NCBI GenBank assembly: GCA_900318885.1
Contig: ONMN01000021.1
Coordinates: 1 to 60,659 of the forward strand
Length of the DNA: 60,659 bases
Direction: 5' to 3'
From: an uncultured Prevotellaceae bacterium
GTDB taxonomy: Bacteria > Bacteroidota > Bacteroidia > Bacteroidales > Bacteroidaceae
The notes below the pieces were generated by a model. That model was not told where the DNA came from. It saw only the letters and a list, made by a program, of their open reading frames with translations, and ran no database searches. Each line of letters starts with the position of its first letter. Position 1 is the stretch's first letter. This document shows positions 1 to 60,659 of the stretch, in pieces. Made by a program: the position numbers and the translations under genes.

Positions 1-1
1 C

Positions 2-1048
2 TGCGGACAGTGTAAGGTTCAGGTGCTCGAGGGCGGTGGCGAGATTCTCGACTCAGAGAAGCCTCACTTCACCCGTAAGCAGATTAAGGACCATTGGCGT
101 CTGGGTTGCCAGTGCAAGGTAAAGGGCGACCTGAAGATTCACGTCGATGAGTCTATCCTTGGCGTAAAAGAGTACGAGTGTACCGTTATCTCTAACAAGA
201 ACGTGGCTACCTTCATCAAGGAGTTCAAGGTGCAGCTGCCTGCTGGCGAGCACATGGACTTCCTGCCTGGATCGTATGCCCAGATCAAGATTCCTAAGTT
301 CGATTGCATCGACTACGATAAGGACATCGACAAGAGCCTGATTGGCGACGAGTATCTGCCCAGCTGGGAGAAGTTCGGACTGTTCCCACTCAAGTGTAAG
401 AACCCCGAGGACACCATCCGCGCTTACTCTATGGCCAACTATCCTGCCGAGGGCGACGTGTTCATGCTGACCGTTCGTATCGCTACGCCGCCGTTCAAGG
501 CCGACAAGAGCGGATTCATGGATGTCAACCCGGGTATCGCTTCATCTTACATCTTCTCGCTGAAACCTGGCGACAAGGTTATCATGAGCGGACCTTTCGG
601 CGACTTCCACCCACACTTCGACTCGAAGAAGGAGATGATTTGGGTTGGTGGTGGTGCCGGTATGGCTCCTCTGCGCGCTCAGATCATGCACATGACAAAG
701 ACGCTGCACACCACCGATCGCGAGATGCACTACTTCTATGGTGCTCGCGCGCTGAACGAGGTGTTCTATCTGGAGGACTTCCTGGGACTGGAGAAGGAGT
801 ACCCCAACTTCCACTTCCACCTGGCTCTGGACCGTCCAGACCCTGCAGCCGATGCAGCTGGTGTCAAGTACACTCCAGGCTTTGTTCATCAGGTCATGCT
901 CAACACCTATCTGAAGGACCACGAGGCTCCCGAGGATATCGAGTACTACATGTGCGGTCCTGGCCCCATGTCGAAGGCCGTGGTATCTATGCTCGACTCG
1001 CTCGGCGTAGATCCCGAAAGCATCATGTACGATAACTTCGGTGGATAA
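2..1048 (+). CDS. nqrF: Na+-translocating NADH:quinone reductase subunit F, 5'-truncated by window edge
   Basis: The frame is open from base 2, so the gene begins outside the window. The visible protein opens with the end of a 2Fe-2S ferredoxin domain (CGQC, then a last cysteine in RLGCQCKV). An FAD-binding ferredoxin-reductase domain follows, with RAYSMANYP as the flavin motif, then the NADH-binding motif GGGAGMAPLRA and the C-terminal MCGPGPM segment. This order is that of NqrF, the subunit that takes electrons from NADH and feeds them through FAD and the iron-sulfur cluster to the Na+-pumping complex in the inner membrane. The N-terminal membrane helix lies upstream of the window. deoD follows 34 bp downstream, probably as a separate unit. 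Confidence 0.95.
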   Translation, partial: CGQCKVQVLEGGGEILDSEKPHFTRKQIKDHWRLGCQCKVKGDLKIHVDESILGVKEYECTVISNKNVATFIKEFKVQLPAGEHMDFLPGSYAQIKIPKFDCIDYDKDIDKSLIGDEYLPSWEKFGLFPLKCKNPEDTIRAYSMANYPAEGDVFMLTVRIATPPFKADKSGFMDVNPGIASSYIFSLKPGDKVIMSGPFGDFHPHFDSKKEMIWVGGGAGMAPLRAQIMHMTKTLHTTDREMHYFYGARALNEVFYLEDFLGLEKEYPNFHFHLALDRPDPAADAAGVKYTPGFVHQVMLNTYLKDHEAPEDIEYYMCGPGPMSKAVVSMLDSLGVDPESIMYDNFGG

Positions 1049-1082
1049 TTTATCATGTTAAAAGTTTAAAGTTCAACGTTCT

Positions 1083-1790
1083 ATGGCTAAGACTCCAACT
1101 CCCCACATCGGGGCTCAGTACGGCGAAATTGCCGAGACTGTCATCATGGCGGGCGACCCGCTGCGTGTGAAACTCATGGCCGAGAAATATCTCGACGATG
1201 CAGTATGTTTTAATCAAGTGCGTGGCATGCTGGGCTTCACCGGCACCTACAAGGGCAAGCGCGTCAGCGTGATGGGTCACGGCATGGGTATGGCCTCCAT
1301 CGGCATCTACACCTACGAGCTGTATAACTTCTACGATGTCAAGACCATCATCCGCGTGGGCTCTGCAGGCTCTATCAACAACGACCTGCACATCGGTGAT
1401 TTGGCCATTGCCATGAGCGCCTGCACCAACAGCAACTATGCTGCACAGTACGAGTTGCCTGGCAACTTTGCACCCATCGGCGACTTCGACCTCATTCGCA
1501 AGGCCGTCGAGTCGTGCGAGAAGTTCGGCTACCACTACAAGGTGGGCAACGTCCTGTCGTCATCCATGTTCTACCACGAGAATCCACACACCGAAAAGTG
1601 GATTAACATGAATGTCATGGCCGTCGAGATGGAGATTGCTGCCCTTTACATGAACGCCGCCCGCTCGGGCAAGCGCGCCCTCGGCATCTGCACCATCTCC
1701 GACCACATCCTGACGGGTGAGGAAACGACCGCCGAGGAGCGTCAGAACAACTTTACCCACATGATGGACGTCGCATTCTCGCTCGTCTGA
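1083..1790 (+). CDS. deoD: Purine nucleoside phosphorylase, DeoD type
   Basis: The 235-residue protein has the length and motifs of hexameric bacterial purine nucleoside phosphorylase: MAGDPLR (phosphate site), GSAGSI near residue 90, VEMEIAALY (ribose/base pocket) and SDHILTGEE with the catalytic aspartate near the C-terminus. It cleaves purine (deoxy)ribonucleosides with phosphate in the cytoplasm for purine salvage. The ATG is preceded by a short stretch resembling the heptamer repeats found elsewhere (GTTTAAAGTTCAACGTT). A strong hairpin terminator follows about 20 bp after the stop, so it probably ends its transcription unit. Confidence 0.95.
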   Translation: MAKTPTPHIGAQYGEIAETVIMAGDPLRVKLMAEKYLDDAVCFNQVRGMLGFTGTYKGKRVSVMGHGMGMASIGIYTYELYNFYDVKTIIRVGSAGSINNDLHIGDLAIAMSACTNSNYAAQYELPGNFAPIGDFDLIRKAVESCEKFGYHYKVGNVLSSSMFYHENPHTEKWINMNVMAVEMEIAALYMNAARSGKRALGICTISDHILTGEETTAEERQNNFTHMMDVAFSLV

Positions 1791-1810
1791 GAATGCCTCC
1801 ACAAACATAC

Positions 1811-1850
1811 AAAAAATCGGATTATTCTTGCAGTAATCCGATTTTTTTGC
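1811..1850 (+). terminator. Rho-independent terminator after deoD
   Basis: AAATCGGATTA and TAATCCGATTT form an 11-bp perfect stem with a 9-nt loop, flanked by an A-run and a T-run. It lies about 20 bp after the deoD stop codon. Confidence 0.9.
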
Positions 1851-1854
1851 TATC

Positions 1855-1895
1855 TTTCACCCTGGGTGAAAATCCTCAAAGAGTGTGGCGTTGCA
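1855..1895 (+). repeat. Palindromic dispersed element, intergenic copy (tail GAGTGTGGCGTTGCA)
   Basis: The palindrome TTTCACCC-T-GGGTGAAA is followed, after a short spacer, by the conserved tail GAGTGTGGCGTTGCA at 1881-1895. The same tail recurs many times in the window, usually directly attached to a different palindrome. Here the head is separated from the tail by about 9 bases, so this copy is divergent. Confidence 0.7.
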
Positions 1896-1926
1896 ATCTC
1901 TCGTTCGAAAAAAAATAAATAAAAAA

Positions 1927-1972
1927 TTTGTTTTTTTGCTCACTTATTCGTATCTTTGCCCACAAATAAGTG
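1927..1972 (+). promoter_or_regulatory. Bacteroidetes promoter with overlapping 8-bp inverted repeat (candidate autoregulatory operator)
   Basis: A TTTG box at 1927-1930 is followed, after 20 bp, by TATCTTTG at 1951-1958, which matches the Bacteroidetes -33/-7 consensus. CACTTATT (1941-1948) and AATAAGTG (1965-1972) form a perfect inverted repeat that straddles the -7 box. A dimeric repressor bound there would block the promoter. MNT/HEPN-type loci are often autoregulated, but that role here is inference. Confidence 0.7.
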
Positions 1973-1981
1973 TTTATAGTT

Positions 1982-2275
1982 ATGAAGTCTACGTCTGAAA
2001 TACTAAGTTTGCTGCGTCGTTATAAACCAACGGCACAGAAGAAATATGGTATGACCAAACTTGGAGTTTTTGGTTCAGTAGCTCGTGGCGAACAAAAACC
2101 AGATAGCGACGTAGATATATGTTATGAAGGTAAAGCACCCTCGTTGCTCACTTTGGATTTGATTAAGACAGAATTAGAACAACTCCTTGAATCTGAGGTG
2201 GATTTGGTTCGAGTGCGTGACAATATGAATAGTTTACTGAGAAAAAGAATCATTAGAGACGGTATCTATGTTTGA
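1982..2275 (+). CDS. MNT-type nucleotidyltransferase (antitoxin-like)
   Basis: The small protein of about 97 residues has the minimal nucleotidyltransferase signature GSVARGEQKPDSDVDI, where GS and the DxD pair bind nucleotide and metal, and a later acidic segment (EVDLV). Such MNT proteins normally pair with a HEPN RNase toxin and inactivate it by adding nucleotides to it. I chose ATG at 1982 over an upstream GTG at 1970 because the latter lies inside the inverted repeat of the promoter. The stop codon overlaps the start of a very short ORF at 2268, where the HEPN partner would be expected. That partner looks truncated, so this may be an orphan antitoxin. Confidence 0.8.
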   Translation: MKSTSEILSLLRRYKPTAQKKYGMTKLGVFGSVARGEQKPDSDVDICYEGKAPSLLTLDLIKTELEQLLESEVDLVRVRDNMNSLLRKRIIRDGIYV

Positions 2276-2345
2276 TATTAAAGAAGATATACCCTCAATG
2301 ATTCCTGTTGTAGAAAGAATGATTTCTGACTTGAGTAAGAAATAA
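2268..2345 (+). pseudogene. Short ORF in the HEPN-partner position, probably a truncated remnant
   Basis: ATG at 2268 overlaps the end of the MNT gene and opens a 25-residue frame (MFDIKEDIPSMIPVVERMIS...) that stops at TAA. The coupled arrangement is that of an MNT-HEPN operon, but no RxxxxH HEPN active site is present and the frame is far too short for a HEPN domain. It may be a decayed partner or a chance small ORF. Confidence 0.4.
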
Positions 2346-2449
2346 TTGTTGAACCCTAAAAACGATGATGCCTATGGGCTGAGAAAGAAATATAAAAAAG
2401 ACATAAGGACATATTGACATATAGGGTGTCATCGACCTCCGGGTCGCTA

Positions 2450-2472
2450 TGCACCTTCAGGTCAAAGAACAT
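2450..2472 (-). repeat. Degenerate copy of the palindromic dispersed element
   Basis: Read on the minus strand, GTTCTTTGACCTGAAGGTGC resembles the GTTCTCTGACCTGAAGGTC head of the palindromic element found at 36208, 40976 and 25495, but the GAGTGTGGCGTTGCA tail is not preserved. A second palindromic stretch (CGACCTCCGGGTCG) lies just upstream. Confidence 0.4.
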
Positions 2473-2543
2473 CCGCTTTTAGATTCTTGTTCAAAAAAAA
2501 TTGCAACATATAAAACACACTTAAAAACATTAATAATTTATAT

Positions 2544-4013
2544 ATGAAAAAGTTATTCTTTCTATTATTAATTGCCCTATTAACATCAATTTCTCTTTTG
2601 GCACAAGGCCAAGAGCAAACAGTGATGCTTCGCGACTATATTAGTGGTGTAGATGCTTCTGGAAATGAAATATATCGCCGTAACTACACCTATAATGATT
2701 ATGGTTATCTTACTTCACAAAAAACATATAGTAGATATTCTACTTCACAGCCTTTAACTTTATCAACAAATTCAAGTGAATCGTTTTTCGAAGAATATGA
2801 TTTTGACGAGAAGAATCGGCCAATTCGTCACTCAAAGTTTCTCTATAATGCTGACGGCAATAAAGGAGGTGAAATTCAACGTGTTGTGGCGACATATGGA
2901 GGTGAATTTTGTCATTGCAAATATGTCTGGAGTTCTGAACAATACTCTAATCCCATCCTAAAGCTTCTCTATGAATACGGCTATGACCAATGGAATAATA
3001 GATGCCATTATATCAGTTATTCCAATGGACAAATAGAAACTAAACAAGAAGAGCGATTCATTGGCGCTGTAAAAACGACAGATAAATGGTCATCAGACTA
3101 TGATGAAGAAACTGTCACAAAGAACAGATACTACTATGTCAAAGCAACAGGTAGTGGACATAACGGCCAAAACTATACAAGCTATGTAATTGAGGGTAAA
3201 AAAAAGGAAAACCCAACTGATGCAGACTATAGTTACTATATCAACACGACAGTTTCCCCCTCTATGATTGATGACTTTACTAAACTCGATGACCTTTGGG
3301 TAAAGTATAATACTAATGCTCCTTTTGCATCCGCCCCCCAACGAGCTCGGGAGATATATTCTGATGACGATTGGGACTATGATATTAACACAGAGATAGA
3401 TAGCGAAGGTCATATATTGAGCGGAACTATGTATAAGAGATGGCGAGACCACATGAACGAATACCGTATATACACTCCAGAAGATGAATATAAGGATCCC
3501 GTAGGCGCCCTTCCTTTGCTTGTTCCTGCCTCTATGTATCCTGACAACCAACAACCATATATAGAAATTTATATGTGGCAGCAAGGTGAGTGGGTACTTA
3601 CTAGAGCCGGAGGTATAAAGGTTTACTATAAGGAAGATGGATGTATTGTTGCAGAACGTTATGAAGGTCAGATAGAAAATGGTAAACCATATATGGTTGA
3701 TAAACGTTTATACTATTATGACTCCATAAAACGTTTAGTGAAAATACAGAGTGAAGAGCAAGTCCTTAATGAATATACCTATATAGATGATACTAATCTG
3801 GTGAAAACTGTCAAGAGTTCAAGTCGTACAGATACTTATAATTATATTAGTCATAAATACGTAAATCCCGAAACACTCTCTGTTAGTCGATTACTTTCCG
3901 ACAAGAAAGATATGACTACCAAATGGTTTACCCTTGACGGACGCCTTTTATCTGATAAGCCAAACCAAAAAGGATTGTATATATTCAAAGGTAGAAAGGT
4001 CGTAGTGAAGTAA
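2544..4013 (+). CDS. Secreted protein with type IX-like C-terminal tail
   Basis: The 489-residue protein starts with a clear signal peptide (MKKLFFLLLIALLTSISLLAQ). The middle part is rich in Tyr, Asp, Glu and Asn and has recurring YDxxNR/Y-type strands resembling YD-repeat-like extracellular proteins, although no catalytic motif is recognisable. The C-terminus, WFTLDGRLLSDKPNQKGLY followed by IFKGRKVVVK, matches the short sorting tails common in Prevotella secreted proteins. The gene is richer in A and T than its neighbours, which suggests horizontal acquisition. The function is unknown; a surface or secreted location is the supportable claim. Confidence 0.75.
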   Translation: MKKLFFLLLIALLTSISLLAQGQEQTVMLRDYISGVDASGNEIYRRNYTYNDYGYLTSQKTYSRYSTSQPLTLSTNSSESFFEEYDFDEKNRPIRHSKFLYNADGNKGGEIQRVVATYGGEFCHCKYVWSSEQYSNPILKLLYEYGYDQWNNRCHYISYSNGQIETKQEERFIGAVKTTDKWSSDYDEETVTKNRYYYVKATGSGHNGQNYTSYVIEGKKKENPTDADYSYYINTTVSPSMIDDFTKLDDLWVKYNTNAPFASAPQRAREIYSDDDWDYDINTEIDSEGHILSGTMYKRWRDHMNEYRIYTPEDEYKDPVGALPLLVPASMYPDNQQPYIEIYMWQQGEWVLTRAGGIKVYYKEDGCIVAERYEGQIENGKPYMVDKRLYYYDSIKRLVKIQSEEQVLNEYTYIDDTNLVKTVKSSSRTDTYNYISHKYVNPETLSVSRLLSDKKDMTTKWFTLDGRLLSDKPNQKGLYIFKGRKVVVK

Positions 4014-4014
4014 T

Positions 4015-4398
4015 ATGGAAAACGCAGAAAAGAATCAGAAGACCATCTTTGGGAAGGTGGCGAACTACAAGGAGCTGCACGTCTACCAGAAGGCAGAGGT
4101 GCTGGTTCTGCTGACTGATGTTTTCTGTAAGCGTTTCCTGCCGCAATATGGCGACCGTCGTGTGGACCAGATGAACATGGCGCTCACGCTTTGTCATATC
4201 ACCGACAAGATGTTTGAGGGCTACCTGAAACATCTGGAGAAGCGCTTCATAGAAGAAGGCGGCATCAAGGAGCGCATGCACGCGGCCCGCACGGGCTACC
4301 GCGACGGCATAGACCGCCGCCTCCGCGAACTGGAGGCCGAAAACCAGCGGCTAAAAGCCGAGAACGAGGAACTGAAGAAACGCCTGGCCGCGGGCTAG
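4015..4398 (+). CDS. Four-helix-bundle suffix-type protein with C-terminal coiled coil
   Basis: The 127-residue protein resembles the Bacteroidetes family named four helix bundle suffix domain proteins: NYKELHVYQKAEV and GDRRVDQM near the start and a C-terminal segment FIEEGGIKERMHAARTGYR. The middle bundle seen in longer relatives is reduced. Residues about 98-125 (LRELEAENQRLKAENEELKK) form an obvious heptad coiled coil. The gene starts one base after the upstream stop, yet its base composition is much more G+C-rich, so the two genes probably have different origins. The role is unknown. Confidence 0.65.
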   Translation: MENAEKNQKTIFGKVANYKELHVYQKAEVLVLLTDVFCKRFLPQYGDRRVDQMNMALTLCHITDKMFEGYLKHLEKRFIEEGGIKERMHAARTGYRDGIDRRLRELEAENQRLKAENEELKKRLAAG

Positions 4399-4419
4399 TA
4401 GCCTTAGACGAAAAAAAAT

Positions 4420-4456
4420 AAGTGCACAGCGGAACCGACCCCGTTGTGCACTTTTG
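4420..4456. terminator. Hairpin terminator between converging genes
   Basis: AAGTGCACA and TGTGCACTT form a perfect 9-bp stem, preceded by an A-run and followed by TTTTG. It can serve the upstream plus-strand gene and the minus-strand remnant. Confidence 0.75.
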
Positions 4457-4561
4457 TTATTTATAGTAACCAATCCTGACGTAATGGCGTGGCTCGGCGA
4501 AGGGCGTCCAGGAGATGTGGAGCCAGCCGGGGCCGGTCAGCAGCTGGTCGGTATCAGCGAG
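4457..4561 (-). pseudogene. C-terminal remnant of an M15-type peptidoglycan peptidase
   Basis: On the minus strand the frame ends in DTDQLLTGPGWLHISWTPF..PRHYVRIGYYK. The WLHISW motif and its position near the C-terminus resemble phage-type peptidase M15 endolysins of Bacteroides and Prevotella. Upstream of this stretch the frame runs into low-complexity heptamer sequence and no N-terminal domain is present, so only the tail survives. Confidence 0.5.
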
Positions 4562-4618
4562 CGCAATGCCGAGCTTGCTCGAGCATTGCCGAGTCGCGAC
4601 ATCAGTCGATGAAATCAA

Positions 4619-4662
4619 CTGATGTAAGATGGCTGAGGGCTGATGTCTGATGGCTGAGGCCC
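4619..4662 (+). repeat. Heptamer tandem array, CTGATGK type
   Basis: The stretch consists of consecutive 7-bp units of the GCTGATG / TCTGATG / GCTGAGG type. The same heptamer reappears inside the MMPL gene at 36172-36208. Confidence 0.7.
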
Positions 4663-4704
4663 CAGCCTCTTCCAAGTTAAGAGATAATAGATAAAAGTTA
4701 AGTT

Positions 4705-4818
4705 ATGAAGAAGCGTTTTATTGAGATTGCGGTGAAGGTTGTAGTAGCCGCTCTCACGGCCTTCCTGACGGCCATCACGACGACCAGCTGTATGGGTCAT
4801 GGACCGATGGTCTTTTAG
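4705..4818 (+). CDS. Smalltalk-like 37-residue membrane micro-protein
   Basis: The ORF begins MKKRFIEIAVKVVVAALTAF and ends TSCMGHGPMVF. It contains one hydrophobic helix (about residues 8-27) followed by a cysteine. Its length and composition resemble the smalltalk proteins of Bacteroidetes, which usually sit beside HU-like DNA-binding proteins and cell-wall amidases or peptidases. The nearby M15 remnant fits that setting, although it lies on the opposite strand. AT-rich heptamer-like DNA (AGATAAA units) flanks both ends. The function of the family is unknown. Confidence 0.55.
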   Translation: MKKRFIEIAVKVVVAALTAFLTAITTTSCMGHGPMVF

Positions 4819-4853
4819 TTATGAGATAAAAGATAATAGTTAAGAGTTGAAAA

Positions 4854-4891
4854 AAATAGGGCTGCCCTTTGAAACAGGCAGCCTTATTTTT
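4854..4891. terminator. Terminator of guaA (bidirectional)
   Basis: AAATA-GGGCTGCC and GGCAGCC-TTATTT form a strong stem with a 10-nt loop. On the minus strand it lies directly after the guaA stop and ends in a U-run. Confidence 0.85.
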
Positions 4892-4892
4892 G

Positions 4893-6554
4893 TTACTCCC
4901 ACTCGATGGTTGCGGGTGGTTTTGAGGAGATGTCGTAGCAGACGCGGTTGACGCCACGGACCTTGTTGATGATCTCGTTCGAGACCTTCGCCATGAAGTC
5001 GTAGGGTAGGTGAGCCCAGTCGGCAGTCATGGCGTCGGTAGAGGTGACAGCACGCAGGGCGACAGGATTCTCGTAGGTGCGCTCGTCGCCCATGACACCG
5101 ACGCTGCGGACGGTGGAGAGAAGGATGGCTCCAGCCTGCCAAATCTGGTCGTAGAGCGATACTTCGATTTCGCCGTCGGTCATAGCGGCAGGAATGCCAG
5201 CGGCCAGTACTCTGCGGGCCTCTTCGCCCGAGAGCTTCACCTTATATTCGCGGAGGCCGCGGATGTAGATGTCGTCGGCATCCTGCAGAATGCGCACTTT
5301 TTCGCGGGTGATGTCGCCCAAGATGCGGACGGCAAGGCCCGGACCGGGGAAGGGGTGACGCGTGATGAGGTGTTCGGGCATCTGCAGCTGACGGCCTACG
5401 CGACGCACTTCGTCCTTGAACAGCCACTTCAGTGGTTCGCAGAGCTGGAGGTGCATCTCCTTGGGCAGACCGCCCACGTTGTGGTGGCTCTTGATGACCT
5501 TGCCCGTGATGTTGAGCGACTCGATGCGGTCGGGATAGATGGTGCCCTGAGCGAGCCATTTGGCATCGGTAATCTTCTTGGCCTCGGCATTGAACACTTC
5601 GACGAAGTCGCGACCGATGATCTTACGCTTCTGTTCGGGTTCGGTAACGCCAGCAAGGTCGGCAAAGAACTTTTCGCTGGCATCGACGCCAATGACGTTC
5701 AAACCCAGCACCTTGTAGTCGTCCATGACCTGCTGGAATTCGTTCTTGCGCAGCATGCCGTGGTCGACGAAGATGCAGGTGAGGTGCGAGCCGATGGCCT
5801 TGTTCAACAGCACGGCGGCAACGGAGCTGTCGACACCGCCGGAGAGTCCGAGGATGACGCGGTCGTTGCCCAGCTGATAGCGCAGCGTGGCGACGGTGCT
5901 TTCTACGAACGAGGCAGCGCTCCACTCCTGACGCGAGCCGCAGATGTCGACGACGAAATTCTTCAGCAGTTGCTTACCTTGCAGGGTGTGATAGACCTCG
6001 GGATGGAACTGGACGGCCCAGATGCCTTTGGCAAGTGAAGAGTGAAGAGTGAAGAGTGAAGAATTTGCTACCGCCTCAGGGGAAGCCCAAAATGCGGCGT
6101 TAGTGACGTCGGCGGTAGAGCCAATGACCTTGAAATCGTTGGGGATGGCGGTGATGGTGTCACCATGCGACATCCACACCTGCGAGTGCTGGTCGAAGCC
6201 CTTGAAGAGCGGGTTTGAGGCGTCGACGGTCTGGAGATTGGCACGGCCATATTCGCGGGAGTCGGCCTTTTCCACACGGCCGCCCAGCGTATGGCTGATG
6301 AACTGTGCACCATAGCAGATGCCGAGCACGGGGATGCGGCCTACGAACTGCGAGAGGTCGACCTTGAAGGCCTCCGGGTCGTGCACCGAGTAGGGTGATC
6401 CGGAGAGGATGACGCCGATGACGTCGTCGTCGTTGCCTACGGGATACTTGTTGTAGGGAAGAATCTCGCAGAAGGTATCGAGTTCGCGGACGCGACGGCC
6501 GATGAGCTGCGTGGTCTGCGAACCGAAATCGAGGATAATAATCTTCTGTTGCAT
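4893..6554 (-). CDS. guaA: GMP synthase (glutamine-hydrolysing), with in-frame heptamer insertion
   Basis: The protein converts XMP to GMP in purine synthesis. It has a class I glutamine amidotransferase domain (nucleophile Cys in [13 protein letters not shown] in [11 protein letters not shown]), an ATP-pyrophosphatase domain with the P-loop [13 protein letters not shown], and the C-terminal dimerisation domain ending TIEWE. At 553 residues it is somewhat longer than the usual 510-525. Part of the excess is a short repeat-derived segment ([12 protein letters not shown]) just before AVQFHPE, encoded by the heptamer array at 6037-6065. The insertion is in frame and in a loop, so the enzyme is probably active. 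A consensus promoter lies at 6580-6611. Confidence 0.95.
6037..6065 (-). repeat. Heptamer array (GAAGAGT) inside guaA
   Basis: About four consecutive GAAGAGT units lie inside the amidotransferase domain of guaA and are translated as [10 protein letters not shown]. The total length keeps the frame open. Confidence 0.85.
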
Positions 6555-6579
6555 ATTAATATTCTTTCTGTTGGGTGTG

Positions 6580-6611
6580 CAAAGGTACTAATTATTTTCC
6601 ATACTGCCAAA
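6580..6611 (-). promoter_or_regulatory. Promoter of guaA
   Basis: On the minus strand TTTG (6608-6611) is followed, after exactly 20 bp, by TACCTTTG (6580-6587), which is the Bacteroidetes consensus. The -33 box lies inside the 3' end of the upstream epimerase gene. Confidence 0.8.
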
Positions 6612-7979
6612 TCTTTCGATGATTTCGAGGCACATGCGGCTGTTGTGGTAGGGACACTTCCAGAAGCCCGCCTTGTCGTCGACGGTGTTCAACGTGCCGT
6701 CGGCATGGCGGCTCCAATGCCACTCACCATGCTCATAATCAATGATTTGCGCCTTGATATAGTCCCAGCATTTCAGGGCTCGCGCAAGGGCTTCCTCGTC
6801 GCCGAAGTGCTGGTAGAGATTGAACCAGCCCACGACATTCTCGGCCTGTACCCACCAGTGGAGGTCGTCGTCGACGTGACCTGTGTCGAGGTTCGCCTCG
6901 TGAATCATCGAACCGTCGGGGCGCAGCCCTTTCTCGCTGGCTTTTGCCACTTCGCGGACAACGGGTTCGACACGCGCCAACACCTGTCGGTCGCCCAAGA
7001 CGAGGGCAGCCTCGTGCATGAGCCATGAGCATTCGATGTCGTGGCCATAGCTCTCGAGACGGCCTGCACCACGCGTCCAGTCCATGTCGAAGAAGAGGTC
7101 GAGGTGGTGGGTTTCGGGATTGAGGATGCGGTCGGTAAAGATGCCGATGATGTTGCGGAGGGCGCCTTCGACCCTTGCGACTAAATCGCAAGGCACGGTG
7201 ATGTCGATGGGCAATACAGAGCCGATGACGGGGACGTAGTCGCACGATGAATTGGCTTGAAACTCCTTCAGCGTGCGGTAGAGGTTGGCGTAGGGCTCGA
7301 TGATGTGCAGATGGGTGTTCTGCGACTTCGGGTAGTTGGCGTCGAGTTCGGAGAGGCGCATGTCGGCCAAGGGTTGCCAGTCGCGCGAGAGGGCTTCGAT
7401 GTAGCCGTTGTGCTCGTGGTCGAAGGCATGCTCCTCGATGCATTCGAAGAGCTGCAGGGCGTAGTCGAGCGCTTCGCGGTCGCCCGTAGCGCGGGCATAT
7501 TCCGAGAGGCCGTAGATGGCGAAGCCGATGGCATAGAACTGCTTCTTGGTGTCGAGGGGATTGCCTTTGTAGTCGACGCTCCAATAGACGCCGCCGTATT
7601 CGTGGTCGATGAAGTGGTCGATGAAGTAATCCTTGGCGCGCGTGGCGGCGGCAAGGTAGGCAGAGGCCTCGGCGGCCGAACCGCCGAGCACACGACTAGC
7701 GGCGGAACCGCCGAGCACACGACTGGCATCAGAACCGCAGCCACGACCGGCGGCCGAACCGCCAAGGACGCGGTAGGCGGCGGAGAAGGACCAGAGGATG
7801 CGGGCGTTGAGGATGGCGCCCTTTTCGGCCTCGCGGTGGAGTTGTTCGTTAGCGTCGATGCGCCCGTAGAAACCACCGTTTTCGTTGTCCTGCATGCGGT
7901 CTAACCAGAAACGCAGGATGTTGTTCTGGACAACATCCTGCATTTCACATTTCATTGTTTCAATCGTTTTCGTCAACAT
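6588..7979 (-). CDS. AGE-family epimerase, likely cellobiose/mannobiose 2-epimerase
   Basis: The protein is an N-acylglucosamine 2-epimerase-fold (alpha/alpha)6-barrel enzyme. Recognisable segments are NGGFYGRID, NARILWSFSAAYR, EYGGVYWSVD, the HLHIIEPYANLYR helix, GHDIECSWLMHEA and the C-terminal KCPYHNSRMCLEI. Position next to a GH130 mannosylglucose phosphorylase and a sugar transporter fits a cytoplasmic epimerase turning mannobiose into mannosylglucose for phosphorolysis. At 463 residues it is about 50 longer than usual because of a Gly/Ser/Ala/Arg repeat insert at residues about 60-103. It overlaps the transporter gene by 20 bp, so the two are translationally coupled. Confidence 0.88.
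   Translation of the reverse strand: MLTKTIETMKCEMQDVVQNNILRFWLDRMQDNENGGFYGRIDANEQLHREAEKGAILNARILWSFSAAYRVLGGSAAGRGCGSDASRVLGGSAASRVLGGSAAEASAYLAAATRAKDYFIDHFIDHEYGGVYWSVDYKGNPLDTKKQFYAIGFAIYGLSEYARATGDREALDYALQLFECIEEHAFDHEHNGYIEALSRDWQPLADMRLSELDANYPKSQNTHLHIIEPYANLYRTLKEFQANSSCDYVPVIGSVLPIDITVPCDLVARVEGALRNIIGIFTDRILNPETHHLDLFFDMDWTRGAGRLESYGHDIECSWLMHEAALVLGDRQVLARVEPVVREVAKASEKGLRPDGSMIHEANLDTGHVDDDLHWWVQAENVVGWFNLYQHFGDEEALARALKCWDYIKAQIIDYEHGEWHWSRHADGTLNTVDDKAGFWKCPYHNSRMCLEIIERFGSMENN
7671..7795 (-). repeat. 27-bp in-frame repeats in the epimerase gene (RVLGGSAA)
   Basis: The segment encodes repeated copies of SRVLGGSAA with one diverged unit (GRGCGSDA) between them. The native AAYRVLG appears to have been duplicated and expanded. 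The unit is 27 bp, so copy-number change keeps the reading frame. Confidence 0.8.
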
Positions 7980-9369
7980 CGCGATAGTAACTGCGTAATT
8001 CCTTCAGTTGGGTGTTAATCTGCGTGATACGCTCGGTGGTGAGCGGATAGAACCAGACGATGCACATAGACACGAGGGCTACAAGTGCAGGAATGAAGCT
8101 CATGAGCCAGCGCAGACAGCTGAGGGCTCCTTCGGGCTGAATGACACCAGCGGCAAGCTGCTGGGCATCAGTAACATAGCCGAAGCCGTCGAGCAGCCAC
8201 AATACGGCCGCACCACCGATGGCGCCACCAAACTTCTGGGCCATGGACGACGACGAGAAGATAAGACCCGTGGAGGCCGTATGGAACTCGAGCTCAGCAT
8301 AGTCGCTGACGTCGGCGTACATCGACCACACGAGGGGTGACATGATACCCGTCAGGATGGAGATGAGCACTTGGAACACGAGCATGGTCCAATAGCCCGT
8401 CGGCGTGCAGGGGATGAAGTAGAACGCGATGCTCAGTACGACCAGTGAGGCGTTGACCATGATGAAGGTGGTCTTCTTGCCCAGCTTGCTGGCGATAGGC
8501 ACACACGAGGCCACACCCACCATGTTCGACACTTCGCCGACACCGAGGAAGAGACCTGCGTAGAAGGCAAACATCAGTCCGAAGAACACGAGGCTGACGT
8601 CGGCACCGATGATGTCTTGGAAGTAATATGCCACGGTAGCACCACGCACGGTGTTGAACAGGTTGAAGCACAGGGCGGCGCCGATGAGCAGCCACCAAGG
8701 CTTGTTGGAGAGCAGCGCCTTGAAGTCGGAACCTACGGAAACGGTAGAGATGGTCTTCAGGTGTTCGCGCGTCATTGAGAAGCAGATGAGGAACATGACG
8801 AAGCAGGCTGCTGCGATGACCACCATGGCCCAGAACCAGCCCTCGGGCGTGTTATAACCGCCCATCATGTTGGTCAACGGTTCCCAGAGGAACAACGAGA
8901 TGAACGAACCGCCGTAGGCAAAGAACATGCGGAAGGAGGAGAACACGGTCTTCTCGTTGGTGTCGTCGGTCATCACACCCAGCATGGCGCCGTAAGGCAC
9001 GTTGATTCCTGTATAGACGGTCATCATGAGGATGTAGGTGACGTAAGCCCAGATGAGCTTGCCACCATAGTCCAGGTCGGGCGTGGTGAATAGCAGGATA
9101 CCTGCGATGGAGAAGAACGGTGCCACCCAGAGCAGGTAGGGGCGATACTTACCCCAGCGCGTATTGGTACGGTCGGCAATGACACCCATCATGGGGTCAG
9201 AGACGGCATCCCAAATACGTGTTACCAACACCAGCACACCGGCGTCGATGAGCGACAGTCCGAAGATGTTGCTGTAGAAGAACGGCAGATAATAAGAGAA
9301 TATCTTCCAGAACATGCTGGACGACATATCGCCAAAGCCATAGGCGATTTTTTCTTTTAAACTTGTCAT
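7960..9369 (-). CDS. GPH-family sugar:cation symporter, mannan-oligosaccharide uptake
   Basis: The 469-residue, 12-helix inner-membrane protein has hallmarks of the glycoside-pentoside-hexuronide:cation symporters: KIAYGFGDMSSSMFW at the N-terminus, the cytoplasmic-loop motif RIWDAVSDPMMGVIADRTNTRWGKYRPYLLW and a second-half repeat. In this locus it most likely imports mannobiose or manno-oligosaccharides made by the GH26 enzymes. It overlaps GH130 by 4 bp and the epimerase by 20 bp, so import and cytoplasmic breakdown are co-translated. Confidence 0.9.
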   Translation of the reverse strand: MTSLKEKIAYGFGDMSSSMFWKIFSYYLPFFYSNIFGLSLIDAGVLVLVTRIWDAVSDPMMGVIADRTNTRWGKYRPYLLWVAPFFSIAGILLFTTPDLDYGGKLIWAYVTYILMMTVYTGINVPYGAMLGVMTDDTNEKTVFSSFRMFFAYGGSFISLFLWEPLTNMMGGYNTPEGWFWAMVVIAAACFVMFLICFSMTREHLKTISTVSVGSDFKALLSNKPWWLLIGAALCFNLFNTVRGATVAYYFQDIIGADVSLVFFGLMFAFYAGLFLGVGEVSNMVGVASCVPIASKLGKKTTFIMVNASLVVLSIAFYFIPCTPTGYWTMLVFQVLISILTGIMSPLVWSMYADVSDYAELEFHTASTGLIFSSSSMAQKFGGAIGGAAVLWLLDGFGYVTDAQQLAAGVIQPEGALSCLRWLMSFIPALVALVSMCIVWFYPLTTERITQINTQLKELRSYYRDVDEND

Positions 9370-10529
9370 AGGTTATGATTTTTTGCGATTAACTTCTTGA
9401 TTGTTTCCACGCTGGCGGCGGTATAGAGGCCGTCCTCGGGGGTATTCATACAGTAGTCGACGAGTCGGTCGACGGTAGACGTTGCGACATGCATGCGCGT
9501 GTCGGCAGAGGCGTAGTAGATGAACACGCGGCCGTCGGAGTCGGCAATCCAACCGTTGGCGAAAGCCACATTCATGACGTCGCCCAGATATTCGTCGCCT
9601 TCAGGAACGAGGAAATATCCGCCCGGCTGTGCGATGACGCGCGTGGGGTCGTCGAGAGCCGTCATGTACATATACAGGACATAGCGCAGTCCGTCGGCCG
9701 TAGCACGAACGCCATGCGCCAGATGAAGCCACCCCTTGGGAGTCTTGATGGGGTGGGGGCCTTCGCCATTTTTCACTTCCGTGATGGTGTGGTAGTGGCG
9801 GGCGTTGATGATTTTTTCGTCCTTCACCTCAGCGTGGGTGATGTCGTCGACCAGTGCCCAGCCGATGCCGCCACCGCTGCCCGTATCGATGAAACCATCC
9901 TGCGGACGGGTGTAGAAGGCGTATTTGCCATTGACGAACTCAGGGTGCAGCACAACGTTGCGCTGTTGCGACTTCGTCTTCAGGTCGGGCAGACGATACC
10001 AAGTCTTCAGGTCCTTGGTGCGCGCAATGCCTGCCGTAGCGGTTGCCGCAGAGAGGTTGCCCGGCTGTGCGTCGTCGTGACGCTCGGCACAGAACACACC
10101 ATAGATCCAGCCGTCCTCATGCTGCGTGATGCGCATGTCGTAGACGTTGGTGGCCGGAATGACATCCTCGGGCATGGTGATGGGCTCGTCCCAGAAGCGG
10201 AAGTTGTCGACGCCATTGGGCGATTCGGCCACGGCGAAGAACGATTTGCGGTCGGCACCTTCGACACGCACTACGAGGCAGTACTTTCCGTTCCACTTGA
10301 TGGCTCCGCTGTTGAGCGTAGCATTCATCATGATGCGCTGCATGAGGTAGGGGTTGTCTTTTTCGCAGAAGTCATACTTCCACTCCAGTGGCGTATGTTC
10401 TGCAGTCAGAATGGGGAACTTCCACTTCTCGTAGATGCCATTCCCCCATTCCAGGGGTTCGTTTTTTCGCGTCAGCAACTGCTCGTGGTGAGCACGCAAC
10501 GCTTTTACTTTTTCTTCGAAATTGCTCAT
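9366..10529 (-). CDS. GH130 beta-1,4-mannosylglucose (manno-oligosaccharide) phosphorylase
   Basis: The 387-residue protein is full length for GH130 and has typical stretches: EWGNGIYEKWKFPILTAEH near the N-terminus, GAIKWNGKYCLVVRVEG, the FRFWDEPI blade, and GPHPIKTPKGWLHLAHGV, which carries the phosphate-binding region. It lacks a signal peptide, which fits cytoplasmic phosphorolysis of mannosylglucose to mannose 1-phosphate and glucose. The adjacent epimerase would supply that substrate. Strict specificity (mannosylglucose versus manno-oligosaccharide) cannot be settled by reading alone, but the epimerase partner favours mannosylglucose. Confidence 0.9.
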   Translation of the reverse strand: MSNFEEKVKALRAHHEQLLTRKNEPLEWGNGIYEKWKFPILTAEHTPLEWKYDFCEKDNPYLMQRIMMNATLNSGAIKWNGKYCLVVRVEGADRKSFFAVAESPNGVDNFRFWDEPITMPEDVIPATNVYDMRITQHEDGWIYGVFCAERHDDAQPGNLSAATATAGIARTKDLKTWYRLPDLKTKSQQRNVVLHPEFVNGKYAFYTRPQDGFIDTGSGGGIGWALVDDITHAEVKDEKIINARHYHTITEVKNGEGPHPIKTPKGWLHLAHGVRATADGLRYVLYMYMTALDDPTRVIAQPGGYFLVPEGDEYLGDVMNVAFANGWIADSDGRVFIYYASADTRMHVATSTVDRLVDYCMNTPEDGLYTAASVETIKKLIAKNHNL

Positions 10530-10554
10530 TTATTTTTTTGTTGATTTTATTTTT

Positions 10555-10634
10555 TTCGTTGTTTCGTTATTTCGGTATTGCGGGATTTCGTTATTTCGAT
10601 ATTTCGACATTTTGATATTCCGTTATTCCGGTGT
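10555..10634 (-). repeat. Octamer-like tandem repeat between GH130 and GH26
   Basis: The stretch resolves into about eight consecutive 8-bp units of the form GTTATTTC / GATATTTC / GTTATTCC. It forms the spacer and reaches into the last codons of GH26 (EKGTPE). It differs from the 7-bp arrays elsewhere. Confidence 0.6.
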
Positions 10635-11750
10635 TCCTTTTTCCGGCTGGATGTCCTTCAAGAACAGCGTGTTCGGGGCTTCGTAAAGTTTGCGGAAGTC
10701 AGCGGCACACGGCAGGTTGGGCGCAGGGCCGAAGAATTCTTCCTTGTAGTTACGCCAGAGGAGGAAGTAGCTGATGGGATATTGGTCCATGATGGGTTTC
10801 AGCACGCGGGTCCACCACGTAGAATCCGTCATATTCTTCAGGCCGCACTCGGTCATGGCGAGCAGTTTGCCGTTCTTCTGGGCGAAATCGCTGAGGAATT
10901 TCAGGTCGGCCGTCAGGTCGCGCTTGAAATCTTCCTCCGTGCCCCATTGATAAGCATCTTCACCTATCAACGTCACGCGTTCGTTGCCGGGATAGCGTGC
11001 CAAGAAGCGTTCCTCGTTCCAATTTCCGTCGAGATTGGGCGAATAGCTCCACAGCAGGTTGGTCAGTCCGCGACTGTTCAACTCGTCCTGCAACATGCAC
11101 CAAAGACCTTGGAACTCGTTGTCTGTGCAAAGATTCTGCCCCCACCAGAACCACGAACCGTTGTTCTCGTGCCAAGGGCGGAAGATGACGGGTACGGGCT
11201 GGCCGTCCTTCGTTTTCAGCGTCAGCAGGAAGTCGCCCACGCGCTTCATCCATGTCTGGAACTTTTCGAACTCGCTGCCGCCAGGGAGAATGCTGGCAAC
11301 AATAGTGGAATCGGCAACATCCCACGCCGAGCCTTCAGGAAATTTCTGACCATTCAGTCCTCCACGCGGAGCAGTAGTCTTAGGATTACGCGGATGCCAC
11401 GAAATGGTGACGATACCGCCACGCTCGTGGTGAGCAATAATCTCGTCGTGGATGCGGGTAAAGGGCACGCTGTCGAGGTTCTTGGCGTCGTCCACCTCGA
11501 TGCCGCCCAGGTCGAAGCCCATGACGGCAGGATAGTCACCGCACGTGTTCTTCACATCGCTGCTGTCAGCTTGATATTCCCACGTCAGACCATAGAACGG
11601 GTCATCCTGATGGCCCATCATATAACCTTTCTGTCGCAAAGACTCCAGCCGTTCTGCCAACAGGTCAGCAGCGGTCTTAGGCGCCTCTTCTTTTTTACAG
11701 GCAACCATCATGATGGCTACACCTATTATTATATATAATGCTTTCTTCAT
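10623..11750 (-). CDS. GH26 beta-mannanase/mannobiosidase, lipoprotein
   Basis: The 375-residue protein starts with a lipoprotein signal peptide (MKKALYIIIGVAIMMVACKK) and carries the full GH26 (beta/alpha)8 fold: GHQDD at the start, the acid/base glutamate in FRPWHENNGSWFWWG, and the nucleophile glutamate in AMTECG. It cleaves beta-1,4-mannosidic bonds. No EDxx-rich export sequence is obvious directly after the cysteine (KKEEAPK is mixed), so the face of the membrane is uncertain. It is encoded 4 bp downstream of the acetyl esterase gene and leads towards the phosphorylase and transporter genes. Confidence 0.93.
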   Translation of the reverse strand: MKKALYIIIGVAIMMVACKKEEAPKTAADLLAERLESLRQKGYMMGHQDDPFYGLTWEYQADSSDVKNTCGDYPAVMGFDLGGIEVDDAKNLDSVPFTRIHDEIIAHHERGGIVTISWHPRNPKTTAPRGGLNGQKFPEGSAWDVADSTIVASILPGGSEFEKFQTWMKRVGDFLLTLKTKDGQPVPVIFRPWHENNGSWFWWGQNLCTDNEFQGLWCMLQDELNSRGLTNLLWSYSPNLDGNWNEERFLARYPGNERVTLIGEDAYQWGTEEDFKRDLTADLKFLSDFAQKNGKLLAMTECGLKNMTDSTWWTRVLKPIMDQYPISYFLLWRNYKEEFFGPAPNLPCAADFRKLYEAPNTLFLKDIQPEKGTPE

Positions 11751-11754
11751 ATTC

Positions 11755-13107
11755 TTACATCTTACACCCTAATTCCTTCAGCAGCCAATTTTCCCATTCG
11801 TCCCATTGCTCCTGATGCCAGTAGTGCCACGTGGCCTGATAGGGCGAAATCTCCTTCGGACCTGTAACGGTATTGTACGTAGCCCAAGCGGTGGTGGGAG
11901 GCACTACGTCGTCGTTGTAGCCGAACGAGAACCAACCTTTCTGTTTGTCGTTGATGAGGCGGGCGAAATTGACTCCGTCGTAGTAGCGCGAGGTGTTGAT
12001 TTTCGCTTCCTGCCCCTTGCCTTTGTTCTCTGACTTATAGTCAGAGTGTGGCGTTGCATTCCAATAGAAATAGTGCGGCCACCCACAAGCCACGCCCTTC
12101 AGCGAAGCCGTGTGGTCGCAACAAGCTGCGTGGACGGGCGCGTAGCAAGTGACGCGTTTATCGAGTCCTGCACAAGCTAGCGAGAGGAATCCGCCCTGGC
12201 TGGAACCTGAAACGGCTAGCTGTTCACCATTCCAAGGGGTGTACTGCTCGATGTAGTCAATGGCTCGGATGCATCCGATGATGACACGCTTATAGTAGCT
12301 GTCGTCGCGATTGTCCATGCCCCAATTCCAGTAGTTCATCAAGGCACCGTTGAACACGTCGTCGTAAACCTTCTGGTCCATCGTGACGGAAATGCCGTGA
12401 ATGCCAATCTCCAGCGTAATCGCCCCCTGCGAGGCAGTATAAATGTCGCCACCATAGGGACGAACACCGGCACCAGGCACACGCAGCAAAGCGGGATAAC
12501 GCCTTGCTTTCGCTGGATTGGCCTCGGCTTCCACAGGAACACAGAGAATGCCGTAGGTTCGCCAGTTCCATTGGATGTTTTGGAATGATACCTCATAGAC
12601 GTTGACATCCTTCGTGCAACGCTCAGGCAAGAGGCGCTTCGTGGGGTTGAGGTCTACCTTGCGAGCCTCGCTGATGGCGTTCTGCCAATATTCGCTGAAG
12701 TCCTGAGGCATGACGGTAGTCGGTTGCAAGCGTTCCGGCGAGAAGGCCGCGCCGCAAGCACCCTTATATTCCTTGCCGTCGATGGTGGCTTTTACGTCGA
12801 CCCGATAGAAACCGGGCTTCGTCATCTTGCCTTTCAGCGTCAGCGTACCATCTTTCAGTACCACTCCTTCTTTTTTGACGTCCTGATACATCTCCGGTCC
12901 AGCGGCATAATCCACCGTTACATTATCTAATAAGGTATGCTCGCGCGTAACCTTAATATTAAATATGGCGGTTTCCCCCACCTCATAGCGCCAGTCTTGG
13001 TGGTCGGGGATGACCTCGACATTAATGCTATTACCACGAATCTGACCCTTCATCGGAATCGCGATGAACAGCGTCAGCAACAGGGCGATAAAACCAGTTT
13101 TCTTCAT
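11755..13107 (-). CDS. CE7-like acetyl esterase (AXE1 family), probable glucomannan deacetylase
   Basis: The 450-residue protein has a signal peptide (MKKTGFIALLLTLFIAIPMKG), an N-terminal beta domain of about 120 residues and a C-terminal alpha/beta hydrolase domain. The nucleophile motif is AVSGSSQGG, the aspartate lies in FGYNDDVVPP and the histidine near the C-terminus in WHYWHQEQW. AXE1 enzymes remove acetyl groups from hemicellulose fragments; in this locus acetylated mannan is the likely substrate. It is the first gene of the leftward operon. A palindromic element is translated inside it as NATPHSDYKSEN (12025-12058). Confidence 0.88.
   Translation of the reverse strand: MKKTGFIALLLTLFIAIPMKGQIRGNSINVEVIPDHQDWRYEVGETAIFNIKVTREHTLLDNVTVDYAAGPEMYQDVKKEGVVLKDGTLTLKGKMTKPGFYRVDVKATIDGKEYKGACGAAFSPERLQPTTVMPQDFSEYWQNAISEARKVDLNPTKRLLPERCTKDVNVYEVSFQNIQWNWRTYGILCVPVEAEANPAKARRYPALLRVPGAGVRPYGGDIYTASQGAITLEIGIHGISVTMDQKVYDDVFNGALMNYWNWGMDNRDDSYYKRVIIGCIRAIDYIEQYTPWNGEQLAVSGSSQGGFLSLACAGLDKRVTCYAPVHAACCDHTASLKGVACGWPHYFYWNATPHSDYKSENKGKGQEAKINTSRYYDGVNFARLINDKQKGWFSFGYNDDVVPPTTAWATYNTVTGPKEISPYQATWHYWHQEQWDEWENWLLKELGCKM
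12025..12058 (+). repeat. Palindromic element inside the acetyl esterase gene
   Basis: The head CTCTGACT-TAT-AGTCAGAG has perfect 8-bp arms and is joined to the tail GAGTGTGGCGTTGCA. The host gene runs on the other strand and reads it as NATPHSDYKSEN without frame disruption. Confidence 0.85.
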
Positions 13108-13148
13108 ATTATTTGGTCTTTAGCTCGATGTATCATTTTAACACGTTG

Positions 13149-13335
13149 CAAAGTTAGCACTATTTTTTGAAATAGCACTATACTATTTTAACAAACTTGC
13201 ATACTTTCAGTCGGAGAGACACTTAAAAAAACTTAAATTGTATATTTATCTTGTACAAAATCGACCAAAAAGCAAAAAAGTATCAAAAACTATCAATAAA
13301 AGATGTTAGCTTTTACAAAAAATACATTACCTTTG
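13149..13335. promoter_or_regulatory. Divergent promoter region of the mannan locus
   Basis: Two -7 boxes face away from each other: TAACTTTG on the minus strand (13149-13156) for the esterase operon and TACCTTTG on the plus strand (13328-13335) for susC. Neither has a consensus -33 TTTG at 20 bp, so activator dependence is plausible. Both are followed by nearly the same start region (GCAACGTGTTAA and GCAACGTCTTAA). The roughly 170 bp between them is AT-rich, with no regulator gene in the window. Confidence 0.65.
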
Positions 13336-13390
13336 CAACGTCTTAACAGAAACAAAAAGATACATTATACTATTAACTAACAAACTAAGT

Positions 13391-16300
13391 ATGGATTTAA
13401 ATTGCAGTAAAAACTCTCTGCTAGCAGGATTATGCGCTATATTCCTGCTGGGCTATTCGCCCGTGACGTATGCCGCAGAGGGCAGTTCACCGCTGCCCAA
13501 TGAGGTACAACAGGCGAAGAAGATTACTGGTACGGTGTCGGATGCCATGGGGCCCGTCATTGGAGCCAGTGTAGTTGTAAAGGGAACATCGAACGGCGTT
13601 GCTACCGATTTCGACGGAAACTTTACGCTCAGTGTCAATCAGGGACAGACCATCGTCGTTAGCTATATTGGCTATCTGACGAAGGAAATCAAGATTGACG
13701 CACGTAACAACTATCAGATTGTGTTGGAAGAAGACAAGAAGATGCTTGACGAAGTCGTCGTCGTCGGTTATGGTACGATGAAGAAGAGCGACATCTCCGG
13801 TGCTTCGGTATCGTTGGGTGAAAGTGCCGTGAAAGGCTCTATCATCACTTCGCTCGACCAGTCGTTGCAAGGCCGTGCTGCCGGTGTGACCGCTGTATCA
13901 ACTTCTGGTGCACCAGGTACATCTTCTGCTATCCGCGTTCGTGGTACGGCAACAATCAACGCCGTTGCCGAGCCTCTTTACGTCATTGACGGTGTCATTG
14001 TTCAGACTGGAGGACAAAGTGGTGCTTCATACGGTTTAGGAGACGCGCTGGGTAATGGTAAGATATCGACCATTTCGCCCCTCTCCACTATCGATCCTGC
14101 CGACATCATCAGCATGGAAATTCTGAAGGATGCCTCAGCCACCGCCATCTATGGTGCTCAGGGTGCTAACGGTGTTGTGCTGATTACCACCAAACACGGT
14201 AAGAGCGGTGAGGCGAAGTTCTCATATAACGGTATGTTAGCCTGGAACTATCAAGGCAAGCGTTTGGACATGATGAATCTCCGCGAGTATGCTCAGTTCT
14301 ATAACAATTTAGTAAATCAAGGTGAGTTGACAGCGAATGCTAATCTGGCAGATCCCTCTATCTTAGGTAAGGGTACCAATTGGCAGGATGCCGTGTTCCA
14401 GACTGCTCTGCAACACTCTCATCAGATAAGTGCACAAGGAGGTACTGACAAGGTACAATACTATGTCTCAGCTGGTTACATGAGTCAGGAAGGTACCATC
14501 ATAGGTTCTAAATTTGACCGTCTTTCTGTTCGTACCAATATTGACGCACAGTTGAAAAGTTGGTTGAAGATGGGTGTCAATGCTACTTTCTCTAACACCA
14601 ACGATGACCTGAAGCTGGCCGACTCTGACGAGGGTTTGATCAACTACTCACTGACCACTATCCCCTCTATACCTATTTATAATGTAGACGGCACCTATTC
14701 CAGCATCTCACAGGAAGGATACACCAACCCCAACCCCATTGCTCTGGCTATGTTGGATGAAATCAAGCTGAATCGTAAGAAACTGACGGGTAACATCTTC
14801 TTCGAGGTGACACCTATCCAGAACTTAGTATGGCACGCCGAGCTGGGTTATGACATCAGCTCCAGTAAGGGTAACCGTTGGAAGCCGACTGTAGCTTTAG
14901 GTACATGGAACCGCGACGACAACTACGCTTCTATTCAGAAGAACAGCAGTACTTTCTGGCAGTTGAAGAACTATGTTACCTACAGCCGCACCTTTGGCAA
15001 GCACTCTGCCACGGCCATGGTCGGACAGGAATGCTGGGAGTCGAAATATGACTACAACAATGTGGCTAACACCTCTTTGCCTTCGAATGCCGTACACAAT
15101 CCGGAGTTAGGTGACGGTACTCCGCAGATTGGCGCAGGCTTCGGTAGCAGTTCTATGGCTTCGTTCTTCACCCGCTGGACCTACAGCTACGACAACCGCT
15201 ACAATGCTACCTATACTTACCGTTACGATGGTAGTTCGAATTTCGGTCCTGACAAGCGTTGGGCAGGTTTCCACTCGTTTGCAGCCAGCTGGCGTTTCTC
15301 GAACGAGAAATTCATAGAAGAGGCCGTCGGCAAATGGTTGTCGAACGGTAAGCTGCGTGTCGGTTGGGGTCAGACTGGTAACTCCTCTATCGGTGGTTAT
15401 GCCTGGGGTGTTAGTGTAGGTCCTATCAACACTGCCTTAGGCAAGAGCTATCGTCCTTTGAATATTGCCAACAAGAGCGTTCAGTGGGAAAGTCAGGAGC
15501 AGTGGAATATCGGTTTAGACCTCGGTTTCTTCAACGACCGCGTTAATCTGACCGTCGACTGGTATAACAAGGAGTCGAAGGACATGCTGATGCAGCTACA
15601 GGTTCCCACCTACATGGGTTCCAGCTTGATTACTAATGGCTCTGCTCTCTTGCAGCCTCCTTATGGTAACTATGGTACTATTCGCAATACTGGTATAGAA
15701 ATCGCCTTGAACACCCACCCGCTGGTTGGTAAGTTCGAATGGGATTCCGAGTTCCAGATTTCATTTAACAAGAACAAGCTCGTTTCGTTGGGCGATTCTG
15801 ACACTCCGCTGCAAGGCTATGGTCAGTGGAACGATCTCGTCACTTTGACCCATGTGGGTGAGAGCCTGTTCAGCTTCTATGGTTATGTTACTGATGGTTT
15901 CTACACCAGCCTTGAAGACATCGAGACTTCGCCAAAGCCTGTGAAGTACCCCAATAATGGCGGTTTTGCCAAGGGTACTACCGTATGGATTGGTGATGTC
16001 AAATATAAGGACCTGAATGGTGATGGTATTATTGATGAAAACGACCAGACCAACATCGGTTCACCTATGCCTAAGTTCACCTTCGGTTGGACGAATACCT
16101 TCCGCTGGAACAATTTCGACCTGAGCATCTTTATCAATGGTTCTGTTGGCAACAAGGTGGCTAATTACCTGAAGATGAAGCTGACTCACATGAATTCAGC
16201 TTGGACCAACCAGTTGGTTGAAGTCTTGGATTGTATACGTCTGGAACCCATTGATGCCAACAAGGACTATTCCGCAGGTGTCGACCGCGGCGACGGTACA

Positions 16301-16672
16301 CTGGTATGGAATTGGTATGACGACATCACCAATGTACGTATTGCCAATCCTGATGCGGGCCTGCCACGTGCCAGCATCAACGACCCGAACGACAACGACC
16401 GCTGGAGCGACCGTTACATCGAAGACGGAAGCTACGTCCGTCTGAAGAACGTCACTTTAGGATACACCTTCCCCAAGAAGATGATTAGCAAGTGGGGACT
16501 GGAAAGTCTACGTCTCTATGCCAACTTCCAGAATCTCTTGACCATCACTAAATATAGTGGCTACGACCCGGAAATTGGTGTCAGTACAGCTTCTGTTAAC
16601 GTAATGGGTCTCGACAACGGACGTTATCCCTCGCCTACGACCTATTCCTTCGGTTTAAATGTGTCCTTCTAA
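13391..16672 (+). CDS. SusC-family TonB-dependent outer-membrane transporter
   Basis: The 1093-residue protein has an N-terminal signal region, a carboxypeptidase-D-like regulatory domain (ITGTVSDAMGPVIGASVVVKG), the TonB box (LDEVVVVGYG at about residue 117), a plug domain (LQGRAAGV, DPADIISMEILKDASATAIYG) and a 22-strand barrel ending in the aromatic residue of FGLNVSF. It imports oligosaccharides across the outer membrane with SusD as lid. Neighbouring GH26 and GH5 genes point to manno-oligosaccharides. The 14-bp gap to susD shows they are co-transcribed. Confidence 0.95.
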   Translation: MDLNCSKNSLLAGLCAIFLLGYSPVTYAAEGSSPLPNEVQQAKKITGTVSDAMGPVIGASVVVKGTSNGVATDFDGNFTLSVNQGQTIVVSYIGYLTKEIKIDARNNYQIVLEEDKKMLDEVVVVGYGTMKKSDISGASVSLGESAVKGSIITSLDQSLQGRAAGVTAVSTSGAPGTSSAIRVRGTATINAVAEPLYVIDGVIVQTGGQSGASYGLGDALGNGKISTISPLSTIDPADIISMEILKDASATAIYGAQGANGVVLITTKHGKSGEAKFSYNGMLAWNYQGKRLDMMNLREYAQFYNNLVNQGELTANANLADPSILGKGTNWQDAVFQTALQHSHQISAQGGTDKVQYYVSAGYMSQEGTIIGSKFDRLSVRTNIDAQLKSWLKMGVNATFSNTNDDLKLADSDEGLINYSLTTIPSIPIYNVDGTYSSISQEGYTNPNPIALAMLDEIKLNRKKLTGNIFFEVTPIQNLVWHAELGYDISSSKGNRWKPTVALGTWNRDDNYASIQKNSSTFWQLKNYVTYSRTFGKHSATAMVGQECWESKYDYNNVANTSLPSNAVHNPELGDGTPQIGAGFGSSSMASFFTRWTYSYDNRYNATYTYRYDGSSNFGPDKRWAGFHSFAASWRFSNEKFIEEAVGKWLSNGKLRVGWGQTGNSSIGGYAWGVSVGPINTALGKSYRPLNIANKSVQWESQEQWNIGLDLGFFNDRVNLTVDWYNKESKDMLMQLQVPTYMGSSLITNGSALLQPPYGNYGTIRNTGIEIALNTHPLVGKFEWDSEFQISFNKNKLVSLGDSDTPLQGYGQWNDLVTLTHVGESLFSFYGYVTDGFYTSLEDIETSPKPVKYPNNGGFAKGTTVWIGDVKYKDLNGDGIIDENDQTNIGSPMPKFTFGWTNTFRWNNFDLSIFINGSVGNKVANYLKMKLTHMNSAWTNQLVEVLDCIRLEPIDANKDYSAGVDRGDGTLVWNWYDDITNVRIANPDAGLPRASINDPNDNDRWSDRYIEDGSYVRLKNVTLGYTFPKKMISKWGLESLRLYANFQNLLTITKYSGYDPEIGVSTASVNVMGLDNGRYPSPTTYSFGLNVSF

Positions 16673-16686
16673 AACCAAAACAAGAA

Positions 16687-18453
16687 ATGATTATGAAACT
16701 CAATATATTAAAATATAGTATGTTCGCGGTGGTTCTCTCGTTAGGGCTGACCTCCTGCGACGATTTCCTTGACAAACCAACAGAAGACAGGTACAACGAG
16801 ACGAACTATTACCAGACTGATGCTCAGTGTATAGCTGGTGTAGGATATTTGTACAGCTCACCTTGGCACGACCTGCTGCGTGGTTACTTCATGATTGGCG
16901 AGATGCTTGCCGGAAACCTTTTTGCAAGCAACAACGCATACGTAGGCTTCACTGTCAACGGTTCCGACCAGTATCTGAAGCTGGCTTCTGCTTCTATGTG
17001 GTCAGTCATTGCCCACGCCAACACCGTGTATAACAGTATCAAGAGTGCTCCTGCCAGTGTGTCGGATGCCGCTCGCAACACCAGCATGGGTGAGTGTCTG
17101 GTTTGGAAGGCCATGGCTTACTTCTATCTTGTACGCACCTTCGGCGAAGTTCCCATCATTCACGATAATGCAGCATCACTTGCTGCCGGCGACTACAACT
17201 CCGTTCAGAAGGTGAAGATAGCTGACGTCTACGACTATATCATCCTGACGCTTGACAAGGCTCGCACCCTGCTGCCCAAGAAGAATTCGACAGGACGCAT
17301 CGACTACTATGGCGCCACTGGTCTGCTTGCCAAGGTGTACTTGAACAGGGCAGGTGTGACAGGTTCGCTGAATGCTGAGGATATGGCCAAGGCAGCCCAG
17401 TATGCTAGGGAAGTCATCAATGATTCTGGCCGTAAACTCATGGACAACTACGAGGATGTTTTCCGTCTGCAGAACAACACTTGCGAAGAGAGCCTCATTG
17501 CCTGGCGCTGGACTGCCAATGGTAACGTATGGACTGCTCAGAACTATCTGCAGTGCGACTTGGGCATGCAGGGCTTCGATGAGTTTGGCGACACCTGGGG
17601 TGACTGGACTTGTCCTTCTGTTGACCTTCAGGAAGCCTTTGGTATCAAACTTTTGGAGCAGCAGCCCGATGCATGGATCAACAATGTGGATACCCGTCTG
17701 AGGGGAACCATGATGCTGCCGGGATTCTTCTATCCCTACTTCTGGCAGGACAAGGGTGGTTTTGACTATTTAAAATTCATTTTCGATACCGACTACAACG
17801 CAGGAGCCGGTGAACAGAAATCGCCGACAGGATCCAACTGTGTGAAGCACCTCTATGGTGACGCATACGATCACGTGGCAGGCATTGGACATTCCGCTGC
17901 TTACATGTACAACAGTTTGGCAACCCACCTGCTCCGCCTGTCGGATGTGTACCTCATTTATGCTGAGGCCATGACTGGCACATCAGGAAAGACTACCGAT
18001 GCCAGTGCCATTGATGCCTTCTATGCCGTTCGCCACCGCGCCATCAAAAACTACGAGCGTCCTGAATACATCTCTTGGAACGACATTTGGAAGGAGCGCC
18101 GTTTGGAGTTTGCCTTCGAGGGTGACCGCTGGTATGACTATGTACGCGTCAGCTACTACAACCCTGATTTCTGCATCAAAGATCTGGAGAACCAGAAACG
18201 TAACCAGTTCTGGAACCTTGCTGGTTTGTACAAGACCTATTACGAAACAGGTAGCTGGACAATAACCAATCAGGGCTACGACGAGAATACGTCAGCTCCT
18301 AACGTCATGATGCTCATGAAGAAGAATGTCGATACAGGTAAGTACATGTTCTTGTTGCCCTTCCCCACAGAGGATGTCACCACCAATCCAAACATGGCTA
18401 CTAGCGTGGACGGTGTGCATGTCGACGTGTTTTCAACCTATAGTTATGACTAA
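16687..18453 (+). CDS. SusD-family outer-membrane glycan-binding lipoprotein
   Basis: The 588-residue lipoprotein has its acylated cysteine in SLGLTSCDDFLDKPTED, followed by the YYQTDAQ segment and TPR-like helices typical of RagB/SusD. The C-terminal part has the usual DVYLIYAEAM, YAVRHRA and WKERRLEFAFEGDRWYD motifs. It sits on the cell surface, closes the SusC barrel and binds the incoming glycan. Two in-frame ATGs (16687, 16693) are possible; the second would give MKLNILKYS. Confidence 0.95.
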   Translation: MIMKLNILKYSMFAVVLSLGLTSCDDFLDKPTEDRYNETNYYQTDAQCIAGVGYLYSSPWHDLLRGYFMIGEMLAGNLFASNNAYVGFTVNGSDQYLKLASASMWSVIAHANTVYNSIKSAPASVSDAARNTSMGECLVWKAMAYFYLVRTFGEVPIIHDNAASLAAGDYNSVQKVKIADVYDYIILTLDKARTLLPKKNSTGRIDYYGATGLLAKVYLNRAGVTGSLNAEDMAKAAQYAREVINDSGRKLMDNYEDVFRLQNNTCEESLIAWRWTANGNVWTAQNYLQCDLGMQGFDEFGDTWGDWTCPSVDLQEAFGIKLLEQQPDAWINNVDTRLRGTMMLPGFFYPYFWQDKGGFDYLKFIFDTDYNAGAGEQKSPTGSNCVKHLYGDAYDHVAGIGHSAAYMYNSLATHLLRLSDVYLIYAEAMTGTSGKTTDASAIDAFYAVRHRAIKNYERPEYISWNDIWKERRLEFAFEGDRWYDYVRVSYYNPDFCIKDLENQKRNQFWNLAGLYKTYYETGSWTITNQGYDENTSAPNVMMLMKKNVDTGKYMFLLPFPTEDVTTNPNMATSVDGVHVDVFSTYSYD

Positions 18454-18474
18454 TCAAATAAGATTTCCTAAATT

Positions 18475-19863
18475 ATGAAAATAGCAAAATATAACAAAGG
18501 CTTTATCCTCGCACTTGCTGTTACGGCAGGACTGATGCTCACGTCATGCAAGGATCAGCCTGACAAATACGAAGTAGCGGACGGTATTCCGACTATTAAC
18601 TACATACGCTGCCTGTCTACGGAAATCGTTGGAAACAATGATGATCCTGACACGCATTACACTAATGGCGAGCTGGTTACTAGCGCTTCGCCTCAGTCTC
18701 TATTGTGTCTTGTGGGTGAGAACCTACGTAGCGTCTATGAGATGTACTTCAACGACCAGAAGGCTATTCTCAACTCCAGCTACATCACCGACAAGACCCT
18801 GATTGTGGCTGTTCCGAAAAGCATTCCTCAGGAAGTGTCTGACAAGATTTACATGATTACCCAAAATCATGATACAATAACCTACGACTTCAGCGTTGTT
18901 ATTCCCGGACCTTCTGTGGTCTCCATGTCAAGTGAGTATGCTGCTGCAGGAACTAAGGCATCACTCTATGGAAACTATTTCATTGACGATCCCAATGTTC
19001 CTCTCACTGTGACATTCCCCAACGGAAAGGTTGTTGAAGACATAACAATCAATGACAGCTATAGTGAAATTACCTTCACCGTTCCTGAGTGCGACATCTC
19101 TGGTCCTATTACCATTAGCAACATCTATGGTACAACGACCACGGCATTCTACTATAAGGACACCCGCGGCATGTTGTTCGACTTCGATACGCCGAACCCC
19201 GTAACAGGTGCAGTCTTAGGCAACCACGGTTGGCACGCCCGTGATATCCTGACCGACGAGACCTCACTCTCTGGCAATTTCATGCAGTTGGGTGATGCTG
19301 AAACAACATTAAGCGAAGACGCTGGATGGAACGACTCTAAGTTCTCATTTGAGTACTGGCCAGGCAACTGGCAGGATCCCGAGGATTATCAGGGCGATGG
19401 TGTCCGTCTGACCAGTCTTGCTGACTTCTCGAAGTGGGAGAACATGGCTATTAAGTTTGAGATGTACATCCCGTCCAGCAATCCTTGGATGTCGGGTGCC
19501 ATGCAGATCATCGTCGGCGGTGTCGATAAAGTCTCGCAAGGCAATGCCGGTGTCAAGGATATCTACGGCAACACGCTGGGTGGCTGTAACAACACCTACT
19601 TCAACAACGACGAGTTGCCTCGTGCGCTCTATCGTCCTTGGACTTCCTCGGGTTCGTTCGACACTGGTGACCAGTGGATTACCGTGACTATCCCCATCAA
19701 GTCGTCGTTCACCTATGGTTTCTCTGGCGCAGTTGCTTCTGGTTCGCTGAAAGCCGACGACTTCTCTAGTCTGCTTATCTTCGTAGTAGGCGGTGGTGTT
19801 AATGGTACAGAATGTAATCCTATCATCAAAATTGATAACATCCGTGCCGTTCCTTATAATTAA
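18475..19863 (+). CDS. Surface glycan-binding lipoprotein (SGBP, IPT/TIG domains plus C-terminal binding domain)
   Basis: The 462-residue lipoprotein (cysteine in GLMLTSCKDQPD) has two IPT/TIG-like immunoglobulin domains in the first 220 residues. A C-terminal beta-sandwich from about residue 225 (GMLFDFDTP, HGWHARD, DGVRLTSL, IKFEMYIPSSNPW) resembles the xyloglucan-binding domain of SusE/SGBP-B-like proteins. It follows susD directly, in the usual SGBP position. It probably binds mannan at the surface; conserved tryptophans in the C-terminal domain are likely sugar contacts. Confidence 0.8.
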   Translation: MKIAKYNKGFILALAVTAGLMLTSCKDQPDKYEVADGIPTINYIRCLSTEIVGNNDDPDTHYTNGELVTSASPQSLLCLVGENLRSVYEMYFNDQKAILNSSYITDKTLIVAVPKSIPQEVSDKIYMITQNHDTITYDFSVVIPGPSVVSMSSEYAAAGTKASLYGNYFIDDPNVPLTVTFPNGKVVEDITINDSYSEITFTVPECDISGPITISNIYGTTTTAFYYKDTRGMLFDFDTPNPVTGAVLGNHGWHARDILTDETSLSGNFMQLGDAETTLSEDAGWNDSKFSFEYWPGNWQDPEDYQGDGVRLTSLADFSKWENMAIKFEMYIPSSNPWMSGAMQIIVGGVDKVSQGNAGVKDIYGNTLGGCNNTYFNNDELPRALYRPWTSSGSFDTGDQWITVTIPIKSSFTYGFSGAVASGSLKADDFSSLLIFVVGGGVNGTECNPIIKIDNIRAVPYN

Positions 19864-19881
19864 TTCTAAAACCGATTCAAT

Positions 19882-22323
19882 ATGAAAAGTATCAAAAATA
19901 TATTTGCCCTGTTGGTGATGGCCCTCGTCGGGCTGTCGCTGACAGCGTGCAGCAACGACGACTTGGATACCAACCAGTATAAGGGTGGTTTCAGTCTGAA
20001 CGCATACGGTCCCAATCCCGTCATGCGTGGCGGTACACTGCGCTTCGTGGGTAGCAACCTCGACCAGGTTGCCAGCATCCAGATTCCAGGTGTTGCAGCC
20101 ATCACTAATTATGAAATAGTAAAGTCTGGTGTTCCCAGCGAGATTCGCGTGGTTGTTCCCAAGGATGGTCCTACTGAAGGATATATCACCCTGACGTCCA
20201 AGACCAACGAGACCATCCAGACAGTGAGTGAGCTCACCTATACCGAGCCTATCGAATTCGAGAGCTTCTCGCCTGCATCAGTAATGCCTGGCGACATTGT
20301 CACCATCAAGGGCGACTACCTCAACCTCATCTATTCGCTGGCATTTGCCGACGAGGTGATTATCAGCGAGGCAGACTTCGTCAAACACGACCGATATACT
20401 ATTGAGGTACGCGTTCCTGAGGAGGCTAAGACCGGTAAGATTGAGCTGTACACTGCCGACCTCACCGTATCGTCCGATGAAGAGCTCGACTATCAGATCA
20501 TCGCTTCCGATAAGGCCATCGAAATCGGTACTCCGAGCGTTACCAGCATTACCGGCCGTAACACCGCAGAGGCTCTTGGCAACATCACTGCCAAGGCTGG
20601 CGAGGATATCAAGATTGCCGGTACCTACTTCAACATGGTTGCTGACGTCACCATTGGCGGTGTCAGTGCTACCGACATGAAGATTGCCAACGACGGTACG
20701 GGCATCGTCTTCACGCTGCCTGCTGAGGCTCCCGACGGCGACATCATCATCGTCTGCAAGTCGGGCGTAGAGGTACCTGTCGGTACGCTGACCACCGTGA
20801 AGCCTACCAACTGCGTAGCTACTCCGAAACCCGTGAAGGCCGGTCAGACGCTGACCGTCAACGGTAACGACATGGATCTTGTCATCGACATCGTCTTTGC
20901 CGATGCCGCTGGTGAATTCGTGCTTACCAACAACCAGAACATCATCAACACCAAGGAAGCTTATGCCGTCACCGTTCCTGCGGAAGCCATTGAGGGCACC
21001 CTCAAGCTGGCGATGGCCAACGGCGAACTCATTGACGTTGACTTCACGCTGGTGAAGCCCACTGTCACAGGCTACGACGTAAATCCTGTCAGTGCCGGTG
21101 GTAAGCTTACCATCAAGGGTACCGACCTCGACCTCGTGAAGACCGTCCAGTTCGGCGAAGGCTCTGACATCGTTGAGGTTGAAGGTACTGCAACTGCTAT
21201 CACCTTAACTGTTCCGATGAATGCCACTTCAGGTGTTCCGACCCTGACACTGGCTAATGGCACGAAAGTGGAGAATGTTCCTTCCATCACCGTCAACGAG
21301 GCTGTATTCTGCTACTTTACAGAACTGCCTGCTGAAGATGCTGAGATGAAGGCTGGCGAGTCATTCATGCTGCCTGTTGCCAATGGCGACAAGCTCACAG
21401 GTGTTGAGATTAATGGTGAGACATGCCAATATGTACTGTCTGGCGGCACCAACCTCATCGTCTCCATTCCTACCACTGCCAAGAAGGGCTCAAACGTTCG
21501 CCTGATTTCTTCTAACGGTGAGATTACTTATACCTTCGACTTTATTCCTAACACCGAGGTGACTACTGTACTGTGGACTGGTACAGCAGTTGTTGACGAT
21601 TGGAAAGAACAGCCTTATGTACTCTCCGATGGTGGTCAGGAACTGAAGGACGCTGGTGTTGCCGTTGGCGACATCATTACCTTCCACCTTGTTCCGACAG
21701 CTGCCGACTGGAAGATTCAGTTTGTTGAAGGTCACTGGGGCCCCACCTACGCAAGCATTTGCAGTATTGGCAACGATACCGAGGGTGGCAAGTTCACTGA
21801 ATACGACCTTGATGCCAACAAGGGTTACTACAGTCTTGAAGTGACTCAGGAAATGCTCGACGCTGCCTTTGTTCAGCAGTGGTGGGGCGGTGTCTTCGTG
21901 CTCAATGGCGACAACCTTATTGTTGACAAGATCACTACCACCCATTACAACAGCCTCGAGACTACCGTATGGACTGGTGAAGCCGTGGCCGACGACTGGG
22001 GTGGCCAGCCTTATATCCTCAGCGACGGTGGTACAGAGCTGCTCGCTGCAGGCATGAAGGTCGGCTCGCTCATCCGCATCTACATCACAGCTACCGATGC
22101 TTCTTGGAACTGCCAGCTGGTCGATGGCCACTGGAGTCCCAACACTCCGTTCCCAGGTTGCGACTTCAACAACGGAAACTGGGATCTGGCAGAACACGGA
22201 GGTGCACTTGAACTGCAAGTAACCGATTACGTTTACGAACACATCACCTCAACCCAGGGCTGGGGCGGTTCGTTCCTCCTTAATGGCGACAATGTTATCT
22301 GCACTAAAGTTACTGTTGAATAA
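19882..22323 (+). CDS. Large IPT/TIG-repeat surface lipoprotein with two tandem C-terminal modules
   Basis: The 813-residue lipoprotein (cysteine in LSLTACSNDD) is a string of IPT/TIG domains over residues about 40-555. Two homologous modules of about 130 residues follow (starting near residues 556 and 692). Each opens with TTVxWTGxAVxDDW, then QPYxLSDGG, and ends WWGGVFVLNGDN or GWGGSFLLNGDN. The paired aromatic-rich modules look like a duplicated carbohydrate-binding module, presumably for mannan or glucomannan. A stalk of Ig domains would lift them above the capsule. No catalytic motif is visible. Confidence 0.75.
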   Translation: MKSIKNIFALLVMALVGLSLTACSNDDLDTNQYKGGFSLNAYGPNPVMRGGTLRFVGSNLDQVASIQIPGVAAITNYEIVKSGVPSEIRVVVPKDGPTEGYITLTSKTNETIQTVSELTYTEPIEFESFSPASVMPGDIVTIKGDYLNLIYSLAFADEVIISEADFVKHDRYTIEVRVPEEAKTGKIELYTADLTVSSDEELDYQIIASDKAIEIGTPSVTSITGRNTAEALGNITAKAGEDIKIAGTYFNMVADVTIGGVSATDMKIANDGTGIVFTLPAEAPDGDIIIVCKSGVEVPVGTLTTVKPTNCVATPKPVKAGQTLTVNGNDMDLVIDIVFADAAGEFVLTNNQNIINTKEAYAVTVPAEAIEGTLKLAMANGELIDVDFTLVKPTVTGYDVNPVSAGGKLTIKGTDLDLVKTVQFGEGSDIVEVEGTATAITLTVPMNATSGVPTLTLANGTKVENVPSITVNEAVFCYFTELPAEDAEMKAGESFMLPVANGDKLTGVEINGETCQYVLSGGTNLIVSIPTTAKKGSNVRLISSNGEITYTFDFIPNTEVTTVLWTGTAVVDDWKEQPYVLSDGGQELKDAGVAVGDIITFHLVPTAADWKIQFVEGHWGPTYASICSIGNDTEGGKFTEYDLDANKGYYSLEVTQEMLDAAFVQQWWGGVFVLNGDNLIVDKITTTHYNSLETTVWTGEAVADDWGGQPYILSDGGTELLAAGMKVGSLIRIYITATDASWNCQLVDGHWSPNTPFPGCDFNNGNWDLAEHGGALELQVTDYVYEHITSTQGWGGSFLLNGDNVICTKVTVE

Positions 22324-22341
22324 TCAAACACGATAAGCAAT

Positions 22342-23871
22342 ATGAAACTAAAGAATATTTTCAAGACATTACCGTTAGCAGCTGTGGCACTCGTTGCCAC
22401 AGCCTGCCAGGACACGGATGCACAATACACCATTACCGAGGTCGACGCGCCTGTGTTCACTGAGGTCGTTCCCTCCGTGACAGATGACCTGCTGCTCTTT
22501 GGCGAAAAGACCATCAAGGTAGTTTTCGACAAGAACATCGGCTTTGCCACCAAGAACACCTCGCTCATCACGCTCAATGGCGTGCCAGTGAAGAGTGCCG
22601 CCGTCTATGGCGCTGATAAGGCACTTACCATCGTTGCCGACGTCAGCTTCGACAGAAAGCAGACGCTGCACATCCCCGCAGGGCTCATCGTCGGTCCACA
22701 GCATAAGACCAACGCGCAGGACATCGACCTCACGTGGGAAGCCAAGCCGCTGCCCGACAACGTAGCCGGACAGATGACCCGCCAGTTAGGGTGGGGCTGG
22801 AATCTCGGTAACCACTTCGACACTAGCGACACGCAGTGGGGCTACTGGGACGGCGTTGCAACCATCACCGATGCACCCTTCCGTACGCTCGCCGCTGCCG
22901 GTGCCAAGACTGTGCGTATTCCCGTTACATGGACTAACCACATGAATGCCACGAACGTCATCAATGCAAACTACCTCGCTGAGGTGGCTGGTGCTGTCGA
23001 CAAGGCCCTCGCTGCAGGACTCAACGTCATCCTCAACACCCACCACGACTCCTTCGAGACCGACCTGGGCAATGCCGCCTCCAACGCCGAAGTAGCCCAG
23101 AAGGACTCAGCACTCATCTCCTTCCTGTGGAGACAGGTGGCCACCTATTTCGCCGACTACAGCGACAACCTCATCTTCGAGGTCTTCAACGAGATTCATG
23201 CTGGCGACAACTGGGGGGCTGGTTCCGATGCTGAAAACGAGCTGCTTAACAAGTGGAACCAGTATGCCGTCGACGCTATCCGTGCCACTGGTGGTAAAAA
23301 CGCCAATCGCTGGATTGCTGTCGCAGGCTATGCTGCCAACATCGACCAGACCATCTCGAAACTCCACATTCCCACCGACGACGCCAACCGTATCATCGTC
23401 GCTGCCCACTGCTACGACCCCTACAACTTCTGTCTCGCACCTGTAGCATCTGGTACCGACAGCTGGGGTCACAACGCCAATCCGTTGACATCCGTAGCAG
23501 GCGCCAACGAGGAATACGTCATCGCCCAGCTATACAAGCTCCGCAGGGCATACATCGACAAGGGCATCCCCTGTTACCTCGGTGAGTATGGCTGCGTATG
23601 GCAGACCACTGAAAGTGCCAACGCCTTCCGCAAGTATTACCTCGAGTTCTTCTGCCGCGCTGCCTATCTGGCCGGTATTCCCATGTTCGTATGGGACAAC
23701 AACTCGAAGGATGCTGGCGACGAGGCCAACGGATATATCGACCATGCTAGCGGTGCTTGGTTGAACGACAGCGAGACCGTCGTACCTATGATGATCCGTG
23801 CCTGCACCGATACCGATGAGAGCTACTGGTTCCCCACAATCTGGGATCATTCCCCCGTTCCTGTTGATTAA
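22342..23871 (+). CDS. GH5 endo-glycanase (mannanase or glucanase), surface lipoprotein
   Basis: The 509-residue lipoprotein (cysteine in VALVATACQD) has an N-terminal Ig-like domain (about residues 30-135) and a GH5 catalytic domain. Visible landmarks are WNLGNHFD, the TVRIPVTW strand, NTHHD, the acid/base glutamate in FEVFNEIH, and the nucleophile glutamate in YLGEYGC. It resembles the GH5_4/GH5_2-like endoglucanases as well as some mannanases, so the substrate (glucomannan backbone or mannan) is inferred from context. It lies 18 bp after the SGBP gene and 3 bp before the second GH26. Confidence 0.87.
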   Translation: MKLKNIFKTLPLAAVALVATACQDTDAQYTITEVDAPVFTEVVPSVTDDLLLFGEKTIKVVFDKNIGFATKNTSLITLNGVPVKSAAVYGADKALTIVADVSFDRKQTLHIPAGLIVGPQHKTNAQDIDLTWEAKPLPDNVAGQMTRQLGWGWNLGNHFDTSDTQWGYWDGVATITDAPFRTLAAAGAKTVRIPVTWTNHMNATNVINANYLAEVAGAVDKALAAGLNVILNTHHDSFETDLGNAASNAEVAQKDSALISFLWRQVATYFADYSDNLIFEVFNEIHAGDNWGAGSDAENELLNKWNQYAVDAIRATGGKNANRWIAVAGYAANIDQTISKLHIPTDDANRIIVAAHCYDPYNFCLAPVASGTDSWGHNANPLTSVAGANEEYVIAQLYKLRRAYIDKGIPCYLGEYGCVWQTTESANAFRKYYLEFFCRAAYLAGIPMFVWDNNSKDAGDEANGYIDHASGAWLNDSETVVPMMIRACTDTDESYWFPTIWDHSPVPVD

Positions 23872-23874
23872 CGT

Positions 23875-25059
23875 ATGAAGAAAAATCTCTTTATAATTGC
23901 CGCCGCACTGGTTCTTGCCTCGTGCGGCGGCAATCATCAGAAAGCTGACGATCCGCTGGCTGACAGCGGACGCACCCAGCGCACAGAAAACCTGTTGCAC
24001 AATCTCCGTGCACTGGGCGACTCTGCCGTCTATCTCTTCGGACATCACGACGCCACCGTCTATGGCATCGGGTGGCAGGCCGACTACACAGCCGACTCCA
24101 CCGTCCATCAGCGCTCCGACGTCCATAGCGTCTGCAACGACCATCCCGCCGTCCTCAGCTTCGACCTCGGACACATCGAGCTCGGCGACTCCCTCAACCT
24201 CGATGGTGTACCCTTCCACCGCATCCGACAGGAGGCCATCGCCCACTACGACCGTGGCGGCATGGTCACCCTCAGCTGGCACCTCGACAATCCCCTCAGC
24301 GGTGGCACTGCCTGGGTGGCCGACTCCCTCAAGGCCGAGGAAACACACACCGTGTCCGCCGTTTTGGACGGTGGTTCCAAACACGAGTTGTTCCTCACCT
24401 GGCTCGACCGCGTAGCCAATTTCCTCAATTCGCTGGAGACACCCTATGGCGTCCGCGTACCCGTCCTCTTCCGACCCTGGCACGAGCATACAGGCTCCTG
24501 GTTCTGGTGGGGACAGGACCATTGCACCGCCGAACAGTACAAAGCCCTCTGGCGGCTCACTGTCAACCGTCTCCGTGAGCGTGGCGTCGTCAATGCCCTC
24601 TACGCCTACTCCCCAGGCACCGAGGCTGACGGCGACGAAGCACGCTATCTGGAACGTTATCCCGGCGACGACGTCATCGACCTCATGGGACTCGACTGTT
24701 ACTGCTGGGCGCCCGATGCCGATACCCTCCGCATTGCCGACTATGCCGCACAATTGGACAAGAACCTCGCCATGGTCTGTGCCGTTGCCAAGCAACACGG
24801 GAAGGCCGCAGCACTCACCGAGACCGGCTACGAATGCCTGAAGACCCCCGACTGGTGGACCCACACCCTCGCACCCGTCCTCGAGCGTCACCCCGTCAGC
24901 TACGTCCTTGTCTGGCGCAATGCTCATAACCGTCCGAACCACTTCTTCGCCCCTTATCCGGGCCAACAGTCTGCCTCCGACTTCGTCCGGTTCTACAACG
25001 ATCCACGCACCCTTTTCCTCCATGACGTCAACGCCCTATACGCGGAGCGTCCCCGTTAA
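23875..25059 (+). CDS. GH26 beta-mannanase, second copy, lipoprotein
   Basis: The 394-residue lipoprotein (cysteine in ALVLASCGGN) carries the GH26 set: FGHHDATVYG near the N-terminus, the acid/base glutamate in FRPWHEHTGSWFWWG and the nucleophile glutamate in ALTETGY. It is clearly paralogous to the GH26 at 10623-11750 but diverged. Two GH26 enzymes in one locus usually divide the work between endo-cleavage at the surface and mannobiose release in the periplasm. It ends the rightward operon, with a terminator 60 bp downstream. Confidence 0.93.
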   Translation: MKKNLFIIAAALVLASCGGNHQKADDPLADSGRTQRTENLLHNLRALGDSAVYLFGHHDATVYGIGWQADYTADSTVHQRSDVHSVCNDHPAVLSFDLGHIELGDSLNLDGVPFHRIRQEAIAHYDRGGMVTLSWHLDNPLSGGTAWVADSLKAEETHTVSAVLDGGSKHELFLTWLDRVANFLNSLETPYGVRVPVLFRPWHEHTGSWFWWGQDHCTAEQYKALWRLTVNRLRERGVVNALYAYSPGTEADGDEARYLERYPGDDVIDLMGLDCYCWAPDADTLRIADYAAQLDKNLAMVCAVAKQHGKAAALTETGYECLKTPDWWTHTLAPVLERHPVSYVLVWRNAHNRPNHFFAPYPGQQSASDFVRFYNDPRTLFLHDVNALYAERPR

Positions 25060-25390
25060 TCGGGGAAACGCCTTCCACCAGGAGGCGCAAACGCCCAGAA
25101 AAAGACGACATACTAAAGAACAAATCCACGCCATGCAAATTTGACGTGGATTTTTGGTATCGTGCCAGCCACCAGTCCCTCTGGCTATGTAATTTACCTT
25201 TTATGGCACCATGCCGAGTGGTATGTGCAATTTTTGCACTTACCTCTTCTCTAACCAATTCTCCCTCTTTAAATACGTTACTAATAATCTGAGCTTGTGT
25301 CAGCCACACCGTTTCATCCTCCAACCTGACATCAATCTGAGTCTTCCCATCTGGAGTCTGGTAAATAACTATCTTCTGATCTTCCTTCAT
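25028..25390 (-). pseudogene. RhuM-family gene remnant with internal deletion
   Basis: From the ATG at 25390 the frame reads MKEDQKIVIYQTPDGKTQID, then VRLEDETVWLTQAQI. It jumps directly to NVFKEGELVREEVSAKIAHTT and GAIKGK, where intact RhuM proteins carry about 20 more residues between WLTQAQI and the NVFKEGEL segment. After GAIKGK (about 25198) the sequence is unrelated and reads into the 3' end of GH26. The promoter is intact (25429-25460). RhuM proteins occur on genomic islands and with toxin/defence loci; this copy should be non-functional. Confidence 0.75.
25122..25156 (+). terminator. Terminator of the susC operon
   Basis: AAATCCACG and CGTGGATTT form a 9-bp stem followed by TTT. Confidence 0.8.
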
Positions 25391-25428
25391 AACACTCTTG
25401 ATTCGTTTGCATCGCGGCAATCATGCCG

Positions 25429-25460
25429 CAAAGGTACGATTAAGTAAGCAAAAAGCCAAA
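25429..25460 (-). promoter_or_regulatory. Consensus promoter in front of the RhuM remnant
   Basis: On the minus strand TTTG (25457-25460) is followed by a 20-bp spacer and TACCTTTG (25429-25436). Confidence 0.75.
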
Positions 25461-25494
25461 TAAATTTGAGCTTTTTCGAGCGAAAGATTGCGAA

Positions 25495-25524
25495 GCCACA
25501 CTCAGACCTTCAGGTCAGAGAACC
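25495..25524 (-). repeat. Palindromic element, intergenic copy
   Basis: CTC-A-GACCT-TC-AGGTC-A-GAG is a near-perfect palindrome with one A-A mismatch, attached to CCACAC, the beginning of the reverse-complemented tail. The rest of the tail is lost. Confidence 0.7.
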
Positions 25525-25704
25525 TTCGAGCGCAGCTCAAGGTTACTACTTTTCTATCAATAAAGTATGCAAAATCCGAAAAAGTTACACTGCAACGACC
25601 TGGAAAGTTATATACCACTATTTATCATAGCGGCAGTATTAATCATAGCGGTACTGCTAAAGAACTGGATTCACAAGCACAAATAACCTGCCACTCACCT
25701 GTCC
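25525..25704. other. Intergenic stretch without a recognisable gene
   Basis: I see no coding frame of note. A short direct repeat (ATCATAGCGGCAGTATTA / ATCATAGCGGTACTGC) lies around 25625-25657. Confidence 0.5.
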
Positions 25705-25890
25705 CTATGGCATCGAATAATAAACTACACCTGCCTTCTTTAATAGATCCATATAACGCTCTATACTTTTAGTAGGGATATTAGTTCGTTCCCCAATCGC
25801 ATTTGTCCTAAGTCCATGATGCTCATGTAACACGCAAAGGATTGTAACTAACTTAGGCTTTAGTGTCAATGGCACCTGTCCCTTCGTCAC
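25705..25890 (-). pseudogene. Winged-helix fragment, probably C-terminal piece of a regulator or ATPase
   Basis: The 61-residue frame contains LHEHHGLRTNAIGERTNIPTKSIERYMDLLKKAGVV, a helix-turn-helix of the type found at the C-terminus of AlbA/AAA-4-like regulators. It overlaps the 3' end of the Abi pseudogene and has no plausible start of its own, so it looks like a fragment joined by deletion. Confidence 0.45.
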
Positions 25891-26788
25891 CCTTATACAA
25901 ATCTGGACAAGATGGCAGGTGCCAGTCCCTTGCCATATCTAACAAGGAAAGAATCTTAGCCTTGATTTGGTTCTCTGGATATACGGCATTGCAGAGATAG
26001 AGCATGGCCGTGATAACTCCGTATGGTTTCTTTTTCTGATTGTCTGTAAATGGGGTCTTCAACCACTTGTCATGATGTCCCTTGATGTTCATTGGCTGCT
26101 TGGAAAGGCTCCTGTTCCATAGACGAGAATGATGAGCGATGATATTTCTCAACACAGAGATTGCTTCCAACCAACTGGAAAGTTCCTTTGCCGAGTATAG
26201 TTCAAACTCGTTAGCAATAGTTGCACGTTGAGGTAACTGGCTCTTCAGGTTCTTATACATCTTCGAGAGTGTGCCGAATGTCGCAACCTCAAGAATCATC
26301 CATGCATCAGGATTATCACCTTCCATCGACTCGCTATCCCAATTGGTGTGGGCTATATATTCTTTGGCAAACGGCTCTGTACTACGCTCAAACTCATATT
26401 TGAAATCAAGCAGAAAGTCCTCGTAATACTCCATCTTTTCAAAGAGTGATTCATCCAGATACCAAAGTCCGCTATCCTTAGCCTGCGACAGATGGTTGAT
26501 AATCTTTACCCTCAGTGCCACCTCTATAATCTCAATAGCATCAAATAGTATCAGGCGGAGGCTACAGTCAAAGTTATATCGGGCAATCACGTCATCAAAA
26601 AAGCACCTTCAAGGAAGTCATGCTCCGTTTCTATGTCAATCATATCCGTCCAATAGTATTTCAGACGGAAATAGCTGATATGCGACAGACATTCTTTCGC
26701 ATACTCTTCACTACTGAACTGCATCCCTCTTGAACGGAGCAGACGGATTTGCTCTTCTATCTATCGTGCGTGGCTTTTGATTGCTCAT
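25853..26788 (-). pseudogene. Abi-family (AbiD/F-like, Abi_2) abortive-infection gene, two frameshifts
   Basis: A start at 26788 gives MSNQKPRTID. A frameshift then leads into EEQIRLLRSRGMQFSSEEYAKECLSHISYFRLKYYW, the standard Abi_2 N-terminus. A second shift in a T6 run (about 26595) is needed to continue into DDVIARYNFDCSLR and the C-terminal half, which holds the RNIIAHHSRLWNR motif typical of this HEPN-related family (RN...HHSR as putative RNase site). The intact half is open from 26590. Abi_2 proteins abort phage infection; this one is broken by at least two small indels unless the sequence has errors in homopolymers. Confidence 0.8.
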
Positions 26789-26981
26789 TGCTGTATATAT
26801 AAAAAAAAGTGACCCGCCAGCAAATCTACGGGATGCCGACGGGTTCTGTTATCGCTTGATTCGGACTGTCTTATCCGAGAATCTTCTTTATTTCGGGTGC
26901 AAATATAATGCTTTTTTGTTAATTATGCCACTTTTTTAGCAAATTTCTTTATAAAGCTGCTCTCATTTACCGATTTTTTTC
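26789..26981. other. AT-rich intergenic region between divergent units
   Basis: It holds a possible minus-strand -7 box TATATTTG (26900-26907) for the Abi gene and small hairpins (ACCCGCC..GACGGGT; TCGGA..TCCGA) near 26811-26873. No gene is visible. Confidence 0.5.
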
Positions 26982-26989
26982 TATCTTTG
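26982..26989 (+). promoter_or_regulatory. -7 box TATCTTTG of the structured RNA / CXXX peptide operon
   Basis: TATCTTTG fits the Bacteroidetes -7 consensus and lies just before the first hairpin of the RNA. A TTTG box at the usual distance is absent. Transcription would start near 26996. Confidence 0.65.
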
Positions 26990-27249
26990 CATCGACTTGG
27001 GGGAGAAATCCCGAGTTGCAGATGCAGTAGCTTTTATTTCGCACTTACCAAAGACGCCTGAGAAACTTCTTTTGGAATAGTTCGATTTAATAGCGAGGGA
27101 AGCCGGAAAGGCAACCCAGTACTCTTGCATTAAGCTATGCACACGCCTCCTGGCGTGGAGCATTCTTAAAGAGTACAGGGGTTCCATTTCTCAGGCGCGC
27201 CCCTTAGGTAAGTGCATAAGAGTGGCCACGCCATTCTTTGTGCCTTATG
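26990..27249 (+). ncRNA. Highly structured RNA upstream of the CXXX-repeat peptide operon
   Basis: The region folds on paper into nested helices. A 5' hairpin closes GCATC/GATGC with an inner GACTTGGG/CCCGAGTT. The main domain is closed by GCACTTACC (27041-27049) with GGTAAGTGC (27207-27215), then GCCTGAGAAA (27056-27065) with TTTCTCAGGC (27187-27196). Inside are GTACTCTT (27119-27126) with AAGAGTAC (27169-27176), capped by CACGCC/GGCGTG, and a GGGAAGCC/GGCAACCC hairpin. A 3' hairpin closes CATAAG/CTTATG. There is no open frame across it. The roughly 175-nt main domain is near the size of 6S RNA, but I do not recognise a known family. It could be a long 5' leader or a separate small RNA. Confidence 0.6.
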
Positions 27250-27305
27250 GATAGTGCATCCATTGATGGATTTAATTAGTACTAATTTATAAAAACAAAG
27301 AAACT

Positions 27306-28010
27306 ATGGACGCAAAGAAGAAAAAGAATGAAGAACTTCAAACCAGACGTGAATTCTTCAAGAATGCAGCAAAGCGGGTTCTTCCTATTGTAGGAGCTAT
27401 TGCATTGGCGAATCCTATAATACGCGCGGCTAGTCCAGAGCCAACACCTACAAATTGTAATAGAGGAACTTGCTCTTTTGGTTGCTCCATTACATGCTCC
27501 GGTGGTTGTGATGGAAGTTGTAGTGGATCATGCCTAACATCTTGTATGTATGAATGTTATCAGACGTGTGGGCAGACGTGTCAAGGTAATTGTACAGGTT
27601 CTTGTCAAGGTAGTTGCCAATTTAGTTGTGGAGGAGGTTGCGGTAATGGATGTTCTGGTTCATGTTCCGGTACATGCGCAGGATCGGCAGATGCTGTTCA
27701 CAGCTGTTCTAACTGTAATACCGTGTGCACATCTTCCTGTAAAGATGGCTGCAAAGAGTCATGTAACGATGGCTGTAAAGAGTCATGTAAAGGCGGCTGC
27801 AAAGGAGATTGTTATGAGGTATGCAAAGATTCTTGCTCAAAAAGTTGCAAAACTTATTGTGAGGGTGGATGCAAAGATACTTGCAAGAGTGGATGTGAAG
27901 GAACTTGCAAGGACGGATGTTCTGGAAGTTGTAAAGGAAGATGCACAGGTAACTGTAGAGGTACATGTTGGGGGTTCATGTTCTTTAACCCGATGTTCAA
28001 ACCTGCATAA
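27306..28010 (+). CDS. CXXX-repeat peptide precursor with twin-arginine leader
   Basis: The 234-residue protein starts with a Tat-type signal: charged n-region, T13-R14-R15-E16-F17-F18-K19, then a hydrophobic stretch to about Ala42. From Cys51 onward nearly every fourth residue is cysteine, 42 in total. The first block (to about residue 120) has neutral linkers (SGS, QGN, GGG). A short break, AGSADAVHSCSNC, is followed by a second block with charged linkers (KDG, KES, KGD, EGG). The tail is CWGFMFFNPMFKPA. It is the substrate-type gene of the radical-SAM operon behind it, which starts 3 bp after the stop. No structural fold with such spacing is expected without modification, so maturation before Tat export is inferred. 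Confidence 0.85.
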   Translation: MDAKKKKNEELQTRREFFKNAAKRVLPIVGAIALANPIIRAASPEPTPTNCNRGTCSFGCSITCSGGCDGSCSGSCLTSCMYECYQTCGQTCQGNCTGSCQGSCQFSCGGGCGNGCSGSCSGTCAGSADAVHSCSNCNTVCTSSCKDGCKESCNDGCKESCKGGCKGDCYEVCKDSCSKSCKTYCEGGCKDTCKSGCEGTCKDGCSGSCKGRCTGNCRGTCWGFMFFNPMFKPA

Positions 28011-28013
28011 TAA

Positions 28014-29234
28014 ATGGAACTGTTTAAAATACAGAACGAACAATGGCAGTCTGGCGTTTCAAAGAGTATCACGTTTATCGTCACAAAAGATTGCCAGTTA
28101 GCCTGCAAGTATTGCTATTTGGTTGGCAAGAACTCCAAGGAACGTATGCCTTGGAGTATTGCCAAGCAAGCCGTTGACTATGTGCTTGATCACGAAAATG
28201 ATTTCAACGAGGAATCAGTAATCTGGGACTTCATCGGCGGTGAACCATTCTTGGAGATTGACCTTATTGACAAGATATGCGACTATATCAAGATAGAGCT
28301 GTTCCGTCGGGATCATCATTGGTTCAATTCCTATCGCTTCTCGTTTTCCACAAATGGTATCAACTATCACGAGGAGAAGGTACAGCGGTTCATTGAAAAG
28401 AATCGTTACCATCTAAGCATTGGCATCACTATTGATGGTACTCGGCAGAAACACGACCTTAACCGTGTTTATAAAAAAACGGGACGTGGTTCGTATGACG
28501 ATGTAGTCAGGAACATTCCGTTGTGGCAGTCTCAGTTTCCAGGAAATGGCACTAAGGTGACAATAAGCAGTGCTGACCTTCCTTATATCAAAGAAAGTGT
28601 GTTGCATTTGTTCTCCCTTGGTATTCCGGAAGTGAACATCAACTGTGTTTTCGAGGATGTCTGGAAAGATGGTGATGACCTTATCTTTCAGAATCAGCTG
28701 ATGGAACTTGCAGATGCTATCATTGACAATGGATTATACGAAAACAATGTCTGCTCGTTCTTTCAAGAGCATTTGGGCAAGCCTCTCGACAGGAAACTGC
28801 AAAACCAGAACTGGTGTGGTGCAGGCAAGATGTTAGCCGTTGATGCTGCAGGCATTTTTTATCCATGTACACGCTTTGCTCAGTATTCTTTACGCAACAA
28901 GAAAGCTTGGATTATTGGCAATGTTAATGACGGCATTGACAAGAATAAATTGCGTGGATTCCTAACGTTAGACCGTTGCACACAGAGCACGCAGGAATGT
29001 ATCGACTGCGAAGTGGCTGAAGGTTGTGCTTGGTGTCAGGGAGAAAACTACGACACTGCCGACACTTACACCGCATTCCAACGTTCAATAGCTATCTGCA
29101 AGATGCACAAAGCACGTGTAAGAGCCAACAACTACTATTGGAATAAACTCTTCCGCAAACTGGAATTGGAAGGGATAGAGAGAGAACGCGCCAAAGAACA
29201 TATGAAACAACCCCAAATAAAGGATATATGCTGA
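28014..29234 (+). CDS. Radical-SAM/SPASM peptide maturase of the CXXX-repeat system
   Basis: The 406-residue protein binds a 4Fe-4S cluster through C27-x3-C31-x2-C34 (CQLACKYC) and has the GGEP SAM-binding motif (FIGGEPF). The C-terminal SPASM-type region, from about residue 266 (NWCGAGKMLAVD, FYPCTRF, then CTQSTQECIDCEVAEGCAWC and AICKMH), would hold two auxiliary clusters. Radical-SAM/SPASM enzymes of this class make thioether or carbon-carbon links in ribosomal peptides. Family naming in protein databases includes a CXXX repeat peptide maturase, which this resembles. It overlaps the next gene by 7 bp. Confidence 0.88.
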   Translation: MELFKIQNEQWQSGVSKSITFIVTKDCQLACKYCYLVGKNSKERMPWSIAKQAVDYVLDHENDFNEESVIWDFIGGEPFLEIDLIDKICDYIKIELFRRDHHWFNSYRFSFSTNGINYHEEKVQRFIEKNRYHLSIGITIDGTRQKHDLNRVYKKTGRGSYDDVVRNIPLWQSQFPGNGTKVTISSADLPYIKESVLHLFSLGIPEVNINCVFEDVWKDGDDLIFQNQLMELADAIIDNGLYENNVCSFFQEHLGKPLDRKLQNQNWCGAGKMLAVDAAGIFYPCTRFAQYSLRNKKAWIIGNVNDGIDKNKLRGFLTLDRCTQSTQECIDCEVAEGCAWCQGENYDTADTYTAFQRSIAICKMHKARVRANNYYWNKLFRKLELEGIERERAKEHMKQPQIKDIC

Positions 29235-30166
29235 AATACCTTGTGATATTGCTCGATGATACGAGCACATCTTTTTGCCACTACGACAATCCCAAGTCTG
29301 AGTCTCAATTGATGTCCATTGAGACACTGAAGAGTGGTATTCACTTTGGTATGATGGAAAACCTGATGATTCAGTTTGTATATCCTGTGGACGCATTGCC
29401 GCTGGATTATCTGCAAGCTATAGAGACGATAGACCATGGCGTTATCGCTCCATCAGGAAGTCCCGTAAATGCTGACGTAGTTGTGTTTAACGATTGGGAT
29501 ACATTCCTAAAGTTTGACTATTCGGGAGTTGGAACTTTTGTACTTAGGACAGACTCGAAGCAACTTTATGAGAATCAAAAGCAACTCAAATCGATTCTCT
29601 ATCAGGTGACACGACTCAACATCGTGTTAACGGATATAGAAACCATGAATGACAAGGACTTTGAAAAATACGATAAGTTTCTGGATGAGTTGAGAGCTAT
29701 AATGAAGAGGCTTTACCTGAAAGGTTATCAGACTCAATGCAATTTGATAACTGACCGAATCGTCCTTGATGCGATGAATAATTGCAATGCAGGAACGGAA
29801 AGCATTACCTTAGCACCAAATGGAAAGTTCTATATCTGTCCTGGCTTCTATTATGATGGCTTGGATGCTGTTGGCAGTCTTGAAGATGGTCTTGACATAA
29901 AGAATCTGCAGCTTTATAGGCTTGACCATGCACCGCTTTGCCGAATATGCGATGCTTATCACTGCAAGCGTTGTATATGGCTGAATCAAAAGACAACGAT
30001 GGAAGTGAATACGCCAAGCCATGAGCAATGCGTTGTTGCGCATTTGGAGCGTAATCAAGCCCGTTTGCTCTTGAAAGAATTGCAAGACAGAGGTATTTAC
30101 GACAAGAAACAAGAAATAAAGGAAATCTCTTATCTCGACCCATTCGATATAAGAGAGCAATGGTAA
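29228..30166 (+). CDS. SPASM-domain partner protein without the radical-SAM CxxxCxxC motif
   Basis: The 312-residue protein has a radical-SAM-barrel-like size, but its N-terminus (MLKYLVILLDDTSTSFCHYDNP) lacks the CxxxCxxC cluster motif. The C-terminal third retains a SPASM cysteine set: NCNAGTESITLAPNGKFYICPGF, then CRICDAYHCKRCIW and HEQCVV. It probably works with the active maturase, as substrate receptor or auxiliary-cluster electron donor. It starts inside the end of the maturase gene and stops 7 bp before the second peptide gene. Database families use the name CXXX repeat peptide maturase for such proteins too, so its exact role is open. Confidence 0.75.
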   Translation: MLKYLVILLDDTSTSFCHYDNPKSESQLMSIETLKSGIHFGMMENLMIQFVYPVDALPLDYLQAIETIDHGVIAPSGSPVNADVVVFNDWDTFLKFDYSGVGTFVLRTDSKQLYENQKQLKSILYQVTRLNIVLTDIETMNDKDFEKYDKFLDELRAIMKRLYLKGYQTQCNLITDRIVLDAMNNCNAGTESITLAPNGKFYICPGFYYDGLDAVGSLEDGLDIKNLQLYRLDHAPLCRICDAYHCKRCIWLNQKTTMEVNTPSHEQCVVAHLERNQARLLLKELQDRGIYDKKQEIKEISYLDPFDIREQW

Positions 30167-30173
30167 TAAAGCT

Positions 30174-30539
30174 ATGGAAGAAAAGATAACAAGACGAGAA
30201 TTGTTCCGAAGAGTGGCAAGGATGCTTCCAATCATTGCGTTGGCAAGTGTTCCTATTATTCCTACTATAGCAGAGCAAGTCAATGATTGTAATGGGACAT
30301 GTAAAGCATCTTGCTATTATTCTTGTAGGGTAACAAGCAAAGGAATGTGTGATGCATGTACATCGGCTTGTCGCATTGGTTGCCAACATTGTTGTAAAAC
30401 AAGTTGTGGGGCTGCTTGTGATGGCACTTGTAGAGGCTCAGCTACAGCTGTTACAGACACAACACCTAAAACCAAACGTGATAGTTGTAAACATGAATGT
30501 AATAAGCATAAAAACGATACAATTAAAAGCAACAAATAA
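30174..30539 (+). CDS. Second Cys-rich precursor peptide with twin-arginine leader
   Basis: The 121-residue protein repeats the plan of the first precursor at smaller size: T6-R7-R8-E9-L10-F11-R12, a hydrophobic stretch (MLPIIALASVPIIPTIA), then 15 cysteines from Cys39. Spacing is mostly CxxxC (CNGTCKASCYYSC) but irregular in places (CRVTSKGMCDAC, QHCCKTSC). The C-terminal 35 residues are rich in Lys, Asp, Asn and Thr with a final CKHEC. It is encoded between the SPASM partner and the small modification protein, so both peptides are likely substrates of the same enzymes. Confidence 0.8.
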   Translation: MEEKITRRELFRRVARMLPIIALASVPIIPTIAEQVNDCNGTCKASCYYSCRVTSKGMCDACTSACRIGCQHCCKTSCGAACDGTCRGSATAVTDTTPKTKRDSCKHECNKHKNDTIKSNK

Positions 30540-30542
30540 AAT

Positions 30543-30818
30543 ATGGAAAGAAAATTAGTAGGTCAAGTGACCGTAGAAGAAAAGAATGAGATTCAGACCC
30601 TGTTTGAACGTCGCAATGGTCTGAGTGAGTTGGCCAAAATCCTTTCGCCTGACAATACAGAATTGTATGAGAAGCTTGTAAAGGACATGGGAGAAACTGC
30701 CACGAAGTTCCAGCAATGGTGGGATACCAAAGCACGTAGTTACAATTGGGAGTCGGCAGAAAACGGCAACTGGGAAATCAACTTTGAGACTTGTGAAATC
30801 TTCTTGGTAAAGCCATGA
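30543..30818 (+). CDS. Small CXXX-peptide modification-system protein
   Basis: The 91-residue soluble protein ([20 protein letters not shown], ...[20 protein letters not shown], ...[14 protein letters not shown], ending EIFLVKP) has no metal or catalytic motif. Its size and position match the family named CXXX repeat peptide modification system protein, possibly a peptide chaperone. The start is 3 bp after the second precursor, and its stop overlaps the tatA start (ATGA), which indicates coupled translation. Confidence 0.7.
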
Positions 30819-31051
30819 TGTCAGCGCAACTCTTATTTATCGGTACAACCGAATTGATGCTTATTGCTGGCATTGCTCTTCTGCTCTTTGGTGGAAAGAA
30901 ACTACCGGAGATGATGCGAGGCATGGGACGAGGCATAAGCGAGTTCAAGAAGGGAGCAAAGGAAGTCACTGACCCCATCAATGAGGTTAAGGACGAGATT
31001 CTTTCCGACGTAGACGAACAAGGCCAGACGGATGAAGCCGTCAAACAATGA
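30815..31051 (+). CDS. tatA: TatA/E-type twin-arginine translocase subunit
   Basis: The 78-residue protein has the TatA plan: a short N-terminal transmembrane helix (about residues 8-25), the hinge [14 protein letters not shown], an amphipathic helix and an acidic tail. It would polymerise around TatC to pass folded substrates across the inner membrane. Being embedded in the peptide operon, its likely cargo is the two twin-arginine Cys-rich peptides. It overlaps tatC by 20 bp. Confidence 0.92.
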
Positions 31052-31817
31052 CGAGAAACTAACATTCGGCGGGCACTTGGAAGTGTTTCGCCGTCTGTTT
31101 ATGCGTATCATTGCGGTAGCAGGTGCTATCGCAATGGTTGTCTTTTGCTTCAAGGATACTACATGGGAGGTGCTGCTTGCTCCAAGCGAGTGGGACTTCT
31201 GCACTTATCGCTGGATAGAATCAGCTTTTCAGTTCTTTGATATGGACTTCCGCTTTGAGGAGTTCCATGTAAATCTAATCGCTACCGACTTGTCAAGCCA
31301 GTTTATGATGCATATCACAACGGCAGTCTATCTTGGCATGCTGGGTGCATCTCCATATATATTATATGAGTTGTTCCGCTTCATATCGCCTGCACTCTAC
31401 GAGAACGAGCGGCGGTATTCGGTACAGATAGCAGGCATCATCTATGCACTGTTCATCCTTGGCGTACTGATGTCATACTTCGTGCTGTTCCCCATCTCGT
31501 TCCGCTTCCTCGGCACCTACAGCGTGTCTGCAAAGGTGGTAAGCAATATCACGCTTGATTCGTATATCAGCACTTTCGTTTCGTTAACATTGGTCATGGG
31601 TGTCGTATTCCAATTACCCGTCATCGCTTTCTTCCTTGGTAAGATCGGAGTTATTACATCTGCAATGCTCGCCAAATACCGTAAGCATTCCTTTGTCGTC
31701 ATCATGCTAGTAGCTGCTATTATTACTCCACCAGATTTAATGACATTGATACTAGTCACCATTCCGCTCTACTTGCTTTATGAAGTAAGCATTAGGGTGG
31801 TTAGGTGGATAGAATAA
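31032..31817 (+). CDS. tatC: TatC twin-arginine translocase receptor, variant N-terminal motif
   Basis: The 261-residue, six-helix membrane protein has TatC landmarks: HLEVFRR at the N-terminus, [10 protein letters not shown] (the acidic residue of the cytoplasmic loop), FQLPVIAF, and [21 protein letters not shown]. TatC recognises the twin-arginine signal. In the usual HLxELR motif a Glu stands where this protein has Val (HLEVFR), so signal recognition may differ. It is longer than usual between helices 1 and 2 (a segment of about 45 residues with [11 protein letters not shown]). No tatB-like gene is visible. It is the last gene of the operon. Confidence 0.92.
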
Positions 31818-31880
31818 GATTCCAAGCAGAGCTACCTGCTACTCATCATTGCTAGCAAACCGCAATTTGGTTCCATAGAA

Positions 31881-32031
31881 GGGTGTAGCCTAATACGCAG
31901 TTTTCTGTGGAGTGCCACACAAAACTGCATAGGTGCTATAGGCATGCCTTTAAAGGGCATAGCCTAATATGTACTTTCTGTAGCGATGCCCCAAAAGTAC
32001 ACAGCTATAATTGAGCAAGCTCAGTAGAAGG
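31881..32031 (+). ncRNA. Tandem structured element downstream of tatC
   Basis: Two related units start at 31881 (GGGTGTAGCCTAATACG) and 31955 (GGGCATAGCCTAATATG), 74 bp apart. Unit 1 holds a near-perfect hairpin at 31897-31928 (GCAGTTTT/AAAACTGC with inner TGTGG/CCACA), embedded in outer GCCTA/TAGGC pairs. Unit 2 pairs TGTACTTT (31970-31977) with AAAGTACA (31994-32001). The loops differ but the frame of the unit is shared. It could be a tandem small RNA, the operon 3' end, or a mobile hairpin repeat. Confidence 0.5.
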
Positions 32032-32051
32032 CAAGAGGAAGGCTCGTGGCT

Positions 32052-32085
32052 AATGTTATTATGTAATTGTTTACAAAATAACATT
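32052..32085. other. Hairpin AATGTTATT/AATAACATT
   Basis: A perfect 9-bp stem with a 16-nt AT-rich loop and no T-run. Its function is not evident. Confidence 0.5.
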
Positions 32086-32196
32086 TCCACCCCAGGGTAT
32101 TGTAACCACCTCACCCTCTGAAATATTCCCTTCTACATCATCAGAGTCAACAAACGCTTCTTTGGAATCACAGGGTCGGTTCTACTAATCACTTTC

Positions 32197-32325
32197 TCAC
32201 ACTCCTAACACCACAGCAGGGTCGATGTTCAGATGACGGCTCAATTCTCTACCTATTTTCGGCGAGGGCTCGCGAAAGCTGGGGTTGGTCAGTATGTAAA
32301 CGTAACCAGGTTCTTTGTTATTCAT
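32197..32325 (-). pseudogene. GIY-YIG (T5orf172-like) fragment
   Basis: ATG at 32325 gives MNNKEPGYVYILTNPSFRE, the typical start of T5orf172/GIY-YIG proteins. After PSFRE the frame leaves the family (PSPKIGRELSRHLNIDPAV) and stops after 42 residues. The domain's WVKIGKSS motif is missing. Confidence 0.55.
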
Positions 32326-32581
32326 TGTTTGCTGTCTTTTGGTAGTTTTTGAGAGTCTTTAAGCGCGCTGAGCACCTTTGGCTAAGGCTATCATTTTCGT
32401 GACCTCACGAAAATGGTCATCAATGCTGAATCCCAGCGTTTTATACGATTCCATAGCACGTCCAACGGCTACTACAAAATTCTCCCATCGGGCGTAACCT
32501 AACACTTGTTGCAACTCACGTGAGCTCTTGCCAATTTTCACCCAATCCACGCGAAAGCTGGGGTTGGTCAGTATGTAAACA
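32271..32581. repeat. 31-bp direct repeat, 280 bp apart
   Basis: The sequence beginning CGCGAAAGCTGGGGTTGG and ending AGTATGTAAAC occurs at about 32271-32301 and 32551-32581. Both copies encode VYILTNPSFR on the minus strand, so they come from two copies of the same GIY-YIG gene start. Confidence 0.8.
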
Positions 32582-32582
32582 T
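32359..32582 (-). pseudogene. Chimeric remnant: GIY-YIG N-terminus joined to DinD/BRO-type fragment
   Basis: The minus-strand frame reads VYILTNPSFRVDWVKIGKSS (T5orf172/GIY-YIG) and then directly RELQQVLGYARWENF..IDDHFREVTKMIALAKGAQR, which is the DinD/BRO antirepressor-type sequence. An upstream stop and no ATG show that it is not an intact gene. It appears to be a recombination product between two gene fragments. Confidence 0.6.
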
Positions 32583-32843
32583 CACCTTACGGGCTGAGCG
32601 GCGCTCTGCTCCCTGCTGTCCGGCCGAGAGCAGGGAAGTGTCGAGCCGACAGCCGGGAGGAGAGTGGCGGTTAGCAGGGAAGGTGTTGGCGTTTGCCCGC
32701 TTCCCAACGATTGGCGGTTTACTTCCCAAGGACGCGCAGTTTGCTTACTGTTCGTTGATAGTTTGCTTACTGGGTACTATGACTCCACCCAATCGCTCGG
32801 ATTTCCTTTAAACAAAGGAAAAACGGAGGGGTTGGTGTTACCA

Positions 32844-32981
32844 TAACACTCCACCCGACACTCCACCTAACACCCCACCCAAGACTCAACCCAGTTAAGT
32901 ATGCTTTAACAGATCTCGCGACGATATTTCAAAGCTATTTGGGTGGAGTGTCAGGTTGGGTCTTAGGTTGGGTGTTGGGGT
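32844..32981. repeat. Inverted 12-mer minisatellite arrays
   Basis: The left arm (32844-32892) is four units of consensus ACACYCMACCYR. The right arm (32938-32981) carries the reverse complement of about the same units. The 45-bp centre is unrelated. The whole could form a long imperfect hairpin or cruciform. Confidence 0.7.
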
Positions 32982-33112
32982 TACTGTTTCGGCAACACCC
33001 ACCCCAGTGGAAGCACCCTATTTATTGGCATTCCGACAAATCAGGTTTAGTCTTGGCTCTTTTTTTGCGCCCTGCCCAGAGAAATAATATTCCCTGCCCT
33101 GGGAATTCAAGT

Positions 33113-33177
33113 ATTAATGCTTGCAATTGTTACCTTTAATGCTCGTAATTGCTACCATTAATGCTGGCAATGGAATC
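33113..33177 (+). repeat. Degenerate 22-bp tandem repeat, three units
   Basis: Units start ATTAATGCTTGCAATTG, TTTAATGCTCGTAATTG and ATTAATGCTGGCAATGG. Confidence 0.6.
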
Positions 33178-33316
33178 AATACTATCGGAGTAATCGGAAA
33201 TACTCCAAGAGTATTTAAAATTACTTTCGGAGTATTGCATTTAAGTGCTGGGTTGAAGGGGAAGAGTGCTGGCGTTTGCACGGCCGCGGGGACGCGTCGG
33301 TAGCACGGCCTCGTGA

Positions 33317-34696
33317 TTATTGGGCGGGATTGAGATAGTGCTTTCTGTTGATTTTACCGTTGAAGGTGCGTTCGACTTTGTCGACCTGACTGTAGAGCAT
33401 GGGGATTTTGTATGCCTCCAGCTTCGTTTTCAGATGCAGGGCGAGGGCCTTGCGGTCCAGCGACTTGCCGTCCTTCATGACCACGAGGAGCTTCAGGGCC
33501 TTGCCGGAAATGATGTGGTCGACGGGTATGCACACGCAGTCCTCCACGTCGGGGAATGCCAGTGCGGCATCCTCCACCTCGGTCGGTGCGACCTTGAAGC
33601 CGCCGACATTGATGACGTCGTCCTCACGGCCCGTGAGATGCAGCATGCCATCGGCGTCGAGCATTCCCATGTCCGACGTGTAAACCACGTCTAACGTTGA
33701 ACGTTGAACGTTGAACATTGAACGTTGACCATTGACCATTGAACATTGACCATTGACCATTGAACATTGATTGTCTCCGACATATCCCGTCATCAGGGTA
33801 CGGCCCTTACAGGCGATGAGGCCCTTGTCGGTAATGATAATCTGTGAATGTTTCATCGGACGCCCCAGACACCCTGCCACGCACTTACCGTCGTTATAGT
33901 TGTAGGTGCTGATGATGCCGGTCTCCGTGGAGGCGTAGGTGTTGTAAAGGCGCGTCGTGGGCAGCAAGCGACACAGCGCCTCCATGTCTGCCTGCGATAT
34001 GGCTGCGGCACCGGTTTCGATGAAGTCCATTTTGTCGGCCAGTGCTGCCAGTTGTGCGGCACCAAACTGCAGCAGCATGCGGATGCTGGCGGGCACGAGG
34101 AATGTGGCCATCTTCGGTGCGGGATATTGGAAGGCGTCGAAGAATCGGTTTAAGTCCTTCAGGCCGTCGACGATGATGGCGGTAGCCCCCAGCATCATGA
34201 GCGGATAGAGCTTCGACAGGCTTCCGATGTGGTTCAGAGGTCCGTTGACGACGAATGCCAGGTCGTGGGAGAATCCCTGTCCGTCGATGAGGTTTTCGGC
34301 ATCGGCAATGATGGCGTCGTGGCTGATGATGACGCCCTTCGACCGTCCTGTCGTCCCCGTGGTGTAGAGGATGTCCGCCGAACCCTTCGGGACGGTATGG
34401 GGGCACAGCTCATGGGCAATCTTTTGGAACGACGCCTCCGGCAGGTCCTTTTCCAATGGTGCTACGACACATCCTGCGACGTGATATGCAAAATAGTCCA
34501 CGAGGTAGTCAACCGTCGGCAGGGCTCGCAGACAGACAATCTGTCCCTCCCGACAGCCGGCCTCCTGCAATGCCGCCGCCTTCCGGCTGATTCGCTCCTG
34601 CAACATGCTGTAGGTGCAGTGCTCTCCGTCGCAGACGATTGCCGTCTTGTCAGGGTATAGCGTGGCGTTGCGTTCGATATAGTGTTCGATGGTCAT
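33317..34696 (-). CDS. AMP-dependent acyl/aryl ligase of the polyene cluster, with heptamer insertion
   Basis: The protein (about 459 residues from ATG 34696) is an ANL-superfamily adenylate-forming enzyme: ILYTTGTTGRSKGVIISH (P-loop), YNTYASTETG, the hinge GREDDVINVGGFKVAPTEVED and the C-terminal lysine in ERTFNGKINRK. It would activate an aryl or fatty acid and load it on an ACP, the role of ApeH-like ligases. An earlier TTG start is possible, but it lies in repeat DNA. Residues about 323-350 (QCSMVNGQCSMVNGQRSMFN) are encoded by a heptamer array, just before the YTSDMG motif. Confidence 0.85.
   Translation of the reverse strand: MTIEHYIERNATLYPDKTAIVCDGEHCTYSMLQERISRKAAALQEAGCREGQIVCLRALPTVDYLVDYFAYHVAGCVVAPLEKDLPEASFQKIAHELCPHTVPKGSADILYTTGTTGRSKGVIISHDAIIADAENLIDGQGFSHDLAFVVNGPLNHIGSLSKLYPLMMLGATAIIVDGLKDLNRFFDAFQYPAPKMATFLVPASIRMLLQFGAAQLAALADKMDFIETGAAAISQADMEALCRLLPTTRLYNTYASTETGIISTYNYNDGKCVAGCLGRPMKHSQIIITDKGLIACKGRTLMTGYVGDNQCSMVNGQCSMVNGQRSMFNVQRSTLDVVYTSDMGMLDADGMLHLTGREDDVINVGGFKVAPTEVEDAALAFPDVEDCVCIPVDHIISGKALKLLVVMKDGKSLDRKALALHLKTKLEAYKIPMLYSQVDKVERTFNGKINRKHYLNPAQ
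33693..33773 (-). repeat. Heptamer array inside the ligase gene
   Basis: Eleven or so 7-bp units of AACGTTG, AACATTG and ACCATTG type, translated in frame as SMVNGQ/SMFNVQ repeats. Confidence 0.9.
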
Positions 34697-34702
34697 AGTT
34701 TT

Positions 34703-34734
34703 ATGTTCAATGTTCAACGTTCAATGTTCAACGT
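34703..34734 (-). repeat. Heptamer array at the ACP-ligase junction
   Basis: Units of AACGTTG/AACATTG encode the last residues (LNIER) and the stop of the ACP gene. Confidence 0.85.
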
Positions 34735-34944
34735 TTTCTCTTCCACCATTGCCACGATGCTGTCAAGCGTTTTCAGGTTCTTCGGCGTAGCATCCGTCGC
34801 CTCCAACTTGATGCCGTATTCGTCGGAAAGCAGCATCAATATGGTTGTTACGCCCAATGAGTCGAGTTCACTGAACAGGAAGTCGGAGTCGAAATCCACC
34901 AAGGGTAGCGCTTCCTCTAATAATTGTCTAATCCTTTCTCGCAT
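34714..34944 (-). CDS. Acyl carrier protein
   Basis: The 76-residue acidic protein has the ACP helix-turn with the phosphopantetheine serine in SELDSLGVTTILMLLSDEYGI. It is one of three ACPs in the operon. It overlaps the exporter gene by 17 bp, and its C-terminal LNIER and stop codon come from a heptamer array. Confidence 0.88.
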   Translation of the reverse strand: MRERIRQLLEEALPLVDFDSDFLFSELDSLGVTTILMLLSDEYGIKLEATDATPKNLKTLDSIVAMVEEKTLNIER

Positions 34945-37438
34945 ATTCTAAATTATTTGTTACGTTTTCGGTGGCGTGACGGGCCACGATGGCACGCTCG
35001 TCGTCGGCGATCACTGCCACATAGCGTCGCTGCGGATTGAGCAGTGCCACCAACAGTGCCGTTTCGCCCCAACCGTCGTCGGTGATGGTTTCGCCGTCCG
35101 ACAGTTGACTTAGTTCAGCCTCGTGACTGCGCCAGTAACGCAGCCGACGGTTGACGGCCATTGATATTTCCACCCCACGGTAGCGGTAGCGGTCGGAAAC
35201 TTTCTGGTAAGCACTATTTCGATTTCTAAATAGTAATCCACAAAGGGTTATCGGCTGCCTGCGTTCGTTGCCATTGCGGTCGTACACCAACCAGCGGAAG
35301 CAATATGTTGGTAATAGCCATGCCATAAAGACGACTGTAAACATTCCCACGATGGTCACCTCAGCCAACGAGCGCAGGGCGGGATGGCGTGCTACAATCA
35401 GCGATCCAATGCCTATAAACATGATTAGCGCTGAAATGATGATGCTTTGTTTGTATGAGTTCAGCATCTTGCGTCGGTAGGCATATTCGTACTGGCAACC
35501 CTCCGTCATAAAGATGGTGTAGTCGTCGCCCTGTCCGAAGATGAATGTTGCCAGGATGATGTTGACCACGTTAAACTGTATGCCCAGCAGCGACATGATG
35601 CCCAATATCCACACCCAGCTGACGGCCATGGGCAGGAACGATATGAGGGCCAGTTCTATGCTGCCCATCGAGAACCACAGGAAGAAGAACACGATGGCTC
35701 CGCAGGCCCAGCCGATGTAGTTGAAATTGTCCGTCAGACTGCTTACAATGGCGGAGGTGAGGGCAGATGAACGTTGAACGTTGAACATTGAACGTTGAAC
35801 GTCTGATGTTTGATGGCTGAGGGACATGAGTTTGTAGAAGTCGTCGAACGAATCGTCGGCAAAGCCCATCGCTGCTGCTTTCTGCCGCAGTTGCTGACAC
35901 AGTGCGGCACCCTTCGTGGTGCGCCATTCGTTCCACTGGTTGACCATTGACCATTGACCATTGACCATTGACCATTGACCATTGACCATTGAGGGCTGTT
36001 CCAGCAGTTTCATGTCCTGGCGCTGTTCGTCTGTCATATAGTTGATGTTGCGCAAATCAGCATCGAAAGAAGTCTGAAAACTGAAATATCCCAACACAAC
36101 GGTCAGAGCAACAACCGTCCCGACAATCCACCGTTTGTTCTCCAGCTGCACATCGCCGAGTCGTTCGAGAAGTCTGATGGCTGATGTCTGATGTCTGATG
36201 GCTGATGGTTCTCTGACCTGAAGGTCTGAGTGTGGCACGCAATGATGGCTGAGGTCTGCCCCCTTCTGCACCATGTGGGGTAACCATACGAGTACGAAGA
36301 TGATGGTGCCGACGAGCAGGAATGCGCTGAAAAGCCCCAAGTCGCGCAATGCCACCGACTGTAGCGGCACCAGCGCCAGGAACGCCCCGACGGTGGTGAC
36401 GTTGCCCACCACGAGCGGCATCCTGATCTCTTTGAGTGCCGTCTGCACGTCCGTCGTATGTGACAGATGTGCGATGAGGTGCAGCGGATAGTTGACAGCT
36501 ATACCCAAGATGACGGAGGATATGCCTATGACGATGATAGAGACATCGTTGTGAACCAGTGTGAGACAGCCCATTGCAAAAAGCCATCCCCATGCGATAC
36601 TGACTGCGATGAGCATCAGGTTACGTACGTTACGGAATACCAACCACAGCAGAAGTAGAATGAGAATCACTGCAAAGGTTATTGAAATGATGCTGTCTTT
36701 CTTTATCTGTTGAGCATTGCCGACAGCAATGACAGGACCTCCTGTCAGGCGTACCGAAACATCAGGGAATTGAAGGCTGACGCTGTCGCATATCTGCTGA
36801 ACCATTGACACCAACGTGGCGTTATGCTCCGTCTCGCTGGCTCCGAAAGGTGAATCAATCAGAAGCACACTGCTATTAGCCAGATTGGTTGGTTTCTGAC
36901 GAGCCAAAACAGACGCGAACAAATTCAGCGGGTCGTGCTGAATTTGCATAGCCGCCATGCCGCCACTGGGTAGCATCAGCATTTGTTTGTCGTTTTCCAG
37001 TTGGCGGTCCATAAAGTCAGGCGTTTCTGTCATGCTGTCTATACGGGCATAGTCATCCGCTGTCAGCAGGTACGGCATCTGCGCATATATAGTGTTCATA
37101 GCCTCTTGTACGACTTCAGGATCGTCACCCTGCAAAATGGCTAATGGCTTTTGGCTTTTCTCTCGGAGAGAGTGTGGCGTTGCGAGGGCTGTTAGCTGTT
37201 CCGCCATCTCTGTAAACAAGTCTACAGCAGGCTGACAGTCATTGTCGGGAGATTGAAATATGACATAGATACGACGTGCACTCGACGTATTCTGATATTC
37301 CATAAAGGCTTCTTGCTGCTCATTCTCAAGTGGCAGGAAGTCGGAAATGTCTTCCTTATACGACTGTCCAGCCGTCAACAGCACCAATATGGCCGTTAAC
37401 ACCGCGAATATGATCCACTTTTTATTGTTCATGTTCAA
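34928..37438 (-). CDS. MMPL/RND-type lipid exporter with several repeat insertions
   Basis: The 836-residue inner-membrane protein has the RND/MMPL plan: one N-terminal helix, a large periplasmic loop, a bundle with DVSIIVIGISSVILGIAVNYPLHL, a second loop, and a second bundle with FIFGQGDDYTIFMTEG. Aryl-polyene loci encode such exporters (ApeM-like) for moving the finished lipid to the outer membrane. Non-native segments are visible: PHSLREKS (palindromic element, 37156), CVPHSDLQVREP plus SAIRHQTSAIR (36172-36240), MVNGQWSMVNGQWSMVN (35939) and DVQRSMFNVQRS (35769). All are in frame and in loops. Confidence 0.87.
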   Translation of the reverse strand: MNMNNKKWIIFAVLTAILVLLTAGQSYKEDISDFLPLENEQQEAFMEYQNTSSARRIYVIFQSPDNDCQPAVDLFTEMAEQLTALATPHSLREKSQKPLAILQGDDPEVVQEAMNTIYAQMPYLLTADDYARIDSMTETPDFMDRQLENDKQMLMLPSGGMAAMQIQHDPLNLFASVLARQKPTNLANSSVLLIDSPFGASETEHNATLVSMVQQICDSVSLQFPDVSVRLTGGPVIAVGNAQQIKKDSIISITFAVILILLLLWLVFRNVRNLMLIAVSIAWGWLFAMGCLTLVHNDVSIIVIGISSVILGIAVNYPLHLIAHLSHTTDVQTALKEIRMPLVVGNVTTVGAFLALVPLQSVALRDLGLFSAFLLVGTIIFVLVWLPHMVQKGADLSHHCVPHSDLQVREPSAIRHQTSAIRLLERLGDVQLENKRWIVGTVVALTVVLGYFSFQTSFDADLRNINYMTDEQRQDMKLLEQPSMVNGQWSMVNGQWSMVNQWNEWRTTKGAALCQQLRQKAAAMGFADDSFDDFYKLMSLSHQTSDVQRSMFNVQRSSALTSAIVSSLTDNFNYIGWACGAIVFFFLWFSMGSIELALISFLPMAVSWVWILGIMSLLGIQFNVVNIILATFIFGQGDDYTIFMTEGCQYEYAYRRKMLNSYKQSIIISALIMFIGIGSLIVARHPALRSLAEVTIVGMFTVVFMAWLLPTYCFRWLVYDRNGNERRQPITLCGLLFRNRNSAYQKVSDRYRYRGVEISMAVNRRLRYWRSHEAELSQLSDGETITDDGWGETALLVALLNPQRRYVAVIADDERAIVARHATENVTNNLEYARKD
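35769..35822 (-). repeat. Heptamer arrays inside the exporter gene
   Basis: AACGTTG/AACATTG units at 35769-35802, followed by CTGATGT/TTGATGG-type units to 35822. Translated in frame. Confidence 0.85.
35939..35992 (-). repeat. Heptamer array ACCATTG inside the exporter gene
   Basis: About seven near-perfect ACCATTG units, translated as repeated MVNGQWS. Because 21 bp equals three heptamers, changes of three units keep the frame. Confidence 0.9.
36172..36240 (-). repeat. CTGATGK heptamers next to a palindromic element, inside the exporter gene
   Basis: CTGATGT/CTGATGG units (36172-36207) directly abut the palindromic element (36208-36240: CTC-T-GACCT-GA-AGGTC-T-GAG plus GTGTGGC). Together they encode CVPHSDLQVREPSAIR. 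Confidence 0.85.
37156..37183 (-). repeat. Palindromic element inside the exporter gene
   Basis: TCTCTC-G-GAGAGA joined to GAGTGTGGCGTTGC; read by the host gene as ATPHSLREKS. Confidence 0.85.
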
Positions 37439-37448
37439 TGTTCAACGT

Positions 37449-38576
37449 TCAATGTTTCACGTCCACCGGATTCGCATAGATTCCCAAAAATATTTCCCGC
37501 AATCGTTCTATGTCGCACGTCTCCGCATAGCGGTCCAGCTTCGCCAGATGGTGACGGAACGCCTCACGTTCCTCGTCGGTGTACATCCCGCGGTAGCGCT
37601 CGTTGCCATACAGCATGTCGTGGGCCACGTAGTTGTTCGGCCACAGACGGTAGGCTCCGTTGATGCGCTGGTCTATCAGGCCCGCCACCGCCTTGTGGTA
37701 TTCGTTGTTCGTCAGCCCCTCCATAGCCGCCAACTCTTCCGTGCGGATGGGTTCACACAGCGCCATATGTACGCGTCCCTTCCATTGCACGATGCCCGTC
37801 ATGATGCTGTTCAAGTCCTCACCGGGCTTCTTCGTATATTTCGTGTACTGCGACTCATACAGTTCCAGCGCCTTCAGCACCTCGCACGACTCCCATTCGT
37901 ACGAGAAGGTCACGGGCACGATGTTCAGTTCCGCCAACGCCTTCACGCGGTCTTTGTCCTTGCTCATGCAGAACATCTTTATAACGCCTTGGTCCGTGCG
38001 GTCTATGCCGTTCTTTGTCCGTCCGTTGCGCTGGGCAATCCACACCGACTCGCCCTTTTCCCTGATGGTATAGCGGATATATTCCGAGAGGTGTAGCGAC
38101 TGGCGGTAGAACTCCTTGATGTCGCCCCCAGGCCGCGCCACCTTGAACATCTTGTTGCTCCGGCCTACGTCGATCACCACCGGATGACGCATCAGGTTTT
38201 CGCCAAACGTAATCTCCGTGGTCTCAAAGCCGTTCTTCACCAGCCAATATTGCAGCAGACTGGCATCGAGCATGATGTCTCTGTGGTTCGACACAAACAG
38301 ATAATGCTTGTCATGCGAAAGCCGCTCCAGACCGGAAACGGTAAACGCCGTCATGCTGCGCGCAATGACCTGTTCGTTCACCTTCACCATTGCATCGTGC
38401 TGAAACTCACGAACTGTCTTAAACGCTCGGACGCGCTGACGTACATCTTCCAATGGTTCCGTCGGATATACAAACGACGCCAGCAACGGAAACACGTCGC
38501 TCGTCGCTATGCGCTCCATCGCTGCCAAAAACTCCTTCTCGTCATACGGACGAATATCGTCAAACTTACTTATCAT
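37449..38576 (-). CDS. Glycerolipid-type acyltransferase
   Basis: The 375-residue protein resembles 1-acyl-glycerol-3-phosphate acyltransferases of the PlsB/PlsC fold. It has YLFVSNHRDIMLDASLL as the catalytic block, then FGENLMRHPVVIDVGRSNKMF, ESVWIAQRNGRTKNGID and VPVTFSYEWESCE. The histidine-aspartate spacing is NHRDIMLD rather than the common NHxxxxD. It probably acylates the polyene head or glycerol carrier. It overlaps the esterase gene by 11 bp. Confidence 0.75.
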   Translation of the reverse strand: MISKFDDIRPYDEKEFLAAMERIATSDVFPLLASFVYPTEPLEDVRQRVRAFKTVREFQHDAMVKVNEQVIARSMTAFTVSGLERLSHDKHYLFVSNHRDIMLDASLLQYWLVKNGFETTEITFGENLMRHPVVIDVGRSNKMFKVARPGGDIKEFYRQSLHLSEYIRYTIREKGESVWIAQRNGRTKNGIDRTDQGVIKMFCMSKDKDRVKALAELNIVPVTFSYEWESCEVLKALELYESQYTKYTKKPGEDLNSIMTGIVQWKGRVHMALCEPIRTEELAAMEGLTNNEYHKAVAGLIDQRINGAYRLWPNNYVAHDMLYGNERYRGMYTDEEREAFRHHLAKLDRYAETCDIERLREIFLGIYANPVDVKH

Positions 38577-39405
38577 AGTTTTTTATCCATTCCAAAAACA
38601 TTTGCTTCCATTGGCGACACTCCGCAGTGCCCTTCCGTTCGCTGGCACCAAAACCGTGACCGCCCGTTTGGAACTGCACATAGCGGTGGTTCACCCCCGC
38701 TGCTGTCAAGGCCGAGTCGAGCAATACCGAGTTACGATAGTCCACCACGGGATCGTCCACACAGTTCACCAGAAACACTGGCGGACAGTCCGTTGGCACG
38801 TGGCGCTCTAACGACAGCTGGTCGCGTAACGCCTCGTTCCCCGTGCGTGAGTCACCCAATAGTCCACGGCGCGAACGCTTGTGGACGCACTCCTCCGTCA
38901 TCGTCACCACAGGATATACCGGCACGACAAATGCTGGACGGTCCACCGCGTCAAACAGCTCTGCTGCCGACATCACTAGATGTCCACCGGCCGAAAAGCC
39001 CATGGCACCAATCCTCGTTGTGTCCACACCATACTCCTTCGCATGCTCCTTCACATATCTGATGGCCTGCCGCAGATCGTCCTGTGCGTCGGGATATCTG
39101 GTGCCACGAAATATTAGTCGGTAGTGTGTGGCATATGCCAGTGCCTTCGCCGTGCGGTAGTTCAGCACAAATGCCGTGATGCCGTTCTCCTGCAACCACT
39201 GTCCTACGTCGCTGGCCTCGCCCTCCTTGTCGTGCCAGAAATAGCTGCCACCGGGACATACCACCACCGCCGTACCGTTGCCCCCCACGGCCCGATATGG
39301 CATCATCATCACACTTTTGTGATGCGTGTCATGCTCCCAGATGTTTATCTGAGCGCCAGCCCTCATGGCGACAAGCAGTAATAGGATGATTATCTTTTGT
39401 TTCAT
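38566..39405 (-). CDS. Secreted alpha/beta-hydrolase (acetyl-esterase-like)
   Basis: The 279-residue protein has a signal peptide (MKQKIIILLLLVAMRAGAQ) and an esterase domain of the BD-FAE/Est10 type: VVVCPGGSYFWHDKEGE (oxyanion HGG-like), the nucleophile in GAMGFSAGGHLVMS, the aspartate in NCVDDPVVDYRN and the histidine in TGGHGFG. It is embedded in the polyene operon, where it could trim esters in the periplasm. Such enzymes also work in hemicellulose degradation, so its placement here may be a later insertion. Confidence 0.8.
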   Translation of the reverse strand: MKQKIIILLLLVAMRAGAQINIWEHDTHHKSVMMMPYRAVGGNGTAVVVCPGGSYFWHDKEGEASDVGQWLQENGITAFVLNYRTAKALAYATHYRLIFRGTRYPDAQDDLRQAIRYVKEHAKEYGVDTTRIGAMGFSAGGHLVMSAAELFDAVDRPAFVVPVYPVVTMTEECVHKRSRRGLLGDSRTGNEALRDQLSLERHVPTDCPPVFLVNCVDDPVVDYRNSVLLDSALTAAGVNHRYVQFQTGGHGFGASERKGTAECRQWKQMFLEWIKNYDK

Positions 39406-39408
39406 ATT

Positions 39409-40929
39409 TTATTTATTATTTAGGCCGAAGGACGCATTGATCTTATTAACCACATAGTTTCTGCCCAAGATGGCCTCACATGTCGTGATGGCCGTTAGGG
39501 GCACACCGCAAAAGCCGTGCAGGTTGACGTTCTGACCCGTCAGCAGCAGGTTGCGCACCTTTGTTACCACTGGCACCTGCGACAACACGATATTCTGACA
39601 ATTTTTGGCATATCCACAAATGCTGCCGTCCTTCACACCATAGAAGTCGCGGATGGTTAGTGGCGACGACGTATTGATGACCTCTATGCATGCCTGGAAG
39701 CCTGGGTGCATTTCTTCTATCTGCGCCAATAGCAATTCTGCACATTTCGCCTTCCATACCTCATACTCCGCACCACGATGCCCCACAGTGGTGTTCTCCC
39801 ATTGCCTGACCATATCGAAGGGCATAGGTGCTGTTATCAGTACCTTTGTGGCATATTGGCCTTGATGACAGTTTGGTGGCGTCATCATCAGGAATCCCAA
39901 TGGCCAAGGGCGGTCTGTACGACTGAAATTCCACACATCTGCATACCGCGTCATATAGTATTCCGAATGATTAATGTATGGGAACGTCTCCGGCTTCAGC
40001 TTTACGTACAGTGCAAAAGCGGAATGGGTGTTGGGGATAGTGTCCAAACGCTCACGATACGATTTGGGGAATGCTTTTTCGTCCATCAGTTTCATCAGCG
40101 TACAGGGATGAACGTCAGAGATGTAGTAGTCGGCCGTGTATTGCTTGCCACTCTTCGTACGAACATACTCCACCTTCCTGTCAACAACGTTGATCCACTC
40201 GACGGCATCGCCTGCAATCACCTGACCACCATTGGTGGTGATAACGTCAGCAAGGAGTTGTGCGAAATGGCAGCTGCCATCAACAAACCTGCTGGCACCA
40301 TGAATGTACAGCGTACTGATAATGGCATGAACGTATGCTGGTGTCTCGTGGGCACGACCGCCATACAGCGGATTCATATAGGCCAACACACTCCGCAAAC
40401 GTTCGTCCTTGATATATTTGGCAATAAAGGCATCAGCAGCCATCAGAAAGTCATTGGACTCAGCAAAGAGCCCCATCTGACCTGTAGAAGGTCTCAGATT
40501 GAACAAATCTACCTTGTCAGCGATAGCCAATACGGCATCGACATAACGCTCCAGATTTCCTTGCTCTTCAGGAAAATACTTTGACAGCGAACTGATAAAC
40601 CCTTCCCGGCCTTTAGCTATATCGTAATAGGTGTGGTCTTCTGAGAAATACAGTCGGTCGGTGCAATAGTCATCCACATCGCGAATCTTCATTTTATCCA
40701 GGACACCCAGATAGCGGCAGATTTTCCATACATTACCACCAGGATGCATACCTCCAATCACGTGCATTCCTGTATCGAAATGCTCGCCAAAGCGTTGGAA
40801 GGTCTGGAGCCCACCACCAATCGTAGCGTTCTTCTCCAAGATGACGACCTCGAAGCCTTCCTTGCTTAGGATGGCACCAGTGAACAACCCACCTAAACCT
40901 GCACCTATGATGACGACGCGCTGTTTCAT
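39409..40929 (-). CDS. CrtI-like FAD-dependent oxidoreductase, copy 1
   Basis: The protein (506 residues from ATG 40929) starts with the dinucleotide-binding motif VVIIGAGLGGLFTGAILSKEG and VVILEKN, and has the C-terminal NLLLTGQNVNLHGFCGVPLTAI motif of phytoene-desaturase-type enzymes. Paired CrtI-like proteins occur in flexirubin and other Bacteroidetes polyene clusters, where they may desaturate or isomerise the chain. An upstream in-frame ATG at 40935 lies in heptamer DNA. It is about 43% like its neighbour by eye (many shared motifs), so the pair arose by duplication. Confidence 0.85.
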   Translation of the reverse strand: MKQRVVIIGAGLGGLFTGAILSKEGFEVVILEKNATIGGGLQTFQRFGEHFDTGMHVIGGMHPGGNVWKICRYLGVLDKMKIRDVDDYCTDRLYFSEDHTYYDIAKGREGFISSLSKYFPEEQGNLERYVDAVLAIADKVDLFNLRPSTGQMGLFAESNDFLMAADAFIAKYIKDERLRSVLAYMNPLYGGRAHETPAYVHAIISTLYIHGASRFVDGSCHFAQLLADVITTNGGQVIAGDAVEWINVVDRKVEYVRTKSGKQYTADYYISDVHPCTLMKLMDEKAFPKSYRERLDTIPNTHSAFALYVKLKPETFPYINHSEYYMTRYADVWNFSRTDRPWPLGFLMMTPPNCHQGQYATKVLITAPMPFDMVRQWENTTVGHRGAEYEVWKAKCAELLLAQIEEMHPGFQACIEVINTSSPLTIRDFYGVKDGSICGYAKNCQNIVLSQVPVVTKVRNLLLTGQNVNLHGFCGVPLTAITTCEAILGRNYVVNKINASFGLNNK

Positions 40930-40960
40930 GTTCAATGTTCAACGTTCAATGTTCAATGTT
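40927..40960 (-). repeat. Heptamer array between the two oxidoreductase genes
   Basis: AACATTG/AACGTTG units fill the gap. They give the TGA stop of the upstream gene (after HQGQQH) and lead into the start of the next. Confidence 0.85.
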
Positions 40961-42515
40961 GTTGGCCTTGATGATTTCTCTGACCTGAAGGTCTGAGTGT
41001 GGCGTTGCATTGCTGATAGATACGTTCAGCGGTAAGTAATTCACTACATGTGACGATGGTGCCAACGATAACACCCAGAATACCATGCGAATTGATATTT
41101 TGTCCTGTTTGCCACACATTGGGAATCTTCGTACGGTGCGGCACCCTGCATGCCGCCCCAAGATGAATATCACGCGCAATGCCATACATACCGCCACCTT
41201 CAGTGCCAGTATAGTCACGATACGTCAATGGCGTAGAGGTATAATAGTGTTTGATGTGTGAGCGGAGATCAGGGAACTGTTTTTCGACAGATTCCAGAAG
41301 TTGTTCTGCCTTACGGAGCTTAAAAGCCTCGTAATCGTCCCCACGATGACCAACGGTTGTATTAGCCCATTGCGCTACATCCTTCATCTGCATATACGAA
41401 ATGATAACGCCGGTTTTTGCGTAACGCGGCTGTGGCTCCTGACAGAAATGCATATAGAGATATCCCTTGGGCCACGACTCCTCGTCGTACGTCTCACATC
41501 CCCATGGAGTTCCCTCATTATAACTGTAGAAATTATAATTCTGATATGGCACGGCCTCGTCTTTAAACTCCAGATAGACGGAAAAGCCGCCAATGGTCTG
41601 GGGAATGGCGTTGATGCGATTGCGGAATGCCGGACGTATCAGTTTCGAGTCTATCAGTTCCAATGTCCGCATGGGGTGGGCGTCAGAGATGACATAGTCG
41701 CATGGTAGGAGTTGACAATTGACAGTTGACAATTGACAATTGACAGTCGCAACCTCAACTCCTGTCGCATGCGTGTCGTCACAAATTATTTTGGTAACCT
41801 TACTACGCGTCAATACCCTGCCGCCATACTTTTCTATGGTACGCACCATGGACGCTGCAATCATATCGCTTCCCCCTACCACACGATAGGCACTTTGATT
41901 ATAAAAGTCCATGATGAAAGCATGGGTCGAAAACGGTGTCTTGTCTTTCTCGGCAGCATAAAGCGGCAAAGAACCAACAAGGACTTTGGCCAGTAAAGGA
42001 TCGGTGATGACACTATCAATCACTTCGTTGACAGATCGCAACTGGTATTCGGTGTTGATGGCGGCATCGCTCTCGGCATGTTTCAGAGAATGCAGCGACG
42101 ATGCTCCTGCCACGCGCTCTACCAAGTCGAAATAGGCCTCCAACTGCTGACGCTGATGGGGGAAATAGCTGACCATCTGCTCGATGAAGGCCACGCGACC
42201 ATTCGCAAAGCGATACTTCTTCCCGTCAAGACATACGACATCATATCCATCTCTGTCGAGTGGGGCTAACTGGATGTCTTTCTTAATCTCCAAATATTGC
42301 AACAGACGATCCAGCGTTTGTCCCTCAGCAGCACTCCCAACGAAATGCATGCCCGTCTCAAAACGTGCTCCGCGACGAGAGAAACATTGCAGGCAGCCAC
42401 CTACTTGAGCACCCTGCTCCAGAACGGTCACCTCGTAACCGTTCTTTGCCAGGATGACTCCACACGACAAGCCTCCCATGCCACTGCCTATGATGACTAC
42501 TCGCTGTTTACACAT
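40953..42515 (-). CDS. CrtI-like FAD-dependent oxidoreductase, copy 2
   Basis: The 520-residue protein has VVIIGSGMGGLSCGVILAKNG at the N-terminus, VTVLEQGAQVGGCLQ, and NVWQTGQNINSHGILGVIVGTI near the C-terminus, as in phytoene-desaturase-type enzymes. Its last 18 residues (CNATLRPSGQRNHQGQQH) come from a palindromic element and a heptamer array, not from the family. A second heptamer array (41707-41747) is translated as TVNCQLSTVNCQL. It overlaps the next gene by 8 bp. Confidence 0.85.
   Translation of the reverse strand: MCKQRVVIIGSGMGGLSCGVILAKNGYEVTVLEQGAQVGGCLQCFSRRGARFETGMHFVGSAAEGQTLDRLLQYLEIKKDIQLAPLDRDGYDVVCLDGKKYRFANGRVAFIEQMVSYFPHQRQQLEAYFDLVERVAGASSLHSLKHAESDAAINTEYQLRSVNEVIDSVITDPLLAKVLVGSLPLYAAEKDKTPFSTHAFIMDFYNQSAYRVVGGSDMIAASMVRTIEKYGGRVLTRSKVTKIICDDTHATGVEVATVNCQLSTVNCQLLPCDYVISDAHPMRTLELIDSKLIRPAFRNRINAIPQTIGGFSVYLEFKDEAVPYQNYNFYSYNEGTPWGCETYDEESWPKGYLYMHFCQEPQPRYAKTGVIISYMQMKDVAQWANTTVGHRGDDYEAFKLRKAEQLLESVEKQFPDLRSHIKHYYTSTPLTYRDYTGTEGGGMYGIARDIHLGAACRVPHRTKIPNVWQTGQNINSHGILGVIVGTIVTCSELLTAERIYQQCNATLRPSGQRNHQGQQH
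40975..41010 (-). repeat. Palindromic element forming the oxidoreductase C-terminus
   Basis: CTC-T-GACCT-GA-AGGTC-T-GAG plus the full tail GTGTGGCGTTGCA. Read as CNATLRPSGQRN, a different frame from the copy at 36208. Confidence 0.9.
41707..41747 (-). repeat. Heptamer array ACARTTG inside the oxidoreductase gene
   Basis: Five units of ACAATTG/ACAGTTG type, translated in frame as VNCQLST. Confidence 0.85.
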
Positions 42516-44007
42516 ATTGCTCTATTCGGTTCGCTATTTGTTCATACTTTTCGATGTAATGCTTGCGCAATTGGGACGCCTGCTTTTTAGTATCACCCAT
42601 CTGTCGCAGTTTGCTTAAAGGTATAGGGTCGCCCACCTCAATGTATATGGGTCCTTTCCGCAGATGATAAGTCCGCGGGGGCAGTATCCTTCCTGGTCCA
42701 TAGAGATACATGGGTACGACGTCTAAACCCAATTGCTCTGCGATGTGGAATGCTCCCTGATGAAAACGTCCGATGCGGCAGTCCCTTGAACGGGTGCCTT
42801 CCGGATATACTGCAATGCTGTAACCTCGCTCTACCAGCGACCGCAATTTAGGCATCAACTCGTCAATTCCATTGGCAACAGGATAAAACTCTGCATGGCG
42901 TATTATCAGACCATATATCGGGTTATGCCAAACCCATTGGTTGGTGAGGAAAATGATATTGGGCGTAAAGATAAGCTGACAGGCAAGGTCAATATGCGAC
43001 TGGTGGTTGCAGATGACCACAGAGGGCTTGGTGAAGTCGACGCCTTCAGCGACCTTATACCTAAAACGAGTACCAGGAATACCATGCCGTAGCATGACGA
43101 ATCGCGTAGCGTGGTAAATCAATCGATGTAGGTTGCGGCGTTTTTTCTCTGTCACCTTTCCAATCTTTACATATAGCCATACTATCGGGGTGAAAACGCA
43201 ACAGCAGAAGAACAGGACGAACGTCAGCGAATAAACGGTACGAACGATGTTTGACAATAGGCGGAAGAGTCGTAACGGCAAACCATAGACCACTGCCAGG
43301 AAACATAAGATGATGTTCAGCACGCTGATGCGGGCAAAGTCCATACCAGGACGGAAATGACTGACGCGTTCTTCACGTGGCGGATAATAAACATCGATGT
43401 TGATAGGAACCAGTTCTACACCATGCCATGAGGAGAATACGAGGAGTTCCAGTTCTGCCTCGTAGCGTGATGTCAGCAAACGGAGCCCGTAGAGTTTTTT
43501 CAGCGGATAGAGCCGATAACCTGTCTGGGTGTCAGGTAGGCGTCGTCCTGTCTGAACATAAAACCAGAAGTTTGAAAACTTATTGGCAAAACTACTACCC
43601 TTTGTCCGCTCAACACCATCCAGCGTGCGACTACCAATAATCAGTGCTCCAGGATGTTGTCGATTCGCCTCTAAGAAGAGACTGATATCATGTGGATAGT
43701 GTTGCCCGTCGCCATCAAGTGTAATGGCATAGGCAAAGCCCATCTCCAGAGCTCGCTGAAAACCACGTTTCAAGGCGTACCCCTTACCGCGATTCTGAGT
43801 ATATTCTACGATGGTAATACCCTCTATGGCATGAAGAATGGCGGACGTGTCGTCTGTTGATCCGTCATTAACAACAATCACATCCATGCACTCCTTGAGA
43901 GTCTGACGGACAACAGCATCTATTGTCCCAGCATTATTGTATGTGGGAATCACGACACATATACCGCGGTCGTGTAATAACTGCTGTTGTCTTAGTCCAT
44001 TATCCAT
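42508..44007 (-). CDS. Glycosyltransferase 2 / PlsC acyltransferase fusion (ApeJ-like)
   Basis: The 499-residue protein joins two enzymes. Residues 15-235 form a GT2 glycosyltransferase (CVVIPTYNNAGTID, VIVVNDGSTDDT, LDGDGQHYPHD, DTQTGYRLYP). After two hydrophobic segments, residues 300-490 form a PlsC acyltransferase (ICNHQSHIDLA with HX4D, and VYPEGTRSRDCRIG). The same fusion occurs in aryl-polyene clusters and is thought to add a sugar and acyl chain to the lipid anchor. It overlaps neighbours by 8 bp on both sides. Confidence 0.9.
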   Translation of the reverse strand: MDNGLRQQQLLHDRGICVVIPTYNNAGTIDAVVRQTLKECMDVIVVNDGSTDDTSAILHAIEGITIVEYTQNRGKGYALKRGFQRALEMGFAYAITLDGDGQHYPHDISLFLEANRQHPGALIIGSRTLDGVERTKGSSFANKFSNFWFYVQTGRRLPDTQTGYRLYPLKKLYGLRLLTSRYEAELELLVFSSWHGVELVPINIDVYYPPREERVSHFRPGMDFARISVLNIILCFLAVVYGLPLRLFRLLSNIVRTVYSLTFVLFFCCCVFTPIVWLYVKIGKVTEKKRRNLHRLIYHATRFVMLRHGIPGTRFRYKVAEGVDFTKPSVVICNHQSHIDLACQLIFTPNIIFLTNQWVWHNPIYGLIIRHAEFYPVANGIDELMPKLRSLVERGYSIAVYPEGTRSRDCRIGRFHQGAFHIAEQLGLDVVPMYLYGPGRILPPRTYHLRKGPIYIEVGDPIPLSKLRQMGDTKKQASQLRKHYIEKYEQIANRIEQYV

Positions 44008-44446
44008 TATCCATTACCTTAAGTTGGTAGGTGATGTGACGACGCTCATTGTGATACGTTGTTTCGCCCTGCTGCAGACGGAGTATCAATTGGGCAAGGT
44101 CCTTGCGAAGGATACGACGGATATACCATTTGTCCATCATGCTTATGACATGATGTAGCTTGACTTTTTGTTTTTCTGGATGATAGGTGAAATCGAGCGC
44201 TGTGACACCAAATTCATTGAAGAGGCTGCCGCGTACGACGTCGCCTTCCCGCAATAGCACACAGATGCCGCTGAGGTATGCTTTTGGCATTTCGATAGAG
44301 GCAGCATAGCGGATGCGTCCACCTTCCGTTTCAGGAATTGCAACGCCACACTCTGACCACGGGTCAGAGAATGTAGATTGCGCAAATAGCTGCATGACTG
44401 CTAATTGGCTAACGAATAGTAAACATATCAGCGCTGATTTTCTCAT
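44000..44446 (-). CDS. Exported protein of the polyene cluster, unknown function
   Basis: The 148-residue protein has a signal peptide (MRKSALICLLFVSQLAVMQLFAQ). The mature part starts with a palindromic-element-derived segment, SDPWSECGVAIP, followed by GGRIRYAASIEMPKAYLSGICVLL and a beta-rich domain. It lies between the LolA-like gene and the GT2/PlsC fusion, the position of the ApeN-like lipoprotein in other clusters, and may help carry the lipid through the periplasm. No lipobox is visible. Confidence 0.65.
   Translation of the reverse strand: MRKSALICLLFVSQLAVMQLFAQSTFSDPWSECGVAIPETEGGRIRYAASIEMPKAYLSGICVLLREGDVVRGSLFNEFGVTALDFTYHPEKQKVKLHHVISMMDKWYIRRILRKDLAQLILRLQQGETTYHNERRHITYQLKVMDNG
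44339..44371 (+). repeat. Palindromic element inside the exported-protein gene, opposite orientation
   Basis: CTCTGACC-ACG-GGTCAGAG with the tail on the other side (TGCAACGCCACAC). The host gene reads the tail forward as ECGVA. Confidence 0.9.
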
Positions 44447-45056
44447 TGGTTCTGATGTTATTCAATTCGATGACTGTCCTGTCGCCATTCTTTTCTATTA
44501 GTTCTACCTGCTTCACCATCGCATTTTTCTTACTGAAATGCAATACAATCTTCTGGAACAATTGTTTCAGGTCTTTCCGTTGAGGCAATAAGGATGCTAT
44601 CCATTCGTTTCCGTTTGTGGCAATGGTGCTCTTAAAACTTTTGTCGTCGGTGAGGCTGGTACCAACAACGCTATTCATCATGATACGGGCAATCTCGCGG
44701 AACAGCTTGTTCTTGTTCACGTCTATGACATCATTACGTTGTTTGTTTTTTAACAGCACCTTGTCGTCATTGAGTATAAAGGTATAGGAGTAGGGTGATG
44801 TGTATTCCCAACGCAGGCGATTGGCTTGCTGGTAATACATCCGGCCTTTCGACGTCATTTTGTCGTTAAGCATTCGGAGATGCTTCGTTTGTATGAAGTC
44901 GCACTGCATCGTCTTCATGCCTGATGCAGCCTGAGTGATTGCCTGACGGATTTGGGCCTCGCTCTGTTCTCTCGGAGAGAGTGTGGCGTTGCAATGCGCC
45001 ATCAGTGATAGGTGGACGGAGACGAAAACAAACAGTAGAATCAGTAATCTCTTCAT
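44409..45056 (-). CDS. LolA-like outer-membrane lipid carrier (ApeL-like)
   Basis: The 215-residue protein has a signal peptide (MKRLLILLFVFVSVHLSLMA). A LolA-like fold follows, with MKTMQCDFIQTKHLRMLNDKMTSKGRMYYQQANRLRWEYT read in the usual order (two strands, then a lipid-pocket strand). LolA-like proteins of aryl-polyene loci ferry the lipid to the outer membrane. Just after the signal peptide, HCNATLSPREQSEA is encoded by a palindromic element (44966-44993). Confidence 0.85.
   Translation of the reverse strand: MKRLLILLFVFVSVHLSLMAHCNATLSPREQSEAQIRQAITQAASGMKTMQCDFIQTKHLRMLNDKMTSKGRMYYQQANRLRWEYTSPYSYTFILNDDKVLLKNKQRNDVIDVNKNKLFREIARIMMNSVVGTSLTDDKSFKSTIATNGNEWIASLLPQRKDLKQLFQKIVLHFSKKNAMVKQVELIEKNGDRTVIELNNIRTNEKISADMFTIR
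44966..44993 (-). repeat. Palindromic element inside the LolA-like gene
   Basis: TCTCTC-G-GAGAGA plus GAGTGTGGCGTTGCA, read as CNATLSPREQ directly after the signal peptide. Confidence 0.88.
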
Positions 45057-45063
45057 AGCTTAA

Positions 45064-45417
45064 CTATTTAGCAATCAACATACATCCAACAACAATGAAT
45101 GCCACGCCAAACCATTTAATCATAGAGACCTCCTCATGAAAGAACAGTATGGCAGCCAGCATAGCAAAAACATAACTCAGACTAACCATCGGATAGGCTG
45201 AACTGAACGGGAACACCTTGACGATATACATCCAGAGCAATGAGGCAGCACCAAAGAACAGTCCGCAAGTAGCAAATTGCCAATTGGTGAGGATGGAGAG
45301 CCAGAAATCACGCGTCCACGCAAAAGGTGGCATTTTCGACAAGGCAAACTTTAAGAACACCTGCCCCCCTGTGAGCAGGATACTTTGAAGAATGGCGTAT
45401 GGTATTATTTTCCACAT
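45064..45417 (-). CDS. Small EamA/SMR-type membrane transporter
   Basis: The 117-residue protein has four transmembrane helices, GGQVFLKFALSK after helix 1 and FSSAYPMVSLSYVFAMLAAILFFHE in helix 3, as in half-size drug/metabolite transporters (ArnE/EmrE-like). Such proteins can flip lipid-linked sugars. It overlaps the ketosynthase gene by 13 bp, so it belongs to the operon. Confidence 0.8.
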   Translation of the reverse strand: MWKIIPYAILQSILLTGGQVFLKFALSKMPPFAWTRDFWLSILTNWQFATCGLFFGAASLLWMYIVKVFPFSSAYPMVSLSYVFAMLAAILFFHEEVSMIKWFGVAFIVVGCMLIAK

Positions 45418-47201
45418 GACAACACAATAGCTTTAGAGTTTACGGATGGAATATCGTCGTAGCCCAATCGCTGCATCAATTGGCGATAGAGGGGAGTCGA
45501 TTCGTCGTGGCATCCCACGAGAACCGTTTTACATTTGCCGCTTTTCAGCAACAGCTCAGCATCACGTATGGCCCAGTCAAAAGAGGCCTGGTCCTGAGTA
45601 TAAGTGATGTTATAGCCATGACAGCCCAAACGTATGGCGATATTGCTACTGATTGTATTATGCGTGCTCTGCATGAAATACGTGGGCTTTAGCATCGTTT
45701 CGCCTTCGTCTACCATTTGTCTTAACAATAACTCTGAGTTTTCCAGACATCCCAAAGCAGTGCCAGTAATGATGGCATCAGGCTGTTCTATGCCGGCTTG
45801 CCGAAGTGCCTTCAACGATGACAGTAGCGAACTTTTCATGATTTTCCCCATGCGACGGGTTTCCAAGGGTTTTACGTAGTCTCGAATCTCAGCCAACTGG
45901 TCTTCTGATGTGATTTCAACCTGAGAAAGTACGTTGATCTTTGACCCTTCAACCAATGAACTTTGCCCTTCGACCTTCGACCTTTGACCTTCGACAGTAG
46001 CAGGGGAAAGGGAAAAGACAAGTGACGTGTCATTGCCTCCAAAACCAAACGAATTGCAAACAACATGCTGAAGGTGACAGTGGTCTTCGCCCATCGTGGG
46101 GACGATGCCGCCATCTATAGCTTGCGACCATCCGAGATTGGCAGGTACAAACTGATGCTGTAGGGCAAGTAGGCAAATGACAGACTCAATGCTGCCTGAA
46201 GCACTTGTGGTATGACCAGTATACGACTTCGTAGAACTAATCAACGGCATGTTTTCGCCAAAGACACGCTTCAATGCCATGCTCTCTGACAAATCATTAT
46301 TAGGAGTACCAGTACCGTGAGCATTCACATATTGAACGTCCGATGGCTTCAAACCTGCCATCTGTAACGCTTCTGTCATTGCCAGATAAGCCCCCTCGCC
46401 ATTGTCAGACGATGCTGTTTGGTGGAATGCATCGCAAGCATTGCCATAGCCCGTAAGATAGGCGTGAGGCGTAACGCCACGACGACGGGCACCTTCTTCT
46501 GTTTCCATAACGAGGAATGCAGCACCCTCGCCAAGGTTCAGTCCTGCGCGAGTGGCATCAAAGGGCCGGCAGGGCTCATGGTCGAGAATCATCAGCGAGC
46601 GGAAGCCATTGAGATGAAAGAGTGACAGGGCCTCTGCACCACCAGCGACTACGATGTCTGCCTCACCAGCTTTCAACATTCTGGCTCCCAGCATGAGGGC
46701 ATTGGCTGCAGAAGAACAGGCGGTGGAAATCGTGGTGTATTCTGCAAAGATGTCAAAATACTCCGCTATCAGGCGGGTGCTGGCACCTGCACTGTGGTAG
46801 CGCAGGCATTGCAGGGCGGCGTCAGAGTGTGAAAACTGGTCAAATAAATCCTCTGTGATGTCCATTCCTGCCACTGTCGTGCCGGAAATAAGTACCAATC
46901 GTAGCGGTTTTTCCTTAACGGCATCACACTGGATGCCTGCATCATCCAATGCCTGTCTGACTGCCAGCATTCCCATCAGCGTGGTACGGTTAATCAGCGT
47001 ATCTTTGACTCCTAACAGATTACGCATATCGTCATTCGACAAAGGCACCTCGCCCACAGGTAATTCCTTATGGCATGAGCGGAGAAACTGCATCGTGCCA
47101 ATGCCGGAATGCTTGTGTTGCAGGGAGTCAAGAACAGATTGCTTGTCCTGTCCTATAGCACAGACAATGCCCTCGCCAGTTATGACAATATTATTGTTCA
47201 T
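45405..47201 (-). CDS. Beta-ketoacyl synthase with extra C-terminal KS-like half domain
   Basis: The 598-residue protein has a complete KS domain: active-site cysteine in TISTACSSAANALML, histidines in YVNAHGTGTPNND and TKSYTGHTTSASG. From about residue 420 a second domain of about 180 residues follows (IITGTALGCLENSELLL, TYFMQSTHNTISSNIAIRLGC, TVLVGCHDE). It resembles a truncated KS N-terminal domain, with no active-site cysteine context. The linker, ATVEGQRSKVEGQSSLVEGS, is encoded by a heptamer array. It shares one base with the ACP gene upstream. Confidence 0.88.
   Translation of the reverse strand: MNNNIVITGEGIVCAIGQDKQSVLDSLQHKHSGIGTMQFLRSCHKELPVGEVPLSNDDMRNLLGVKDTLINRTTLMGMLAVRQALDDAGIQCDAVKEKPLRLVLISGTTVAGMDITEDLFDQFSHSDAALQCLRYHSAGASTRLIAEYFDIFAEYTTISTACSSAANALMLGARMLKAGEADIVVAGGAEALSLFHLNGFRSLMILDHEPCRPFDATRAGLNLGEGAAFLVMETEEGARRRGVTPHAYLTGYGNACDAFHQTASSDNGEGAYLAMTEALQMAGLKPSDVQYVNAHGTGTPNNDLSESMALKRVFGENMPLISSTKSYTGHTTSASGSIESVICLLALQHQFVPANLGWSQAIDGGIVPTMGEDHCHLQHVVCNSFGFGGNDTSLVFSLSPATVEGQRSKVEGQSSLVEGSKINVLSQVEITSEDQLAEIRDYVKPLETRRMGKIMKSSLLSSLKALRQAGIEQPDAIITGTALGCLENSELLLRQMVDEGETMLKPTYFMQSTHNTISSNIAIRLGCHGYNITYTQDQASFDWAIRDAELLLKSGKCKTVLVGCHDESTPLYRQLMQRLGYDDIPSVNSKAIVLSCGK
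45945..46000 (-). repeat. Heptamer array GACCTTY in the interdomain linker of the ketosynthase
   Basis: Units CTTCGAC/CTTTGAC/CTTCAAC, translated as VEGQRSK repeats exactly between the two domains. Confidence 0.85.
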
Positions 47202-47497
47202 TATTTAGTCCTATGACTACTTACATATTCTGCTATTGTACGAATGCTCTTAAAGATTTCTTTCCCTTCAGCAGGATTAGCCAACTTGATGCCATACTCT
47301 TTCTCCATGAGCACAATGAGTTCAAGTGCATCGATGGAGTCAAGACCAAGACCCTCACCATCACCAAACAGTGCATCGTCGGCATCAATGTCCGCGGGGG
47401 TCATCTCTTCCAAATTTAATGCTTCAATAATCTTCTCTTTTAATTCTTCGACCAGTGGTCGAAGTGTGGCGTTGCAATCTAAAATCAATTCTTCCAT
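47201..47497 (-). CDS. Acyl carrier protein with palindromic-element N-terminus
   Basis: The 98-residue ACP has its phosphopantetheine serine in GLGLDSIDALELIVLMEKEYGIK. The N-terminal residues MEELILDCNATLRPLVEE are partly encoded by a palindromic element, which lengthens helix 1. Confidence 0.9.
   Translation of the reverse strand: MEELILDCNATLRPLVEELKEKIIEALNLEEMTPADIDADDALFGDGEGLGLDSIDALELIVLMEKEYGIKLANPAEGKEIFKSIRTIAEYVSSHRTK
47447..47476 (-). repeat. Palindromic element inside the ACP gene
   Basis: TTCGACCA-G-TGGTCGAA plus AGTGTGGCGTTGCA. The arms differ from the other copies in both halves, so pairing is conserved while sequence is not. Read as CNATLRPLVE. Confidence 0.9.
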
Positions 47498-47499
47498 AT

Positions 47500-49197
47500 T
47501 TATCTTTTTATTAATTTCAATTCTGCTTCAAAATGTTGATCGTCCTCATAATCTATCCAACCAGTCAGAATGCTTTGGATGGTTTCGTCGAGGAAAGTCG
47601 ATGCCAATACTTGGTGCATCATGTTCTCATCTTTATGGGGCAAGATATAGAAGGATGTCTCGGCATGATAACCATTGCGCACTGCTATCTCGCCACAAAC
47701 GATATTGGGTAACGTATATACAAATAGCGAGGGGCTGGGGAAATAGTCGTCGCCAACAGCAATGCTTTTTGCGTATTCACGATCAACCCACACTGATGAT
47801 GAATGGTTAAACAGCACCACAGCCCTGTCAGCGCATTGCTCCTTACGAGGGCTTTCCTGTTTTAATAAGAGTTCACTTGCAATGAATCCCAACTGAGAGA
47901 GCTTGTCCATTTTATAAAACTTGGGATAATTGCCTATCTGTTGTTTGTAGATTTCTGTGAGATCGGAGGGGGGCGTTATACGTACATGATGTTCAACAGA
48001 ATAAGTATTGGCAGTATATTGTTGAGATGGGCTTGGCGCATTTAGTGCGCAATAGACAGCAGCGTTGCAACCACCAAAACCCGATATGACCTTTACAAAT
48101 GATTGTTTGCTGATAGGCATAGGTTGAGAGGAGATGTTCACACGTCCAGAGACGCCGATTTCACTGAATCCCCTGGTACCGAGCAGTTCTCCATGCGCTA
48201 CGGAGTGCATTGTGATAATTGTCTCAAGTATTCCAGAGGTGCCAAGGGTGTGGCCGTAATATCCTTTTAGCGAATTCATGGGGACGTCGGAGAGTCCTGC
48301 GGCGGCAATGGCCACGGACTCCATCTGGTCGTTGTACATGGTGGCAGTGCCATGGGCATTGATAGCTGATAGGGTCTGGGAATCGACACCTTCCGTGACA
48401 TAGCGGATGGCATTGGCACATCCCTCTCCCTTTGGGGAAGGACTGCTGATGTGGTAGGCATCATTGCGGATAGCTCCACGGACTATTGACCAAACCTTAG
48501 AGGTGAGAGGTGAGAGGTGAGAGGTGAGAGAATTGCTCAAAATCATCGTTGCGGCAGCCTCGCCAAGATTCAAACCGATTCGCTCGATGTCAAACGGACG
48601 ACAGGGTTCTGGCGACATGGCTTTCAGCGATTGGAAACCAGACACGACGAAATGACTAATGACATCACAGCCCACAACGATGGCGGTGTCATAGCTGCCG
48701 CAGTCCAACAGACGCTGGGCAGTAACGAGGGCAGCGACACCAGAAATGCAGGCGTTGCAGACCACGAGGGGTGGGGTAGTGATGCCTAATAATGATGCAA
48801 TACGCTTGGCAGATTCTGCGGGTTGAAGGATGGCGTAATCAGCGGCAGAGAGGTAATCGATATTCGCTTTGGTGGTACTGACAACGAGCAGGGTGCGAGG
48901 ACTGGCGACATCGATGGCGCACTGGCGAAGGGCGTCCGTTACACTGTGGTAGCATAGCGATTCAAACCACGTCAAACCATGAATCATCAGTTTCTCACGC
49001 TGTTCGTCACTGAATCGCGAAGCAACATAGTCATCTTCACTCCTGCCTGAATAGCTGGCATAAGATGTCAGTGCAGAATGCAACGCCACACTCTGACCAT
49101 GGGTCAGAGAACGACCCCCCCGCAGAGCCTCATAATTCTCTGCAGTGGTCGCACCAAGCGGCGACAGGATGTTGTCAGCTATGCAATATACGTTCAT
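47500..49197 (-). CDS. Beta-ketoacyl synthase with extra C-terminal KS-like domain, copy 2
   Basis: The 565-residue protein has a KS domain with cysteine in VCNACISGVAALV and histidines in AINAHGTATMYND and LKGYYGHTLGTSG. A second domain from about residue 385 (KMDKLSQLGFIASELLL, RAVVLFNHSSSVWVDREYA, YFPSPSLFVYTLPNIVCGEIAVRNGYH) resembles a KS-like N-terminal half. Two repeats are translated: SLTHGQSVALHS near residue 33 (palindromic element) and LTSHLSPLTSK (heptamers). It precedes the ACP gene by 2 bp. Confidence 0.85.
   Translation of the reverse strand: MNVYCIADNILSPLGATTAENYEALRGGRSLTHGQSVALHSALTSYASYSGRSEDDYVASRFSDEQREKLMIHGLTWFESLCYHSVTDALRQCAIDVASPRTLLVVSTTKANIDYLSAADYAILQPAESAKRIASLLGITTPPLVVCNACISGVAALVTAQRLLDCGSYDTAIVVGCDVISHFVVSGFQSLKAMSPEPCRPFDIERIGLNLGEAAATMILSNSLTSHLSPLTSKVWSIVRGAIRNDAYHISSPSPKGEGCANAIRYVTEGVDSQTLSAINAHGTATMYNDQMESVAIAAAGLSDVPMNSLKGYYGHTLGTSGILETIITMHSVAHGELLGTRGFSEIGVSGRVNISSQPMPISKQSFVKVISGFGGCNAAVYCALNAPSPSQQYTANTYSVEHHVRITPPSDLTEIYKQQIGNYPKFYKMDKLSQLGFIASELLLKQESPRKEQCADRAVVLFNHSSSVWVDREYAKSIAVGDDYFPSPSLFVYTLPNIVCGEIAVRNGYHAETSFYILPHKDENMMHQVLASTFLDETIQSILTGWIDYEDDQHFEAELKLIKR
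48497..48532 (-). repeat. Heptamer array AGAGGTG inside the ketosynthase
   Basis: Five units of AGAGGTG type, translated as SLTSHLSPLTS. Confidence 0.85.
49079..49112 (+). repeat. Palindromic element inside the ketosynthase, opposite orientation
   Basis: CTCTGACC-ATG-GGTCAGAG with tail TGCAACGCCACAC. The host reads it as SLTHGQSVALHS, a frame not used by the other copies. Confidence 0.9.
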
Positions 49198-49232
49198 CGT
49201 TCAACGTTCAATGTTCAATGTTCAATGGTCAA
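49198..49232 (-). repeat. Heptamer array between thioesterase and ketosynthase genes
   Basis: AACATTG/AACGTTG/ACCATTG units; supplies the C-terminal TIEH and stop of the thioesterase. Confidence 0.85.
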
Positions 49233-49652
49233 TGTCTCAAACACCTTCCAGCGCTGTTGCCATTCCTCATAGAACTTGGGACTATAGAGCACCAGTTGGT
49301 AGTTCAGGTCCATGAATACCTGTACGCTATGTGCGGTGGCTATGAGGCTCTCGTCGGCGGTGTCGTGGATTTCGTAGTCGAACACCACCTTTGCGGCCAC
49401 CGTGGGGCGATAGATGATGTCGATACGTGGGCGCATGCCATAGAGGATAGGCTTCTTCCATTGGATATTCATCTCCACCATCGGAGCGTAGTAGCCATGA
49501 CGGACATAACCCATGTAAGAGAGGTCGTATTGCTCGCCAAACAATTCGCGGGCGTCCTCAAAATACAGCATGTAGGAGCCATGCCAGACGACGTTCATGG
49601 AGTCGACCTCAGAGAAGCGGATATCGAGGAGTTTGGATGCTTTTAATTCCAT
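49215..49652 (-). CDS. 4-hydroxybenzoyl-CoA-type (hotdog) thioesterase
   Basis: The 145-residue hotdog protein has the YbgC-like catalytic segment IRFSEVDSMNVVWHGSYMLYFEDARE. Thioesterases of this type (ApeK-like) release or edit acyl chains from ACP in aryl-polyene clusters. The last residues, LTIEH, and the stop come from the heptamer array. I looked for the dehydratase HxxxxG motif and did not find it, so I do not call it a dehydratase. Confidence 0.85.
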   Translation of the reverse strand: MELKASKLLDIRFSEVDSMNVVWHGSYMLYFEDARELFGEQYDLSYMGYVRHGYYAPMVEMNIQWKKPILYGMRPRIDIIYRPTVAAKVVFDYEIHDTADESLIATAHSVQVFMDLNYQLVLYSPKFYEEWQQRWKVFETLTIEH

Positions 49653-49720
49653 AGTTCAAAGTTCAATGTTCAATGTTCAACGTTCAATGTTCAATGTTCA
49701 ACGTTCAATGTTCAACGTTC
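49652..49720 (-). repeat. Heptamer array between thioesterase and LPLAT genes
   Basis: About ten AACATTG/AACGTTG units. It provides the NVEH tail and stop of the upstream acyltransferase. Confidence 0.88.
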
Positions 49721-50586
49721 CAATATTCAAAGTAATTGTACCATTGTATGGGATACATTGTGAGGATACGCTCCAATTCTGCGGCATACCCTTGAGCCAA
49801 CTGACTGATTTGCTGTCGGCGTGGAGACTGCTTGTCGTAGTCAAGCGGCTTTACGTATATTTTGTAGCTGTTCGTAGCGGTTTTCATCACATTGACTGTA
49901 AGCACGTTAAGCCCTCTCATGGTAGCCACGCTAAATGGTCCCATTGGCAGTCTTACTTCCGCGCCCAGCAACTTCATGGTAACTGATTTCTGAGAACCGA
50001 ATATCCTGTCGGCAGGCATGCTGATGATCTCGCCCTGCTGGATGGACTGGTCGAGGAGAAACAGGTGGCTCATGTCGTCGCTGGCAGGAATCATGCGGAT
50101 GTTCTTGTCGGCAAACATCTCCGTACGATGCTCCATCACAGTCTGTTTCTCGCCAGAGAATACCAGTGCGTTCAGGCGCTTGCGATCTGACACAAGGGTG
50201 TAGCCTGCCATTTCGTAGTTGCCGATGTGGGAACTGAGCATGACGAAGGCCTCAGGGCGGTCAGCCAGTCGGCGGAAGTGTTCGAAACCGTCGATGGTGA
50301 CGCGGAAGTGGCGCCCTGCATACATGGCGAAACGGTCGATGACGACCTGTGCGAACATGTAGTGGTTGCGGTAGGTCATCCGAAACGCTTTTATCGGACC
50401 GTAACCCCACCGTTGACGGAAATAGTGATAGATGGGCTTGAAGCCGTCACGTAGCAGGCAGGGAGGAATGACAAAGACGTAGGTGAAGGCGTAGACAATC
50501 CGAATGTCTATACCCTTCAACAGTTTGATAAGCCAGCGATGCATCAAACTATTGCCGTATGTCGTGCCTTCCCACTGTCTCATCAA
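49705..50586 (-). CDS. LpxL/HtrB-like acyltransferase
   Basis: The 293-residue protein resembles lipid A biosynthesis acyltransferases: the HX4E catalytic block in VMLSSHIGNYEMAGYTLV, IRMIPASDDM, and the conserved IISMPADRIFGSQ with an Asp/Arg pair. It carries an N-terminal hydrophobic segment. Here it probably acylates the polyene lipid rather than lipid A. The C-terminal WNVEH stems from a heptamer array. Confidence 0.85.
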   Translation of the reverse strand: MMRQWEGTTYGNSLMHRWLIKLLKGIDIRIVYAFTYVFVIPPCLLRDGFKPIYHYFRQRWGYGPIKAFRMTYRNHYMFAQVVIDRFAMYAGRHFRVTIDGFEHFRRLADRPEAFVMLSSHIGNYEMAGYTLVSDRKRLNALVFSGEKQTVMEHRTEMFADKNIRMIPASDDMSHLFLLDQSIQQGEIISMPADRIFGSQKSVTMKLLGAEVRLPMGPFSVATMRGLNVLTVNVMKTATNSYKIYVKPLDYDKQSPRRQQISQLAQGYAAELERILTMYPIQWYNYFEYWNVEH

Positions 50587-50640
50587 CGTTCAATATTCAA
50601 CGTTCAACGTTCAATGTTCAACGTTCAACGTTCAATGGTT
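50583..50640 (-). repeat. Heptamer array between LPLAT and ACP genes
   Basis: Seven to eight AACATTG/AACGTTG units; supplies TIER and the stop of the ACP. Confidence 0.88.
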
Positions 50641-50873
50641 TTACTCTCAATGTAATCGCAGAACTGGCTGAGCGTGGTGACGCCCTGCATCTCCTCGGGC
50701 TTGATCTTAAAGCCGAAGTTGCGTTCTACGATGACCACAATGTCAACGAAGTCGAGACTGTCGATGCCCATGTCGTCCTTCAGACTGGCATCGGGGAAAA
50801 TCTTTTCCTCATCAATCTCCAATTCGTCAATGAGGAATGCTCTTACTTTTTCTTCAATTTCTTGTCGTGTCAT
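50625..50873 (-). CDS. Acyl carrier protein
   Basis: The 82-residue ACP has its phosphopantetheine serine in DDMGIDSLDFVDIVVIVERNFGF. It is the first ACP of the operon in transcription order. It ends SKTIER, where the last residues and stop come from the heptamer array. Confidence 0.92.
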   Translation of the reverse strand: MTRQEIEEKVRAFLIDELEIDEEKIFPDASLKDDMGIDSLDFVDIVVIVERNFGFKIKPEEMQGVTTLSQFCDYIESKTIER

Positions 50874-50880
50874 ATTTACT

Positions 50881-50970
50881 AATGTTTAATGTTCAATGTT
50901 CAACGTTCAATGTTCAACGTTCAATGTTCAACGTTCAATGTTCAATGTTCAATGTTCAACGTTCAATGTT
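50881..50970 (-). repeat. Longest heptamer array, between ACP and methyltransferase genes
   Basis: About twelve AACATTG/AACGTTG units. The 3' end of the methyltransferase gene (NNIER, stop) lies in it. Confidence 0.9.
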
Positions 50971-52065
50971 ATTACAGACAATGATAGAGTGTCCCAACCC
51001 CAGATGGTCGTGAATGGTCTCAACGGACAAACCGGCCTGTTGGATACAGGATTGCATATCTTCCGTATGATACATTTTTGAATTACCATTGGCCATGGCC
51101 GTGAAATAGAGGTTGGTCATGGTAAGGCAGAAGGCGGCAGTCTCGAAACGCTGACGGTCCCACAGGGTCTCCATAATATAGAGGCGGGTATGGGGCGTCA
51201 TGGCGGCCTTCGCCCTTTGCAGGATGCTAACGATTTCGTCCATGCTGAAACAATCAAGGAACTGGCTCATCCAGATGGCGTCAGGACCGTCTTCACGCTG
51301 GGGGAATGACGCATTGGGGTCGAGCAGGTCAATGCCATATCCGTGGATGCGCTCTGCACCCTCTTTGCCTTTGACGTTCTCTTGCATCATGGCTATCTGT
51401 TGAGGCAGGTCGAGAATGGTGACGTCTGCTTCTTTGCTGTAACCAACACATTGCAGGGCCCACTTGCCAGTGTTGCCACCGACATCATAGAGCGTGCGGA
51501 CATGGTGGTCGTCGAAAATGATTTTCAGTGCCTCAGGAAATGACGTATCGCTATAGAAATGGTCGAACCCAAACCAGCTCTTTTGCACTTGCTGTGGCAG
51601 TTGGGAGAGACCCTCGTAAATCGTTGGCCATGGGCCGAAATGCTTCAACCCCTCTGGCTTGCCATTACGCAACGATTCCTCAAGATGGAACCACCCCTCG
51701 TAGTTGACGTCGTGGTTGAAGTCGATGTTTACACGGGTGGCAGGGTCGGTGGCCAGAAACCAGCCGGTCTTGGTCAGCGTATAGCGGTCGGTGGTGGGGT
51801 CGACCAGGATGATCCCGATGGTGAGCGAGGCTTCCAGCAGACACTTGACGGCATAGTCAGAATATCCTGTCTTCGCGCAAATCTCTGCACGAGTAAGCCC
51901 GTCCTTGGAGTCGCGTAACATATCGAGGATGCCCCACGTCAGCATGATGCGTGCGGTTTGGAATACGGCAGGTCCCCAGGCGATGAACTCCGCCATCCGT
52001 TGTGCGTCGAGTGCCGACAGCGACTCTTTGCTATACCTCTTCTCTAAAGCCGGAAACAGTTTCAT
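50956..52065 (-). CDS. SAM-dependent O-methyltransferase, plant COMT/acetylserotonin type
   Basis: The 369-residue protein has an N-terminal winged-helix dimerisation domain (MLTWGILDMLRD, RAEICAKTGYSDYAVKCLLEA) and a class I methyltransferase domain with the SAM motif LYDVGGNTGKWAL, VTILDLP and IWMSQFLDCFSMDE. In polyene clusters such enzymes methylate the aryl head group. It follows the ketosynthase by a heptamer spacer. Confidence 0.88.
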   Translation of the reverse strand: MKLFPALEKRYSKESLSALDAQRMAEFIAWGPAVFQTARIMLTWGILDMLRDSKDGLTRAEICAKTGYSDYAVKCLLEASLTIGIILVDPTTDRYTLTKTGWFLATDPATRVNIDFNHDVNYEGWFHLEESLRNGKPEGLKHFGPWPTIYEGLSQLPQQVQKSWFGFDHFYSDTSFPEALKIIFDDHHVRTLYDVGGNTGKWALQCVGYSKEADVTILDLPQQIAMMQENVKGKEGAERIHGYGIDLLDPNASFPQREDGPDAIWMSQFLDCFSMDEIVSILQRAKAAMTPHTRLYIMETLWDRQRFETAAFCLTMTNLYFTAMANGNSKMYHTEDMQSCIQQAGLSVETIHDHLGLGHSIIVCNNIER

Positions 52066-52140
52066 ATCTCAACGTTCAATGTTCAATGTCCAATGTCCAA
52101 TGTTCAATGTTCAATGTTCAATGTTCAATGTTCAATGTCC
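52066..52140 (-). repeat. Heptamer array between methyltransferase and ketosynthase genes
   Basis: About nine units AACATTG/GACATTG/AACGTTG. It encodes the C-terminal LNIEH and stop of the ketosynthase. Confidence 0.88.
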
Positions 52141-53350
52141 TAATCACCAGCGCACTATTGGTGCCGCCGAAACCGAACGAGTTGCTGAGCACCGTGTTGA
52201 CTTCCGTATCAACGGTCTTGGCGGTGAGGTTCAACTTCTCAGAGTATTCGTCAGGATTCTCGAAATTGATGTTTGGTGCCACAAAGTTATTCTGCATCAT
52301 GATGATGCTATAGACAATCTCGCTGGCTCCGGCCATCCAACACTCATGACCCGTCATCGATTTCGTTGAACTGATGAGGGCACGCTGGCCATGAAACATC
52401 CTGTCGAGGGCGATGGCCTCATACATATCGCCCTGAACCGTTGATGTCGCATGGGCATTGATATAGTCAATGTCGTCGGGCGTCATGCCAGCATCGTTGA
52501 GGGCTCGCGTCATGGCTATAACAGAACCATTATCGCTGGGTTCTGATATACCACCACCATTGCTCGAAAATCCATAACCCACGACTTCTGCAAGAATATT
52601 AGCACCTCTGGCTACGGCATGGTCGTAGTCTTCAAGCACAAGTGCTGCAGCACCACCGCTGGGGATTAGTCCGTCGCGGTCTTTGTCAAACGGGCGGCTG
52701 GCCTTCGTCGGCTCGTCCATCCTGATGGAAAAAGCATTCAGCGCGTCAAACGAGGCCATCGAGTAATAGTTGGTTTCCTGGGCACCACCACAGAGCACCA
52801 TGTCCTGCAGTCCCTGGCGGATGAGCATATAACCCAGTCCGATGGAGTGACTGCCACTGGCACAGGCCGCGCTGACGGTGAAGTTGATGCCTCGGAGGTG
52901 GAAGATGGTGCTGAGGTTCATGTTCACCGTCGAGTTCATCGACTGGAAAATGAGACCGTAGCCCAGCATGGCGGTGTCGTGCTTCTCATCCATGATCTTC
53001 GACGACTCGATGACGGGTTTGGCGGAGGAGTCGTTGCCGAAGATGCAACCTACCTCGTTCTCGCGGAGATAGTCGTCGCTGACGTGGGCCTGTTCGAAAG
53101 CCTGACGACTGGCCATATAGGCATACTGAGCCTCTTCCGACATGCCGGCACGGGTATGACGGTCCACCATCTGCTTCGTAATGACGGGTGTCTCGACGAT
53201 GCCCGTAAGCCCTGAGCGGTAACCGTATTCGAGTCGTTCGGACTTGAGACCAATGCCCGATTTGCCTTCGTATAGTGACTGTCGGACGGTATCAATGTCA
53301 GTTCCAAGACAGGACCAGATGCCCATGCCTGTAATAACAACACGTCTCAT
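52118..53350 (-). CDS. Beta-ketoacyl-ACP synthase (FabF-like, ApeO/R type)
   Basis: The 410-residue KS has the Cys-His-His triad: TVSAACASGSHSIGLG, INAHATSTVQGD and TKSMTGHECWMAG. It elongates the polyene chain with malonyl-ACP. It lacks the additional C-terminal domain of the other two ketosynthases. Its end, RTLNIEH, is heptamer-derived. The start shares one base with the reductase stop. Confidence 0.92.
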   Translation of the reverse strand: MRRVVITGMGIWSCLGTDIDTVRQSLYEGKSGIGLKSERLEYGYRSGLTGIVETPVITKQMVDRHTRAGMSEEAQYAYMASRQAFEQAHVSDDYLRENEVGCIFGNDSSAKPVIESSKIMDEKHDTAMLGYGLIFQSMNSTVNMNLSTIFHLRGINFTVSAACASGSHSIGLGYMLIRQGLQDMVLCGGAQETNYYSMASFDALNAFSIRMDEPTKASRPFDKDRDGLIPSGGAAALVLEDYDHAVARGANILAEVVGYGFSSNGGGISEPSDNGSVIAMTRALNDAGMTPDDIDYINAHATSTVQGDMYEAIALDRMFHGQRALISSTKSMTGHECWMAGASEIVYSIIMMQNNFVAPNINFENPDEYSEKLNLTAKTVDTEVNTVLSNSFGFGGTNSALVIRTLNIEH

Positions 53351-54081
53351 CAGGTATGCAGGCCGCCGTTGATGTTAATAACCTCACCAGTGATGTACGA
53401 CGCGTCGTCGGAGGCAAGGAATGCAACGAGTGCTGCCACTTCGTCGGGCTTGCCGAAACGACCCACGGGAATCAGCTTCTTCAGGTCGTCAACGGGCAGG
53501 TCCTTCGTCATGTCCGACTCAATGAAGCCGGGGGCAATGGCGTTGACGGTGATGTTACGTAGTGCCACCTCCTGAGCCAGGGCCTTCGTTGCACCAATCA
53601 AGGCAGCTTTGGCGGCACTGTAGTTGGTTTGGCCTGGCAATCCCTTCACACCTGACAACGAGGCGATGTTGATGATGCGGCCACCGCGCTTGCGAGGCAT
53701 CATGTGACGCAAGATGCAACGCGTGATATAGAAAAAGCCGTCGAGTGTGGTGTCTATCACCTGATGCCACTCGTCGTCAGACATCATAAACATGACGTTG
53801 TCGCGACGGATACCGGCGTTGTTGACCAATATCGAGATGTAGTCGTCAGGATGCGACGCCTCCCAGTCCTGAATGGCTTTTTCCACCTCCGACTGATTCG
53901 AAACATTGAAAGGCAACAGTTCTGCCTTGCCACCAGCCTCTTCGATAAGGGCCTTCGTCTCGTTGGCAGCAGAATGGTTGGAGTTGTAATTGATGATGAT
54001 GGGCATACCAAAAGAGGCCAATCTCAAACAGATTGCCTTTCCAATGCCTCTTGACCCACCTGTGACTAAAATGTATTTCAT
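53350..54081 (-). CDS. 3-ketoacyl-ACP reductase (FabG-like, ApeQ type)
   Basis: The 243-residue short-chain dehydrogenase has the NADPH motif VTGGSRGIGKAI, NNAG at residue about 90, and the catalytic Tyr/Lys in GLPGQTNYSAAKAAL with the serine in NIASLSG. It reduces ketoacyl intermediates during chain growth. It is the first gene of the operon, just downstream of a -7 box and a 14-bp palindrome. Confidence 0.93.
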   Translation of the reverse strand: MKYILVTGGSRGIGKAICLRLASFGMPIIINYNSNHSAANETKALIEEAGGKAELLPFNVSNQSEVEKAIQDWEASHPDDYISILVNNAGIRRDNVMFMMSDDEWHQVIDTTLDGFFYITRCILRHMMPRKRGGRIINIASLSGVKGLPGQTNYSAAKAALIGATKALAQEVALRNITVNAIAPGFIESDMTKDLPVDDLKKLIPVGRFGKPDEVAALVAFLASDDASYITGEVININGGLHT

Positions 54082-54124
54082 TACTTATAAGTAAACGTTA
54101 ATGTTAAAAACAATTGCAAAGGTA
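54081..54124 (-). promoter_or_regulatory. Promoter of the polyene operon with start-site palindrome
   Basis: TACCTTTG on the minus strand (54117-54124) is a -7 box without a clear -33 element. TTACTTATAAGTAA (54081-54094) is a perfect palindrome that touches the ATG and may be an operator. Confidence 0.6.
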
Positions 54125-54226
54125 ATCATTTTCATTGGAAAAGGAGTCTAAAACATTTAAAATAAATATAGGTGTAACGCGTTTTTTGTTTTTTTTATGA
54201 TTTCTTGATAAAAAAACGCCCAAAAG

Positions 54227-54258
54227 TTTGGTGGTTCCACAGAAAATGCCTACCTTTG
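54227..54258 (+). promoter_or_regulatory. Promoter of tRNA-His
   Basis: TTTG (54227-54230), 20 bp, TACCTTTG (54251-54258). Confidence 0.85.
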
Positions 54259-54298
54259 CACCCGCAAAACGGTAAACTGATCGTTTCCAAGGTAACAT

Positions 54299-54373
54299 GG
54301 TGCCCGTAGTTCAGTTGGTTAGAGCGTCAGATTGTGGTTCTGAATGTCGTGGGTTCGAGTCCCACCGGGCACC
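54299..54373 (+). tRNA. tRNA-His (anticodon GTG)
   Basis: The cloverleaf is complete: acceptor GTGCCCG/CGGGCAC, D-arm GTTCAGTTGG, anticodon stem TCAGA/TCTGA around TTGTGGT, and T-arm GTGGGTTCGAGTCCCAC. The extra G before position 1 (54299) opposite C73 is the His identity element. CCA is not encoded. An integrase gene lies just downstream, so the 3' end may be an attachment site. Confidence 0.95.
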
Positions 54374-54386
54374 CTCCCTTCAAAAA

Positions 54387-54426
54387 GCGGGAATCTCCAG
54401 TAAATAAACGGAGTTCCCGATTTTTT
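54387..54426 (+). terminator. Terminator after tRNA-His
   Basis: CGGGAA-T-CTCC and GGAG-T-TCCCG form a stem followed by a T-run. Confidence 0.85.
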
Positions 54427-54478
54427 ATGCCCAGAAAGTTGGTTTCCATTTTTGGAAATGAGAGCCAAATTTGAGCCG

Positions 54479-54541
54479 AAAATAGCCGCAAAATAGCCGC
54501 AAAATGGCTCAAAAATCTGAAAATAGCCGCAAAATAGCCGC
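54479..54541 (+). repeat. 11-bp direct repeats AAAATAGCCGC (candidate integrase arm sites)
   Basis: Four perfect copies in two adjacent pairs (54479-54500 and 54520-54541) with a diverged fifth (AAAATGGCTCA) between them. They lie between the tRNA and the integrase gene, where phage-type attP arm sites are expected. Confidence 0.75.
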
Positions 54542-54709
54542 AAAAATTTCTGGGGGTACGTAAGGAACGGTATTTTTCGAAATTCTTACAAAATTGACGC
54601 AGTAAGAGTTCGAGTGACGCAAAACAAAAAATGTAATATGACACAGCGGTGTCAGGATTGAAAATACGCAAGGACGGTACATGATAATAACAATTAAAAA
54701 GTTAAAGTT

Positions 54710-55981
54710 ATGGCCACTATTGCAATTGAATTAGGGAAGGTATCTTCCAAGAACACAAGAGAGGTTTATCTCCTGGTTAGACAGGGAAAATCTAGACGCA
54801 GAGTTAAGACCGGCGTAAAGCTGGCTGAGACCGAGTACTCAGAAAAGACGGGCAGAATTAAGTCCCCCACAAAAGCAAGAATTGTCGAAAAGCTCAAAAA
54901 TGAGTTTGAGGACAATCTGGAGGCTGTTGAACAAGCCTCCGTGAATGCAGAAACAACAGACGGTGATTTCATCACAAGTCAGATTATCAAGAAGCACGAA
55001 GTCAAGACGCTGGACTTCTTTACTTTCACTGAGGAATGGCTGAATCGATCAACCATTAAAAGCGCGAAGAACTACAGGTGTATGTTGAATACGCTTGAAG
55101 CGTTCAATTGTAGGCGAAAACTCCTCTTTCAAGACATCAATGTTCGCTTCCTCAAAGATTTTGAGGTCTATCTCAAAGACCGTCCCAGAGCCAAGTCGAT
55201 GTATATTGGCCTCATTCGTCATCTCTTCCGCGAGGCGATGATTGAGTACAATACCGATGACGAGACGGTTATCAAAACCGACCCCTTTCAGCGTTACAAG
55301 GCTCCAAGACAAGTGCTGAAGAAAGGTGTGCGAGCATTAAGTCTGGAGGATTTCATGAAGGTTGTAAACTATCGACCTAACGGAGCTGGCCGCAAACTGC
55401 TGGCGCACGACTGCTTTATTCTTTCGTTCTGCCTGATGGGCATGAACTCGGTTGACCTCTACAACGTGAAGAAACTGGAGCATGGCATCATGAAGTACAA
55501 TCGCACTAAGACCAAAGACCGCCGAAGTGATGATGCGTATATAGAAGTCCGGGTTCATCCGTTCATCAAGAGCCTCATGGCCAAATGGAAAGGCACTGGT
55601 GGTTATGTGTTCAACTTCCACAGCCGTTTCAAGCATCCAGAGGACTTCAACCGTTCTCTCAATATCGGCTTGAAAGCTATTGGCGATGATCTGCACATGC
55701 CAGGGCTGCAATTTTATCAGGCCCGCCACACCTTCGCCACCCTATCCCGAAACATGATGAAGTTCAGCAAGAGTGATGTCGATGAAGCCCTCAACCATGT
55801 GGGCAGTTACGACATTGCCGATGTGTATATTACCAAGGACTTCTCGATTATCAACGAGAACAACTACAAACTGATTGACCGCGTATTCGATCTGGAGCCT
55901 ACTGCGATGGATCTCAAGGCAAAGGTAGTGCCTCGCAAGCATGATTCCGACTCGAAGACTGACAAACTCAAGAGGAAATGA
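54710..55981 (+). CDS. Tyrosine recombinase (integrase) of the plasmid-like element
   Basis: The 423-residue integrase has an N-terminal arm-binding domain, a SAM-like core-binding domain (about residues 105-190) and a catalytic domain with FYQARHTFATLSRN (His-x-x-Arg region) and the nucleophile tyrosine in LNHVGSYDIADVYITKDF. The usual first arginine motif (GxRxxD) appears as GMNSVDL, a variant common in Bacteroidetes integrases. It lies behind tRNA-His and in front of iterons and rep, so it probably integrates the plasmid-like element into the tRNA. Confidence 0.9.
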   Translation: MATIAIELGKVSSKNTREVYLLVRQGKSRRRVKTGVKLAETEYSEKTGRIKSPTKARIVEKLKNEFEDNLEAVEQASVNAETTDGDFITSQIIKKHEVKTLDFFTFTEEWLNRSTIKSAKNYRCMLNTLEAFNCRRKLLFQDINVRFLKDFEVYLKDRPRAKSMYIGLIRHLFREAMIEYNTDDETVIKTDPFQRYKAPRQVLKKGVRALSLEDFMKVVNYRPNGAGRKLLAHDCFILSFCLMGMNSVDLYNVKKLEHGIMKYNRTKTKDRRSDDAYIEVRVHPFIKSLMAKWKGTGGYVFNFHSRFKHPEDFNRSLNIGLKAIGDDLHMPGLQFYQARHTFATLSRNMMKFSKSDVDEALNHVGSYDIADVYITKDFSIINENNYKLIDRVFDLEPTAMDLKAKVVPRKHDSDSKTDKLKRK

Positions 55982-56016
55982 CTCAATCACAGACGTTTAC
56001 CGAGTTCCTGCACCAA

Positions 56017-56341
56017 GTTTTAAAGTGTGGGGATTCGGTTTTAACCTGTGGGATATGCCACTCTTCTGACGGTTTCAAAGTGTGGGGATTCGGTTTTAAA
56101 GTGTGGGGATTCGGTATCACAAACGGCCTGATTCAACGCCATTTCCGCCAATCCGATAGAGCATAATAATAGTCCATGCCAATAACAGGCATGCCGAAGG
56201 TCAAAAATTGCTTTCCAAGAATTGATTAATAAAAAATATCGTTATGATTTATGGTTTTTCAGCCCCTCGGGCCCCCGCAGAAAGTAAGTTTTAAAGTGTG
56301 GGGATTCGCGCCCGCGAACAAGTTTTAATGTGTGGGGATTC
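56017..56341 (+). repeat. Iterons, consensus TTTTAAAGTGTGGGGATTCG (probable origin)
   Basis: Copies start at 56017, 56072, 56093 (directly adjoining), 56288 and 56322, with a degenerate one at 56038. All have the same orientation. They lie 100-420 bp from the 3' end of a Rep_3 initiator gene, so they are likely Rep-binding sites of a replication origin. Between the two groups lies AT-rich DNA (56160-56260). Confidence 0.85.
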
Positions 56342-56439
56342 TTCATACCTTTGGTATGACCCTAAAACGAAAGTAGCCCGCCAGGCATCTAAGCCCGACG
56401 AGCCGCTAACTTATTGACTACCAGCCAACAAAGTAATGA

Positions 56440-57507
56440 TTATTCGTCTTTCCTGGCCGACGTCTTGCAGTCCTTCTCAGCCTTCTCAACCTCACCTCTG
56501 ATGGCTTGAATCACCCAACCGATGCCCATCACCTCGCCGCTCTTTTTCCTTCTGCGGCCCTGGATGTCCTCCAATGTTCCCAACACGTCAGGCAATAGTT
56601 TTACAGCCTTCATTAGCAGTTCTTTGTGTGGACTCAAACTGTTTCTGTCGAAACCCATCTGCTGCTTCATGTAGTTCGTCACCTGTGGAGATATGAAGCC
56701 CAACGAGACCTTTGCAGTCAGATGTACCCTCTCCAATTCTTGGTCTCTGAACTTCTCTTGATAGACGGGCATCAGCTCAAATCCCACTACTGGACTCTTG
56801 CAGTTATTAGGATTCTCGCGCAGTTTCTCGTAGGTGAACGTATATGGACACGTCTCGTCGAGCATCCGTTTTACAGGCCTCAGTACCCGTTCCTCCAGAT
56901 GGTCAATACGGTCTTTCCCATCCTTGCGATACTTCTCTGCAGGTATGCCAAGCCAACTCTTCAGTTCCGCAATACTAAGGCGAAACGGCCTTTCCTGTCC
57001 GCTCATAATCATGTAGAACTGCAGAGCCGACGATGTAGGCAGTGCCAACGCCTTGTTCAACTCAAAACGCTTGAAGCCAAGCGAGAAGTCCGACAGCACA
57101 TCCCAGATACGGTTATCCACCTCCACCGTAATCATCCCCGACCGATACACATACGTCGCATTGTTGATGAATCCGCACACCGTATAGCGGTTCTCATCCT
57201 TGTACTCAAACGACCGGCTGCGCAGTGCATACAGAGCCTTCTCGATGTCGTGGTGCTTCATCTTCGTGTTGAAGAGCACATCAGAGGCAGGCATGGTGAT
57301 GGTCACGTTAAACAGCCCCAAGTCAATCTTGTGCAGATGGTCTTTCAATTTGATACCCTTCAGATGATTCGAGGCATACTCCATGATACGCAACACCACG
57401 CGCTGCTCCAGAATCGACATCTCCTTTTGCCGCGCCCAGGTATAGACAAACGAGGTCACGATGTCCTTGTTCTTCGTCGGGATGACCGCCAGTTCCTTTC
57501 TGCTCAT
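56440..57507 (-). CDS. Replication initiator protein, Rep_3/RepB family
   Basis: The 355-residue protein resembles Rep_3 plasmid initiators with two winged-helix domains: MSILEQRVVLRIMEYASNHLKG at the start, YALRSRSFEYKDENRYTVCGFI, SSALQFYMIMSGQERPFRLSIAELKSWLGI and KDRIDHLEERVLRPVKRMLDE. It would bind the iterons and open the origin. The start codon overlaps the upstream stop (ATGA). It ends 99 bp before the nearest iteron. Confidence 0.88.
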   Translation of the reverse strand: MSRKELAVIPTKNKDIVTSFVYTWARQKEMSILEQRVVLRIMEYASNHLKGIKLKDHLHKIDLGLFNVTITMPASDVLFNTKMKHHDIEKALYALRSRSFEYKDENRYTVCGFINNATYVYRSGMITVEVDNRIWDVLSDFSLGFKRFELNKALALPTSSALQFYMIMSGQERPFRLSIAELKSWLGIPAEKYRKDGKDRIDHLEERVLRPVKRMLDETCPYTFTYEKLRENPNNCKSPVVGFELMPVYQEKFRDQELERVHLTAKVSLGFISPQVTNYMKQQMGFDRNSLSPHKELLMKAVKLLPDVLGTLEDIQGRRRKKSGEVMGIGWVIQAIRGEVEKAEKDCKTSARKDE

Positions 57508-57818
57508 GCTTCGTCCTCCATGCCGAACACCGCGCTGGCATTACCCCGTTTGGCTTTCTTCACTCTGATCTCACCGTTCTTCTGCTCGTAGTTGCTGATG
57601 GCCATGTTCAGCCCTGCAGCGAAGATGTCTTTCAGCGCAATACCCTCACGCTCGGCAATCGCCCTCACCTTCGCCATCTGGCCCGACTCAATCAGCGTAC
57701 ACACATGCTCCATCTGCTTCTTTGCCTTGGAGCCTGTTCTCACTCTACGTCCCGTTTCCACCTCCGGCTCACTCGTCAGGTTCTCCACGAGGTCGCTCAT
57801 ATCAAACTCTTTCTTCAT
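57504..57818 (-). CDS. Small putative partition/regulatory protein between parA and rep
   Basis: The 104-residue, charged protein (SKAKKQMEHVCTLIESGQMAKVRAIAEREGIALKDIFAAGLNMAISNYEQ) is mostly helical. It lies in the ParB position after parA (13 bp) and overlaps rep by 4 bp. It resembles small centromere-binding proteins in layout, but I recognise no ParB box or clear ribbon-helix-helix. Confidence 0.6.
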   Translation of the reverse strand: MKKEFDMSDLVENLTSEPEVETGRRVRTGSKAKKQMEHVCTLIESGQMAKVRAIAEREGIALKDIFAAGLNMAISNYEQKNGEIRVKKAKRGNASAVFGMEDEA

Positions 57819-57831
57819 CCTACTTATCGTT

Positions 57832-58584
57832 TTAATGGTTCATACTCTCAATCAGTTCCTCGGCAAATGCCAGATAGTCCTGCGCCCCATTGCTTTTGGG
57901 TGCATAGGTCACGATGTCCTGGGCCTCGTAAGGTGCCTCTGCCAGACTCACATTCTTGCGGATCTTCGTCTGATACACCGTCTTTCCCAGCGAGTCGCGC
58001 AGTTGCTTTTCCACGCCCCTACCAAGCTTTGTTGACTCCCATCGCGTTATCAGTATACCAGAGATATGCGCATTCGGATTCAACCGACGGCGCACCATCA
58101 CAATGAAGTTGTTGATCATGGCCAGACCCTTGAACGGCAGCACCTCAGCCACCAGTGGAATGATGATGTCTGTACTGGCCGTAAAGGCATTCAGCGTCAG
58201 CAGCCCCAACGATGGCGGACAGTCTATCAGAATATACTCAAACTTGCCAGACACCTTCTCCAGCAACTCAGCCAACAATCGCTCCCTGGCCATAGCCGAA
58301 GCCAGTTCCAAGTCGGCCATTGCCAACTGAAGCGTAGCTGGAACCAAGAACAGATTTTCACTCAACGGAATAATGGGCATCTCACTCTTACCCAACAGTG
58401 CTGAATAGATGGATGTGTCTGGTTCCCCTTTCATCAGGCTACTGGTCAGGTTCGACTGGGCATCCAAATCCACCAGCAACACACTGTGTCCCTTAGCAGC
58501 AAGGATGGAACCGACACTTGCAACCGTTGTTGTTTTACCTACGCCTCCCTTGTGGTTGGCGACCGAAATAATCTTTGTTTTCAT
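57832..58584 (-). CDS. parA: ParA-family partition ATPase
   Basis: The 250-residue protein has the deviant Walker A motif NHKGGVGKTTTVASVG, Walker A' LLVDLDAQSNLTSSLM and Walker B YILIDCPPSLGLLT. It moves plasmid copies by ATP-dependent nucleoid binding. It leads the parA-small protein-rep operon of the integrated element. Confidence 0.95.
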   Translation of the reverse strand: MKTKIISVANHKGGVGKTTTVASVGSILAAKGHSVLLVDLDAQSNLTSSLMKGEPDTSIYSALLGKSEMPIIPLSENLFLVPATLQLAMADLELASAMARERLLAELLEKVSGKFEYILIDCPPSLGLLTLNAFTASTDIIIPLVAEVLPFKGLAMINNFIVMVRRRLNPNAHISGILITRWESTKLGRGVEKQLRDSLGKTVYQTKIRKNVSLAEAPYEAQDIVTYAPKSNGAQDYLAFAEELIESMNH

Positions 58585-58640
58585 ACCTTAAATATTTGAA
58601 TACTTATTATCTTATTGCAATATTTCCATATTTTTGTATG

Positions 58641-58670
58641 CAAAGGTATAGAATATTTTGAAATATCAAA
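58641..58670 (-). promoter_or_regulatory. Promoter of the parA-rep operon
   Basis: TTTG (58667-58670), 18 bp, TACCTTTG (58641-58648) on the minus strand. Confidence 0.65.
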
Positions 58671-58865
58671 CAATAATTGGTCTAAAATTAAGATAATTTA
58701 AAACTAAAATTCAAACTATTCAAATGTTCAGTAACTATTTCCTATTAATACATATATATATTATAGTTGCATATAGCAATATCATTGTATTGGCGTATTT
58801 CCATATTTATGTGCATATTTATTATTATATTGCTTTATGCCTCTATTACTGTATTTCAACGAAAG
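58671..58865. other. Very AT-rich noncoding region upstream of parA
   Basis: Contains repeats of ATTTCCATATTT (58624 and 58797) and CAATATTTGAATA-like stretches that could be partition sites or part of an origin. I see no gene and no copy of the tRNA-His 3' end that would mark the far attachment site. Confidence 0.5.
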
Positions 58866-58907
58866 CCCGTGTCTCGCCGTAGTTACTACGGAAAGACACG
58901 GGTTTTT
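58866..58907. terminator. Strong hairpin terminator
   Basis: CCCGTGTCT-CGCCGTA and TACGG-AAAGACACGGG form a long stem followed by TTTTT on the plus strand. No plus-strand gene precedes it closely, so it may instead end the minus-strand lipoprotein operon. Confidence 0.75.
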
Positions 58908-58952
58908 CGTGTTATCCTTCTACTACCTATAGAAATAGGTCGTATTATCTTC

Positions 58953-59447
58953 TTACCTGTAGACAGGTGTGGGGAAGGTGATGTTGCTGGGGATGTAGAA
59001 GTCGTCGGAGAGAGTGCGGCCGTCTATTTGTTTGGTCAGGCGGTAGTGGCCGGGGGCGAGATGGAGCAGGCCGATATGGCTATAGACGGTGGCTGAGTCG
59101 TGGGCGGCTACGGTGCTCAGGACGGAGGTAAAACCGAAGTCCTTGGGGAAGGGAACTTGCTGCCAGTGGCCGTCTGTCTCGCGCTCGATGGTGTACTCCT
59201 GTCCGTAGTTCACATCGTAGTCGTTGGGATTGATGATCCTCGCCTGCACCACAGAGTCGCTTCGCGAGATGCTTTTGTCGATGATGACGAGGCGCAGGGT
59301 GTCTGCACTGGTCGCAGCCTCGGTGCTGTCCGTAGTTTGTTCCGCATCTGCTACCGCCTGCCGTGCCGTTGGACGGCAAGAGGCGAATGCGAGGGCGGCT
59401 ATCAGGAGGAAAAGAAGTTTTGATTGTTTCATATTGCTTGTATTCAT
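58953..59447 (-). CDS. Lipoprotein with bacterial Ig-like domain
   Basis: From ATG 59447 the protein has a lipoprotein signal (KLLFLLIAALAFASC) and one Ig-like domain (VQARIINPNDYDVNYGQEYTIERE, VPFPKDFGF, LAPGHYRLTKQID). This pattern matches the small Ig-like domain seen in many Bacteroidales lipoproteins. An alternative start at 59432 lies closer to the signal peptide. The start lies 5 bp after the stop of the gene upstream, so the two are one operon. Function unknown. Confidence 0.75.
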   Translation of the reverse strand: MNTSNMKQSKLLFLLIAALAFASCRPTARQAVADAEQTTDSTEAATSADTLRLVIIDKSISRSDSVVQARIINPNDYDVNYGQEYTIERETDGHWQQVPFPKDFGFTSVLSTVAAHDSATVYSHIGLLHLAPGHYRLTKQIDGRTLSDDFYIPSNITFPTPVYR

Positions 59448-59451
59448 TTTT

Positions 59452-59985
59452 CTACCATCCTTTAATCTGAAAGCACACTCCGACATTGATCCCCAAATCG
59501 TGAATCAGTTTGCTATTGTAATCGTTCTTGTTCGTGTCAAACGCATTTATGAGATATGCTTCATCACATATCGAAGCCATTATGCCGACGTTCGGAGTGA
59601 TGTGCATCTTTATACCGACACTTGGCGACATGAACAGGCTAAAGCCCTGCTTTTCTTTAGAGATGGAGTATTTCTCGTTAGTTCCAACATTCTTTGCGTT
59701 GAACAGAGCAAATCCTCCGACGCGTAGATTAACAAACGGAGAGAATCTGCGGTCTAAGAAAAAGTAATGTGTACTGAGATAAACGGGAATTGCAGAGAAC
59801 TTGTACTTCTCATGATGATTGTATCCAATTCCTGCTCCTATACTGAATCGCTCGTTATTGAACTTTTCGTGCACATCGATGACGTTCAGGCAGCCTTCGC
59901 CTAAATCGAACGAGGTTTGAGCCTGTCCCGCCACCGCAACGAGGGCGAGGAGGATGGTGATGATGGTTTTCTTGATCATATTCAT
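59452..59985 (-). CDS. Small outer-membrane beta-barrel protein
   Basis: The 177-residue protein has a signal peptide (MIKKTIITILLALVAVAGQAQ) and alternating aromatic strands (FSIGAGIGYN, IPVYLSTHYFFLDRRFSPFVNLRVGGFALF, GFSLFMSPSVGIKMHITPNVGIMA), ending ...INVGVCFQIKGW. This is an 8-stranded porin/OmpW-like layout. It shares an operon with the lipoprotein gene. Confidence 0.75.
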   Translation of the reverse strand: MNMIKKTIITILLALVAVAGQAQTSFDLGEGCLNVIDVHEKFNNERFSIGAGIGYNHHEKYKFSAIPVYLSTHYFFLDRRFSPFVNLRVGGFALFNAKNVGTNEKYSISKEKQGFSLFMSPSVGIKMHITPNVGIMASICDEAYLINAFDTNKNDYNSKLIHDLGINVGVCFQIKGW

Positions 59986-60070
59986 TTTGTTTTTTATTTG
60001 CTGCGAAGTTACGGAAAAGGGAGGAGAAAGTGTGCGGAGAGGACGGAAAAGTGGGGGGCGAGGGTGAAAG

Positions 60071-60088
60071 TCTGAACAAATGTTCAGA
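60071..60088. promoter_or_regulatory. Inverted repeat TCTGAAC-AAAT-GTTCAGA
   Basis: A perfect 7-bp inverted repeat with a 4-bp centre, about 85 bp upstream of the barrel-protein gene. It may be an operator; no protein assigned. Confidence 0.4.
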
Positions 60089-60108
60089 GTTTTGGGCGAT
60101 TTTGTTTA

Positions 60109-60450
60109 TTAGAGCTGGTGGTTGCGATGTTTACAGGCTCGTGGGTCGGCTGCGGTGCGCTGGTAGTTCATCGCTCGTTTGTTCCGTGCTGTCTCTTGAT
60201 ATAGCAGTTCATTCATCCCTTTGATGCTTTCTGCTTCGCTGGCCCACTGCATGGCAATCTCCACAGGCGGCTTGCTGCCCTCTGGCAACAGGCACACGCC
60301 ATGATAGCAGACACCGACGAGCGACTGGCGTATGGCTGTCTGATACAATCGTCGCCATCCGTCGGCATCCACGTCAACAGGAAACTCCTGCGTCAGCCCT
60401 AATGACAGGCGCAGGAGTTTGTAGAATTGTTGCTCTTCTTGATGATTCAT
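60109..60450 (-). pseudogene. Truncated NTP_transf_5-type nucleotidyltransferase
   Basis: The 113-residue frame (QFYKLLRLSLGLTQEFPVDVDADGWRRLYQTAIRQSLVGVCYHGVCLLPEG..) matches the N-terminal helical part of the uncharacterised nucleotidyltransferase family PF14907. It stops at RNHQL, before the catalytic GSxxxxD region would appear; full members are about 2-3 times longer. It starts 18 bp after the 40-residue peptide gene, so they form an operon. Confidence 0.6.
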
Positions 60451-60468
60451 GAATAATCCTTGCAGTAT

Positions 60469-60591
60469 TCAATCGCCCTCGCCGTCCCACCAGGGGACGT
60501 TCCTTGTGGGGTCGCCGCTGTCAGCCAGTAACTGGCACTTGTGCTGCAGTTCTACTACTCTGAATGATGGCTTCATATATTTCTTTTTCAT
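60469..60591 (-). CDS. 40-residue peptide with YxxP-type leader (possible RiPP precursor)
   Basis: The ORF MKKKYMKPSFRVVELQHKCQ..LLADSGDPTRNVPWWDGEGD has a strong AAGGAGGA ribosome-binding site, unusual in this phylum. YMKPSFRVVEL recalls the YxxPxLxxxG-type recognition motif of lasso-like precursors, and LLADSGD could be a cleavage region followed by a Trp-rich core. Next to it is a nucleotidyltransferase of a family known from lasso-peptide clusters. No cyclase or protease is in the window, so it may be only a small conserved Bacteroidales protein. Confidence 0.6.
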   Translation of the reverse strand: MKKKYMKPSFRVVELQHKCQLLADSGDPTRNVPWWDGEGD

Positions 60592-60604
60592 TGCTGTGTC
60601 CTCC

Positions 60605-60659
60605 TTACTTGATTACAATCTTACGTCCATTGTTGATATAGATGCCCTTGGTGCTGGGC
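60605..60659 (-). CDS. 3' end of a secreted protein with type IX-like tail
   Basis: The last codons read PSTKGIYINNGRKIVIK and stop, the same tail type as in the gene at 2544-4013. The stop overlaps the ribosome-binding site of the 40-residue peptide. The rest lies outside the window. Confidence 0.8.
   Translation of the reverse strand, partial: PSTKGIYINNGRKIVIK

Follow-up and report, generated by a model that had tools for sequence, protein, structure and literature searches.

Modified peptides of the RiPP kind usually leave the cell through ABC transporters, as small products. Among radical SAM enzymes, the closest points of comparison for the locus described here are PapB and CteB. PapB, of the PapB/PapA ranthipeptide system, carries out short-range cysteine thioether chemistry in which Cys is linked to Asp or Glu (according to the available portions of PMC9413430), and its family is the second-best match of the maturase in this locus (rSAM; NF047865, 191.5 bits, below the cut-off of 340), although Asp/Glu acceptors for such links are rare in the repeats of the precursors. 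For the CteB/SCIFF system, rSAM scores 108.2 bits against TIGR03974, short of the cut-off of 425; among solved structures CteB is the nearest to rSAM by sequence and to a second protein, SPASM2, by fold, and the operon differs from it in pairing the enzyme with a partner that has no CX3CX2C motif. On the transport side, Bacillus subtilis TatAdCd is a second TatAC linked to PhoD, the substrate for which it is specific (from the portions of PMC3827258 available), whereas the translocase considered here forms part of a modification operon and is found repeatedly in different Bacteroidales families. With respect to signal-peptide proofreading of the NapD/NapA kind, no relationship to NapD was found for the small TIGR04116 protein of the operon, whose model has the order beta-alpha-alpha-beta-beta and to which we give a proposed role only.

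The families themselves belong to a CXXX-repeat set of NCBIfam models (TIGR04114, TIGR04115, TIGR04116, TIGR04117 and TIGR04119), a likely origin of which is Haft and Basu 2011. All five models match the operon, and four of its five non-Tat proteins score above the cut-off, the second precursor (P2) falling below it. The NCBIfam descriptions of the matched models make no mention of Tat, no paper naming TIGR04115, TIGR04116 or TIGR04119 was found in the literature searched, and no experiment on a CXXX-repeat/Tat operon appeared among the matches listed. Term look-up likewise returned no CXXX-repeat system in the available portions of PMC10352776 (on mining Bacteroidales genomes for RiPPs), PMC12710340 (on the RRE) and PMC5682303 (a radical SAM review), and the term twin-arginine did not occur in those of the first or the last.

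The operon and its conservation

The window, which is the whole stretch of 60,659 nucleotides analysed here, carries seven ORFs on the + strand between 27306 and 31817, each overlapping or all but touching its neighbour (Table 1); the TIGR04116 gene and tatA overlap by 4 bases, and tatA and tatC by 20. Every gene of the seven-gene set proposed in the initial annotation was found in its place.

Table 1. Genes of the CXXX-repeat operon in the window
Feature	Position	Strand	Description
P1 (precursor 1)	27306..28010	+	234 aa, 42 Cys; RR leader TRREFFKNAAKRVLP followed by CXXX repeats
Radical SAM/SPASM maturase (rSAM)	28014..29234	+	406 aa; TIGR04115
Second SPASM protein (SPASM2)	29228..30166	+	312 aa; TIGR04119
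P2 (precursor 2)	30174..30539	+	RR leader TRRELFRRVARMLP, CXXX repeats; 121 aa, 15 Cys
TIGR04116 protein	30543..30818	+	91 aa; TIGR04116
TatA	30815..31051	+	78 aa; TIGR01411, PF02416
TatC	31032..31817	+	261 aa; TIGR00945, PF00902

The profile scores are 644.5 bits for rSAM (cut-off 350), 231.3 bits for SPASM2 (cut-off 150) and 93.1 bits for the TIGR04116 protein (cut-off 50). P1 exceeds the cut-offs of both TIGR04117 (75.8 bits) and TIGR04114 (36.3 bits), while P2 reaches 35.5 bits against TIGR04117, where 50 is required. TatA scores 64.1 bits against TIGR01411 (cut-off 53.9) and 56.3 bits against PF02416, and TatC 152.6 bits against TIGR00945 (cut-off 132.7) and 197.5 bits against PF00902.

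Since the same gene set and order recur in most of the relatives examined, this is not a chance arrangement, and the maturation operon is both real and conserved. The named relatives comprise 80 loci, six of them cut by contig ends; in 60 of the 74 uncut loci, and in 24 of 29 loci sampled at family level, tatA and tatC lie downstream of the TIGR04116 gene, with a median gap of 5 bases between the latter and tatA. A local tatAC is absent from the other 14 uncut named loci, from 4 of the 29 family-level loci and from all four loci from outside the class, and is therefore not strictly required; in all 14 of the former, the genome has a TatC elsewhere. No other conserved neighbour was found among ORFs of at least 90 aa, the only cluster present in at least six loci occurring in seven.

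Precursors and their leader

The precursors consist of a Tat-type leader followed by arrays with Cys at every fourth residue and Ser, Thr and Gly in between. An RR leader pattern is present in 140 of 155 CXXX ORFs, and the leader that the precursors share is an unusual one, SRREFFKKAAKxxLP. Its Pro at +12/+13 occurs in 136 of 139 distinct precursor leaders and in none of 24 control RR leaders, several of which resemble one another; a first version of the control (0/20) had counted Pro as non-hydrophobic, a possible bias, and the figure of 24 was obtained with Pro allowed. As the same Pro is found in 29 of 30 precursors from loci without a local tatAC, the leader is probably recognised by the maturase and also acts as the Tat signal, to judge from its sequence pattern; by the same token, this constraint is no proof of pairing with the operon TatC.

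Within the arrays, a spacing of 4 separates consecutive Cys in 2327 of 2688 cases. The X positions hold mostly small residues, and Asp and Glu together make up 5-8% at each of the three positions across the 2327 CXXXC units; acceptors of the PapB type are thus rare, which counts against our main explanation.

The maturation proteins

The rSAM CX3CX2C motif is formed by C27, C31 and C34, with the cysteines of the SPASM region running from C268 to C362. The motif is present in 89 of 89 rSAM sequences and in 0 of 87 SPASM2 sequences, although SPASM2 keeps a seven-Cys SPASM-like pattern. The closest solved relative of rSAM by sequence is 5wgg (E 8.9e-23), and the predicted structure of SPASM2 (AF2 pLDDT 92.5) matches 5wgg and 5why in Foldseek with a TMq of 0.69-0.71 and E of 1e-9 to 4e-9; we take both entries to be CteB, the SCIFF maturase. 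The model thus presents SPASM2 as having a CteB-like fold without CX3CX2C, and we propose that it acts as a pseudo-radical-SAM partner of rSAM. Gene fusions join rSAM to SPASM2 in one relative (L106) and SPASM2 to the TIGR04116 protein in two others (L251 and L252), and therefore link the three maturation proteins together.

The TIGR04116 protein is strongly conserved, with a mean column identity of 75% over 72 sequences, and is predicted with high confidence (AF2 pLDDT 93.5; E2-8, H11-33, H39-67, E76-80, E85-90). The RiPP recognition element (RRE) has a winged-helix fold, and a comparison of the TIGR04116 model with the PDB returned no strong match. We propose that the protein is a leader-binding or hand-off adaptor. 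Radical cross-linking of the precursors would follow from family membership only, the nearest characterised relatives of rSAM, PapB and CteB, being thioether formers.

The operon translocase and the other Tat of the genome

A search for another tatAC, which the initial annotation had suggested as a check, recovered a second pair on another contig, with its TatC at G000:C57:14442-15107, in an assembly estimated by the tool to be 85.7% complete. The operon pair is therefore not the only Tat of this genome, and it stands beside RR precursors, as a dedicated system would. The TatC of the window operon shares 48% identity with the housekeeping TatC of the same genome and 87% with the operon TatC of another locus (L058). 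Among the carriers with both systems is a cultured species, Xylanibacter rarus (L016). In a TatC tree the operon proteins form two groups, the larger of which (54 of 65, including the window TatC) forms a supported clade, distinct from the housekeeping TatC and shared across families. The smaller comprises 11 operon TatC and two unassigned sequences, is weakly supported (87/69) and lies beside four housekeeping TatC. The operon label changes three times on the tree, against a mean of 39.7 when shuffled, with none of 500 shuffles as low.

In the order sample, genomes with two TatC are in excess among carriers of the operon (6/12 vs 14/381 others, p 6e-6), whereas the mere presence of TatC does not separate carriers (12/12) from others (315/381, p 0.23). 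The operon TatC is the only one found in 9 of 50 genomes, and in 3 of the 12 carriers of the order sample; in the nine it presumably serves other substrates too, and exclusive use by CXXX precursors is there excluded if the assemblies are complete. TatC and rSAM distances are only moderately correlated (r 0.32), which again counts against our main explanation. The earlier description of a Tat pair committed to the precursors holds in so far as tatAC is mostly of its own lineage and is carried with the operon; 'committed' is too strong, given the loci that have no local pair and the genomes in which the operon TatC is alone.

Proposed mechanism and alternatives

With moderate confidence, we propose that the operon produces CXXX-repeat proteins, modifies them and exports them, by means of a leader that is at once of the RiPP type and a Tat signal. 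A complex of rSAM, SPASM2 and the TIGR04116 protein would hold this leader in the cytoplasm while rSAM modifies the cysteines, most likely by short-range thioether links to the intervening small residues; threading the resulting stapled array would be beyond Sec. The leader would then pass to the adjoining TatAC, which would carry the product, already folded, through the inner membrane, or, where there is no local tatAC, to another Tat of the same genome. Cleavage-site patterns suggest that the product may end up free in the periplasm or become an anchored lipoprotein, possibly on the cell surface.

It is unlikely, though far from negligible, that tatAC is instead a second general-purpose Tat moving together with the operon, and that any Tat would accept the precursors as ordinary substrates. 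This would account for the loci that rely on a TatC elsewhere in the genome, for the genomes in which the operon TatC is the only one, and for the smaller TatC group adjoining housekeeping proteins; it sits poorly with the close and conserved linkage of tatA to the TIGR04116 gene, the 54-member clade spanning families and the excess of two-TatC genomes among carriers.

The chemistry could also be otherwise, with arrays that are not cross-linked and bind metal or Fe-S in the cytoplasm while rSAM performs some other modification. The long, in-register Cys arrays and the rarity of Asp/Glu acceptors would suit this, as would the observation that most E. coli Tat substrates bind redox cofactors (in the available portions of PMC3712460), but the maturase is nearest in sequence to thioether formers and no conserved cluster of neighbouring genes (at least 90 aa) could load metal, so that we regard such arrays as unlikely, though again far from negligible. 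That the product is a conventional RiPP, a small peptide secreted as an antimicrobial or a signal, is a possibility to which the scores of the maturase against many RiPP maturase families might point, but it seems very improbable: no exporter, protease or immunity gene of at least 90 aa is conserved beside the operon, precursors can be as long as 416 aa (L024) or contain as many as 74 Cys (L030), and a lipobox is recognised in 40 of 140 by a strict pattern under which L075 and L078 score negative though lipoprotein-like by eye.

Candidate envelope proteins

The label 'peptide' in the initial annotation hides products that are often large proteins, some with a predicted lipobox. Because some precursors are lipoprotein-like and a few contain long non-repeat stretches, their sequences make the products look like envelope proteins rather than small bacteriocins. 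A broader reading, which we advance tentatively and hold to be rather doubtful as a whole, is that they form a class of radical-SAM-stapled envelope proteins in which the leader doubles as maturase recognition site and Tat signal and is retained by the TIGR04116 protein while the CXXX array is being stapled. The folded product, a rigid rod, would then be exported by a translocase that has evolved along with the operon, and some rods would be surface lipoproteins bearing globular domains outward. If the proposed mechanism is true, the export of radical-SAM-modified proteins by Tat would be out of the ordinary, and an rSAM complex conserved with its own Tat pore would be a natural one for proteins already cross-linked, an idea present as speculation only, for lanthipeptide display, in the available portions of PMC5686179. 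The handling and proofreading of a covalently stapled substrate by Tat would then become testable, and the operon would point to a new kind of Bacteroidales envelope protein. According to record titles, many of the Bacteroidales carriers come from animal gut and rumen samples. Loci in which all precursors have a lipobox by the strict pattern are more frequent where there is no local tat (10/16) than where there is one (13/63; p 0.002, leaving out seven loci cut by contig ends and three duplicate loci).

An operon with Tat genes and a second Tat system

All seven genes that the initial annotation had assigned to the operon were confirmed at their coordinates, and curated profile models name six of the seven above cut-off, the second precursor, P2, being the sole gene below its model's cut-off. 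From the ORF coordinates, the radical SAM maturase (rSAM; TIGR04115) overlaps the second SPASM protein (TIGR04119) by 7 bases, the TIGR04116 gene overlaps tatA by 4 bases and tatA overlaps tatC by 20 bases. It had also been considered that this tatAC might be the only Tat system of the genome, which proved not to be so: a second tatA-tatC lies on another contig (C57), followed by the gene for a membrane Fe-S protein, presumably NapH-like, and the two TatC proteins are 48% identical. One gene in this genome exceeds the TIGR04115 cut-off. A short in-frame repeat lies inside the NapH-like protein (see table).

Features in the window and elsewhere in its genome
Feature	Position	Strand	Remark
Structured RNA	26985-27262	+	directly upstream of P1
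CXXX operon	27306-31817	+	seven genes, P1 to tatC
In-frame short repeats (MVNGQ..., FNVQRS...)	33317-34717 and 34928-37438	-	inside two genes
In-frame SRDTRDTRDS repeat	L004, 4874-6373	-	inside NapH-like protein beside housekeeping tatAC

Conservation of the local Tat pair

A profile scan of genome contigs gave 290 loci, the best 80 of which (the named loci) were combined with the window and 11 more from genomes of the same order, several of these already represented among the 80, into an annotated set of 92. Across this set tatA and tatC occur together in 69 loci, tatA only in one and neither in 22; for the 80 named loci, the best of 290, the counts are 60, 1 and 19. A contig ends at or near six of the 20 named loci without a full pair (L018, L021, L037, L050, L054, L064), leaving tatAC present in 60 and absent in 14 of 74 uncut loci, L038 being counted as uncut with 819 bases remaining beyond its TIGR04116 gene. 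The gap from TIGR04116 to tatA is usually short (median 5 bases, maximum 301), and tatA and tatC overlap or touch in nearly all loci, with one 1564-base gap, in L046, where a precursor sits in between. Of the 12 carriers in the order sample, 9 have local tatAC, and a family-level sample of 29 loci, which shares loci with the named set (e.g. L281 and L073), has both genes in 24, tatA only in one (L279) and neither in 4. The pair is absent from all four loci from outside the class, two of which (L253, L254) have no TIGR04116 gene or precursor at the thresholds used.

The genomes of 50 named loci were searched, among them those of the 14 uncut loci that lack local tatAC, and every one has a TatC. 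In 9 of the 50 (G400, G405, G408, G409, G416, G418, G420, G426, G428), manual coordinate matching found no TatC besides the operon copy, and that copy is likewise alone in 3 of 12 order-sample carriers (G039, G378, G383), although a missing second TatC is weak evidence because many genomes are metagenome assemblies. Exactly one TatC occurs in 13 of the 14 genomes lacking the local pair, with no CXXX gene within a few kb around it; the other, that of L020, has another TatC and a second CXXX operon with tatAC, whose contig ends before its rSAM. As 327 of 393 same-order genomes have TatC, its presence alone says little (12/12 carriers versus 315/381 others, p 0.23); more telling is the excess of two-copy genomes among carriers, 6/12 versus 14/381 (p 6e-6, manual count of table).

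A maximum-likelihood tree was built from TatC sequences, 65 from operons, 53 others and 2 that are unassigned, with housekeeping copies chosen by the analyst; on it the operon label needs 3 changes, against a mean of 39.7 after shuffling. One clade (98/92) holds 54 operon sequences; the remaining 11 group with the 2 unassigned, at weak support (87/69), inside a strong clade (100/100) that includes four housekeeping TatC. Because of this split, the operon perhaps acquired its Tat pair twice, or exchanged it once. Distances of operon TatC correlate with those of rSAM (r 0.32, n=64), a value reached in 0/2000 permutations. Housekeeping TatC give 0.19 (131/2000, n=19), a modest contrast, since operon TatC from those same 19 genomes gives 0.31 (47/2000).

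Probably one leader with two readers

Counting duplicate loci, 155 CXXX ORFs lie close to a maturase: 140 have an RR flanked by hydrophobic residues close to the N terminus, 4 another RR and 11 none, some of these 11 resembling other frames or contig ends. The 139 distinct leaders carry Phe at +3 (95%) and +4 (96%) and Pro at +13 (90%). Pro at +12 or +13 occurs in 136 of them and in none of 24 control RR leaders of other proteins from the same loci; against an earlier, smaller control (0/20) Fisher's p is 1e-22, with independence overstated as the sequences are related. The Pro is kept in 29 of 30 precursors from loci without local tatAC, and by eye in the two from outside the class. The constraint therefore tracks the maturase rather than the local TatC, and the leader appears, from its sequence, to be one leader with two readers.

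Maturation proteins and possible chemistry

The CX3CX2C motif is present in 89/89 rSAM proteins and 0/87 second SPASM proteins compared, all 87 of the latter having a seven-Cys SPASM-like pattern. The predicted structure of the second SPASM protein (pLDDT 92.5) matches structures 5wgg and 5why, which we take to be CteB, along most of the chain (TMq 0.69-0.71), and we read it as a radical SAM protein that would have lost its catalytic cluster and kept its auxiliary cluster sites. It is fused to rSAM in L106 (a single 721-aa frame) and shares a frame with TIGR04116 in L251 and L252; because of these fusions the three proteins probably work together. TIGR04116 is strongly conserved, with a mean column identity of 75% (72 sequences) against 54% for the SPASM partner (74 sequences). 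The TIGR04116 model, two long helices and a small sheet, gave no informative fold match in a structure search. NapD is described as binding the leader of NapA, and by analogy we propose that TIGR04116 may bind the precursor leader.

Neighbouring Cys are 4 apart in 2327 of 2688 pairs, with Ser, Thr or Gly as the last X of the unit in 72% and Gly as the middle X in 35%. Cross-linking of the arrays is our best guess. PapB, a ranthipeptide maturase, is described in PMC9413430 as joining Cys to Asp or Glu, whereas both are rare in the CXXX repeats, so a PapB-like reaction would need another acceptor.

Destination of the products

A strict pattern finds a lipobox in 40 of 140 precursors, with acidic residues after it, by eye, in several. 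All-lipobox loci are commoner without local tatAC (10/16) than with it (13/63; p 0.002). Long non-repeat stretches adjoin the Cys arrays in a few precursors (L016, L024, L078, L083), none above a Pfam cut-off, that of L016 having a sub-threshold Lcl_C match. In L058 and L039, separate upstream ORFs resembling lipoproteins likewise match Lcl_C below threshold, with BACON above cut-off in the former and a marginal fn3 match in the latter. Given these lipoboxes, stretches and neighbours, the arrays seem to belong to envelope proteins.

Distribution and novelty

With the window's genome counted, the order sample of 393 genomes has 12 with TIGR04115 above its cut-off and the phylum sample of 345 has 5, while TIGR04116 exceeds its own cut-off in 28 of 251 same-family genomes; none of the 16 other same-genus genomes listed in the same-family scan matches. 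This patchiness suggests horizontal transfer. In some genomes there are two or three CXXX operons (L084/L204/L205; L020/L173; L081/L212; L263/L264), Xylanibacter caecicola having three, so the system multiplies within genomes; nearly all of these operons have their own tatAC, some being cut by a contig end or the edge of the stretch examined. Two records (L048, L079) are titled Clostridium/Clostridia, probably wrongly; their operon TatC nests among Bacteroidota.

The families are already known by computation. In a literature with few subscription journals, a search by family names found no paper, and Tat combined with RiPP or radical SAM terms found no such system among the papers listed. No description of the conserved tatAC pair, of the SPASM partner lacking CX3CX2C, of the gene fusions or of the proposed dual-role leader turned up in the literature searched.

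Other features of the window

The RNA upstream of P1 has an MFE of -125 kcal/mol (z -7.35; region 26975-27305), two-sided changes in 16 of 82 predicted pairs (5 sequences) and no Rfam family above gathering score. Related sequences precede 4 close CXXX operons but also occur near unrelated genes, with matches in 16 of 151 same-family genomes, its own counted, 10 of the others over ~240 bases or more; it is a dispersed RNA family. The two genes bearing MVNGQ... and FNVQRS... repeats, labelled by eye, are AMP-binding-like and large membrane-transporter-like, and the repeats read as if small repeat elements had been inserted with the frame unbroken.
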